Shown: positions 1 through 40,710 of the stretch, in pieces
How positions within the stretch are numbered: position 1 is the stretch's first letter
How the letters are laid out: each line of letters starts with the position of its first letter
Assembly: GCA_013297755.1 (NCBI GenBank)
Contig: JAAFIH010000035.1
Coordinates: forward strand, 1 to 40,710
Direction of reading: 5' to 3'
Origin: Cytophagales bacterium
Lineage (GTDB): Bacteria > Bacteroidota > Bacteroidia > Cytophagales > UBA9547
DNA length: 40,710 nt
The notes under the pieces: model-generated
The model's database searches: none
The model's input: the letters and a program-made list of their open reading frames with translations, nothing else
What the model was told of the DNA's origin: nothing
Position numbers and translations under genes: made by a program

Positions 1-1
1 A

Positions 2-118
2 AATGGACTAAATCATTTTGCCTTTAAAGCTCAGCTTTATACTAAAGCAATGGCTTTAGCTATTAATGAACTTAGAAATAATAAATTGGGAATCCAACTC
101 AAATTTGATTTTGCGTAA
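2..118 (+). CDS. C-terminal end of an unidentified protein (partial)
   Basis: An open frame enters from the left edge and runs 38 codons to a TAA at 116-118. The visible tail contains the stretch AFKAQLYTKAMALAINELR and ends in KFDFA. Composition is protein-like (an amphipathic helix followed by a beta-like end), but I do not recognise the family. A 6-bp inverted repeat with a 4-nt loop (CGTAAC ATGA GTTACG, 114-129) overlaps the stop codon and could form a small hairpin at the mRNA end; it lacks a following T-run. The rest of the gene lies outside the window. Confidence 0.55.
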   Translation, partial: NGLNHFAFKAQLYTKAMALAINELRNNKLGIQLKFDFA

Positions 119-621
119 CATGAGTTACGTAAAATAAAAAATTGTAGATATAATTCATTCAATCTAAAAATCAGAAAGAGTTAATCATATTTACAAAATC
201 AAATCAATTTAAAATTGCTTTTTTAAATCAATGTAATTTTACAATACTTAAAAATTAAAGAGTAGATTGTTTTTTCAAAAAATATGCGACAAAAGTAAAT
301 TAAAATTGAATATTAAAAAAAATATTACTCAAATATTTTTATAAGAAAGTGTTATAATATTTGGTTTTTTTGCAAATTTTATTACCTACATACACGTACA
401 GTGTATTTTAAAATAAACTTAAAATTATCTTATAACAGCAAAAGAACTTTTATGAAAACCATAATATTTATTTTTCTAAAATCTAAAACAATAACTATAA
501 AATTTTAAAATAATCACAGAAATATAGTAATAAAAATTAAACTATAATATACATTAGGTTAAAATAACAAATTTGATAAAATGTTTAGAAGTATGCTTTA
601 CTACCCTTTTCGTTTTCATTT
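119..621. other. AT-rich intergenic stretch without a gene
   Basis: About 500 bp with stops in every frame and no recognisable gene. It is very AT-rich with many homopolymer A/T runs. The only local structure I noticed is the dyad ATACAC-GTACA-GTGTAT at 390-406. No RNA gene was recognised. The right end leads into the dcd promoter. Confidence 0.5.
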
Positions 622-651
622 TTTGGATAATGACTTAATTTCCTATATTTG
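622..651 (+). promoter_or_regulatory. Bacteroidota-type promoter of dcd
   Basis: TTTG at 622-625 is followed after 18 bp by TATATTTG at 644-651. This matches the phylum's -33 (TTTG/TTG) and -7 (TAnnTTTG) elements, and the ATG of dcd begins 23 bp downstream. It is one of the best matches in the window because both boxes are present at normal spacing. Confidence 0.65.
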
Positions 652-674
652 CACTCCATTTATAAATAATAAAT

Positions 675-1211
675 ATGATTTTATCCGACAAACAGATTTT
701 AGAAGAAATTAGCAAAGGTACTATTGTGCTAAATCCTTATAATCCAGCTTGTTTGGGTACCAATTCTTATGATGTGCATTTGGGAAAATATCTAGCCACT
801 TACCGAGATAGAATTTTGGATGCCAAAAAACACAATCAAATTGATGTATTTGAGATACCTGAAGAGGGTTTTTTGTTAGAGCCTGGCACATTATATTTAG
901 GTGTTACAGACGAGTACACCGAAACCCATGCTCATGTACCATTTTTGGAAGGAAAATCTAGCGTTGGCCGCTTAGGAATAGACATACACGCCACTGCTGG
1001 CAAAGGCGATGTAGGTTTTTGTAATCAATGGACGCTCGAAATATCAGTAAAAATGCCTGTAAGGGTTTATTATAAAATGCCAGTAGGGCAGATTATCTAC
1101 TTTAAAGTTGATGGCGATATTCAAAATATGTATAACAAAAAAACAAATGCCAAATACAACGAACGAACCCCATATCCAGTAGAAAGTATGATGTGGAAAA
1201 ACAAGTTTTAG
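675..1211 (+). CDS. dcd: dCTP deaminase
   Basis: Deaminates dCTP to dUTP in the cytosol, feeding dUTPase and thymidylate synthesis. The 178-residue length is normal for the family. Hallmarks are the N-terminal MILSDKQIL, the family segment EGKSSVGRLGIDIHATAG around residues 91-108 that helps build the nucleotide site, and WTLEIS near residues 117-122 with the expected catalytic glutamate. The beta-rich dUTPase-like fold continues to a C-terminal tail. It starts at the first ATG, 23 bp after a good TAnnTTTG box. There is no gap or frame problem. It is separated from the following restriction-modification genes by 108 bp and is probably an independent housekeeping unit. Confidence 0.93.
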   Translation: MILSDKQILEEISKGTIVLNPYNPACLGTNSYDVHLGKYLATYRDRILDAKKHNQIDVFEIPEEGFLLEPGTLYLGVTDEYTETHAHVPFLEGKSSVGRLGIDIHATAGKGDVGFCNQWTLEISVKMPVRVYYKMPVGQIIYFKVDGDIQNMYNKKTNAKYNERTPYPVESMMWKNKF

Positions 1212-1319
1212 TTTTTTCGGTATGTTTTATACAATTTTTTACTATTTTTACGACATTTAATTTTTGAAATTTACAATTTTAGGGGGTATCGTGGATAAAC
1301 AACAATTTTATAACACACA

Positions 1320-2030
1320 ATGACTTTTGATCAATTTAAAAATCAGCTTGAAATAGCTACAACAGAAGAAGTTGTAAAGGCCACTTATGCTACTTATTTC
1401 AAAATAAAATACAACACTTCACATCATCATGACTTATACACGCCACAAGTATTTTTTGAGTTTAAAGCCGAAAAAAACTTTCTCAACCTCAAAGCCCTTG
1501 CCACAATACTTGCTCAATCGCTATATTACATTAGACGACTCAAATATTTTGAAGTAGAAAAAGCAATACCTTTTTTTATTTGCCTTGCCGATAAAAACGA
1601 AGCCACTCTCACTGAAGTACGAAAATGGACAAGTTACTATACCAACGATAGCTATGATTGGGAACGACCAGCAAGCAAACCAGATCCAAAACTAATAGAT
1701 CACTTAGTAAAAGAACCAGAAACAGGGAATTTACATATTTACTCTGTTACCAAAAAGCAAGAACACGAAGCATTTAAAAAAAATCTTGAGAATGCACTTC
1801 ATCCTCAATTCATTATAGATTTTGGTGATAAAAAAATAATAAATGAAGAAAATTTTGAAGCCGTTTTTGAACATTGGAAAAGTGTCATTGGCCCCCACAT
1901 CGTAAACGGATATAAGCCTTCTTTTTATTTTCTTGCAAACATCCAACGTGATAAAGTCATCATTGACAAAGAAAATAGTAGAGTAGTATTTACTTTTGAG
2001 GATAGAAATTCTAAAACTCAAAAAGTGTAA
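1320..2030 (+). CDS. Putative PD-(D/E)XK nuclease subunit of a split type IIG-like restriction-modification system
   Basis: A 236-residue protein I cannot assign by overall similarity. Residues 38-70 fit a PD-(D/E)XK nuclease core: Asp38, then the strand VFFEFKAEKN with Glu47 and Lys49, then Gln66 with SLYY, resembling the Q-xxx-Y seen in nuclease domains of type IIG enzymes. The gene ends in TAA and the next gene's ATG follows with no spacer in the same frame, so the two ORFs are one reading frame interrupted by a single stop. That coupling and the methylase partner are the main support for a restriction role; the nuclease call itself is inference. No clear TAnnTTTG box was seen upstream. 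Confidence 0.6.
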   Translation: MTFDQFKNQLEIATTEEVVKATYATYFKIKYNTSHHHDLYTPQVFFEFKAEKNFLNLKALATILAQSLYYIRRLKYFEVEKAIPFFICLADKNEATLTEVRKWTSYYTNDSYDWERPASKPDPKLIDHLVKEPETGNLHIYSVTKKQEHEAFKKNLENALHPQFIIDFGDKKIINEENFEAVFEHWKSVIGPHIVNGYKPSFYFLANIQRDKVIIDKENSRVVFTFEDRNSKTQKV

Positions 2031-3776
2031 ATGAAAGATTATGAATATTTCTGGAGTGTTTACGACTACGTTTCCAATATTGAAACTATCAATGGTATTC
2101 ATGCTAAACTCGACAGACTGACCGATGACAGCCAAAGAAGGTTTGAAGGTGAGTTTTTTACACCTTTACATTTTGGTCAAAAAGCTGTTCACTATTGGAG
2201 TGAAGTGCTTGGAAAAAACTGGTTTAAAACTGGAAAATATAGAATTTGGGACATGGCAGCTGGCACAGGAAATCTCGAATATCACCTACCATCAGAAGCC
2301 TACAAATACTTATACATGTCTACGCTTCATGGTAGCGAAGCCGATCATTTAAAAAAAGTATTTCCTGCGGCTACTTGTTTTAAATATGATTATCTTAATG
2401 ACGATGTGGAGTATGTTTTTAATAAAACAAGTTTGCCCTTTGCTCCAAATTGGAAACTTCCAAAGAAATTAAGAGACGAACTGGCCGACCCAAACATAAC
2501 TTGGATTGTGTATATAAATCCTCCTTTTGCCACAGCACAAGATGCTAAACAAAAAAAATCAAAAACTGGCGTTAGTAAAACAAGAGTAGAATTAGCAATG
2601 GATATGGCAAATACAGGACACGCTAAAAGGGAACTTTTGGTTCAATTCATGTTTCGCATCAAACATGAATTACCTAAAAATACTTATTTGGGTATGTTTT
2701 CAAAACTATTTCTTAATGCGCCAGATAGTATAGAGTTTAGAGAAAAATATTTGAATTGTAAGTATGAGAAAGGATTTGTTTTTTACTCAAAAAATTTTCA
2801 TGGTGTTACTGGTAAATATCCAATAAGTTTTATGATTTGGAATCTATCGAAAAAAATGCAACATAAAACAATACAAATTGATATTTCAAATAATAATGGT
2901 CTGAATATAGGTACAAAACATATACAATTAATTTCAAAAAAAGAAGTCTTAAATAATTGGTTTAAGAGACCTAAAAATTCAAATGATTATATTTTGCCGC
3001 CATTTAGTAACGGAATTTCAATAAAAGTTGAAAATACAGATATAAGGCATAGAGCAAGGCATGATTTTTTAGCTTCTATTTGTAGCAAAGGCAACGATTT
3101 TCAAAATGCCAAATATGTTACAATCCTTTCATCCCCAAATGTGAGTGCAGGAGCTTTTACTGTTATTGAAGAGAATTTTGAGAAAGCTCTTACACTGCAC
3201 GCAGTAAGAAAAATCCCTAAGCAAACATGGCTTAATGATAGAAATCAATTTTTAATACCACATACAGAGCCATCAAACGAGTTTCTCAACGACTGTGTAG
3301 TTTGGAGTTTGTTTTCTTTATCAAACGAAACTACTTCTTTAAAAAATGTAGCATATCTAGGCAATAATTACCAAATAAAAAATAATTTTTATCCTTTCTT
3401 AATCGAAGAAATAAAACTTTGGGATATCAAAGAATCCGATTTTAGACAACAACTAACCTTAGACGAAAATAGATTTGTAGCCCTTTGGATTACTCAAAAA
3501 GAGCTTTCGACAGAGGCAAAATTAATGTTAGAAAAAGCTAAAATAGTTTACAAACTTTTTTATGAAAACCTTCATCAAATGACTACAAATAAATGGAAAA
3601 TTGACACTTGGGATGCTGGATGGTATCAAATAAGGCGATGTTTGGCAGATCACAATTTGGCCTCAGACCCATTGAAAGAATTGACAAGTGCAAACGAACA
3701 ACTAGCAAAAAAGATTGCACCATTGATAGAAGAGTTTGGCTTCTTAGACAAAGACGAAGTGTACGAATCAATTTAA
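2031..3776 (+). CDS. N6-adenine DNA methyltransferase (type IIG / Eco57I-like)
   Basis: Class I SAM-dependent DNA methylase of 581 residues. In order: EGEFFTP (about 39-45), the segment typical just before the SAM fold of N6-adenine methylases; DMAAGTGNLE (74-83), motif I binding SAM; NPPF (163-166), motif IV, the catalytic motif of adenine-N6 enzymes. The long part after about residue 300 lacks motifs I know and is probably the target-recognition region, as in type IIG enzymes. The ATG directly abuts the stop codon of the upstream nuclease-like ORF in the same frame, so translation is probably coupled or the pair derives from one fused gene. It would protect host sites from the partner nuclease. 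Confidence 0.82.
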   Translation: MKDYEYFWSVYDYVSNIETINGIHAKLDRLTDDSQRRFEGEFFTPLHFGQKAVHYWSEVLGKNWFKTGKYRIWDMAAGTGNLEYHLPSEAYKYLYMSTLHGSEADHLKKVFPAATCFKYDYLNDDVEYVFNKTSLPFAPNWKLPKKLRDELADPNITWIVYINPPFATAQDAKQKKSKTGVSKTRVELAMDMANTGHAKRELLVQFMFRIKHELPKNTYLGMFSKLFLNAPDSIEFREKYLNCKYEKGFVFYSKNFHGVTGKYPISFMIWNLSKKMQHKTIQIDISNNNGLNIGTKHIQLISKKEVLNNWFKRPKNSNDYILPPFSNGISIKVENTDIRHRARHDFLASICSKGNDFQNAKYVTILSSPNVSAGAFTVIEENFEKALTLHAVRKIPKQTWLNDRNQFLIPHTEPSNEFLNDCVVWSLFSLSNETTSLKNVAYLGNNYQIKNNFYPFLIEEIKLWDIKESDFRQQLTLDENRFVALWITQKELSTEAKLMLEKAKIVYKLFYENLHQMTTNKWKIDTWDAGWYQIRRCLADHNLASDPLKELTSANEQLAKKIAPLIEEFGFLDKDEVYESI

Positions 3777-3786
3777 CAATATTCGT

Positions 3787-3882
3787 CTATTGCCCTTTAA
3801 TCATAGTATTTAATATAATTTTCTCCATTGTTAATACTCCCAAAGCAGCATTTGTAGGTGTTGAATCTCTGATAGAGGCCAA
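3787..3882 (-). pseudogene. Possible small gene remnant
   Basis: On the minus strand 32 codons without a stop read as protein-like text (including STPTNAALGVLTMEKIIL) and end in TAG. They are preceded immediately by an in-frame stop and have no ATG start. This could be the C-terminal scar of a deleted gene in the 281-bp gap between the methylase and hslU. No family is recognised, and chance cannot be excluded at this length. Confidence 0.2.
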
Positions 3883-4017
3883 TTATTTTTTTATAAATTT
3901 TATTAATTTCAGAATATATTTTTTTATTAACTAAACTTACTTTTTTTTGATTAATAATTCATTTTTTACACTTATGATAAATTAAAAAATAAATTTAATT
4001 TACATTAATATAATACT

Positions 4018-4025
4018 TAATTTTG
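4018..4025 (+). promoter_or_regulatory. -7 element upstream of hslU
   Basis: TAATTTTG matches TAnnTTTG exactly and lies 32 bp before the hslU ATG. A clear TTTG at -33 is not visible. It suggests hslU has its own promoter rather than depending on the restriction-modification genes. Confidence 0.5.
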
Positions 4026-4057
4026 CATTTCATTAAAAGTAGCATAAAATAATTAAA

Positions 4058-5473
4058 ATGGTAGAATCACTAACGCCACGCCAAATAGTAGCCGAACTAG
4101 ACAAATACATTATAGGACAACAAGAGGCCAAACGCAATGTAGCCATTGCACTCAGAAATAGATGGCGAAGAATGAACGCCATACCCGAAATGCAAGCCGA
4201 AATCATGCCAAACAATATCTTGATGATTGGCTCAACTGGGGTGGGCAAAACCGAAATCGCTAGGCGATTGGCAAAGTTGGCAGACGCTCCTTTTATAAAA
4301 GTAGAGGCCTCAAAATTTACTGAAGTGGGCTATGTAGGGCGAGATGTCGAAAGCATGATTCGCGATTTGGTAGAGCAAGCCATCAGTATGGTAAAAGCCA
4401 ACAAAAAAGAAGAAGTAAAAGCCAAAGCAGAATTGGCAGTAGAAGAAGCCATACTTGATTTGCTGGTGCCACCTTTGGCTGCAAAAAATAATACGACCAA
4501 AAGAGCATCCAAAAAAAGTGCAAATTTTAATTTTGATATAGATCCTGAGCCAGTAGTATCGGCCGAAGACATAGAACTAAACCAAAATACTAGAAATAAA
4601 TTTAGAGAAAAACTTAGAAATCAAACCATTGAAGATAAAAAAATAGAAATACAAATACCCCAATCATTTTCGGCAAACATAGGCATGGTAGGGCCTGTAG
4701 GCATGGACGAATCTTCTATGCAGGGCATACACGAAATGATTAGTGGTATTATTCCCAAAAATTCCAAAAAACGCAAAGTTACCATAGCTGAAGCACGCAA
4801 GTTTTTGCTTGACGAAGAGTCCTCAAAATTGATAGACATGGAGGATGTGAAATCCGAGGCAGTAAGAAAAACCGAAAATACAGGTATTATTTTTATAGAT
4901 GAGATTGATAAAATAGCAAGGCCTAGTGGCAAAAGTTCGGGTGGCGATGTCAGCCGTGAGGGTGTGCAGCGAGATTTGCTACCCATCGTAGAAGGATCGG
5001 CCATTAATACCAAATATGGGGTTGTCAATTCAGACCATATTTTATTTATAGCAGCTGGAGCTTTTCATGTATCCAAACCATCAGACCTTATTCCTGAGCT
5101 TCAGGGGCGGTTCCCAATTCGTGTCGAGCTTCAAGGGCTTACCAAAGAAGATTTTATTTTAATACTAAAAGCACCCAAAAATTCGCTTACCAAACAGTAT
5201 TTTGCCCTCATGGAATCAGAGGGGGTGAGCATTACTTTTGAAGACTCAGCAATAGAAAAAATTGCAGAAATAGCTTTTGATGTAAATACAGAAGTAGAAA
5301 ATATTGGTGCTCGTAGGCTGCATACAGTGATGAGTACATTGCTAAACGAATTTTTGTATGATATACCAGATGTAATCCAAAAAGGAAGCCATATAAAAAT
5401 AGATTCAGATTTGGTCAATAGAAAATTATCGTCTTTAGTAAAAAACAAAGATTTGAGTAGGTATATTTTGTAA
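4058..5473 (+). CDS. hslU: ATP-dependent protease ATPase subunit HslU
   Basis: AAA+ unfoldase that forms hexamers, unfolds substrates and feeds them to the HslV peptidase in the cytosol. Walker A is GSTGVGKT (58-65), the pore loop GYVG is at 91-94, Walker B is IIFIDEID near residue 277, and the sensor-2 arginine region is ENIGARRLH. The C-terminus LSRYIL is the short tail that docks into HslV. At 471 residues it is slightly longer than the E. coli protein, the extra length being in the lysine-rich I-domain. No hslV occurs in the window; a separate location is plausible in this phylum. It sits between a restriction-modification pair and a GmrSD-like gene that begins 42 bp downstream on the same strand. 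Confidence 0.95.
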   Translation: MVESLTPRQIVAELDKYIIGQQEAKRNVAIALRNRWRRMNAIPEMQAEIMPNNILMIGSTGVGKTEIARRLAKLADAPFIKVEASKFTEVGYVGRDVESMIRDLVEQAISMVKANKKEEVKAKAELAVEEAILDLLVPPLAAKNNTTKRASKKSANFNFDIDPEPVVSAEDIELNQNTRNKFREKLRNQTIEDKKIEIQIPQSFSANIGMVGPVGMDESSMQGIHEMISGIIPKNSKKRKVTIAEARKFLLDEESSKLIDMEDVKSEAVRKTENTGIIFIDEIDKIARPSGKSSGGDVSREGVQRDLLPIVEGSAINTKYGVVNSDHILFIAAGAFHVSKPSDLIPELQGRFPIRVELQGLTKEDFILILKAPKNSLTKQYFALMESEGVSITFEDSAIEKIAEIAFDVNTEVENIGARRLHTVMSTLLNEFLYDIPDVIQKGSHIKIDSDLVNRKLSSLVKNKDLSRYIL

Positions 5474-5515
5474 AAATTGATGAATATATAGTCAAATAAT
5501 TAACATTCATTAGAA

Positions 5516-7204
5516 ATGGAAAGTAATCATTTGCTTGATACTAAAACAGTAAATAGCAATGAAGTTTTAGGAAATGGTAAAAAATATGTAGTACCTCAGT
5601 ATCAACGCGATTATTCTTGGAAAGAGGATAACTGGGAAGACTTATGGGCCGATATTTTACTTGTTTTAGAGAGCAATTCTGTTCACTACATGGGTGCTAT
5701 TGTGCTACAAAGTAGAGGAAATAAAATATATAATATTATTGATGGGCAGCAACGACTCACTACTATTACCATTATAGCCTTAGCTTGCATTTCCAAAATA
5801 AAAGAACTGGCCGAAAATAATATTGAAAAAGAAGCTAACTTAGAAAGAGTAAAATTACTCAGTAGCAAATTTATAGGCGAAAAAGAACCCACCTCCTTGA
5901 CTTATTATAGTAAAATGAGTTTGAATGAAAACAATAATTATTTCTTTCAATCTTATATCCTACCCATAAGAAATCCCCCAACATTAAGCCCCTACAAAGA
6001 TTCTGATAAGTTGTTATTCAAATCTTTTCATTTTTTTAAAGAGAAAATAAACAAACATTTTGAAATTAATCCTCAGGGAGAAGAAATTGCCAAATTTTTG
6101 AATGAAAAAGTAGCAGAAAGGCTAATGTTTATTCAAATCATTGTTGAAAATGAATTGCGTGCTTATGCAGTATTTGAAACCTTAAACTCGAGAGGTGTTG
6201 GCCTAACGGTAACCGATTTATTGAAAAATTATCTTTTTTCTATAGTACCCGAAATTGACTTATACCATGTTCGTACCCAATGGAGTAAAATCGTTGATAC
6301 TGTTGGATTAGATAATTTCCCAGTTTTTCTCCGAGATTATTGGATTTCAAGAAACAAATTAGTAAGACAAGAATATATTTATAAAAATATCAGAACCAAA
6401 ATTCAAAATGTAGACCAACTCACGCTTTTGATGGATGAATTAGAAAAAAATGCTGAGTTATATGTGGCCTTGCATCACTCAAATGATGTAAGCTGGAGTG
6501 GAAACAAAGAAACTAAGAAAAGAATAAAAGAATTAGAGATTTTTCAGATAAAATATTGCTTTCCTATTTTATTGATAGCCTATCAAAAAATGCCTACCCA
6601 TTTTGATAAAGTTCTCAAAATGATTACAGTTATTTCATTTCGTTCGACTGTTATTAGAGGAAACTACAGTGGCCGATTAGAAGAGGTTTACAACAAAGCA
6701 TCCATAAAAATAGCAAATGGAGAAATAAAAACACCACAACAGCTAGCCGATGTGATTCAAGAACTGTATTTGAACGATGTAGATTTTAAAAACGATTTTT
6801 CAACAATAGCTCTCAATACACGAAAAAATAAAAAGTTGATAAGATATATTCTTTTTGAAATTGAAAATCAAATAAGTAATAATTCTTACGATTTTGAAGA
6901 ACATTCGGCAACCATAGAGCATATACTACCCGAAAATCCTAGTGAAAAATGGGAATCGTATTTTCCAAGAAGCGAATTAGATAATTATGTTGTCAGACTT
7001 GGTAATTATACATTGTTGGAAGCAACAAAAAATAGAGATATAGGCAATAAATTATATGAAGAAAAAATATCTGTATATGAATCAAGTGGGTTTGAGATGA
7101 CCAAAAAAATCAGCTATCCAGAGTGGACTCCTTTTTTTTTGGATAAAAGACAATCAGATTTGGCCAAAATAGCTACATCCATTTGGAAAATTTCTTATTA
7201 TTAA
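5516..7204 (+). CDS. GmrSD-like DUF262/DUF1524 protein (modification-dependent restriction type)
   Basis: A 562-residue protein with both halves of the GmrSD architecture. The N-terminal DUF262 has VPQYQRDYSW (26-35) and IDGQQRLTT (75-83), the nucleotide-binding/ParB-like signature. The C-terminal DUF1524 HNH-type nuclease has ATIEHILPEN (His469) followed by LGNYTLLE and NRDIGNK. GmrSD relatives cut phage DNA carrying modified cytosines, though many DUF262 proteins have other or unknown targets, so the substrate is inferred. The gene appears intact. It follows hslU by 42 bp without its own TAnnTTTG box, so co-transcription is likely. A hairpin at 7240-7258 may end the unit. Confidence 0.85.
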   Translation: MESNHLLDTKTVNSNEVLGNGKKYVVPQYQRDYSWKEDNWEDLWADILLVLESNSVHYMGAIVLQSRGNKIYNIIDGQQRLTTITIIALACISKIKELAENNIEKEANLERVKLLSSKFIGEKEPTSLTYYSKMSLNENNNYFFQSYILPIRNPPTLSPYKDSDKLLFKSFHFFKEKINKHFEINPQGEEIAKFLNEKVAERLMFIQIIVENELRAYAVFETLNSRGVGLTVTDLLKNYLFSIVPEIDLYHVRTQWSKIVDTVGLDNFPVFLRDYWISRNKLVRQEYIYKNIRTKIQNVDQLTLLMDELEKNAELYVALHHSNDVSWSGNKETKKRIKELEIFQIKYCFPILLIAYQKMPTHFDKVLKMITVISFRSTVIRGNYSGRLEEVYNKASIKIANGEIKTPQQLADVIQELYLNDVDFKNDFSTIALNTRKNKKLIRYILFEIENQISNNSYDFEEHSATIEHILPENPSEKWESYFPRSELDNYVVRLGNYTLLEATKNRDIGNKLYEEKISVYESSGFEMTKKISYPEWTPFFLDKRQSDLAKIATSIWKISYY

Positions 7205-7239
7205 CACATATTTAAAGGATTTGATCAATATAAAATCTT

Positions 7240-7258
7240 AAAATAGTCGAACTATTTT
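7240..7258 (+). terminator. Hairpin after the GmrSD-like gene
   Basis: Perfect 8-bp inverted repeat AAAATAGT / ACTATTTT with a 3-nt CGA loop, 36 bp after the stop codon. The stem is AT-rich and the T-run belongs to the stem and one further T, so termination strength is uncertain. Confidence 0.4.
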
Positions 7259-7369
7259 TAACATATATGCTTGATAATCAATACCTATCTATAAAATAAT
7301 CAATTTAATATTTCTTTTAAGAAACAATTATTAAAACTAATGTGTATATTTAAAAACTAATTAATAATT

Positions 7370-8413
7370 ATGGCATTTATAGATACAGTATTACAAGCTC
7401 CTTCGTATGGTTGGAAAGATAGCAATGGCAATTTAGTAATCCCAACCAACAAGCAACTTGTAAAAGAGCTGTTTACTAGAATCAATATTTTTGAATCAAA
7501 AAAGAATTGGATTTCGCTCATTGGTTGGTTTTGGGTGTTGTGTATGACCCCTTTTTTGTTTGCTTTTGTGTTCAAATACTTTACTTGGCAATTAGGAATA
7601 TGCTTTTTTCTATACGCCATGATAGTCATGAGTACCCATGCTACCGTTTGGTACCATAGATACAGCACCCACAAAGCATTTACATTTACCAATTCGGTTT
7701 GGAAATTTATTACTCAAAATTTAGTTATAAAAGTTATCCCAGAAGAGATGTATGTAGTTTCTCATCATGTGCATCATTCAAAATCAGATATGCCAGGCGA
7801 TCCTTACAATTCTACGGCAGGTCTTTGGTATTGTATGCTTGCCGATACCAATCATCAAGGTATCAACAAAAACATGACAGAAGTTGATTACAAAAAAGCA
7901 TCTAATTTTTTAGCACATACTGGAGTCAAAATCAATAGTTACGAAAGCTATCAAAAATGGGGTTCTATTGCTCAACCAGCCTACACTTTGGGTTTGTGGG
8001 TACTTAATTGGTCGTTTTGGTATACTGCATTTTTCTTCATAGGTGGTCATGGTTTGGCTTGTGCTATGTTTGCGGCTGCTATGGTGTGGGTTGTGGGAGT
8101 TAGGGCATTTAATTATACTGGTCATGGCAAAGGCAAAGTACAACACAAAGAAGGCATAGATTTTGATCGCAGCAATTTATCGGTCAATCAAACTCGACCA
8201 GGCTTGTTTGCTGGCGAATGGCACAACAATCACCATTTGTATCCTGCCAGTGCTCGTGCTGGATTTTTGCCTCACCAATTAGATTTGGCTTGGTGCTATA
8301 TATATAGTCTATACAAAATTGGGGGTGTCAAAACATACAATGATTCTAAAAAACATTTTTATAAAAATTACATCAACAAAGAAAAAGAAATTTTAGAAGA
8401 AGTTTTAGCTTAA
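7370..8413 (+). CDS. Acyl-CoA / fatty acid delta-9-type desaturase
   Basis: Membrane di-iron enzyme that introduces a cis double bond into acyl chains, which helps adjust membrane fluidity. The three histidine boxes of the stearoyl-CoA desaturase class are all present: HRYSTH (96-101), HHVHH (132-136) and HNNHH (285-289, preceded by GEW). Hydrophobic segments flank the first box (about residues 44-82) and occupy about 202-245, the usual four-helix layout. At 347 residues it is close to bacterial members. It starts at an ATG, with TATATTTA upstream as an imperfect -7 box. The electron donor is not encoded nearby. It is apparently a single-gene unit. Confidence 0.88.
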   Translation: MAFIDTVLQAPSYGWKDSNGNLVIPTNKQLVKELFTRINIFESKKNWISLIGWFWVLCMTPFLFAFVFKYFTWQLGICFFLYAMIVMSTHATVWYHRYSTHKAFTFTNSVWKFITQNLVIKVIPEEMYVVSHHVHHSKSDMPGDPYNSTAGLWYCMLADTNHQGINKNMTEVDYKKASNFLAHTGVKINSYESYQKWGSIAQPAYTLGLWVLNWSFWYTAFFFIGGHGLACAMFAAAMVWVVGVRAFNYTGHGKGKVQHKEGIDFDRSNLSVNQTRPGLFAGEWHNNHHLYPASARAGFLPHQLDLAWCYIYSLYKIGGVKTYNDSKKHFYKNYINKEKEILEEVLA

Positions 8414-8535
8414 TATTATACCTGCCCTAATTATTGCGTAACCTCAAAATTAAGGTAATGTATATTATGCTTTACTTTGTATATTAAATTTTCAATAATT
8501 TTAATCTACATTTTTTCATAATGCAGTTCAATTGA

Positions 8536-8543
8536 TACATTTG
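8536..8543 (+). promoter_or_regulatory. -7 element upstream of the GH1 gene
   Basis: TACATTTG matches TAnnTTTG. It lies 19 bp before the chosen ATG at 8563 and 16 bp before the alternative TTG at 8560. No convincing -33 box is visible. Confidence 0.5.
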
Positions 8544-8562
8544 TAAGAAAATAATTGAATTG

Positions 8563-9912
8563 ATGCAAAAGTTAAATGCCCAAGATTTTGGTGCTGATTT
8601 TAAATGGGGTGTGGCACAAGCTGCATTTCAAACGGAGGGGCATCTACAAACCCACAATCGAAGTCAAAGTATTTGGGATGTTTTTCAACACAAAAAAGGA
8701 GCTATCAAAACTGGCGAATTGGCCACAAATGCCTGCAATTTTTATGAACTATACCCAGAGGATATAGCCATAGCAAGTCAGTTGGGCTTCGATACTTTTG
8801 CTTTTTCGGTGGCTTGGGCACGAATTTTGCCACAAGGCACTGGCCAAGTCAATCAAGCTGGTTTAGATTTTTATGATAAAGTCATAGACCAATGTTTAGA
8901 AAACCACCTTACCCCCTGGATTACTATTTATCACTGGGATTTGCCACAAATATTACAACAAAAAAAAGGTTGGGCCAATAGAGATGTGCTACAATGGTAT
9001 AGCGAATTGGCAAATGTATGTACCAAAAAATTTGGGGATAGAGTCAAAAACTGGAAAGTACTCAACGAACCCTCTGCATTTTGTGGATTTGGATACATGA
9101 CAGGCGAACATGCACCTGGTGTTAAAAATTTATTTCACTTTTTGGCTGCTTCTCACCATGCCAATTTATGTCAGGGAATTGGAGCCGATATAGTAAGAAA
9201 TAATGTTAAAAATGCCTATGTAGGCACTGGTTTGGCCACTTTTTATGTAGAACCCAAAAATGACAAATGGTACAATACAGGAGCTACCGAGCGTATAGAA
9301 GCCACTATCAACAAAATGTATATTGAGCCTTTGGTGGGTTTAGGGTATCCATACAAAGATTTTCCTGCTATGCGACTTATCGAAAAATATATCAAACCTG
9401 GCGATGACAAAACGATAAAAGTTGATTTTGATTATATAGGAATCCAATATTATTGTCGCCTGATTGGGCAGTTTAGTCCATATCCACCTGTGGCTTTTGC
9501 CAACGAAGTACCTGCAAGCGTGCGCAATGTACCCATGAATAACATGGGTTTTGAAATATACCCACAAGGCTTACACAAAGTAGTGTCAAAATATGCCAAA
9601 TATCCAACCATAAAAGACATCATTATTACCGAAAATGGCCTTTGTTTAGATGATATTATTCTTAATAACGAAATTGACGATGCCACAAGAATAAAGTTTT
9701 TTGAAGATTATTTGGCACAATTACTGAAGGCCAAAAATGAAGGTATTGCCATAAAGGGGTACTTTTGTTGGACCCTGACAGATAATTTTGAATGGTGGGA
9801 AGGTTTCAAAGCAAGGTTTGGATTAGTATATGTAGATCATCAAACCCAAAAAAGAACCATAAAAAATTCAGGTCATTGGTTTAAGGATTTTCTTCAAAAC
9901 AAACTTTATTAA
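8563..9912 (+). CDS. Glycoside hydrolase family 1 beta-glucosidase
   Basis: Retaining beta-glycosidase of 449 residues. The acid/base glutamate is Glu169 in VLNEPSAFCG and the nucleophile is Glu357 in IITENGL, both standard for GH1. The N-terminal DFKWGVAQAAFQTEG and the C-terminal WTLTDNFEWWEGF (aglycone/glucose-binding tryptophans) are also typical. There is no signal peptide, so it is probably cytosolic and acts on imported cellobiose-like sugars. I chose the ATG at 8563; an in-frame TTG directly before it would add one residue. The exact substrate cannot be read from sequence. Confidence 0.92.
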   Translation: MQKLNAQDFGADFKWGVAQAAFQTEGHLQTHNRSQSIWDVFQHKKGAIKTGELATNACNFYELYPEDIAIASQLGFDTFAFSVAWARILPQGTGQVNQAGLDFYDKVIDQCLENHLTPWITIYHWDLPQILQQKKGWANRDVLQWYSELANVCTKKFGDRVKNWKVLNEPSAFCGFGYMTGEHAPGVKNLFHFLAASHHANLCQGIGADIVRNNVKNAYVGTGLATFYVEPKNDKWYNTGATERIEATINKMYIEPLVGLGYPYKDFPAMRLIEKYIKPGDDKTIKVDFDYIGIQYYCRLIGQFSPYPPVAFANEVPASVRNVPMNNMGFEIYPQGLHKVVSKYAKYPTIKDIIITENGLCLDDIILNNEIDDATRIKFFEDYLAQLLKAKNEGIAIKGYFCWTLTDNFEWWEGFKARFGLVYVDHQTQKRTIKNSGHWFKDFLQNKLY

Positions 9913-9971
9913 TGTTTGAATAAAGACTACATTATATTTCCATATTTTTATAAAAAAATACAATTTAATTT

Positions 9972-10736
9972 ATGATAAAAAATATTTTTTGTTTAATTAT
10001 ATTACTTTACTTTGAAACTTTTGCTTACAAATATCCAAGCGAAATTATTGGTAAACCAGCCGAGTATAAACCCAAAAAAATAAGATTTCAGTTTCAGTTA
10101 GATTTTAGAAATTCGTTTGTAGGACGCAAAACAATTCCAGTAGCTGTATATGGTGTTAATATCGGAATCAAGCTAAAAGATAAATATCGATATGGCATTG
10201 GATTTTATTATATCAATCAAAACAGCCCTACAAAATCGGCACTTAATGAATTAGGAAAACAAGTAAAACTTACCAAAGGCGAATACCAAACCAATCCAGT
10301 TTATTTTGCTTCAAGGCATTTGTTGTTGTATTATGGCACTGTCAATTTTACATATACTCTGTTTCAACATAAGTTTTTTATCATTGATATACCCTTAGAA
10401 CTAGGCTTTGGGGGCTACAATATTCGTTTTGATGATTTTGAAACAAGCAAAAACCAAACTATTGAAGCACAAAATATGGCCGAAATCAATCGCACAAAAT
10501 TAGATAATAATCCAGGCAGAAGTGGGGTTTTTGTGCCACTATTGGGTGGTTTGGCTCTTACCATAAAATTGCATCGTTATTTTTATCCAGAGTTTTCGGG
10601 TGGCTATCGCAAAACGATTTTAGAGAGCGATTTCAAAGCCGATTTTGATGGATTTTATTACCATATTGGTTATCAAATCAATTTTTTGGAAATATATAAA
10701 GATGTGTTCAAGAAAAAATCTAAAATGGATGAGTAA
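9972..10736 (+). CDS. Secreted, probably outer-membrane beta-barrel protein of unknown function
   Basis: 254 residues beginning with a signal-peptide-like hydrophobic stretch (about 1-19: IKNIFCLIILLYFETFA). The remainder alternates aromatic and polar residues in short strands (for example LLYYGTVNFTYTLF, YYHIGYQINFLEIY), as in small outer-membrane barrels, and ends with a lysine-rich tail. No named family is recognised. It begins 59 bp after the beta-glucosidase stop on the same strand and might be co-transcribed, but a functional link is not shown. Confidence 0.6.
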   Translation: MIKNIFCLIILLYFETFAYKYPSEIIGKPAEYKPKKIRFQFQLDFRNSFVGRKTIPVAVYGVNIGIKLKDKYRYGIGFYYINQNSPTKSALNELGKQVKLTKGEYQTNPVYFASRHLLLYYGTVNFTYTLFQHKFFIIDIPLELGFGGYNIRFDDFETSKNQTIEAQNMAEINRTKLDNNPGRSGVFVPLLGGLALTIKLHRYFYPEFSGGYRKTILESDFKADFDGFYYHIGYQINFLEIYKDVFKKKSKMDE

Positions 10737-10765
10737 ACGATTGATAGGTTTCCTATATTTATTAT

Positions 10766-10872
10766 ATTGAATCGAAAAACAAATATTACAACTTTATTTT
10801 AAATCCATTTTTTAATTTCTCCCCAAGTGGGAGAAAAATTATAAGAATGTAATTTTAATTTTTCGGTTTGAT
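10766..10872. repeat. Nested palindromic intergenic element
   Basis: A roughly 107-bp stretch folds on itself. The outer arms at 10766-10779 and 10859-10872 match at 11 of 14 positions, and the centre is a perfect 8-bp stem TTTCTCCC/GGGAGAAA with loop CAAGT (10816-10836). It lies between convergent genes. The central stem resembles the TTTCTCC/GGAGAAA hairpin inside the two MITE-like copies at 22.2 and 35.3 kb, although the ends differ. Confidence 0.4.
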
Positions 10873-10874
10873 AT

Positions 10875-10935
10875 AAGACTTCAGAAGGATAAGTTTTCTT
10901 AGAGGGTTTTAACATTAATTTTGAAGTCTTTTTTT
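10875..10935 (+). terminator. Inverted repeat with T-run after the beta-barrel gene
   Basis: AAGACTTCA at 10875-10883 pairs with TGAAGTCTT at 10922-10930, with a 38-nt loop, and the second arm runs into T(7). It lies about 140 bp after the upstream stop codon, between convergent genes. The long loop makes this a weak terminator candidate. Confidence 0.3.
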
Positions 10936-11024
10936 ATTGTTTTCTAATAAAATCAAAAATAAAATAATAAATAATTGCAATTAAAATTGAACTAAAATTA
11001 CCAATCACTCAATATTGATTGCCA

Positions 11025-11576
11025 TTAATTTTGATGCGCAAATTCGTTGATGGTTTCTATTTTTAACCTTTCATTGAGTCTATCAGAATACAAAATCTTA
11101 TTTATTATAAGCCCTTTATTAATCAAAAATTCGGCAGGCATGGTAGAAAAAGATTCGTTTTCGGCCATTAAATGCAAAGGAACTCCCTCTCTGCTTGCTT
11201 TAAAGGCAGTTTGTACAAACGAGGACAGATGGCTTATAATAGCTTTGGACGTAGAAGGTTGTAAACCATATTTTTGATAAATAATTTTCTCAGGATCAGA
11301 TATTAGAGGAATAGGAGATACCTCTTGATGAAATATACTTTGAGTCAGAATGGCTTGACTTGATTCAAAAAAGAATATCATTTCTAAACCTTTTGCTTTT
11401 AAAGTTTCATAATTTTTTTTTAGAAAATGAACCCTTATATTACAAAATGGGCAACCTGCATGCCTAAAAAAACCTATAAATAATTTCTTATTTTTGTAAT
11501 CATTCAAATCTATATTTCGGCCATAAATATCGTTACAGACGAAATGAGGAGCTATTGTATTTAATTGTAGAGGCAT
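11025..11576 (-). CDS. Peroxiredoxin-like (AhpC/TSA) thioredoxin-fold protein
   Basis: 183 residues beginning MPLQLNTIAPHFVCNDIYG, the usual entry strand of AhpC/TSA proteins. FFRHAGCPFCNIR holds a Cys42-x-x-Cys45 pair at the active-site position, so a thiol reductase or peroxidase role is likely; a classical peroxiredoxin would have P-x-x-x-T-x-x-C instead. The later segment ISDPEKIIYQKYGL matches the family. No signal peptide is present, so it is cytosolic. It starts at an ATG. There is a 302-bp gap between it and the alpha/beta hydrolase gene, so it is probably a separate transcript. Confidence 0.75.
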   Translation of the reverse strand: MPLQLNTIAPHFVCNDIYGRNIDLNDYKNKKLFIGFFRHAGCPFCNIRVHFLKKNYETLKAKGLEMIFFFESSQAILTQSIFHQEVSPIPLISDPEKIIYQKYGLQPSTSKAIISHLSSFVQTAFKASREGVPLHLMAENESFSTMPAEFLINKGLIINKILYSDRLNERLKIETINEFAHQN

Positions 11577-11823
11577 AGTATTTTTGTTGATGAGTAATAA
11601 TTTAATTAATTATATATTAAAATTAATATAAAAATTTGGTAATAAAAATTTATTTTTTTCACTAGAATAAAAAATTAATCAAAGATTAACAGCTTATAGC
11701 CTTTTGGGATTGATAACTAACTTTATTCTCTAAAATGGGTAAAAACTAATTTTTTATTTTTTTAAAAATCACTATTTTTTAAAAAGCAGAATTGGATATT
11801 TTTTGTTGCGGTTTTTTTACAAA
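11577..11823. other. Intergenic stretch, nothing recognised
   Basis: Very AT-rich DNA between two minus-strand genes. No open frame with coding character and no RNA gene was seen. It presumably contains the promoter of the peroxiredoxin-like gene, but I find no exact TAnnTTTG box on the minus strand that I would defend. Confidence 0.4.
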
Positions 11824-11860
11824 AATACTAACATTGCGAAAATACCGCAATATTAGTATT
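11824..11860 (-). terminator. Long hairpin terminator of the alpha/beta hydrolase gene
   Basis: Arms 11824-11838 (AATACTAACATTGCG) and 11846-11860 pair at 14 of 15 positions around a 7-nt loop. On the minus strand the hairpin follows the hydrolase stop by 18 bp and is followed by TTTTTG. The stem is unusually long for this AT-rich genome. Confidence 0.65.
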
Positions 11861-11878
11861 GTAATTTTCTAATTTTAT

Positions 11879-12670
11879 TTAACCTACCTCCAAAACACCA
11901 CTTTTTATTTTTTTGCAAAAGCCCAAAATTGTTTCTATTACTATATCAAAAGATTCGTGAATGGCTTGATGATCACATTCGTCTAAAAATAGTACAAAAC
12001 TTACTGGTGCTAAATGGCACTGGCGTATGCTATCTTCTATTTTCACTGAGCCATCGTCTTTACCAACAATATACAAAACTGGGAATTTGGCATTTTTAAT
12101 TACAGATGAGCGATCTAAGCGGTTTTTCATGGCTTTGATGGTTGCCTTTACAGCATTGACATCGGCACGCAATCCCATATCTATAATTTCTGCAATGGCA
12201 GCTTGGCAATCTTTTCTTTTTTTAGGAAAAAACATGGGTGGCACAAAAGGCCTTACAAATTCCTCTAGGCCATTATCATCCAAAAACTTTACAGTTTTGT
12301 CTCTTTGCATTTTTTTTTCTTCAGCATCAGCAAAAGCAGTTGAATTACACATCACCAAGCCTAGAATTGTGTCAGGGTATTTTTGGGCCAAAGCAAGTGC
12401 TACATAGCCACCCAAAGAATGGCCAACCAACACAAATTCGTTTATTTCCATAGAATTGAGCTGAAAATAAACGGCTTCAGCCAGATTTTCGATGCTTACA
12501 TCGCCAATGGCAGCACTGCTACCAAAGCCTGGCAAATCGATACTTATACAAGTAAAATGCTCGGACATGACCTTGAGGGTAGAATCCCAGTACTCTTTGG
12601 CTTCACAAAAACCATGGATAAAAACTACAGTTTTGCCACGGCCTCGTCTATCATAGCTTAATGGTTGCAT
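11879..12670 (-). CDS. Alpha/beta-fold hydrolase
   Basis: 263 residues with a complete alpha/beta-hydrolase triad. VVFIHGFCEAKEYW (16-28) gives the oxyanion-hole HG, GHSLGG (83-88) carries the nucleophile Ser85, GKDDGSV near residue 207 is the acid position, and the late DECDHQAIHE supplies the histidine. A cap region with the proline-rich FVPPMFFPKKRKD lies between. There is no signal peptide. The substrate is unknown; related proteins include esterases and enol-lactonase-like enzymes. It is divergent from the TonB-dependent receptor gene, with about 200 bp between. Confidence 0.85.
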   Translation of the reverse strand: MQPLSYDRRGRGKTVVFIHGFCEAKEYWDSTLKVMSEHFTCISIDLPGFGSSAAIGDVSIENLAEAVYFQLNSMEINEFVLVGHSLGGYVALALAQKYPDTILGLVMCNSTAFADAEEKKMQRDKTVKFLDDNGLEEFVRPFVPPMFFPKKRKDCQAAIAEIIDMGLRADVNAVKATIKAMKNRLDRSSVIKNAKFPVLYIVGKDDGSVKIEDSIRQCHLAPVSFVLFLDECDHQAIHESFDIVIETILGFCKKIKSGVLEVG

Positions 12671-12781
12671 AATATTTGGTTTGGATTGGTTTGGTTAATT
12701 TTGGTTGTGATTTGCCTCAATAAAATTCTAAATTAATAAATTCATGTAAATATCAAAAAATAAAACAAAATAACATATCTC

Positions 12782-12847
12782 TTAACAATTCCTTAATATT
12801 GAAATAAGTCATTTAACAAATTGTTAATATTAGAAGACCTAATTTTG
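12782..12847 (+). promoter_or_regulatory. Tandem 11-bp-period sites and -7 box before the TonB-dependent receptor
   Basis: TTAACA-N5-TTAATA occurs twice (12782-12798 and 12813-12829), the half sites being 11 bp apart each time. The -7 box TAATTTTG follows at 12840-12847, so the second pair covers the -33 region. The same arrangement precedes the gene at 16097. An 11-bp direct-repeat period is what OmpR/PhoB-type response regulators bind, so an activator site is a reasonable inference. Confidence 0.5.
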
Positions 12848-12878
12848 CAAAAAAAATATTTTTAAAAGAATCAAGGTT

Positions 12879-15836
12879 ATGTTGAAAAAACTACAAAAAT
12901 TAGTAGTCTTACTATTTGCATTAAATGTAGTCGCACAGGCTCAAAAAGGAAAAATAGCTGGCAAAGTAATAGACAAAAAATCTGGCGAAGACATCATAGG
13001 GGCTACTATTGTAGTAGAAGGCACCACCAATGGAGCCTCAACAGATATAGATGGCAAATATGTTTTAAGTTTAGAACCTGGCAAATATACTATTCTTATA
13101 AGTTATGTATCATACAAAACACAAAAAATAGAAAATGTGATTGTTAAGTCAAATGAAGTTACCAATCTTAGTGCAGCCATCGAAGAAGCTACCACAGAAC
13201 TAGGTGAAGTTGAAATTGTAGCAACTTTTGAAAAAGGATCGCAAGCTCTTATTTTGACAGAACGAAAAAATGCAGCTCAAGTATCTGATGGAATATCAGC
13301 AGATGTAATCAGAAAATCACCTGCAAGTAATTCTAGTGATGTCCTCAAGCGTATCACAGGGGTAAGTATTCAAGATAATAAATTTGCTATTATTCGTGGC
13401 TTAGCTGATAGATATAATGCTGCGTTTATCAATGGGGCTCCACTGCCCAGCACAGAGTCTGATAGAAAAGCATTTGCCTTTGATATGTTTCCCTCTCAAT
13501 TACTCGAAAGTATGACAATTATAAAGACAGCAACACCAGATATGGTTGGAGATTGGGCTGGTGGAGTTATCAATATAAAAACGAAAGATGTACCAGAAAA
13601 ACGATTTTTTAATATTGGAATAAGTGGCACACATAATTCTATAACAACATTCAAACCATTTATCACAAACAAAGGAGGTGCTACAGATTTTTTAGGAATA
13701 GATGATGGCTCACGTGAATTACCTTCAAATATGCCATCTCCAAAGGAATTGAACAATATTGAAACAGGAAGTATTAGCAACAGAGCAATTCTGAGCGAAA
13801 ATATAGCAAATGCAAGTTTCAATGATTGGAAATTGATTAATAAAACATCTGCTATGCCAAACGGTTCGCTTCAAGCAAGTGGAGGTGGCACTATAAATTT
13901 ATCAGAAAAAAGTAAAATAGGAATAGTTGGTGCCCTTACTTATAATAATAGCAGAAATTTTAATTCAGGTGTACGAAATAATTATTCAGATTTAATTCAA
14001 GAAGATCAAATTTTCATTAAAGAAAGTAGAACAAATATATTAGCAGGAGCAATGCTTAATTTTGCAGCCGTAATAGCTGATAACCATAAATTTAGTTTTA
14101 AAAATGTATACAACATAAATACAGAAAATAGAATTACAAATAGAGAAATATATGCAGGAGGTCTTGATAAAGGTGTTTCTACCCAAACAGCCACTGGGGT
14201 CAATCGTTGGTACACTCAAAATAATATGCAATCGAGTCAACTCTCAGGAGAACATTATTTTAAAAATCTCCTTGAATCTAAGTTAAAGTGGGTTGCAGGT
14301 TATAGTATTGTAAACCGAAATATACCTAGTATGAGATATAGTCAATATGAATTAAATAGAGTTCCAATAATCGAAATACAACAAGATTCAGAAGGAAATG
14401 ATATTGAAGTGATCACTGGTTATAAGCAATTTTATACGGCAAATGTATCCAACGGTGATCCATCAAAAGATAATTCAGGTTTTATTTTTAATAGTAGAAA
14501 CAATGAAAAAATATATAGTTTTGGTTCTGATTACTCTATACAATTACCAACAGTTGGTGTAAAATCAGAATTAAAAATAGGTGGTTATTATCAGTTAAGA
14601 AAACGAGAATTTAAAGCACAACAATATGCATGGTCTAGGTTACAAGTTGTAGGGATAGGTGGTACTCCATTCGATAATTCCCTATTATTACAACCATTGG
14701 ATAGTATTTTTGCACCCGAAAACATTGGAAAAATGCCAAATGGAAAAGGAGGTTTTATTATTGCAGGAAATTATTTAGCATCTGATACATACCAAGCCTC
14801 TTCACATTTGAGGGCTGGATATGCTATGATGGATAACCGGAAAGACGCTTTTAGAATTATTTGGGGGGCAAGATTTGAATCTTACAATCAAATTTTAACA
14901 ACTTCTGCAAACGATGGCAAGCCTATTGGGCTGAATCAAGTCATTAATGATGTTTTGCCAAGTATAAATTTTATATATGAAATGTCAGAAAAAACAAATT
15001 TAAGAATTGCTTATTACAAAACTGTATCTAGACCAGAGTTTAGAGAGTTGGCTCCATTTAGCTTTTTTGATTATTCTATTGCATTTGAAACAGCAGGTAA
15101 TCCTAATTTGAAAAGAACAAAAGTGGATAACATTGATTTAAGATTTGAATTTTTTCCAGGTGCTGGCCAAGTTATTGCACTTACAGGGTTTTATAAAGTT
15201 TTTAAAGATCCAATTGAGCAATTTAGGTTAGGTTTTAATAGACTTTATTCGTTTACAAATGCAAGTTATGCAGATTTGATAGGTTTAGAAATAGAATATA
15301 GACAAAATCTTGGAAATTTGTTTAATGTTTCAGACTCTAAAATCCTTTCAAGAATAACACCTTTTGTGAATTTCTCTTACATGATTTCAAATGTAAATAC
15401 TGATAATATTGTTAATTCTATTGGATTTAGTCGTCCTTTGCAAGGACAATCTCCCTATATATTAAATACAGGTATTCAATATCAAAATGATGAAAAAGAA
15501 TTTAGTATAAATGTAATGTTTAACCAAGTTGGAAGAAGAATTTTTATTGTAGGTGCTGGCGACACTCCTCACATGTGGGAAAACCCAAGACCTGTATTAG
15601 ACTTTAATCTTACAAAATCGTTTTTTAAGAAAAAACTTGAACTACGTGGAACTATTGGAGATTTGATAGCACAAGATTTTATTTTTTATTCAGACATGAA
15701 TAACGATGGCAAATTTAATGAAGTTACCTCTTACATCAACGAAAAAGGAAACGAAGATTTTAGATCTTTAGATTTGGTAAATATTAGAAATAATGTTGGC
15801 CGAAATATTAGATTTGGAGTAGTATATAATTTTTAG
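12879..15836 (+). CDS. TonB-dependent outer-membrane receptor with CarboxypepD-regulatory-like domain
   Basis: 985 residues. A signal peptide (about 1-21, ending VVAQAQ) is followed by a carboxypeptidase-regulatory-like beta domain (about 24-110, GKIAGKVIDKKSGEDIIGAT), then the plug (SNSSDVLKRITGVSIQDNK, IRGLADRYN) and the 22-strand barrel ending in the aromatic RFGVVYNF, the outer-membrane insertion signal. It imports a large ligand using TonB energy; the ligand cannot be read. No SusD partner follows, so it is not a classical Sus pair. The next gene encodes a T9SS-exported protein whose promoter shares tandem sites, suggesting joint action. A strong terminator at 15933-15978 separates them. 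Confidence 0.92.
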   Translation: MLKKLQKLVVLLFALNVVAQAQKGKIAGKVIDKKSGEDIIGATIVVEGTTNGASTDIDGKYVLSLEPGKYTILISYVSYKTQKIENVIVKSNEVTNLSAAIEEATTELGEVEIVATFEKGSQALILTERKNAAQVSDGISADVIRKSPASNSSDVLKRITGVSIQDNKFAIIRGLADRYNAAFINGAPLPSTESDRKAFAFDMFPSQLLESMTIIKTATPDMVGDWAGGVINIKTKDVPEKRFFNIGISGTHNSITTFKPFITNKGGATDFLGIDDGSRELPSNMPSPKELNNIETGSISNRAILSENIANASFNDWKLINKTSAMPNGSLQASGGGTINLSEKSKIGIVGALTYNNSRNFNSGVRNNYSDLIQEDQIFIKESRTNILAGAMLNFAAVIADNHKFSFKNVYNINTENRITNREIYAGGLDKGVSTQTATGVNRWYTQNNMQSSQLSGEHYFKNLLESKLKWVAGYSIVNRNIPSMRYSQYELNRVPIIEIQQDSEGNDIEVITGYKQFYTANVSNGDPSKDNSGFIFNSRNNEKIYSFGSDYSIQLPTVGVKSELKIGGYYQLRKREFKAQQYAWSRLQVVGIGGTPFDNSLLLQPLDSIFAPENIGKMPNGKGGFIIAGNYLASDTYQASSHLRAGYAMMDNRKDAFRIIWGARFESYNQILTTSANDGKPIGLNQVINDVLPSINFIYEMSEKTNLRIAYYKTVSRPEFRELAPFSFFDYSIAFETAGNPNLKRTKVDNIDLRFEFFPGAGQVIALTGFYKVFKDPIEQFRLGFNRLYSFTNASYADLIGLEIEYRQNLGNLFNVSDSKILSRITPFVNFSYMISNVNTDNIVNSIGFSRPLQGQSPYILNTGIQYQNDEKEFSINVMFNQVGRRIFIVGAGDTPHMWENPRPVLDFNLTKSFFKKKLELRGTIGDLIAQDFIFYSDMNNDGKFNEVTSYINEKGNEDFRSLDLVNIRNNVGRNIRFGVVYNF

Positions 15837-15932
15837 TTTAGTATAGTTTTTCTATTGTTTATTCCTGAATTTTAAACAGAATTAAAGTAGTTTTTTCTAT
15901 TTCTAACTTTTTAAATAATTTCTTCAAATTAC

Positions 15933-15978
15933 CTAATGATTTTAAACTAAATGTAAAAAAATCATTAGTTTTTTTTTT
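15933..15978 (+). terminator. Rho-independent terminator of the receptor gene
   Basis: Perfect 11-bp stem CTAATGATTTT / AAAATCATTAG (15933-15943 and 15958-15968) followed directly by ten T residues (15969-15978). It lies about 100 bp after the stop codon. It shows that the receptor and the following secreted-protein gene are separate transcripts. Confidence 0.85.
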
Positions 15979-16008
15979 ATTTTCAATACATTTTTCAAAT
16001 CCTAGAAT

Positions 16009-16064
16009 GTAACAATTTGTTAATATTGACTTAACATTCTATTCATACTTGAACTTTATATTTG
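16009..16064 (+). promoter_or_regulatory. Tandem 11-bp-period sites and -7 box before the T9SS protein
   Basis: GTAACA (16009), TTAATA (16020) and TTAACA (16031) are spaced exactly 11 bp apart, with a weaker TTCATA at 16042. The -7 box TATATTTG is at 16057-16064, 32 bp before the ATG. The array matches that of the receptor gene at 12.8 kb, implying a common regulator. Confidence 0.5.
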
Positions 16065-16096
16065 CAAAATAATTTAACCTTAATCATTTATTTAAT

Positions 16097-18799
16097 ATGA
16101 AAAAAATACTTCTAAGTATTTCAGCTTTGATGCTATCTATGGCTTCTTATGCTCAACCCTTTTTTACAGAAACAACTTACAAAGGTGCATTTGGTTCTAC
16201 AGATTGGACTTCTGGATGGTCTAATTTTAATCCACAGCAGGCTGATTATTCAGGTACAACTACCGAGATTATCAATGCTGATATTACATCAAATAAAACT
16301 ATTTCAGGTATTGTTTCTCTTGTAAACAAAGTATATGTTACAAATAATGCTGAATTAACGATTTTACCAGGTACAATTATCAAAGGAGATAAAACCACAA
16401 AATCAGCCTTAATTATAACAAGAGGATCTAAAATTCATGCAGTAGGAACAGTTAGTCAGCCAATCGTATTTACCTCAGCATTTAACGCTGGTAATCGTGG
16501 TGTAGGTGATTGGGGTGGTCTGGTAATTTTAGGTAGTGCACCCAACAATGTACCAGCTACAACAACTGTAGGAGCAAATGGTTTTCCTGTAATAGAAGGT
16601 GGCTTCGATGCAACTAAAGCAAACTATGGTGGAAACAATCCTAGTGATAATTCTGGAGAATTAAAATATGTTCGCATAGAATTTGGCGGAGTAGTTTTCT
16701 CTTCTAATGATGAAATAAATGGTTTAACAATGGGTTCGGTTGGTAGTGCAACAGGTATAGATTATGTACAAGTTTCTTATGCCAACGATGATGCTTTTGA
16801 ATGGTTTGGGGGAAATGTAAATTGCAAACATTTAATTTCATTTTCAAATATTGACGATGATTTAGATTGTGATTTTGGTTACCAAGGTAATATTCAATTT
16901 GCTTTAATTATTAGAGATGCTACACTAGCTGATCAAGCTGGCGATTCAAATGGTTTGGAACATGACAATAATGCTGCTGGAAACTCTGCAACACCTCAAA
17001 CTAAACCAATATTTTCTAATGTTACAGCTATTGGTCCATACAAAGGATCTACTTCAAATACTATTGATGCTAAGTTTAATCTTGGGCTACGTCTAAGAAG
17101 AAATACTGGTTCTAGCATCATGAACTCTATTTTTACTGATTTTAAAACGGGTTTAAGATTAGAAGGTACCAATACTCAAGCCAACTATATAACAAATAAT
17201 ACTGCTAAATTTGAAAACAATATCTTTGCAGGTAATGGCACAGATTTCTTTTCAAATTCTATTGATGGTGTTTTTTTTCAAACTGCTGCTTACAATAACA
17301 CTTCTCTTGGTTCAACAATGGATGCAGCAAATATTTATTCAAATCCTTATACTTTACCAAATCCATCTTTTGCACTAGTTGCAAACAGCCCAGCTGAGTC
17401 AGGTGCTAGTTTTGCAAGTTCTATTTTTGCAGGCAAATTAATACCTATTGCACTTGTTAGTTCTACAATCACTGGTGCTAACTCAGTTACTATTGGTGGT
17501 AGTTCAACTTATATGGTTTCTGGTTACAGTCCTGCAAATGCTACAACAATTGTTTCAACAATGTGGTATTCAAGTAATACTTTAGTAGCAACCATAGATG
17601 GTGTTTCGGGTGTTTTAACTCCTTTATCTGTAGGAACAACAAATGTATATGCCGAACATAATAATCCAGCAAACACATCAATTACAAGTAATATAATTAA
17701 TGTAACTGTTGTTTCGCCAATAGTTTCTTTAATTAGTGCTACAATTAATGGTTTTTCTTCAGCTTTAGTAAATGGTACTGTTCAATTTAATGTTTCTGGA
17801 TATACACCTTCAAACGCTACTTTACCAGTTTCTACAATTTGGTATTCAAGTAATCCTTCTGTTGCTACAATAAATTCAATTACAGGTTTGCTTACTGCAG
17901 TTTCTATAGGAACTACAAATGTTTTTGCAAAACATTACAATCCAGGGGTTGGTACAATTACAAGTACAGTTATTGTTTTGAATGTTGTTACCAACATAAC
18001 AGCTTTGACTAGTGCTACCATTTCAGGTATAACTTCTCTTACTACCGGTGGTACTACAACCTATATGGTCAACGGTTATAGTCCTGCAAATGCAACAACA
18101 GTAGTATCTACGATGTGGTATTCAAGTAATAAAAATGTAGCTACTATAGATGGTGTTTCTGGGGTATTAACACCACTTACAAATGGTACAACTGATGTAT
18201 TTGCTATTCATAATAATCCTGCAAATAGTACAATTTCAAGTAATATCATTAGTGTTTCAGTCATTATGCCAATTATCACTTTAACAAGTTCTACAATAAC
18301 AGGTGCTTCATCACTTACTTTAGGTGGTACTACAACATATATGGTTTCTGGTTATAGTCCTTCAAATGCTACTTTGCCGGTTTCTACAATTTGGTATTCA
18401 AGTAATCCAGCAGTAGCTACTATAAATTCTGTTACAGGTGTGCTTACAGCTATCTCTTTGGGTACAACAAATGTAACTGCTAAACATTTTAATCCAGCTA
18501 ATGTTACAATTACAAGCAATACTATTGTTGTTAATGTTGTAACATCTTTAACAGGATTTTCTTCTGATTTTAATAGTTCAAATCTAGAATTTTCTATATC
18601 TCCCAACCCAACTTCAGATGTGTTTTCAATTTATTCTAGTGCAAGTGTTATCTTAGTAAACGTATTTAATACTACTGGTTCATTGATAGCTACCTCAGAA
18701 ACTTCAAATGTATCTTTGGCTAATGCTCCATCTGGATTATATATAGTAGAAGTTAAAACATCAATGGGTGTTAAACGTAAAACTATTGTTAAATATTAA
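16097..18799 (+). CDS. T9SS-exported surface protein with beta-helix-like domain and four Ig-like repeats
   Basis: 900 residues. A signal peptide (about 1-19, ending MASYAQ) is followed by a large domain (about 60-440) with VGDWGGLVILG, LKYVRIEFGG and YANDDAFEWFGG, a pattern common in Bacteroidota secreted proteins often listed only as T9SS sorting-domain proteins and probably a parallel beta-helix. Four 92-residue Big_2/Ig-like repeats occupy 450-817. The tail (FSISPNPTSDVF to KTIVKY) is a type A T9SS sorting signal, so it is likely attached to the cell surface or released. It follows a TonB-dependent receptor and shares its upstream tandem sites, hinting that it captures ligand for that receptor. 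A terminator follows at 18863. Confidence 0.88.
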   Translation: MKKILLSISALMLSMASYAQPFFTETTYKGAFGSTDWTSGWSNFNPQQADYSGTTTEIINADITSNKTISGIVSLVNKVYVTNNAELTILPGTIIKGDKTTKSALIITRGSKIHAVGTVSQPIVFTSAFNAGNRGVGDWGGLVILGSAPNNVPATTTVGANGFPVIEGGFDATKANYGGNNPSDNSGELKYVRIEFGGVVFSSNDEINGLTMGSVGSATGIDYVQVSYANDDAFEWFGGNVNCKHLISFSNIDDDLDCDFGYQGNIQFALIIRDATLADQAGDSNGLEHDNNAAGNSATPQTKPIFSNVTAIGPYKGSTSNTIDAKFNLGLRLRRNTGSSIMNSIFTDFKTGLRLEGTNTQANYITNNTAKFENNIFAGNGTDFFSNSIDGVFFQTAAYNNTSLGSTMDAANIYSNPYTLPNPSFALVANSPAESGASFASSIFAGKLIPIALVSSTITGANSVTIGGSSTYMVSGYSPANATTIVSTMWYSSNTLVATIDGVSGVLTPLSVGTTNVYAEHNNPANTSITSNIINVTVVSPIVSLISATINGFSSALVNGTVQFNVSGYTPSNATLPVSTIWYSSNPSVATINSITGLLTAVSIGTTNVFAKHYNPGVGTITSTVIVLNVVTNITALTSATISGITSLTTGGTTTYMVNGYSPANATTVVSTMWYSSNKNVATIDGVSGVLTPLTNGTTDVFAIHNNPANSTISSNIISVSVIMPIITLTSSTITGASSLTLGGTTTYMVSGYSPSNATLPVSTIWYSSNPAVATINSVTGVLTAISLGTTNVTAKHFNPANVTITSNTIVVNVVTSLTGFSSDFNSSNLEFSISPNPTSDVFSIYSSASVILVNVFNTTGSLIATSETSNVSLANAPSGLYIVEVKTSMGVKRKTIVKY
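17444..18547 (+). repeat. Four tandem 276-bp repeats encoding 92-residue Ig-like domains
   Basis: Units begin near 17444, 17720, 17996 and 18272, with no length change between them. The 15-mer TGGTATTCAAGTAAT recurs at 17564, 17840, 18116 and 18392, exactly 276 bp apart. Units 1 and 3 resemble each other (STMWYSSN, ATIDGVSGVLTPL), as do units 2 and 4 (LPVSTIWYSSNP, ATINS), so the array probably arose by duplication of a two-unit block. Confidence 0.9.
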
Positions 18800-18862
18800 T
18801 TTTTTTTAAAAAATAATTCCTTTAAAAATAGAATTTAACATCTTTAAATCTTATTATTTCAG

Positions 18863-18893
18863 AAAAACCTCTTCATTTTGGAGAGGTTTTTTT
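18863..18893 (+). terminator. Rho-independent terminator of the T9SS protein gene
   Basis: AAAAACCTCT (18863-18872) pairs with AGAGGTTTTT (18882-18891) around a 9-nt loop, ending in seven T residues. It lies 63 bp after the stop codon. Confidence 0.85.
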
Positions 18894-18943
18894 ATTTGCA
18901 TTTTTTTTCTATTTCAAAAAAAATATTTATCATTTATATAATT

Positions 18944-18951
18944 TATATTTG
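18944..18951 (+). promoter_or_regulatory. -7 element upstream of the LysR-type regulator
   Basis: TATATTTG matches TAnnTTTG and lies 26 bp before the ATG. No clear TTTG at -33. Confidence 0.5.
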
Positions 18952-18977
18952 TAATATCTAATTATAAACTAGATTTT

Positions 18978-19904
18978 ATGAATTATACCCTCAATCAATT
19001 ACAGATTTTTTTGAAAGTAGCTCAGCTCCAAAGCATCACCAAAGCGGCCGATGATTTGCATCTAACCCAACCTGCTGTATCGATTCAACTCAAAAATTTA
19101 CAAGACCAGTTTGAAATACCTCTTACCGAAATTATAGGACGCAAACTATTTGTAACCGATTTTGGCAAAGAAATTGCCACAGCAGCCGAAAAAATACTCA
19201 ACGAAGTATATGCCATCAATTACAAAACACTCACACACAAAGGCCAACTGGCTGGTCGCCTAAAACTATCCATAGTATCTACTGGCAAATATGTGATGCC
19301 CCATTTTTTGGCCGATTTTATGAAACAAAACGATGGTATAGAGCTGCAAATGGATGTAACCAACAAAACCAAAGTCCTTGAAAGTTTAGAATCAAATCAA
19401 GTGGATATGTCGTTAGTTTCTGTATTGCCAGATAAACTACAAGTAGAATACGAAGAATTGTTGGCAAATAAACTCTACTTGGTGGGTAATAATCAAACAC
19501 TTTGGTCTGAAAAACTATATGAAAAATCAATTTTCAACAACTTACCATTGATTTATAGAGAAAATGGCTCTGGCACAAGAATAATTATGGAAAATTTTAT
19601 ACAAAACAACCAGCTGCCAGTACATAAAAAGCTAGAACTAACATCCAACGAGGCCGTAAAACAAGCAGTAATAGCAGGCTTGGGTTATAGCATTATGCCA
19701 TTGATAGGTATCAAAAATGAATTACAAAATGGAGATTTACAAATAATACCCGTCAAAAACTTTCCAATCAAATCAAATTGGTATTTGATTTGGCTAAAAA
19801 ATAAAAAGTTTTCACCTGTAGCTCAATCATTTATTTCTTACATAAAAAAAAATAAAGTTAATATTATTACCGAAAGATTCGATTGGTTTGAAAATTATAA
19901 GTAA
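18978..19904 (+). CDS. LysR-family transcriptional regulator
   Basis: 308 residues. The N-terminal winged helix-turn-helix is clear (NQLQIFLKVAQLQSITKAAD and LTQPAVSIQLKNL, residues 5-42), followed by a linker helix and a periplasmic-binding-like effector domain (about 90-300; GSGTRIIMENF, AGLGYSIMPLIGI). The effector half resembles the CysB/CbbR-type group, but the ligand is unknown. LysR regulators usually act on a divergent neighbour; here the upstream gene is codirectional and closed off by a terminator, so the target is not obvious. It stands alone with its own -7 box. Confidence 0.9.
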   Translation: MNYTLNQLQIFLKVAQLQSITKAADDLHLTQPAVSIQLKNLQDQFEIPLTEIIGRKLFVTDFGKEIATAAEKILNEVYAINYKTLTHKGQLAGRLKLSIVSTGKYVMPHFLADFMKQNDGIELQMDVTNKTKVLESLESNQVDMSLVSVLPDKLQVEYEELLANKLYLVGNNQTLWSEKLYEKSIFNNLPLIYRENGSGTRIIMENFIQNNQLPVHKKLELTSNEAVKQAVIAGLGYSIMPLIGIKNELQNGDLQIIPVKNFPIKSNWYLIWLKNKKFSPVAQSFISYIKKNKVNIITERFDWFENYK

Positions 19905-20037
19905 CAATAGTAATTGTCAATAAAACAAAACATTATTTTTGGAGCATGAAATGAATTATAAATTTTAAAATATTGATTTTTTTTGAATTTTTAAGCATTT
20001 TTATAGCATCAAAAATGTATATTTTAAATTAATTAAG

Positions 20038-20045
20038 TAGTTTTG
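20038..20045 (+). promoter_or_regulatory. -7 element upstream of the DUF349 gene
   Basis: TAGTTTTG matches TAnnTTTG, 20 bp before the GTG start at 20066. The short distance leaves a leader of only about 13 nt. Confidence 0.5.
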
Positions 20046-20065
20046 CAATCTATATATCAAAAAAA

Positions 20066-21832
20066 GTGGAAGAAATATCAACTCAAACAGCAGAAGAAAT
20101 TTTAATTGAACAGGCTTCAGATGATCAAGATTTTAGTAATTTCACTAAATCTGACTTTGAGGAGCTGGTAAAAAAAATGTCTAAATCTAATTTTACTGAA
20201 CAGTTTAGTGTTTTCAAAAAAGCAAAACCTTTTATAGACGATTTGCTAGAAAATGAAAAAAACAATGCTTTAGAAAAATTTTTGGCTGAGGGAGGTATAG
20301 TTGACGACTTTGAGTATCATGGAGTGGGCTTTTATGAACAATTTGAAAAACATTTCATAGCCGCAAAAAAACATGCTGCCCAAGAATTTAAAGATAATTT
20401 ACAAAAAAAAGAAACAAATTATACATCTAAACTTGCTATTATTCAGCAAATTAAAGACTTAATAGAAAAAGCATCTACTGGCAAAGGTGGATTTGAAAAA
20501 TTCAAATCTTTGCAAGAAGAATGGAAAGCTACAGGCCCTGTAGCTCACGACAAAGCACAAGAATTATGGTCCAATTATCATGCAGTTGTCAATCGATTTT
20601 ATGATCAAAGGCACATTGCTTTTGAAATTTTGGATTTAGATAGAAAACATAATTTACAAGGAAAATTACTTTTATGCACCAAAGTTGAAAAACTAGCCTC
20701 TGAAACCAATATCAAAAAAGCACTTCGAGAATTGGATATGTACCAAGAAGAGTTTAAACACATTGGACCTGTACCCAAAGAAAAACAAGATGAAATTTGG
20801 AACCGTTTTAAAGAAGCCATAGATAAAATATATGCCAATAAAAATCAATTTTTAGAATCTGAAAAAACAAAACAAGAAGAAAGTTTAACAAAAAAAACGG
20901 CTTTACTCGAAAAATTACAAATCCTAACCCAATTTCAATCAGATAAAATAGCTGACTGGACCGAAAAAACCAAAGAAGTTGAGGCATTTCAAGCAGAGTG
21001 GAAAAAATCAGGGCTCATCCATAAAGATAAAGTAAAAGAAATCAATACCATTTATTGGGATGGATTAAAATTGTTTTTCAACAATAAAAGAAATTTCTTT
21101 CAAAAATTAGATACTGAAAAGAAAAATAATTTAACAGCAAAAACAGCCATTACTGAAAAAATCGAATCCCTTTTGGTTTCTGAAAATATGGATGAAGCCA
21201 TAAAATCAGTGTTGGAGTTGCAAAAAGAATGGAAGTTGATTGGTCAGGTTCCTTTAAAGCAAAAAGATAAATCTTACGAAAAATTCAAACAAGCCTGTGA
21301 TGCTATTTTTGATAAAAAACGTGGTGTCATCAAACAAAATCAAGAAGTAGCAAAACAACAATTAAAAGAAAAATTTGATGTAGTTGAAACTACCAAAAAT
21401 TTAAGTTTTGAATCAATAGAAGATATTAAAACAGCAATTGCAAATTGGCATGCAGTACCAGAAAGTTCAGGTGCTGAGTACGCAAAACTTTATCATATTT
21501 TTGCAGAAACAATAAAAAATAAACTTTCTAAGTTGGCTCAAGTGCCTGATATTGAGAAAGATAAATTAATAATGCCTTTGCAAATTGCAGCTACTAAATT
21601 AAGCACTGATGGGCAAAAAGATTTGGCAGCTTGGGAACGAAAACTACGAAAAGAAGTAAACGAATCTGAAGATGTAATAGCCCAAATCAATAATAATCTA
21701 GCATTTTTTGCAAGAGCCAAAAATGCAGATACTATTAAAAAAGAATTTGATTTTAAAGTAATAGAAGAAACTAAAAAAATGAATGCTTTAAAATTAAAAC
21801 TTAAAATGCTTACAGATTTGTTGAAATCATAG
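20066..21832 (+). CDS. DUF349 repeat protein
   Basis: 588 residues, mostly charged helices. At least four DUF349 repeats are visible through the recurring W-K-x-x-G-x-V pattern: LQEEWKATGPVAHDK, YQEEFKHIGPVPKEK, FQAEWKKSGLIHKDK and LQKEWKLIGQVPLKQ. DUF349 proteins are cytosolic, coiled-coil-like and of uncertain function; they are widespread in Bacteroidota. The start is GTG: no in-frame ATG lies nearby and a -7 box sits 20 bp before it. It begins 160 bp after the LysR gene and is probably monocistronic. Confidence 0.85.
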   Translation: MEEISTQTAEEILIEQASDDQDFSNFTKSDFEELVKKMSKSNFTEQFSVFKKAKPFIDDLLENEKNNALEKFLAEGGIVDDFEYHGVGFYEQFEKHFIAAKKHAAQEFKDNLQKKETNYTSKLAIIQQIKDLIEKASTGKGGFEKFKSLQEEWKATGPVAHDKAQELWSNYHAVVNRFYDQRHIAFEILDLDRKHNLQGKLLLCTKVEKLASETNIKKALRELDMYQEEFKHIGPVPKEKQDEIWNRFKEAIDKIYANKNQFLESEKTKQEESLTKKTALLEKLQILTQFQSDKIADWTEKTKEVEAFQAEWKKSGLIHKDKVKEINTIYWDGLKLFFNNKRNFFQKLDTEKKNNLTAKTAITEKIESLLVSENMDEAIKSVLELQKEWKLIGQVPLKQKDKSYEKFKQACDAIFDKKRGVIKQNQEVAKQQLKEKFDVVETTKNLSFESIEDIKTAIANWHAVPESSGAEYAKLYHIFAETIKNKLSKLAQVPDIEKDKLIMPLQIAATKLSTDGQKDLAAWERKLRKEVNESEDVIAQINNNLAFFARAKNADTIKKEFDFKVIEETKKMNALKLKLKMLTDLLKS

Positions 21833-21847
21833 AGATTGATAAATTTT

Positions 21848-21882
21848 AAAGTAGCTTTTTTAGTAATAAATTAGCTATTTTT
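21848..21882 (+). terminator. Possible terminator of the DUF349 gene
   Basis: AAAGTAGCT (21848-21856) pairs with AGCTATTTT at 8 of 9 positions, with a 16-nt loop and a T-run. It lies 15 bp after the stop codon. The stem is weak. Confidence 0.35.
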
Positions 21883-21911
21883 AATATTATTTTAAATTTC
21901 ATTTTTTTTCA

Positions 21912-21919
21912 TACATTTG
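21912..21919 (+). promoter_or_regulatory. -7-like element before the truncated Rpn gene
   Basis: TACATTTG matches TAnnTTTG but ends only 4 bp before the ATG at 21924, so a transcript starting from it would be leaderless or would begin inside the gene. Confidence 0.35.
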
Positions 21920-21923
21920 TACT

Positions 21924-22217
21924 ATGAGATTTGTAGATGTAACCAATGATATAGCTTTTAGAAAAATTTTCGGAAACGAAAACAAGAAAACTACATTGAT
22001 ATCATTTCTCAATGCAGTGATAAAACTGCCCGAAAACAACAAAGTTGAATCAGTACAAATTTCAAATCCTTACCAATTACCAAAATTGGCTGGGGGCAAA
22101 TCAACGATTGTAGATGTAAAAGCCACCGACCAAGCAGGCAATACATTTATAGTAGAAATGCAAGTAACCGAGGCCGATTTTTTTCATAAATTGAAAAAAT
22201 ATAAATCTTTTTATTAA
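21924..22217 (+). pseudogene. Truncated Rpn-family PD-(D/E)XK nuclease/transposase
   Basis: 97 residues equal to the N-terminal third of Rpn (recombination-promoting nuclease, PDDEXK_2) proteins, which are usually near 300 residues. Visible are VTNDIAFRKIFGNEN at the start and the nuclease core IVDVKATDQAGNTFIVEMQV, with Asp and Glu-x-Gln of the D...(D/E)xK/Q motif. The frame then ends at KYKSFY plus TAA, just after the core. A full-length relative lies at 38429-39250. A MITE-like element begins 17 bp after the stop, which suggests this locus has been rearranged. It probably encodes no active enzyme. Confidence 0.75.
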
Positions 22218-22234
22218 AATTAGTAATCTTTAAA

Positions 22235-22325
22235 CATAGACGTTTACTTAAGAATCAGATTATCTTTCTCCTTTGGAGAAAGACTAAGATAGAGGCAATA
22301 AAAAATGCTTAAGTAAACGACATTT
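22235..22325. mobile_element. MITE-like element, copy 1 (91 bp)
   Basis: Same 91-bp length as copy 2 at 35290-35380 and nearly the same interior (GATAGAGGC analogue, CAATAAAAAATG, hairpin CTTTCTCC-TTT-GGAGAAAG). Terminal inverted repeats are CGTTTACTTAAG and CTTAAGTAAACG, with the outer six bases decayed on the left. The flanking 10-mers AATCTTTAAA (22225-22234) and AATATTTAGA (22326-22335) agree at 8 of 10, consistent with an old target-site duplication. It contains no ORF and would depend on a transposase encoded elsewhere. Confidence 0.75.
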
Positions 22326-22448
22326 AATATTTAGATTTAGATTTAAACTTGAACTTTAAATTTCTTTAAAATCAATTTTTAAATACCATGATAGCAATAA
22401 TTACTATATTGCTTTGTTCTTTTTTTTAATTAAAAATAAATATTTTTA

Positions 22449-23678
22449 ATGTCTAATCAACCAATTATTTTTCAAGATAAGTTTATAAAACAACTAGAGC
22501 TGGATGCACTTTTGGATTTATCCAACGCCATTAGTCGCCAACAAGACGAAAAATCGTTACTTAAAATTTATCTTTTTACCCTTATGGCCAACTTTAAAAT
22601 TGAACGCATGTTGATGTTTGAAAATACAAACAAAAAGTGGATTCAAATTTTAAAACATGGCTTAGAACACAACTATTCGCCCCATACCGAAGAGCTTACT
22701 CAAGTTTTAGAATCTCAATTTTCAATAGATTTTAAAGAAAATGAAATGCGAACTTTAAATGAAAAATTTGATTTTTCAATACCAATCATCAAAGATAATG
22801 AAATAGTAGTCTGTATTTTGATAGGTGGTCTTCATCGAATTTCTGTATCAAAAGAAACTATAAAGTTTATTCAAACCATATCAAACATACTTTTTGTAGC
22901 CATACTAAATGCCCGACTTAATCAAAAAAGAATTGAGCAAGAAGTAATGAATATGGAATTGTCTATGGCACGAAAACTGCAGCTGCAATTATTCCCTGAA
23001 AAATTACCTAATTCAGATTTTTTAAAAATTAATGCTACTTACTGCCCCCACCAATCTGTTGGTGGCGATTATTATGATTATATACCCATAGCCAATGGCG
23101 AATTTATGGTTTGTATAGCCGATGTTTCTGGCAAAGGTATTGTGGCTGCTTTTATCATGAGCAATGTGCAAGCTGCTTTGCGGGTTTTATCAAAGCAAGG
23201 TCTCAAAATGGAGCAGATAGTCGTAGAACTCAATGCTTTAGTTCACAAAAATACCAAAGGCGAAAAATTTGTAACTTTTTTTATCGCCAAATATATTCCA
23301 CGAAAAAATATGTTGGTTTACGTTAATTGTGGCCACAACCCACCTTTGTTGATGGCCGAAGACAAAAGTATTATTTCGCTCCAACAAGGCACTGTTATGT
23401 TGGGTGCTTTTGAGCATTTGCCTTTTATCAATACTGGAAAAGTTTATGGCATCAACAAATCTGTCTTATTTGCTTATACTGATGGCCTTACCGAAAGTGT
23501 AGAGCTTACTGATACTGATGTAGCTCTCAATAAAGTAAGCCAAATTATGAAAAGTGATGTCCCTTTCAATGATTTTCATAACGCAATCTTGTCTTCTTTG
23601 GCTATCGGACAACAAGCGGTAGACGATATTACACTTTTATCATGTTTTTATCAACTTACCAATGATTTGATTGATTAG
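22449..23678 (+). CDS. SpoIIE/RsbU-type PP2C serine phosphatase with N-terminal sensor domain
   Basis: 409 residues. Residues 1-160 look like a GAF-type sensor (FSIPIIKDNEIVVCILIGG), then a linker helix (MELSMARKLQLQLFPE) typical before RsbU/SpoIIE phosphatases, then the PP2C domain: GGDYYDY (205-211, metal Asp207), ADVSGKG (Asp225), NCGHNPP and AYTDGLTES (metal Asp345). Such proteins dephosphorylate anti-sigma-factor antagonists or similar STAS proteins. A STAS-like protein is encoded at 35986-36390, but no link is demonstrated. It is soluble, with no membrane segment. The upstream gap contains a MITE-like insertion. Confidence 0.9.
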   Translation: MSNQPIIFQDKFIKQLELDALLDLSNAISRQQDEKSLLKIYLFTLMANFKIERMLMFENTNKKWIQILKHGLEHNYSPHTEELTQVLESQFSIDFKENEMRTLNEKFDFSIPIIKDNEIVVCILIGGLHRISVSKETIKFIQTISNILFVAILNARLNQKRIEQEVMNMELSMARKLQLQLFPEKLPNSDFLKINATYCPHQSVGGDYYDYIPIANGEFMVCIADVSGKGIVAAFIMSNVQAALRVLSKQGLKMEQIVVELNALVHKNTKGEKFVTFFIAKYIPRKNMLVYVNCGHNPPLLMAEDKSIISLQQGTVMLGAFEHLPFINTGKVYGINKSVLFAYTDGLTESVELTDTDVALNKVSQIMKSDVPFNDFHNAILSSLAIGQQAVDDITLLSCFYQLTNDLID

Positions 23679-23700
23679 TAGTAAAACACTATTAAAAAAG

Positions 23701-24189
23701 TTATTTTTTTGCTTTTTCCACCCTTATACCAAACGATAAAATCTCATCCAAAGGGTCTTTTCGCATATATTGCTTTACTTTTAAACTATATTTTCCCGTT
23801 TTGGGAAAAGTTATATTTTGCAAAGCAAAAACCCTATTGGTATAAATCTGGCCAAAACCACTACCAAATGGAGCTCCAGTTTTGGCATCCATCAACTGCA
23901 TTTCATGCAAGTCTGTAGAAATTAATTTTTTATTACCATCAAATAAATAGTAAGTTACATATAAATTATAAAATGGATAGTTTAGCGAGTTTCTTACTAT
24001 ATATAAAACATTATATTTACTAGAAGTATCATTTATTTCAAAATTATAAACACAAACAGAGTCTTCGTACCAAAGATTATTTTTAAAATCTAAGTTTGTT
24101 TCATACACACGTGTAGAATCGCAGGCCATTATAAATAGACAAATAAATACTGCTAAAGCATAAAATAATTTTATTTTCAATATTTTCAA
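23701..24189 (-). CDS. gldH: Gliding motility lipoprotein GldH
   Basis: 162 residues matching GldH: LWYEDSVCVYNFEI, YPFYNLYVTYYLFD, ELQL-like MQLMDAKTGAPFG and the C-terminal GKYSLKVKQYMRKDPLDEIL. The N-terminus is a lipoprotein signal with lipobox LFIMAC (Cys at about residue 23), so it is membrane-anchored. GldH is needed for gliding and T9SS function in Flavobacterium, fitting porZ and the T9SS cargo in this window. No ATG is available before the lipobox; the start is TTG at 24189 or at 24180. It is convergent with the phosphatase gene. Confidence 0.9.
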   Translation of the reverse strand: MKILKIKLFYALAVFICLFIMACDSTRVYETNLDFKNNLWYEDSVCVYNFEINDTSSKYNVLYIVRNSLNYPFYNLYVTYYLFDGNKKLISTDLHEMQLMDAKTGAPFGSGFGQIYTNRVFALQNITFPKTGKYSLKVKQYMRKDPLDEILSFGIRVEKAKK

Positions 24190-24332
24190 TATTTTTAAAT
24201 GAATAAAATGTAATTTTTTTATATTTTTATTAATAATTATGATAATTTTAAGTATTTATATGAACTCAAAAAAACTAAATTTTGAAAATCATTTGAATAA
24301 AAAAATCTTTTAACCTATAATTATTAATAACT

Positions 24333-25394
24333 TTAAACTCTACTTTCGTATTGGTCTGAGTAATATTTTTGATAATTACCAGATGTTACATTTTCAAGCC
24401 AATTTTTATTTTGCAAATACCAATCTATGGTCAGTGAAATACCTTCCTCAAACTGCAACGAAGGTTCAAAACCTAACTCTTTCATTATTTTTGAGGCATC
24501 AATGGCATATCTCAAGTCGTGGCCTGCACGGTCTTTTACGTAAGAAATCAACTTTTCTGATTCGCCAATTTTTCTGCCAAGTTTTTTGTCCATAGTGCTA
24601 CACATAACTTTGATTAAGTCTATGTTTTTCCATTCATTAAATCCACCAATGTTATAAGTATCGCCAATTTTTCCTTTATGATACACCAAATCTATAGCTC
24701 TGGCATGATCTACAACATAGAGCCAATCACGCACATTTTCGCCTTTTCCATATACAGGTAGTGCTTTATTTTGCTGGATATTATTCAAAAATAGAGGGAT
24801 TAATTTTTCGGGAAATTGATTAGGGCCGTAATTATTTGAACAATTTGATAAAACAATAGGCAACTTATAAGTATTATGATAGGCTCTCACAAAATGATCG
24901 GAACTTGCCTTAGAGGCCGAGTATGGCGATTGTGGATCATAAGAGGTTGTTTCTAGAAAAAACTCGTTATCATTATGCAACGAACCATATACTTCATCTG
25001 TCGAAACATGATAAAACAATTTCCCCTCCATATTTGAGTTCCAATATTTTTTAGCAGCATTCAATAATGTTACTGTTCCAACCACATTTGTAACCACAAA
25101 TTCTAAGGGATGTGTTATCGATCGATCTACATGACTTTCGGCAGCTAAGTGTATCACTGAATCAAATCCATGTTTTTCAAACAAACTATCCATCAAAACA
25201 GCATCTGTAATATCAGCTTTGATAAAAGTATAGTTAGGCATATTTTCTATATCTCGCAAATTTTCTAAATTACCAGCATAAGTAAGTTTATCGAGATTAA
25301 ATATTTGATAATTAGGATATTTATTTACAAACAATCGAACTACATGCGAACCTATAAAACCTGCACCTCCAGTTATTAATATGCGTTTTGACAT
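24333..25394 (-). CDS. rfbB: dTDP-glucose 4,6-dehydratase
   Basis: 353-residue extended short-chain dehydrogenase. GGAGFIGSH (9-17) binds NAD, VSTDEVYG holds the Thr-Asp-Glu catalytic group, and YSASKASSD is the Y-x-x-x-K pair; NNYGPNQFPEKLIP and RDWLYVVDHARAI are typical of RmlB. It converts dTDP-glucose to dTDP-4-keto-6-deoxyglucose for rhamnose and other deoxysugars of surface polysaccharides. The other rml genes are absent here, which is unusual, so it is either an isolated copy or the pathway is dispersed. It is cytosolic, starts at ATG and stands alone between gldH and tag. Confidence 0.93.
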   Translation of the reverse strand: MSKRILITGGAGFIGSHVVRLFVNKYPNYQIFNLDKLTYAGNLENLRDIENMPNYTFIKADITDAVLMDSLFEKHGFDSVIHLAAESHVDRSITHPLEFVVTNVVGTVTLLNAAKKYWNSNMEGKLFYHVSTDEVYGSLHNDNEFFLETTSYDPQSPYSASKASSDHFVRAYHNTYKLPIVLSNCSNNYGPNQFPEKLIPLFLNNIQQNKALPVYGKGENVRDWLYVVDHARAIDLVYHKGKIGDTYNIGGFNEWKNIDLIKVMCSTMDKKLGRKIGESEKLISYVKDRAGHDLRYAIDASKIMKELGFEPSLQFEEGISLTIDWYLQNKNWLENVTSGNYQKYYSDQYESRV

Positions 25395-25496
25395 CGTTTA
25401 AATATTTTTATTTCAAATGTAATAATAATTTTTAAAACCAAACCTTTAATTTTTTTAAAACGATTTTTTTAGTAATAAAATTATTTTTTTATAATA

Positions 25497-26075
25497 TTAT
25501 AAATGTGCTAAAAAACATTTTTTTTCATGATCGCTTACCATACCTACTGCTTGCATAAAGGCATAGCAAATGGTAGAACCTACAAACTTAAAGCCCCTTT
25601 TGAGCAAATCTTTGCTCATGGCATCTGACTCTGGTGTACGTGTAGGGGCTTGTCTATAATTTTCCCAAGTATTAATGATAGGTTTATTGTTTACAAACTG
25701 CCATATATAAGTATCAAAACTTCCAAATTCTTTGACTATCTTTAAAAAGGCTTTTGCATTTAAAATAGCAGACTTTATTTTCAATTTATTTCTAATAATT
25801 CCAGCATTTTGCAACAATTCTTCAATTTTTATTTCATCATAATAAGCCATTTTATGTGCATCAAAGTTGTCATAAGCCATTCTATAATGCTCTCTTTTTT
25901 TGAGCACAGTTATCCAACTCAAACCAGCTTGGGCGCCTTCCAAAATCAACATTTCAAACAAATATTGGTCGTCATGCACTGGCTGCCCCCATTCGTTGTC
26001 GTGGTATTCTTTATAAATTTGACTACTTTCGCACCAGCCACAGCGATGTTTTGATTCATTTTCAATATCTTTCAT
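25497..26075 (-). CDS. tag: DNA-3-methyladenine glycosylase I
   Basis: Base-excision repair enzyme that removes 3-methyladenine. RCGWC near residues 11-15, YHDNEWG, and the late HEKKC provide the zinc snap (Cys, His, His, Cys) that defines Tag; LFEMLILEGAQAGLSW carries the catalytic glutamate and GFKFVGSTICYAFMQAVGMV is the conserved C-terminal segment. I chose the ATG at 26075 (192 residues, near the family norm); an in-frame TTG at 26102 would overlap the upstream gene and add nine residues. It starts 16 bp after the nitrilase-family gene, so the two are probably one transcript. Confidence 0.93.
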   Translation of the reverse strand: MKDIENESKHRCGWCESSQIYKEYHDNEWGQPVHDDQYLFEMLILEGAQAGLSWITVLKKREHYRMAYDNFDAHKMAYYDEIKIEELLQNAGIIRNKLKIKSAILNAKAFLKIVKEFGSFDTYIWQFVNNKPIINTWENYRQAPTRTPESDAMSKDLLKRGFKFVGSTICYAFMQAVGMVSDHEKKCFLAHL

Positions 26076-26091
26076 CGTAATATATTTTTTT

Positions 26092-26871
26092 TTATCTATC
26101 AATTTTATCTTTTAGAAATGGAAATATTTTTCGTTGATGTAGTAATAAATCAGCATTTAATGAAACCAAAAAAATATCATTTTTATTTTCAAAATTGATA
26201 TTCTTTTCTGGATCAAAAAAACAAATTGCACTATTTCCATTAAATTCTAATTCTTTATGATCTGTTCCAGTACGGTTTACTCCTATCACATAACAGGCGT
26301 TTTCAATGGCTCTAGCTTGCAATAAGCAATTCCAAGATGCAATTCTTGTTTGCGGCCAACTGGCAGTATAAAGTAATAAATCATATAAATATTCATTATT
26401 TTTTATATCATTTCTAGACGTTTCAGGAAAACGCAAATCATAGCAAATTTGTAAATTTATTTTCCATTTTTTATAATTAATTATTTTTATATTATTACCT
26501 TTTGTGTAGTGTTTATCTTCTTCATAAGTCGAAAATAGATGTATTTTATCATAGTGTTGAACCAAGCCATCAGGTGTAACAAACAAAAATCGATTATAAA
26601 AAACACCATTTTCTTGTATGGCAATACTGCCTGCAATGGCAGCTTGGCTTTGTTGAGCCATAAATTTCATCCATTTGGTGGTGTGTCCTTGTACTGGTTC
26701 TGCAACAACAGGTGTATTCATAGAAAACCCAGAATTAAACATTTCAGGCAAAACAATTATATCAACTTTTGATTTTACTTCCCTAATTTTTTCTTCTAGC
26801 ATGGCCAAATTTGCTATTTTATCTTCCCAATACAAAAAAGTTTGAATGATGGCCACCTCTAAATTGTTCAT
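26092..26871 (-). CDS. Nitrilase-superfamily amidohydrolase (omega-amidase/NIT2-like)
   Basis: 259 residues with the Glu-Lys-Cys triad of the nitrilase superfamily: Glu43 in LPEMFNSGF, Lys109 in YDKIHLF and Cys143 in LQICYDLRFPE. The pattern is close to YafV/omega-amidases, which hydrolyse alpha-ketoglutaramate and related omega-amides; the exact substrate is inferred. It is cytosolic with no signal peptide. It starts at ATG behind a good minus-strand promoter and is followed 16 bp later by tag. It is divergent from moaE. Confidence 0.85.
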   Translation of the reverse strand: MNNLEVAIIQTFLYWEDKIANLAMLEEKIREVKSKVDIIVLPEMFNSGFSMNTPVVAEPVQGHTTKWMKFMAQQSQAAIAGSIAIQENGVFYNRFLFVTPDGLVQHYDKIHLFSTYEEDKHYTKGNNIKIINYKKWKINLQICYDLRFPETSRNDIKNNEYLYDLLLYTASWPQTRIASWNCLLQARAIENACYVIGVNRTGTDHKELEFNGNSAICFFDPEKNINFENKNDIFLVSLNADLLLHQRKIFPFLKDKIDR

Positions 26872-26880
26872 TTTTTTTAC

Positions 26881-26888
26881 TAAATTTG
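26881..26888 (+). promoter_or_regulatory. -7 element upstream of moaE
   Basis: TAAATTTG matches TAnnTTTG and is 50 bp before the moaE ATG. It lies in the short divergent region shared with the nitrilase-family gene. No good -33 box. Confidence 0.35.
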
Positions 26889-26902
26889 TAAAATAATTTT
26901 AT

Positions 26903-26934
26903 CAAAAATACATATTTAAAAAATTTTGCACAAA
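26903..26934 (-). promoter_or_regulatory. Promoter of the nitrilase-family gene
   Basis: On the minus strand TTTG (26934-26931) is followed after 20 bp by TATTTTTG (26910-26903), matching the -33 and -7 elements. The ATG at 26871 is about 30 bp downstream. Confidence 0.55.
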
Positions 26935-26938
26935 ACTA

Positions 26939-27421
26939 ATGCAATATTTAACCTATCAACCTATTCAAATTGAACAATTACTTGCAATATCTCATCACAC
27001 CAGTTGTGGTGCTGTGGTATTATTTAGTGGCGATGTACGTAATAATAACGTAGGAAAACAAGTTGATTACTTAGAATTTGAAGCCTTTGATGAGTTAGCC
27101 AAAGCCCTGATTGCTGAAATATTGGATACAGCACAAAAAAAATGGAATCTCGAAATAGCACTTTGCCAACATCGTCTAGGTATAGTAAAAGTCTTAGAAT
27201 GTGCCGTTTGTGTAGTTACAAGTTCGCCCCATCGCAGCGAAGCTTATCAAGCCAATCAGTATATTATGGAACGTATCAAACATGAAGTGCCAATTTGGAA
27301 AAAAGAAGTTTATACTGATAAATCTTACCAATGGGGCAATAATTGTGGATGCCACCCTGAGGGATATTTTCCAGAAAATCATACCAAAAGTGTACCTCAG
27401 GCATTTCAAAATCTTAAATAA
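26939..27421 (+). CDS. moaE: Molybdopterin synthase catalytic subunit
   Basis: 160 residues. MoaE with MoaD inserts sulfur into precursor Z to form molybdopterin. Motifs are GAVVLFSGDVRNNNVGK (24-40, the conserved Arg in the active site), LEFEAFDELA, HRLG, SPHRSEAYQA and the lysine-bearing KHEVPIWKKE near the end of the core. A C-terminal extension after GCHPEGYF is common in Bacteroidota. The stop overlaps the start of mobA by one base (TAATG), so they are translationally coupled. No other moa or moe gene is in the window. Confidence 0.93.
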   Translation: MQYLTYQPIQIEQLLAISHHTSCGAVVLFSGDVRNNNVGKQVDYLEFEAFDELAKALIAEILDTAQKKWNLEIALCQHRLGIVKVLECAVCVVTSSPHRSEAYQANQYIMERIKHEVPIWKKEVYTDKSYQWGNNCGCHPEGYFPENHTKSVPQAFQNLK

Positions 27422-27975
27422 TGTCGATAACAGGACTTGTATTGTGTGGTGGCCAAAGTAGCAGAATGGGTACAGATAAAGGACTTATGATGTTTAGAAA
27501 TAAATCATGGTGTTCTATCATTTTTGATAAACTTTCTTACTTTTGTACTCCTGTATATGTATCTATAAATAGCAAACAATTAGATAGCTATACTACTATT
27601 TTTAATACAAATCAATTCATTGTAGATACCATTACCAATGCTGGACCTATGGCAGGTTTAGTAAGTTTATCAAGCAAAATAAAAACTTCAAGTGTTCTTG
27701 TTATGCCTTGTGATATGATTGATTTTGACCTAAAATACTTAGAATTACTTGTTTCTTTGGCCAAAAATAATCCAAATTACGATTGTTTTGCATTTAAGGA
27801 AAATTCATTTTTGCAACCATTTCCAAGTATTATCACAAGTAATATTATTGCTAACATGAATAATCCAAATACTGGTTTATCACATTTTTTAAATTCTAAT
27901 AAATTACTAACAATTCCTTTAGAAAATACTAAAACTGTTTTTAAAAATTATAATACTATGTTGGATATAGGATAA
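27421..27975 (+). CDS. mobA: Molybdenum cofactor guanylyltransferase
   Basis: 184 residues. MobA attaches GMP from GTP to molybdopterin. The nucleotide loop LCGGQSSRMGTDKGL (8-22) is complete, NAGPMAGLVS and VMPCDMIDFD (the metal-binding Asp-containing segment) follow. It overlaps moaE by one base. The C-terminal part is short but in the normal range for the family. It converges with ispE with a one-base gap and no obvious terminator. Confidence 0.92.
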   Translation: MSITGLVLCGGQSSRMGTDKGLMMFRNKSWCSIIFDKLSYFCTPVYVSINSKQLDSYTTIFNTNQFIVDTITNAGPMAGLVSLSSKIKTSSVLVMPCDMIDFDLKYLELLVSLAKNNPNYDCFAFKENSFLQPFPSIITSNIIANMNNPNTGLSHFLNSNKLLTIPLENTKTVFKNYNTMLDIG

Positions 27976-27976
27976 A

Positions 27977-28780
27977 TTAAAACACAGTAATATTACTTTT
28001 ATATTCAGAAAATATAGGTTTAGCAATAGATTTTTCAAAAATACCAAACACAGCAGATCCTGATCCGCTCATGGCAGCATATACTGCCCCTGAATCATAC
28101 ATTTTTTGTTTTATGTCTGCAATGATTGGAAAACGATAACAAACTGATTTTTCAAAATCGTTGAAAATGGTGGCTTTCCAAGTATTTATGGGTGCTGTTA
28201 TTGCCTGTTTTAGATCTGTTGCTGCTTTTCTTGGTTGCACTTGAGCATAAGCTGTAGCAGTATTTACATGTACATTTGGATATACTATAAGTGCTTCATA
28301 CCCAGATAGTTGTATAGAAATTGGACTAAAAATATCGCCTTTTTTGGTGGCATACATCGTTTGATTTTCAATAAAAAATGCACAATCACTGCCCAGTTTT
28401 CGGGCATAAATAGCAAGTTTTTCGTTTGATAATTGTAACGAAAATTTTGTGTTTAATAATTTTAGCATAAAAGCTGCATCAGACGAACCACCACCCAAAC
28501 CAGCTCCCATTGGTATGATTTTGTGCAAATGAATAGCAATACTGGGGATATCAAAGTCTTTTCTCAACTCTTGTAATGCCCTGATACACAAGTTGTTAGA
28601 TGATTCTCCCTCGATTGACAAACCAGTACTCACAAAGGTATCTGTATTGCTATCAACGATTTCTAAAGCATCGCTCCAACCAATAGGAACAAAACAAGTT
28701 TCTATATTATGATATCCATCGTTTCGTTTTTCGATAATATGTAGCCCAATATTTATTTTTGCATTTGGAAATATAACCAT
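27977..28780 (-). CDS. ispE: 4-diphosphocytidyl-2-C-methyl-D-erythritol kinase
   Basis: 267-residue GHMP kinase of the MEP isoprenoid pathway. NAKINIGLHI (6-15) holds the catalytic lysine; PMGAGLGGGSSDAA (90-103) is the ATP-binding glycine loop; LGSDCAFFI carries the catalytic Asp; SGSGSAVFG near the C-terminus is the third GHMP motif. It phosphorylates CDP-ME at the 2-hydroxyl in the cytosol. It starts 17 bp after the preceding methyltransferase, as the last gene of a minus-strand run from tdk. Confidence 0.95.
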   Translation of the reverse strand: MVIFPNAKINIGLHIIEKRNDGYHNIETCFVPIGWSDALEIVDSNTDTFVSTGLSIEGESSNNLCIRALQELRKDFDIPSIAIHLHKIIPMGAGLGGGSSDAAFMLKLLNTKFSLQLSNEKLAIYARKLGSDCAFFIENQTMYATKKGDIFSPISIQLSGYEALIVYPNVHVNTATAYAQVQPRKAATDLKQAITAPINTWKATIFNDFEKSVCYRFPIIADIKQKMYDSGAVYAAMSGSGSAVFGIFEKSIAKPIFSEYKSNITVF

Positions 28781-28797
28781 CTTTTTTTATATAAAAA

Positions 28798-29523
28798 TTA
28801 CTTTTTTTGGGCAATAATAATTAGTCTTTTTGAATTTTTTATGTCAAACGTATCTAGTTGATAACTACCAAAGATACGTATAATTTCTAAATCTACTTTT
28901 TTTAGTAAGTTTTCAAAATCATGTAGGTTTATGACTTGTACTTTTTCTGTAAAATGATAATCTTTTTTGTTGGCGTTAAATGTTATATTTTTAATGATGT
29001 AGCCATTTTCTACTTTTCTATTAATTTCAAATTTGATATCATCAATAATTTTAATTTCATTTGATATTAAATTTTCTATAATATTACTAGCATTAAAGAA
29101 ATCAATTACTAAAACACCATTTTCTGTCAAGGCATTTTCTACTGAAATAAGTGTTTTCAGATTATCACTTTTATCTTCAAAATAGCCAAAACTGGTAAAT
29201 AAATTCAATACAAAATCAAACTTTTGATGTACAATTTTATTTCTCATGTCATGTTCAAAAAAACTAAGACTTTCGTTTTCAAATTGTTTGGCATACAAAA
29301 TACTTTGAGGTGATAGGTCGCAGCCTTGGGTATCTAGCCCTTTGGAATTGAGATAAATGCTATGGCGACCTTTGCCGCAAGCCAAGTCCAAAAATTTGTC
29401 GTTTGATTTTGGCTTTAGATAATTTATTAAGTTATCAATAAAAAATTGAGCCTCACTATCATCTCTATTTTTGTATAAAATATGATAAAATGGCGAATCA
29501 AACCAAGTTTCAAACCAAGACAT
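28798..29523 (-). CDS. Class I SAM-dependent methyltransferase
   Basis: 241 residues. Motif I is LDLACGKGRHS (45-55), followed by GCDLSPQSI (acidic loop binding the ribose) and FDFVLNLFTSFGYFE (motif IV region). These place it in the Methyltransf_25/11 type; the small-molecule substrate is unknown. It starts at ATG, 28 bp after porZ, and precedes ispE by 17 bp, so it is likely co-transcribed. Confidence 0.85.
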   Translation of the reverse strand: MSWFETWFDSPFYHILYKNRDDSEAQFFIDNLINYLKPKSNDKFLDLACGKGRHSIYLNSKGLDTQGCDLSPQSILYAKQFENESLSFFEHDMRNKIVHQKFDFVLNLFTSFGYFEDKSDNLKTLISVENALTENGVLVIDFFNASNIIENLISNEIKIIDDIKFEINRKVENGYIIKNITFNANKKDYHFTEKVQVINLHDFENLLKKVDLEIIRIFGSYQLDTFDIKNSKRLIIIAQKK

Positions 29524-29551
29524 TATTTTCTTTAGTTAAGTAATATTTTAT

Positions 29552-31945
29552 TTATTCAGTTACAAATAATTTTCCAGATACTGCCACTTCTCCATCCTCT
29601 TTTGATGTGAGTACTACATATACACCAGGCGTAATTTTTTCGCCTTTTGTGCCACGTCCATTCCAAGTAGCCATGCCTCCATTGGCGGTTGTTTCATATA
29701 CCAATTGGCCTGCCATATCTATGATTTTGACTTTTGCATTGGTGCCAAGTTCGCTTATAGCTACTGTTCCTTCATAGCTTGTTTTCATAGGATTTGGGAA
29801 AATATGAATTTCCTCTGGTGCTGTTTCTAAGCCCTCAGTAGCATCTCCTCTATACGAAAACAAGCCCTGATCTGTGTTTATAAACACTTCTCCAGATTTT
29901 TTATTTACTTTTATGTCTTCTATCACGTTGGATATTAAAGGACTATTTTCTACATTAAAAAATAAAATTTGCCTCGATCCATCTTCGCTCATCAAGTATA
30001 AGCCATTGTCGGTGCCGATCCATTTTCTATTGGCGCCATCCACTTCTATACAACGAATGTATACATCAAATAATAAAGGGAAACCTTCAAATCTAGGTAC
30101 TTTGGCATCTGTTATTTTGGTAATAATTTTATTTTTTGTATCATAATTTGATAAAAAATTGCCATCATTACTAAACACTGTTACACCTTTGCCTGTTCCC
30201 ACCCAAATATTACCTTTTGTATCTTTTACCATACAGTTTACTCTTGGTGTTGGCAGGTTGCCTCTGCCAATACCACTAGTAAGATATATGCTTTTAAATG
30301 GAAAATTTTTATCATTAATCCCACCATCTTCATTAAATACAATAATGCCACTATTATTCAAAGTGGCCAGTTGAACCCACTTATTTTGGTATTCATCTAC
30401 AATTATTTTTACTGGATAGCGACAATTTATGTCTTCGTTTTTTAAAATTGTACCATCCATATCTTTTACAAAATCGCAAAATCTTATAAATTGGCAAGAC
30501 CTGTCTTGCTTCAATTTAAAAACGCAATCATTTTGCACTGGGGCACAAATCCAGGTTGCATCCTCGTCCTTACTATAATGTACGGCCACTGTTCTAGTGC
30601 CACTACCATCGTATTCGTATTGTTCGGGCATTCTACATTTTTCTGTTCTGTTGCTACTTACCAAAGTTAATTTTCGGCTGCCCTCGTTTGGTTTTTCAAA
30701 ATCTAATTCTTGGGTATAAATGCCATTATCAACAGAGGCATAATACATGAGTTTACGGTCTTTATCATAGCTAGCATCAGCATAATCGTGCATATTATTG
30801 ATATTATCACTATTGTAACCAGGAATATAATTATTCCAACTTCCATCTTTGAAAATACTAAAACCTTCATACTTATCCAATCCATCCATGTTTAAGTTAT
30901 ACCCTGACCCAAAAAGGAGCATGGCATTGTCAAAATTTAGGGTTTTGAATGACAAATCTGAATGTGGTGTGTTGGCAAAATATCGCTCTGATTGCTGATT
31001 ATTGAATCTGACTAAAGTGTTTTTTTTGTCAGAATGATATAAGATATTATTGTCAAATTCTAAGTCTGTAGGCTCAGATGTGAAATTTCCTCGTAAGGTA
31101 TCAAGTTTATTATTAGTATATTTTATTATTAAATTATTACTGATTATAAATAATTGGTTTTGAGAATTTATGATTTTAAAATCTGAAGTTGTCGTAGTTA
31201 TTATTTTCCAATTTCCGTTTTCGTTGCTATAAATTTTATTTTTTGTAGCAATCCAAAAAAAGTTATCTTTTTTTGCAATTCCTGTGGTTATAATTTGGGA
31301 GTTAGCATCTATTTTTACATTAGTCCAAGTATTAAAATCTAGTAAGTTTCTGTTTGTAAATTTCGATTTCAATAAACCTTGTGAAGTGGCCAAAAAAACC
31401 GAATCTGAATGACAAAAAACATCATTTACATTTATCAAACTGCCTTTATCACCAATATTGAGGTAGCTTTCTTTGATTTCATTTTTAATTAAATCAATCA
31501 AAACTCCACCAAAATCACAACCTAAAACTGCAAAATTTTTGATTAATGATATTTTATTTATTTTTTTTGAACCACTCCTATTCGATTTTTTTATATCCAA
31601 TATGGAAATAATATCCTTATCGTTTTTTAGCAAATCTACTGCTCCACTTTCGTAAACAATGACTAATGTTTTGAGGGCATCGTTGTAGGCTATATCTGTA
31701 ATGTTTAAGTCGCTAAGTCCATCTGTGATTGTAATATTTTTTACTTCATTAGTTGATTTATCTAAATAAAAAAGTCCTCCTTTGGTACCAACATATATTT
31801 TTGTAGGTGTAGTAGCAATACAAGAGGCATTTCTAAGGCTGGCATGTGTACGCCAAGTACCCAAAGGGATATTTGCTTTTTGTTGTGGATATACAATAAG
31901 TAATGAATTGAAAAAAAATAATAAAAAAAAAGTCTTTGTTTTCAT
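29552..31945 (-). CDS. porZ: Type IX secretion system component PorZ
   Basis: 797 residues with signal peptide KTKTFFLLFFFNSLLIVYPQ. The N-terminal two-thirds are beta-propeller repeats typical of PorZ: IPLGTWRTHASLRN, ITDGLSDLNITDIAYN, and later GNIWVGTGKGVTVFS and NRKWIGTDNGLYLMSEDG. The tail from about residue 715 (IHIFPNPMKTSYEGTV to SGKLFVTE) is a T9SS sorting-type domain. PorZ acts on the cell surface in the PorU-V-Q-Z attachment complex that processes T9SS cargo and links it to A-LPS. I chose ATG 31945, which gives a proper signal peptide; a TTG at 31960 would overlap tdk. It follows tdk by 4 bp, implying coupling. Confidence 0.88.
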   Translation of the reverse strand: MKTKTFFLLFFFNSLLIVYPQQKANIPLGTWRTHASLRNASCIATTPTKIYVGTKGGLFYLDKSTNEVKNITITDGLSDLNITDIAYNDALKTLVIVYESGAVDLLKNDKDIISILDIKKSNRSGSKKINKISLIKNFAVLGCDFGGVLIDLIKNEIKESYLNIGDKGSLINVNDVFCHSDSVFLATSQGLLKSKFTNRNLLDFNTWTNVKIDANSQIITTGIAKKDNFFWIATKNKIYSNENGNWKIITTTTSDFKIINSQNQLFIISNNLIIKYTNNKLDTLRGNFTSEPTDLEFDNNILYHSDKKNTLVRFNNQQSERYFANTPHSDLSFKTLNFDNAMLLFGSGYNLNMDGLDKYEGFSIFKDGSWNNYIPGYNSDNINNMHDYADASYDKDRKLMYYASVDNGIYTQELDFEKPNEGSRKLTLVSSNRTEKCRMPEQYEYDGSGTRTVAVHYSKDEDATWICAPVQNDCVFKLKQDRSCQFIRFCDFVKDMDGTILKNEDINCRYPVKIIVDEYQNKWVQLATLNNSGIIVFNEDGGINDKNFPFKSIYLTSGIGRGNLPTPRVNCMVKDTKGNIWVGTGKGVTVFSNDGNFLSNYDTKNKIITKITDAKVPRFEGFPLLFDVYIRCIEVDGANRKWIGTDNGLYLMSEDGSRQILFFNVENSPLISNVIEDIKVNKKSGEVFINTDQGLFSYRGDATEGLETAPEEIHIFPNPMKTSYEGTVAISELGTNAKVKIIDMAGQLVYETTANGGMATWNGRGTKGEKITPGVYVVLTSKEDGEVAVSGKLFVTE

Positions 31946-31949
31946 ACTA

Positions 31950-32513
31950 TTAAATATCAAAATATCTTCTATTCCTGGGTTGATATGCTTCGTTTTGTCC
32001 TAATAAAATATGATTTTGAGAAGGTATAATCCTTTTCGAGAACGAGGCTGGGAGACCAGAAACACTACATTTGGCATGCAATTTATGGATATAATCGGCC
32101 ACTGCCAATAATTGTGGCACAGACCCAAATGGCTGCCCCTTAAAATCCATGTCTAACCCTGAAAGTATTACTTTTTTGCCTTCGTTTGCCATTTGCACAC
32201 ATACCTCAACGATATTTTTATCAAAAAATTGTACTTCATCAATAGCAATTACTTTTTCTGTTTTTAGATACTTTAATATTTCATTTGCATCTGAAATGGC
32301 AATAGCTTTGATAGATTTTTTTTGGTGTGAGACTATTTCATGCGTTGCATAGCGTACATCAATGGCACTTTTAAAAACCCCAACTTCAATATTTAATTGT
32401 TTGCAAACCTCAATTCTTTGCAGTAAAGCCTCTGTTTTGCCCGAAAACATACCACCACAAATGACTTCTATCCAACCAAAATCTTGTTCCAATTTATTTT
32501 CAAAATCTATCAT
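31950..32513 (-). CDS. tdk: Thymidine kinase, zinc-ribbon cysteines largely lost
   Basis: 187 residues, type II thymidine kinase that phosphorylates thymidine for salvage. Walker A is GGMFSGKT (20-27), VIAIDEVQFF holds the Walker B/catalytic acid, and GLDMDFKGQPFG is the conserved segment leading to the lasso. In the usual enzyme two C-x-x-C pairs bind zinc. Here the first reads KCSVSG and the second YQPRNRRYF, so three of the four cysteines appear replaced. The remaining thymidine-binding segment is present. It is the first gene of the run tdk-porZ-methyltransferase-ispE. Confidence 0.9.
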   Translation of the reverse strand: MIDFENKLEQDFGWIEVICGGMFSGKTEALLQRIEVCKQLNIEVGVFKSAIDVRYATHEIVSHQKKSIKAIAISDANEILKYLKTEKVIAIDEVQFFDKNIVEVCVQMANEGKKVILSGLDMDFKGQPFGSVPQLLAVADYIHKLHAKCSVSGLPASFSKRIIPSQNHILLGQNEAYQPRNRRYFDI

Positions 32514-32527
32514 AGCATCTTATAAAC

Positions 32528-32559
32528 AAAAGACCCACAGAGGCACTGTGGGTCTTTTT
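32528..32559 (-). terminator. Rho-independent terminator of the lipoprotein gene
   Basis: AAAAGACCCACAG (32528-32540) pairs perfectly over 13 bp with CTGTGGGTCTTTT (32546-32558), loop AGGCA. On the minus strand it follows the stop of the 32579-33142 gene by 20 bp. It separates that gene from the tdk run and can work in both directions. Confidence 0.9.
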
Positions 32560-32578
32560 AATTCATTTATTGTTAGAA

Positions 32579-33142
32579 TTATAAACTTAACTCAGAAGTA
32601 AAGTACCAGCGATTGTCAATTTGCACGGCCACATATACAATATCTCGCTCTATACCTTCTTGCATGATAGGAATAATAACTTCTTTAAGTTCGATTGGTT
32701 CATAATTGCTTTTATTATAGTCAATAGATTCAATAATTGTTTTTTCGATTTTATTGAGGTCAATTCCTGATTTATCTATATATTTTACAATATTTTCAAA
32801 ATACACCACCTCTTCGTGTAAACTAAATCCAAATTCACGTTGAAAATATTTTTTCTTTTTTTTGTCGCCAATCAAATCCGAAAGTTTGTTTTCCTGTTCT
32901 GAAGTAAAACAGTAGCTAGCGTACAAGTTTTTGTCTTTTGTTTTGAGGCATTTTATTAATACAGAAGTGAGAGAATCTAAATTATCAGCACTTTTTAATT
33001 CTAGAGAGGTGGGTGTAGTACTAGAAGCAGTTTCTGTAGCTTCAATTTCGGTATTTTGGGTTTCGGTTGTTTCTTTTTTGGCACAACTCATCATGGCTAA
33101 TCCAAGTAGGATAGCAGTTGATAACGACAATATTTTAATCAT
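32579..33142 (-). CDS. Lipoprotein of unknown function
   Basis: 187 residues. A lipoprotein signal (IKILSLSTAILLGLAMMSC, lipobox MMSC with Cys20) is followed by a Thr/Glu-rich linker (about 21-50) and a small domain of mixed alpha/beta character (about 50-187) ending in DIVYVAVQIDNRWYF, which resembles the end of an NTF2-like or SnoaL-type fold, though I cannot confirm that. It is monocistronic, with a strong terminator after it. The start is ATG. Confidence 0.7.
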   Translation of the reverse strand: MIKILSLSTAILLGLAMMSCAKKETTETQNTEIEATETASSTTPTSLELKSADNLDSLTSVLIKCLKTKDKNLYASYCFTSEQENKLSDLIGDKKKKKYFQREFGFSLHEEVVYFENIVKYIDKSGIDLNKIEKTIIESIDYNKSNYEPIELKEVIIPIMQEGIERDIVYVAVQIDNRWYFTSELSL

Positions 33143-33269
33143 AATGAATATTAAGTTTTATTTTTTTTCAAATAAAACCAAAAAATTTATTTCTACCTAA
33201 TAAATATAGTATATTAACTTAAATTTTATGATTTTATCAAAAAAATATCAACCATTTTGAGGTTAAATT

Positions 33270-33668
33270 TTATGCAATAGTTTTATTTTTTTTCTCAAAT
33301 ATCAAAATCATGATTATCAAAATTGACAATACTATTGTTATTAAAGCAAAAAATTTTTCTAATGTAGTAACTGCAAAAATATTACCAACAGTATTGAGTA
33401 AAAATAGGATTGAATATATCCATAAAATACAATTTATTACTTTATTAGAAAATTTATAATTTATTTTATTGCCCTTCATCAACAATATAAATATTAAAAA
33501 TAATTGAATAATCATAGATATTGCCTCAAAAACGTACATTTCTGTATCGTTTTGAAGCCTACCTCCCCAGGCAATAGTGTAAGGTATGATTTTTGAAACA
33601 ACACATAAATGAAAAACAAGTCCTATAATCAATATTATAATAGTTGTATGTATGATTTTATTAATCAT
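33270..33668 (-). CDS. Small integral membrane protein
   Basis: 132 residues with four predicted membrane segments: about 6-30, 45-64, 77-98 and 103-124. No conserved charged motif or known family is visible. It stands alone; a minus-strand TATATTTG at 33764-33771 could serve as its -7 box with a leader of roughly 90 nt. It is probably a real gene given its clean membrane-helix spacing. Confidence 0.6.
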   Translation of the reverse strand: MINKIIHTTIIILIIGLVFHLCVVSKIIPYTIAWGGRLQNDTEMYVFEAISMIIQLFLIFILLMKGNKINYKFSNKVINCILWIYSILFLLNTVGNIFAVTTLEKFFALITIVLSILIIMILIFEKKNKTIA

Positions 33669-33736
33669 TTTGTTACTTTTTTAGTTTTATTGGATGAATA
33701 ATTTTTTTTAAAATTTTATTACAATATTTATTTTTT

Positions 33737-33744
33737 TAATTTTG
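33737..33744 (+). promoter_or_regulatory. -7 element upstream of the frameshifted small gene
   Basis: TAATTTTG matches TAnnTTTG and lies 83 bp before the TTG at 33828. It is the only exact box near that gene. Confidence 0.35.
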
Positions 33745-33827
33745 TTTCAGAAGATTTCTATAGCAAATATAATTTATATTGGTAAAGGTTTTTCGGTAAA
33801 TCCAAATTTAATCATTATAATATTACT

Positions 33828-34177
33828 TTGAATAGGGACTTAGATATACAAAAATACAGGAATGATATATTTCTAGCCAATAAAGAGCTCACCAAAAAAG
33901 AGCTTTTTAAGGATTTGTTGCAAAAAATGTATGCCCAACATTCAGATATTTTGGAACTCATTTCTAAAATGAGCTTAGGTGCCGAAACTACTGTTTTGAA
34001 TATTCCTCGTGGAGCCAAAAAGCTCATCAAAAAGCAAAACAATTTATAGAGACATTTCCGCCAGAAAATAGTAATATGTCTGCTTTGGCACTGGGTAAAA
34101 TACGTGCCGAAATAAAAAAATACCTCTCCACAGAATTGAAAGCTATGGACGAAATTGTAGAAAAATTGATGATTTAA
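33828..34177 (+). pseudogene. Small helical protein gene with an apparent -1 frameshift
   Basis: The first frame (TTG start at 33828, stop at 34049) gives 73 helical residues. Its coding character then continues in the -1 frame to a TAA at 34175-34177, reading for example AHQKAKQFIETFPPENSNMS and ending MDEIVEKLMI. Joining at the run CAAAAAG (34016-34022) gives a continuous protein of about 116 residues. The cause may be loss of one A from a six-A run, or programmed slippage, since C AAA AAG resembles the A AAA AAG heptamer. No ATG is available: the frame is open upstream only to a TAA at 33783. Family not recognised. Confidence 0.55.
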
Positions 34178-34302
34178 TTATTTTATTTTTTGATTATAAA
34201 TGGTATTAATTGGATATTATATTTGATTTTATCAATAAATTTCCATAGTGTGTATATGTTTATAAGTCAATATTAGGTTTTGTTTACATTTTTGTATTTA
34301 TT

Positions 34303-35205
34303 TTGCAAAATTATATTTTGGAACAAGATAAGTCATTTTCGATTTTTACTAAAATAATTGACGATAATTTTGAAATCGATCACTTGCATCATTATCAATT
34401 ATTGATTCAAATCAGCGACACCAATTTTCAGTTTTGTGTAACAGATAGTTTGCAAAACAGATGTATGTTGATTGAAGATTATGAACTCAAACCCTGCACC
34501 ATCATTGATGACTATTTAGTACAACTTCAGTCAATTTATGAAGATCATATATTATTGATGGCTGGTTTTTGGAAATCTGTAAAAATTTCTATCAAAAATC
34601 TTAAATTTTCGCTCGTTCCTTCTGCTTTGTTTGATGTATCAAATGCCTCAAAATATATGCAAATGGTAGATGAATGGGATGATGACAAGGATATTCTTTG
34701 CCATTTCAAACATCAATCCAACGAAATGGTTAATGTATTTGTGGCCGAAAAAAAAATTATTCAATGGTTTAAAAAAACATATCCTGGCAAAAACATTGAG
34801 TTGATACATCACACAAGCCTCTTTATTGAAGCCCTTTTGCAAAACAATAGTCCACAAAATTTTTCTAAACAAGCCTTATTTGTATCCATAGAATCTCAAA
34901 TAATGACTGTAGTGCTCAAAAATGGTAGCAAAGTAGAGTTCTGTAATAATTTTAGATTTTTTACTGATAACGATTTGCTTTATTTTTTACTTTTTGTGTA
35001 CGAAGAGTTAGAATTAGATACCAATATAATACCTGTTTTTCTTACAGGAAGTGTCCACTCTGATACCGAAACATATCGAAAATTATACAAATATATAAGA
35101 TATGTCAATTTTACTCCTAGAACCCAATCTTTGCGTTTTAGCTATAAATTTGACGAACTGCAAGACCATAGTTACTATAACTTACTTGCCATGCACTCTT
35201 TTTAA
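34303..35205 (+). CDS. DUF3822 family protein
   Basis: About 300 residues of the Bacteroidota-specific DUF3822 family, which has a two-lobed actin/ASKHA-like appearance (PSALFDVSN, HHTSLFIEALLQN, VFLTGSVHSDTETYRKLYKYI). Function is unknown; in other genomes it is commonly near rsmD, which is absent here. There is no ATG: TTG at 34303 or TTG at 34318 are possible starts, and an imperfect -7 box (TATTTTG, 34299-34305) overlaps the first, which favours the second if that promoter is used. It is cytosolic. Confidence 0.75.
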   Translation: MQNYILEQDKSFSIFTKIIDDNFEIDHLHHYQLLIQISDTNFQFCVTDSLQNRCMLIEDYELKPCTIIDDYLVQLQSIYEDHILLMAGFWKSVKISIKNLKFSLVPSALFDVSNASKYMQMVDEWDDDKDILCHFKHQSNEMVNVFVAEKKIIQWFKKTYPGKNIELIHHTSLFIEALLQNNSPQNFSKQALFVSIESQIMTVVLKNGSKVEFCNNFRFFTDNDLLYFLLFVYEELELDTNIIPVFLTGSVHSDTETYRKLYKYIRYVNFTPRTQSLRFSYKFDELQDHSYYNLLAMHSF

Positions 35206-35242
35206 TTTAATTAAGGATTCTATAAATTCAACTTTATAAGTT

Positions 35243-35250
35243 TATTTTTG
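35243..35250 (+). promoter_or_regulatory. Possible -7 element for slyD, upstream of the MITE
   Basis: TATTTTTG matches TAnnTTTG. If it drives slyD, the MITE-like element at 35290-35380 lies in the 5' leader and would be transcribed. No clear -33 box. Confidence 0.3.
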
Positions 35251-35279
35251 TAAATGTTTGAGTTATCTATTTTATTTGC

Positions 35280-35390
35280 AAATATGTATCAATGTCGTTT
35301 ACTTAAGAATCCTTTTAACTTTCTCTTTTGGAGAAAGACTAATATAGAGGCAATAAAAAATGCTTAAGTAAACGACATTGAAATATGTAT
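35280..35390. mobile_element. MITE-like element, copy 2 (35290-35380) with 10-bp target-site duplication
   Basis: The 91-bp element has perfect 18-bp terminal inverted repeats, CAATGTCGTTTACTTAAG at 35290-35307 and its complement at 35363-35380. It is flanked directly by AAATATGTAT at 35280-35289 and 35381-35390, a perfect 10-bp target-site duplication. Inside is a hairpin CTTTCTC/GAGAAAG. There is no ORF, so it is non-autonomous. It sits about 70 bp upstream of the slyD start, in the same orientation as copy 1. Confidence 0.88.
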
Positions 35391-35451
35391 TAAAATATTT
35401 TTATCAATTCTTTAAAACCAGTGGCTGTGTGGTAATTTATAGCTAAATATA

Positions 35452-35958
35452 TTGAAAATATCTGACAAAAAAGTTGTAGCTATATCTTACAAATTATCTG
35501 TAAATGGCCAATTAGTAGAAACAGTAGATGCTGCACATCCAATGTTGTTTTTGGTTGGTAATAGTGGATTGCCCGAAAAATTTGAATCCAATTTAGTTGG
35601 ACTTTCTGCTGGTCAGACTTTTGAATTTAGTCTATCACCTGAAGAAGGTTTTGGCACAAGATTAGAAGAGGATGTCTTGAATCTGCCTTTAGAAGATTTT
35701 TATAGCGAAAACGGCACTTTGGACAAAGAATTTTTGCAATTAGGCAGAATCATACCACTGACAGACGACCAAGGCAATCACCACAAAGCCATAATTTTAG
35801 AAATAAATGAAGCTCAAAAATTTATTAAACTTGATTTTAATCATCCTTTGGCAGACAAAACTTTGCAATTTGTAGGACAAATTGAATCTGTAAGAGAGGC
35901 AACACAAGAAGAAATATCGCATGGACACGCACACGGACATGGTGGGCATGTGCATTAA
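35452..35958 (+). CDS. slyD: SlyD-type FKBP peptidyl-prolyl isomerase
   Basis: 168 residues. FKBP domain with VAISYKLSVNGQLVETVD, VGNSGLPEKFESNLVGLSAG and the inserted IF chaperone domain (about 75-125), then a histidine-rich tail HGHAHGHGGHVH that binds nickel in SlyD. It acts as a cytosolic folding helper and possibly a nickel carrier. The start is TTG at 35452; an in-frame stop lies just upstream and no ATG is nearby, and the first residues (KISDKKVVAI) align with other SlyD N-termini. A MITE-like insertion precedes it. It is followed after 27 bp by a STAS-like gene. Confidence 0.92.
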   Translation: MKISDKKVVAISYKLSVNGQLVETVDAAHPMLFLVGNSGLPEKFESNLVGLSAGQTFEFSLSPEEGFGTRLEEDVLNLPLEDFYSENGTLDKEFLQLGRIIPLTDDQGNHHKAIILEINEAQKFIKLDFNHPLADKTLQFVGQIESVREATQEEISHGHAHGHGGHVH

Positions 35959-35985
35959 AATATTACTTTTTAAACCTAATTTTAT

Positions 35986-36390
35986 ATGATTTATAAAGAT
36001 AAATTCTTCAGTGCTGAATATTTTAATTCAAAAAATGTACTTAAAATCATTTTTTCAGAAATAGAACCAGATGAGGTATTATTTGACAACTATCTCAAAT
36101 TTTTGGATAATATGTATCAAAAAAATGAAAAATTGATTTTCGTTTATGATTCTTCAAAAGCAAAATATTTGTCTTCTGAATTGAGAGTAAAATTGGGGTC
36201 ATGGTTTAAAACAAATTCCAACACTGTAAAAAAATACAACCATCATACAATTTTTATTATCAATTCTATGATGATAAGGTTTGTATTGAATGCTATTTTT
36301 GTAGTTGAAAAACCAGTTTATAAATATGATATTGTAAAATCAATGGAAGAGGCTCAAGTAATAATTGATCAGAAATTGCAATCCATATAG
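35986..36390 (+). CDS. STAS/SpoIIAA-like protein
   Basis: 134 residues of alternating strand and helix with the pattern seen in SpoIIAA-like proteins of Bacteroidota: KLIFVYDSSKAKYLSSELR, TIFIINSMMIRFVLNAIFVV, then EEAQVIIDQKL. The phospho-acceptor serine of classical anti-sigma antagonists is not evident. Function is unknown. It starts 27 bp after slyD and ends 25 bp before coaX on the same strand, so they may form an operon. Confidence 0.6.
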   Translation: MIYKDKFFSAEYFNSKNVLKIIFSEIEPDEVLFDNYLKFLDNMYQKNEKLIFVYDSSKAKYLSSELRVKLGSWFKTNSNTVKKYNHHTIFIINSMMIRFVLNAIFVVEKPVYKYDIVKSMEEAQVIIDQKLQSI

Positions 36391-36415
36391 TCATTTATTT
36401 TTATCACTATATCTC

Positions 36416-37132
36416 ATGCAAATTGTCGTAGATTTTGGTAATACATCCATAAAAGCAGCTATTTTTGATGGACAAAATTTGGTAGAACACTTTCCACAGG
36501 CCTCGGCAGTGGAGCTTTCTAGGATTGCCAACCAATATGTAGATTATAAAATGCTGATTAGCTCAGTATCTTCAGAATCAACTCATTTTGTAAATTTAAT
36601 TGAAAATAAATCTAGGCTTACTATTTTAGATTATCTTACCAAATTACCTATTCAAAATCTATATGATACACCAAAAACTTTGGGTATGGATCGTATAGCA
36701 GCTGCTGTGGGTGCTTTTACGCTATACCCCAACCAAGATTGCTTAGTAGTAGATGCAGGTACTTGCATCACTTACGATTTTTTGGATGCAAAAGCACATT
36801 TTCAGGGAGGGAGTATTTCGCCTGGCATAACTATGCGCTACAAGGCTCTGCAACATTTTACTTCAAAATTGCCTTTGTTGCAAACTCGAACTTGGACTGG
36901 CTCTGTTGGCAAAAACACCAAGGATGCCATTGCTATAGGTGTTTTGAATGGGCTCAAAGGCGAAATCGAACATATTATAGCTGATTTTAAACGACAATTT
37001 CCAAAAATTAAAATAATTGTTACTGGTGGAGATACAACATTCTTTGAAACTTCAATAAATCATAGCATATTTGCAGTTCCAACACTCGTTTTAGTTGGAT
37101 TAAATACAATTTTAAATGGGCTTGAAGGTTAA
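36416..37132 (+). CDS. coaX: Type III pantothenate kinase
   Basis: 238 residues; first step of CoA synthesis. DFGNTS (6-11) is the phosphate-binding motif with the catalytic aspartate, GMDRIAAAVGA (90-100) and VVDAGTCITYDF (111-122) are the pantothenate and second ATP-site motifs, GGSISPGITMRYKAL and VTGGD follow. I chose ATG 36416 because it places the DFGN motif at the usual distance from the N-terminus; an in-frame TTG at 36365 would overlap the preceding gene. It overlaps the next gene by 17 bp. Confidence 0.95.
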   Translation: MQIVVDFGNTSIKAAIFDGQNLVEHFPQASAVELSRIANQYVDYKMLISSVSSESTHFVNLIENKSRLTILDYLTKLPIQNLYDTPKTLGMDRIAAAVGAFTLYPNQDCLVVDAGTCITYDFLDAKAHFQGGSISPGITMRYKALQHFTSKLPLLQTRTWTGSVGKNTKDAIAIGVLNGLKGEIEHIIADFKRQFPKIKIIVTGGDTTFFETSINHSIFAVPTLVLVGLNTILNGLEG

Positions 37133-38432
37133 ATTTGGGTATGTTTTTTGGGTTCAACTTTTATTTTTTAATACAGTTTTTGGACAAACTCTTGATCAAA
37201 AGTCAAAAAACGACAATGTAGTACCCTCACCTTATGGCCAAATTGGGCTTGGCGATATGGAAATTTCTACAAGCACACGACATGCTGGATTAGCCCAAAC
37301 TGGTATAGCACTGCCCTACATGGGGCATATCAATATGCTCAACCCTGCTCTATCGGCCTACACAAGGCAAAATACAATCTTTGATGCTGGTGTTACGATG
37401 CAACATATTGGAATCTCTAATGGACAAAAAAGTCAAAATAATACTGGAGCAAATTTTCATTATTTTAATATAGGACTGCCGATAAGTAATAAATTTTGGG
37501 GCTCTTTTATTGGAATAGCCCCACTAAGCAACGCCAATGGTTCATTTAGCGATAAAAAGCCTGTGCAAGGTTCTACCACTGATTTTGTAAACGTAACATC
37601 GCAAACTTTGGGTGGTCTTACCAAATTTTATATGACGCATGGTTTTAAATTGCCCAAAAATTTTGCTATTGGGTTCAATGCAAGTTATATTTTTGGTAAT
37701 ATATCGCATACAGATATATTTTCGGTTACAGATAGCAAAACTTTTTCTATATACAAATCTAAGGAAGTTTACAAATTGCTAGAACTTACTTTTGGTTTGT
37801 CTTATTTCAAAGAAATCAAACCTGGATATAAGTTGTTTTTTGGTTCTACAGCAAGCTACAGTTTTGATATAGGTTCCAAAGATAGCCTTTCAGTAAGTCA
37901 TAATACATACTCTTCACAGTTGCAATCATTTATCCCTTTTTACAAAAACACTGAAATTGCAAACGAAAATATACTAATCACATTGCCTCCCAAATTTGGT
38001 ATTGGCTTGGCTTTAGAAAAATCATCAAAATATAGTATAAGTTTGGATTATACCTATACTATGTGGTCAAAATTTGTGTCATATCATAACGAAAAAAACC
38101 TTTTTACAGACGCACACAGATTGTCGGCTGGTTTTGAAATTATACCCAACGCCAACGCCCTGAAAGGTTATCTCAACAGGGTGGCCTACAGAGGGGGTGC
38201 TTTTTATCATAGCACACCTTATTTTTTGCAAAATACTAAAATAAATGAATTTGGATTAACAGGAGGTATTGGGTTTCCGTTGGGTAAAAGTTTGCTATCT
38301 ACACTCAATTTTTCGGTACAAGCAGGGCAACGAGGCACGTTAGCCAATGGATTGGTAAGAGAAAATTTTATACGCTTTTTTCTTGGTATAAACATCAACG
38401 ACCGTTGGTTTACAAGGTATAAGTTGGATTAG
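37116..38432 (+). CDS. Outer-membrane beta-barrel protein of unknown function
   Basis: 438 residues with a signal peptide (about 1-23, ending NTVFGQ), then PYGQIGLGDMEIS and a series of amphipathic strands (GSFIGIAPLSNANG, KYSISLDYTYTMWSKF, LNFSVQAGQRG), ending in the aromatic FTRYKLD. The overall layout resembles FadL/PorP-like outer-membrane proteins. Its ATG overlaps the coaX end by 17 bp, a pairing I associate with Bacteroidota, so translation is probably coupled. Its stop overlaps tail-to-tail with the minus-strand Rpn gene by 3 bp. Confidence 0.75.
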   Translation: MGLKVKFGYVFWVQLLFFNTVFGQTLDQKSKNDNVVPSPYGQIGLGDMEISTSTRHAGLAQTGIALPYMGHINMLNPALSAYTRQNTIFDAGVTMQHIGISNGQKSQNNTGANFHYFNIGLPISNKFWGSFIGIAPLSNANGSFSDKKPVQGSTTDFVNVTSQTLGGLTKFYMTHGFKLPKNFAIGFNASYIFGNISHTDIFSVTDSKTFSIYKSKEVYKLLELTFGLSYFKEIKPGYKLFFGSTASYSFDIGSKDSLSVSHNTYSSQLQSFIPFYKNTEIANENILITLPPKFGIGLALEKSSKYSISLDYTYTMWSKFVSYHNEKNLFTDAHRLSAGFEIIPNANALKGYLNRVAYRGGAFYHSTPYFLQNTKINEFGLTGGIGFPLGKSLLSTLNFSVQAGQRGTLANGLVRENFIRFFLGININDRWFTRYKLD

Positions 38433-39250
38433 GTTTTTTGATTTTCAAGTTCAATTCTAAGCTCTTCAATTTGCATCTCAGAAAGACCAGTTACTTCTGA
38501 AATTATTACTAAGTCAAGACTTTTTGTAATCATATTTTTTGCAATTTCAATTACTTTTTCTTCTATTGATAGCTTTATTACTTTTCTTTTAGCAGCTTCA
38601 ATTTTTGATTGGTGCCATTCATCTCCAGTGATATTGGTTTGATTTACTAATTCACTGGCTCTTTTTATACCTTCGTTTTTGATGTTTAATACAGGATTAT
38701 CAGCATTGTGTATGCTTTCGTATATCAAATCGAGCCAGTCACGGTAGTTGGCAGGTGTTTGAGAATCTTTGTAATTAGGGTTTAAAAATATAAGTTCGTG
38801 GTTGTAAATTTTACGTTCTTCGCCTTTGATATTTTTGGGATTGATTACCGAAATCAACACTTCATCTTTGTAAATTTCTCTTGTGATGGCGTTTATTTTG
38901 TAGGGTGCAGTCATCAAAACGATGGTATACACAGTTTTGCCAATGCTGTAGTCATCGGCATTTCGCTGTTGTTCGGTAATAGCTTGTAAGTGATAATGTA
39001 AGAATCTGTCAAAATTGTGGTCGTATTCTACTTTTTGTATTTCAATGATAATTCTCTTTTTTAGGTCTTCTGCAAAAATATCGTACTTGAAATTGATGTT
39101 TCCAGACTTTGGATGAAAAGATTTTTCGGTTTCAATTTTATCTGGGCTTATATCTATACCAATTATATCTTTTACAAAAGCCTTTAAAACGAGCTTATCT
39201 GTAAATGCTTTTTTAAAAAATACCTCGTTGTCGAGTCTAGCAAGAGCCAT
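38429..39250 (-). CDS. Rpn family PD-(D/E)XK nuclease/putative transposase
   Basis: 273 residues, full length for the family. N-terminal LARLDNEVFFKKAFTDK matches the conserved entry helix; the core is KYDIFAEDLKKRIIIEIQK (Asp, then Glu-x-Gln) followed by DRFLHYHLQAITEQQR; the tail is a helical DNA-binding-like segment (VIISEVTGLSEMQIEELRIEL). Rpn proteins nick or cut DNA and promote RecA-independent recombination. A -7-like box lies at 39266-39273. It overlaps the outer-membrane protein gene end by 3 bp. A truncated relative is at 21924. Confidence 0.85.
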   Translation of the reverse strand: MALARLDNEVFFKKAFTDKLVLKAFVKDIIGIDISPDKIETEKSFHPKSGNINFKYDIFAEDLKKRIIIEIQKVEYDHNFDRFLHYHLQAITEQQRNADDYSIGKTVYTIVLMTAPYKINAITREIYKDEVLISVINPKNIKGEERKIYNHELIFLNPNYKDSQTPANYRDWLDLIYESIHNADNPVLNIKNEGIKRASELVNQTNITGDEWHQSKIEAAKRKVIKLSIEEKVIEIAKNMITKSLDLVIISEVTGLSEMQIEELRIELENQKT

Positions 39251-39265
39251 TTATTAATCTTTTTA

Positions 39266-39273
39266 CAAATATA
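39266..39273 (-). promoter_or_regulatory. -7 element of the Rpn gene
   Basis: Minus-strand TATATTTG matches TAnnTTTG, 15 bp before the ATG at 39250, implying a very short leader. No -33 box at normal spacing. Confidence 0.4.
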
Positions 39274-39587
39274 ATACATTTAAAAGCAAAATATAATAAA
39301 AATGATGCAATAAATTTTGAAGTTTGGTATAATTTAACAAAAGATTTTTAAAATATTAAATTGTAAATATATTACTTTTTAAATTTTTATTTTTTATCAC
39401 ATTTATTTTTTAGTCAATTTGCTTGTCATGTGATTGATAATAAATGTCATTCAAACCACGAATTTATATAATTTACTTAGTATAGTAATTTACTTCAGCT
39501 AGAAATTTGATGGTACAGCTTTTTATTTAAGTAAGTAATGAATGTTTTTTATATAAATAATTTCGTTTGCCCATTTATTTTTAATTC
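39274..39587. other. AT-rich intergenic stretch, nothing recognised
   Basis: Over 300 bp between the Rpn gene and the Xre region with no coding-like frame, RNA gene or hairpin that I would defend. It is likely remnant DNA of the accessory region. Confidence 0.4.
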
Positions 39588-39683
39588 TTAATTTCCATTT
39601 TTTTCTATTATGCCTTTCAAATCTAAAATGTTTAGAATAGTTTGATTTTTAGTGTTGCCGTTTTTTAAGTAATTGTATAATAA
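39588..39683 (-). pseudogene. Possible gene remnant opposite the Xre region
   Basis: 32 minus-strand codons read protein-like (for example KNGNTKNQTILNILDLKGI) and end in TAA, but a stop precedes them and there is no start codon. It may be the C-terminal scar of a gene once divergent from the Xre gene. Chance is possible. Confidence 0.2.
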
Positions 39684-39715
39684 TTAATAGTATTTTATTT
39701 TTTTTATTCATTTTA

Positions 39716-39732
39716 TTGACTATATTTGTCAA
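39716..39732 (+). promoter_or_regulatory. -7 box with overlapping dyad before the Xre-type gene
   Basis: TTGAC (39716-39720), seven bases, GTCAA (39728-39732) form an inverted repeat. The spacer plus the first G of the right arm is TATATTTG (39721-39728), an exact -7 box, so a dimer bound to the dyad would block the promoter. It lies 13 bp before the ATG of the Xre protein, which fits autorepression as in controller proteins of restriction-modification systems. Confidence 0.55.
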
Positions 39733-39745
39733 GTTTTATTATGTC

Positions 39746-40045
39746 ATGAATACATTTGGTCAAATAATTAAATTAAAAAGGGAATCTAAGGGGATGCTTT
39801 TGCGTCAATTAGCTTCTTTGCTAGAAATCGATCAAGCTATTATGTCTAAAATTGAATCTGGTCATAGAAATCCAACAAAGATTCATATAGAAAAATTAGC
39901 AAAAATTTTTGAGATTTCTGAAAATGAACTTACTATGCAATATTTAAGCGATAAAATTGCTTCTGAGATTGTTGAAGAAGAAAGTGCATTTGAAGTATTG
40001 AAAGTAGCAGAAGAAAAAATAGAATATTTAAGAAAACAGAGATAA
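39746..40045 (+). CDS. Xre-family HTH regulator (controller-like)
   Basis: 99 residues from ATG 39746. The helix-turn-helix spans about residues 4-58 (FGQIIKLKRESKGMLLRQLA, IDQAIMSKIESGHRNPT, LAKIFEISENEL). A C-terminal helix (EIVEEESAFEVLKVAEEKIE) probably serves dimerisation. A TTG at 39716 would add ten residues but lies inside the -7/dyad region, so it is rejected as start. Two bases after the stop the remains of a C5-cytosine methyltransferase begin, so this is probably the regulator of a former restriction-modification system. Confidence 0.85.
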   Translation: MNTFGQIIKLKRESKGMLLRQLASLLEIDQAIMSKIESGHRNPTKIHIEKLAKIFEISENELTMQYLSDKIASEIVEEESAFEVLKVAEEKIEYLRKQR

Positions 40046-40047
40046 AA

Positions 40048-40146
40048 ATGAAAGTTGTGTCATTATTTGCAGGATGTGGTGGGCTTGATTTGGGTTTGAT
40101 TAAAGCTGGACATGAAATTGTATATGCTTCTGATAGAATTTTTTAA
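40048..40146 (+). pseudogene. Truncated C5-cytosine DNA methyltransferase (N-terminal remnant)
   Basis: 32 codons starting with VVSLFAGCGGLDLGLIKAGH: the N-terminal strand and SAM-binding motif I (F-x-G-x-G) of Dcm-type methylases, usually 300-400 residues. The reading continues as EIVYASDR and then ends in IF plus TAA at 40144-40146. The catalytic PC motif, target-recognition domain and all later motifs are missing. It begins two bases after the Xre-type gene. No restriction endonuclease is visible in the remaining 560 bp. This is a deletion scar of a restriction-modification system. Confidence 0.88.
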
Positions 40147-40164
40147 AATAAAAAGGTTATAAAT

Positions 40165-40347
40165 ATGAAAGAATTATTAAATAATGATAAAACTGAAATT
40201 AATAGTTATAGATTTGAATACTTAATGAAAACAATTATAAAGGCAAAAAATGAAGAAGAAGCATTTGGAAAATTTAATGAAATTGAAATTTCTTCAGAGA
40301 ATCATATATTTGTTGATGTAATTAATGTAACAGAAAATGATTGGTAA
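40165..40347 (+). CDS. Small hypothetical protein
   Basis: 60 residues, ATG start, beginning 18 bp after the truncated methylase. The first half is helical and charged (MKELLNNDKTEINSYRFEYL), the second is beta-like (EIEISSENHIFVDVINVTEN). No family is recognised. The position suggests it was downstream of the former restriction-modification operon or was brought in by the deletion. Confidence 0.5.
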   Translation: MKELLNNDKTEINSYRFEYLMKTIIKAKNEEEAFGKFNEIEISSENHIFVDVINVTENDW

Positions 40348-40351
40348 ATTT

Positions 40352-40522
40352 TTATTTTATAAGAATTTTGTCATTGTGGTATTCCAAATATAATTTATGT
40401 TGATTTTCTAATTTTAGTAACTTAATATCGTTTTGAATATGTAAAAATTTTTTGTCAATTTCTTCTATAAATTTGGAAACTTTAATTTTGCCATTTTTAT
40501 CCAAGAAGTATTTTCCAATCAA
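40352..40522 (-). CDS. Possible small ORF with TTG start
   Basis: A minus-strand frame of 56 codons reads as a charged helix (for example KVSKFIEEIDKKFLHIQNDI) from TTG at 40522 to TAA at 40352. The frame is closed by a stop shortly upstream and has no ATG. It could be a genuine small protein or the tail of a decayed gene. The stop lies 4 bp from that of the convergent 60-residue ORF. Confidence 0.25.
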   Translation of the reverse strand: MIGKYFLDKNGKIKVSKFIEEIDKKFLHIQNDIKLLKLENQHKLYLEYHNDKILIK

Positions 40523-40650
40523 TTTATATTTTTATTGCAATGTATAAAAAAAGTAGATAAAAAATAATTGATAATCAAATATAACAGGGAATTCTAATTT
40601 AAAAAGTTTGTTAAATTACAAATAATTAGTATATTTACAACAGGATTACA

Positions 40651-40680
40651 ATCCGAAAAAAAATGGATACTTTTTCGGAT
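40651..40680 (+). promoter_or_regulatory. Perfect inverted repeat enclosing a start codon
   Basis: ATCCGAAAAA (40651-40660) and TTTTTCGGAT (40671-40680) are perfect 10-bp complements with a 10-nt spacer that contains ATG (40663-40665). In RNA the start codon would lie in the loop of a stable hairpin; in DNA it could be an operator. A near-consensus -7 box TATATTTA lies at 40630-40637, so the dyad would fall within the first bases of the transcript. Confidence 0.6.
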
Positions 40681-40710
40681 AAAAATCAAAAAATAGCATT
40701 ATTTCTAGAA
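40663..40710 (+). CDS. Start of an unidentified protein (partial)
   Basis: An open frame of 16 codons from ATG 40663 to the window edge, reading MDTFSDKNQKIALFLE. Too short for a family call; it could equally be a regulator or an integrase start. It is supported mainly by the -7-like box and inverted repeat at its 5' end. Confidence 0.4.
   Translation, partial: MDTFSDKNQKIALFLE

What the first reader, a model, noticed from the sequence alone, without database searches (positions are those of the whole stretch)
35280..35390. MITE-like element with perfect 18-bp inverted ends and 10-bp target duplication
The element and its duplication are intact, so this insertion is recent. A same-length copy at 22235-22325 has diverged ends and an 8-of-10 duplication. 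Two copies in 41 kb suggest many in the genome. The internal stem differs by C to T in copy 2 where RNA pairing (G-U) is kept, so a role as a transcribed hairpin is possible. It lies about 70 bp upstream of slyD and may sit in its leader.
Basis: seen in the sequence. Interest (0 to 1): 0.65.

Follow-up and report, generated by a model that had tools for sequence, protein, structure and literature searches.

The report
IS4-type MITE family in Bacteroidia genome
A 91-base stowaway element that carries no gene and is probably copied by the enzyme of a larger jumping gene sits near an ordinary gene here, as do perhaps a hundred or more relatives elsewhere in the genome; it is a new example of a familiar kind and shows no sign of doing a job for the cell.

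Summary
In detail: a 91-bp element (35290-35380) with perfect 18-bp inverted ends and a perfect 10-bp flanking duplication, and a decayed copy at 22235-22325. It is a MITE. In the part of the genome held, 62 profile matches were extracted; 42 have at least 8 of 10 flanking bases duplicated (4.0% with permuted flanks), only at offset 10. I estimate 100-200 copies per genome. Letter-perfect empty target sites exist in the same genome. The same ends cap an insertion sequence whose body is unassembled; one insertion shows an identical 10-bp duplication across two contigs. Its transposase termini are homologous to a congener's 1417-bp IS4-family element; ends and duplication fit published subgroup IS4. 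The RNA-hairpin idea is not supported: the C-to-T change marks a subfamily, and stem changes mostly break pairs. The copy is absent near slyD in the five relatives examined. Elements with the same ends, 10-bp duplications and other interiors occur elsewhere in Bacteroidia. New member of a known kind.

The parts
35290..35380 (+). MITE copy 1, 91 bp, 18-bp perfect terminal inverted repeats
35290..35307 (+). left terminal inverted repeat CAATGTCGTTTACTTAAG
35363..35380 (-). right terminal inverted repeat
35280..35289 (.). target-site duplication AAATATGTAT, left copy
35381..35390 (.). target-site duplication AAATATGTAT, right copy
35319..35337 (+). internal hairpin CTTTCTCTTTTGGAGAAAG (8-bp stem, one G-T pair)
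   Evidence: no covariation support
22235..22325 (+). MITE copy 2, 91 bp, decayed outer ends
22225..22234 (.). target-site duplication of copy 2, left (aatctttaaa)
22326..22335 (.). target-site duplication of copy 2, right (aatatttaga), 8 of 10 identical

Best explanation
A non-autonomous miniature element (MITE) moved by the transposase of a resident IS4-family (subgroup IS4) insertion sequence with the same 18-bp ends. The transposase binds the ends, and insertion at an A+T-rich 10-bp staggered target leaves a 10-bp duplication. Shown here: shared ends, the 10-bp duplication in both MITE and IS, dozens of copies, filled and empty versions of one target, and homology of the IS's two transposase termini to an IS4-family element of a congener. 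Inferred: that this IS's transposase mobilises the MITE by cut-and-paste, and that the copies have no host function and decay neutrally after insertion.
For: 62 profile matches in 547,154 held bases (overlaps included; one element is split into two matches by a nested insert). Duplication identity is 0.76 at offset 10 against 0.32-0.39 at offsets 6-9 and 11-13; 42 of 62 match at 8 or more of 10, permuted control 4.0%. Four contigs end 127 bp inside an IS with the same end. C2 and C70 flanks across the IS are both AATGTTATAC. The C-terminal 34 aa are 52% identical over 33 aa to the congener's transposase, and an N-terminal stretch 48% over 71 aa. Both pieces of the congener's frameshifted transposase match NF033592, IS4 family transposase (E 3.9e-15 and 6.3e-10). 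Ends agree at 7 of 7 specified positions with the published subgroup IS4 consensus. Copies nested in another repeat family have unoccupied counterparts with a single GAATGTAATC. Two identical copies lie at different sites with different perfect 10-bp duplications (C12:183333 and C12:188516).
Against: No complete transposase of this IS is visible in the assembly. PF01609 finds only two other transposases in the genome, and neither was returned by the congener-transposase search. The congener's copy is frameshifted, its pieces score below NF033592's whole-protein cut-off and below Pfam's (17.9 bits, cut-off 23, one piece; none for the other), and its YREK lysine is one residue off the usual spacing (read by eye). 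Only one of the IS insertions could be paired across contigs. 20 of 62 matches have duplications of 7 or fewer of 10. The MITE interior is not an obvious piece of the IS (by eye), so it is not a simple internal deletion. G002, of the same genus, has no clear copy (best E 0.077).
Confidence: 0.93

Rival explanations
1. A transcribed regulatory or stabilising RNA hairpin kept by selection, for instance in the slyD leader.
For: The 91-mer folds strongly on either strand (z -7.88 each); 58 of 59 classified matches lie between mechanically called genes, two of them overlapping a gene end by 17 bp.
Against: Strong folding follows from the inverted ends alone. Mean divergence is 8.4% in the internal hairpin, 8.3% in the right interior and 7.7 and 9.9% in the ends. 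42 broken cells against 3 double changes in the hairpin. No preference for pair-keeping changes. No strong orientation bias to the gene (38 same, 28 opposite upstream; 30 and 20 downstream). No terminator-like site, and promoter-like hits at the shuffle level, near copy 1. No Rfam match at gathering scores in the window.
Confidence: 0.04
2. A REP/BIME-type repeat moved by a RAYT (Y1-type) transposase, not a DDE-transposase MITE.
For: Intergenic, hairpin-forming, high copy.
Against: 10-bp target duplications, letter-perfect empty sites and long inverted ends shared with an IS4-type IS are not expected of REP elements (general knowledge). RAYT genes were not searched for.
Confidence: 0.01
3. An old conserved intergenic element shared by descent at orthologous loci, not mobile.
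For: The congener G001 has one clear copy and one partial.
Against: No match at E below 0.1 in five slyD loci and four copy-2 neighbour loci of relatives (one stray match at E 0.67). The G001 copy has its own 10-bp duplication AATTGTAAAT.
Confidence: 0.01

Closest known systems
IS4 family, subgroup IS4 (PMC2266710, passages read)
   Same: Ends -AATR--------WTW (7 of 7 positions), duplication of 10 bp within the stated 10-13, congener IS of 1417 bp within 1400-1650
   Different: The MITE has no transposase; the own genome's IS body is not assembled
MITECca01 of Cardinium (PMC9769881, passages read)
   Same: Bacteroidota MITE of high copy (169 reported) with ends like its resident IS, mostly intergenic
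   Different: About 240 bp, parent of the IS982 family
MITEs of Porphyromonas gingivalis: BrickBuilt, MITE239, MITEPgRS/MITE464, MITE700 (PMC4596501, passages read)
   Same: Non-autonomous Bacteroidota elements sharing ends with resident ISs
   Different: IS5-family-like ends, around 10-20 copies, other lengths
IS231-derived mobile insertion cassettes (recalled; only a search listing seen)
   Same: Non-autonomous elements mobilised by an IS4-family transposase (recalled)
   Different: Bacillus cereus group, larger, with passenger genes (recalled)

Membership tests
MITE (non-autonomous DDE element) | short, no transposase gene, terminal inverted repeats | tested here: met
   62 profile matches of 84-92 bp as extracted; some have decayed, cut or interrupted ends, 4 have both 18-bp ends perfect
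MITE (non-autonomous DDE element) | target-site duplication of fixed length | tested here: met
   10 bp; 42 of 62 at 8 or more of 10, permuted control 4.0%
MITE (non-autonomous DDE element) | multiple dispersed copies and empty sites | tested here: met
   copies; empty sites:
MITE (non-autonomous DDE element) | resident autonomous element with the same ends | tested here: inconclusive
   IS ends with matching TIRs at or near contig breaks in C2, C16, C43, C44, C70, C24 and C54; body unassembled, so an intact transposase is not shown
MITE (non-autonomous DDE element) | mobilised in trans by that transposase | not testable with these tools
   needs a transposition assay
IS4 family, subgroup IS4 (parental element) | end consensus -AATR--------WTW---- | tested here: met
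   7 of 7
IS4 family, subgroup IS4 (parental element) | direct repeats of 10-13 bp | tested here: met
   AATGTTATAC on both sides of the IS between C2 and C70; one insertion only, the other IS ends could not be paired
IS4 family, subgroup IS4 (parental element) | IS4-type DDE transposase | tested here: inconclusive
   congener pieces match NF033592 at E 3.9e-15 and 6.3e-10, below its whole-protein cut-off; own IS only by homology of both termini
IS4 family, subgroup IS4 (parental element) | YREK motif Y-2-R-3-E-6-K (spacing recalled) | tested here: inconclusive
   congener: Y, R and E spaced right, K one residue late (read); own IS not assembled there
IS4 family, subgroup IS4 (parental element) | length 1400-1650 bp | tested here: inconclusive
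   congener IS 1417 bp fits; own IS length unknown
Structured RNA element | compensatory changes in the stem | tested here: not met
   3 double changes against 42 broken of 454 cells

The most novel reading that the evidence does not exclude
One 18-bp IS4-type end (CAATGTCGTTTA[G/C]TTAAG) has been captured again and again by unrelated interiors, giving a class-wide set of MITEs in Bacteroidia (91 to about 330 bp, 10-bp duplications). In the window's genus the MITE ends may track the resident IS's variant at position 13 (C in one species, G in its congener), so MITE and transposase would be co-evolving.
Probability: 0.35. Interest if true: 0.35.

Novelty: new member of a known kind. Interest (0 to 1): 0.2.

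Why it matters
It gives a well-supported example of an IS4-type MITE family in a little-studied Bacteroidia genus, with its end sequence, target length, empty sites and likely parent, and it accounts for several assembly breaks and many intergenic repeats of this genome. It also shows that a strong fold and a G-U-keeping change are not by themselves evidence for RNA function in an inverted-repeat element.

Tried and rejected
RNA role: folding, pair counts, per-site divergence, gene context and promoter/terminator scans gave no support. The recalled Bacteroidota promoter pattern TTTG-N17-23-TANNTTTG has 9 matches in the window (5.64 expected), none at either element. Own genome by PF01609: two other transposases, 497- and 623-aa frames. 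Solved structures: two matches at E 0.23 and 0.84, neither a transposase. The genome-contig scan with the congener transposase gave one locus, 100% identical to the query, so in effect the congener itself. A paper search for the letters CAATGTCGTTTA gave one paper, on a human protease (listing only); no title listed points to this family, and I read passages of three papers. My first reading of the IS's N-terminal frame (first checkpoint note) was wrong; one search shows the homologous frame. A 9-of-10 inverted match between the flanks of C43 and C16 (two like IS ends, read by eye), which would fit a composite element, was not pursued.

Not examined or left out: slyD loci in G003, G005 and G008 (3 of the 8 found) and copy-2 neighbours in G005 and G008 (2 of the 6 best matches). 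Genes upstream of slyD were not syntenic in the loci searched, so the exact empty site of copy 1 was not seen. Five of the 62 matches were dropped before the 57-row alignment: four belong to three copies interrupted by other elements, one copy is cut at one end. Three of 62 were unclassified in the context count. Gene calls there are mechanical ORFs. At least six places were not fetched and are not among the 62. Some duplications are not independent (two C7 copies at one target, two adjacent C14 copies).

Full report
What is there. The window holds a 91-bp element at 35290-35380 with 18-bp perfect inverted ends and a 10-bp duplication (35280-35289, 35381-35390), and a more decayed copy at 22235-22325 with an 8-of-10 duplication. 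The end motif with up to 3 mismatches occurs 4 times in the window against a mean of 0.08 in shuffles.

It is a family. A search of the window's own genome (4.24 Mb, 70 contigs) gave 171 first-look candidates, of which 40 were scored; 42 distinct places have E 2.5e-13 or better. The 14-bp end core with at most 1 mismatch occurs 132 times against 1 for the reversed control. A profile search of two whole contigs and the window found 20 copies at E up to 0.01 in 425 kb; the best hit in reversed sequence had E 3.0. Density gives about 200 copies per genome; scaling by end-core hits gives about 106. The two contigs were chosen after they had shown hits, so density is likely high; I say 100-200.

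It transposes with a 10-bp duplication. From the held stretches 62 profile matches were taken; two of them are halves of one element split by a nested insert. 14 have a perfect 10-bp duplication and 42 match at 8 or more of 10, against 4.0% when right flanks are permuted; the other 20 match at 7 or fewer. Mean identity is 0.76 at offset 10 and 0.32-0.39 at offsets 6-9 and 11-13. Targets of the 33 matches with 9 or 10 of 10 are A+T-rich. Two copies 5 kb apart in opposite orientation are identical but sit in different perfect duplications.

Empty sites. Copies at C7:20849 and C7:9706 lie inside another interspersed repeat family (41 matches listed, 111 first-look candidates of which 40 scored). 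Other members of that repeat carry the same stretch with a single GAATGTAATC and no insert, letter for letter (L190, L192, L194, L195); further members differ by a base or two there. This shows directly that insertion duplicated 10 bp at C7:20849. The two nested copies belong to different subfamilies at the same site, so either the site was hit twice or one copy was converted; I cannot tell which.

The parent. Four contigs (C2, C16, C43, C44) end exactly 127 bp inside an element that starts with the same 18 bp. Three others hold its other side at their edge: C70 and C54 near their start, C24 at its end; the C24 and C54 ends differ from the 18-mer at two or three positions. The C2 flank and the C70 flank are the same AATGTTATAC, so at this place the IS made the same 10-bp duplication; the remaining ends could not be paired. 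Its visible termini encode transposase: the last 34 aa are 52% identical over 33 aa, and an N-terminal stretch 48% over 71 aa, to the transposase of a 1417-bp IS in the congener G001, whose ends are the same but for position 13. That transposase is frameshifted; its two pieces each match the NCBI model for IS4-family transposases, under the whole-protein cut-off, and only one matches PF01609, weakly (17.9 bits, cut-off 23). The published subgroup IS4 end consensus, length range and duplication range fit (PMC2266710, passages; 7 of 7 positions). The G001 IS contig is matched at 100% over the 224-aa query by a record titled 'MAG: Bacteroidetes bacterium isolate PH2015_06S_32_163', so G001 is probably that assembly; the window's own species could not be named.

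No sign of a function. Median divergence from consensus is 8.8% (range 1.1-23.1%) in 57 aligned copies. Mean divergence is 7.7% and 9.9% in the ends, 8.4% in the internal hairpin, 8.3% right of it and 17.1% left of it, where subfamily positions lie. Of 454 hairpin cells, 379 keep the commonest pair, 30 change one side with pairing kept (20 at the subfamily position), 3 change both, and 42 break; slid registers pair far worse, as they must for a stem taken from the consensus. By mechanical gene of 59 classified matches lie between genes (two overlap a gene end by 17 bp, one lies inside a called ORF, three were unclassified), where the coding fraction is 86%. They fall in tandem, divergent and convergent gaps 34, 16 and 8 times, against 48%, 27% and 19% of intergenic positions (6% at edges), with no strong orientation. 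Near copy 1, promoter-like hits are at the shuffle level and no terminator-like site is found.

The slyD copy. The downstream gene has an FKBP_C domain and the upstream gene is DUF3822. Of eight slyD loci found in relatives, five were examined (G001, G002, G004, G006, G007) and none shows the element in the roughly 1.5 kb held upstream; the DUF3822 gene was not found next to them either, so this is absence at the gene, not an exact empty site. The copy is perfect in ends and duplication, but its closest relative among the aligned copies differs at 3 positions; 'recent' is fair only relative to the family.

Wider distribution. The end with C or G at position 13 occurs exactly in 10 of 395 genomes drawn from the class, own included. 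In several of them it closes short elements of other lengths and interiors. Reading by eye, 10-of-10 duplications flank elements of 144 bp (L135), 328 bp (L138), 181 bp (L137), 164 bp (L141), 167 bp (L156) and 167 bp (L158, in locally repetitive sequence), most with one imperfect end; 9 of 10 flank L134, L139 and L150; others show weak or no duplications (L132, L133, L140, L154). In the window's own family of genomes, only G001 has a clear relative of this MITE (82% over 90 positions) and a partial one; G002 and the seven others searched have end-sized or chance-level matches. The G001 copy (90 bp) has a perfect 10-bp duplication, and one of its two ends carries the G variant of the resident IS, the other a T. 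This is the most interesting lead, but it rests on few genomes.

Noticed in passing
window, about 10770-10872 (C29:10810-10872); own genome, 41 matches listed: A second interspersed repeat family (ending ...TTAATTTTTCGGTTTGAT, with a TTTCTCCC..GGGAGAAA hairpin), present in the window and at high copy in the genome; at least two copies serve as targets for this MITE.
   Followed up: partly
L068, L070, L121, L122, L127, L186: A third MITE-like family with ends CAGGGCAAACGCATTTAA, about 140-190 bp, with 9-bp duplications at L121, L122 and L127; two copies lie at the same point of the hairpin in the present MITE (C70:24702 and C70:86314).
   Followed up: partly
window 21924-22217: A 97-aa frame matching the first part of the PD-(D/E)XK nuclease family transposase model (PF12784, positions 2-83 of 229) just upstream of MITE copy 2.
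   Followed up: no
contig ends G000:C43 and G000:C16: Flanks of two like (C-terminal) IS ends are inverted near-matches (CTTACCAAAA and CTTACCAAAT, 9 of 10), which could mean a composite element or be chance.
   Followed up: no
G285 (same class; loci L133, L141, L147, L151, L154, L156, L158): 25 exact copies of the end pattern; the ones listed are the G variant, and six of the seven loci held show a partner end 145-373 bp away; no match to the congener transposase was found in this genome.
   Followed up: partly
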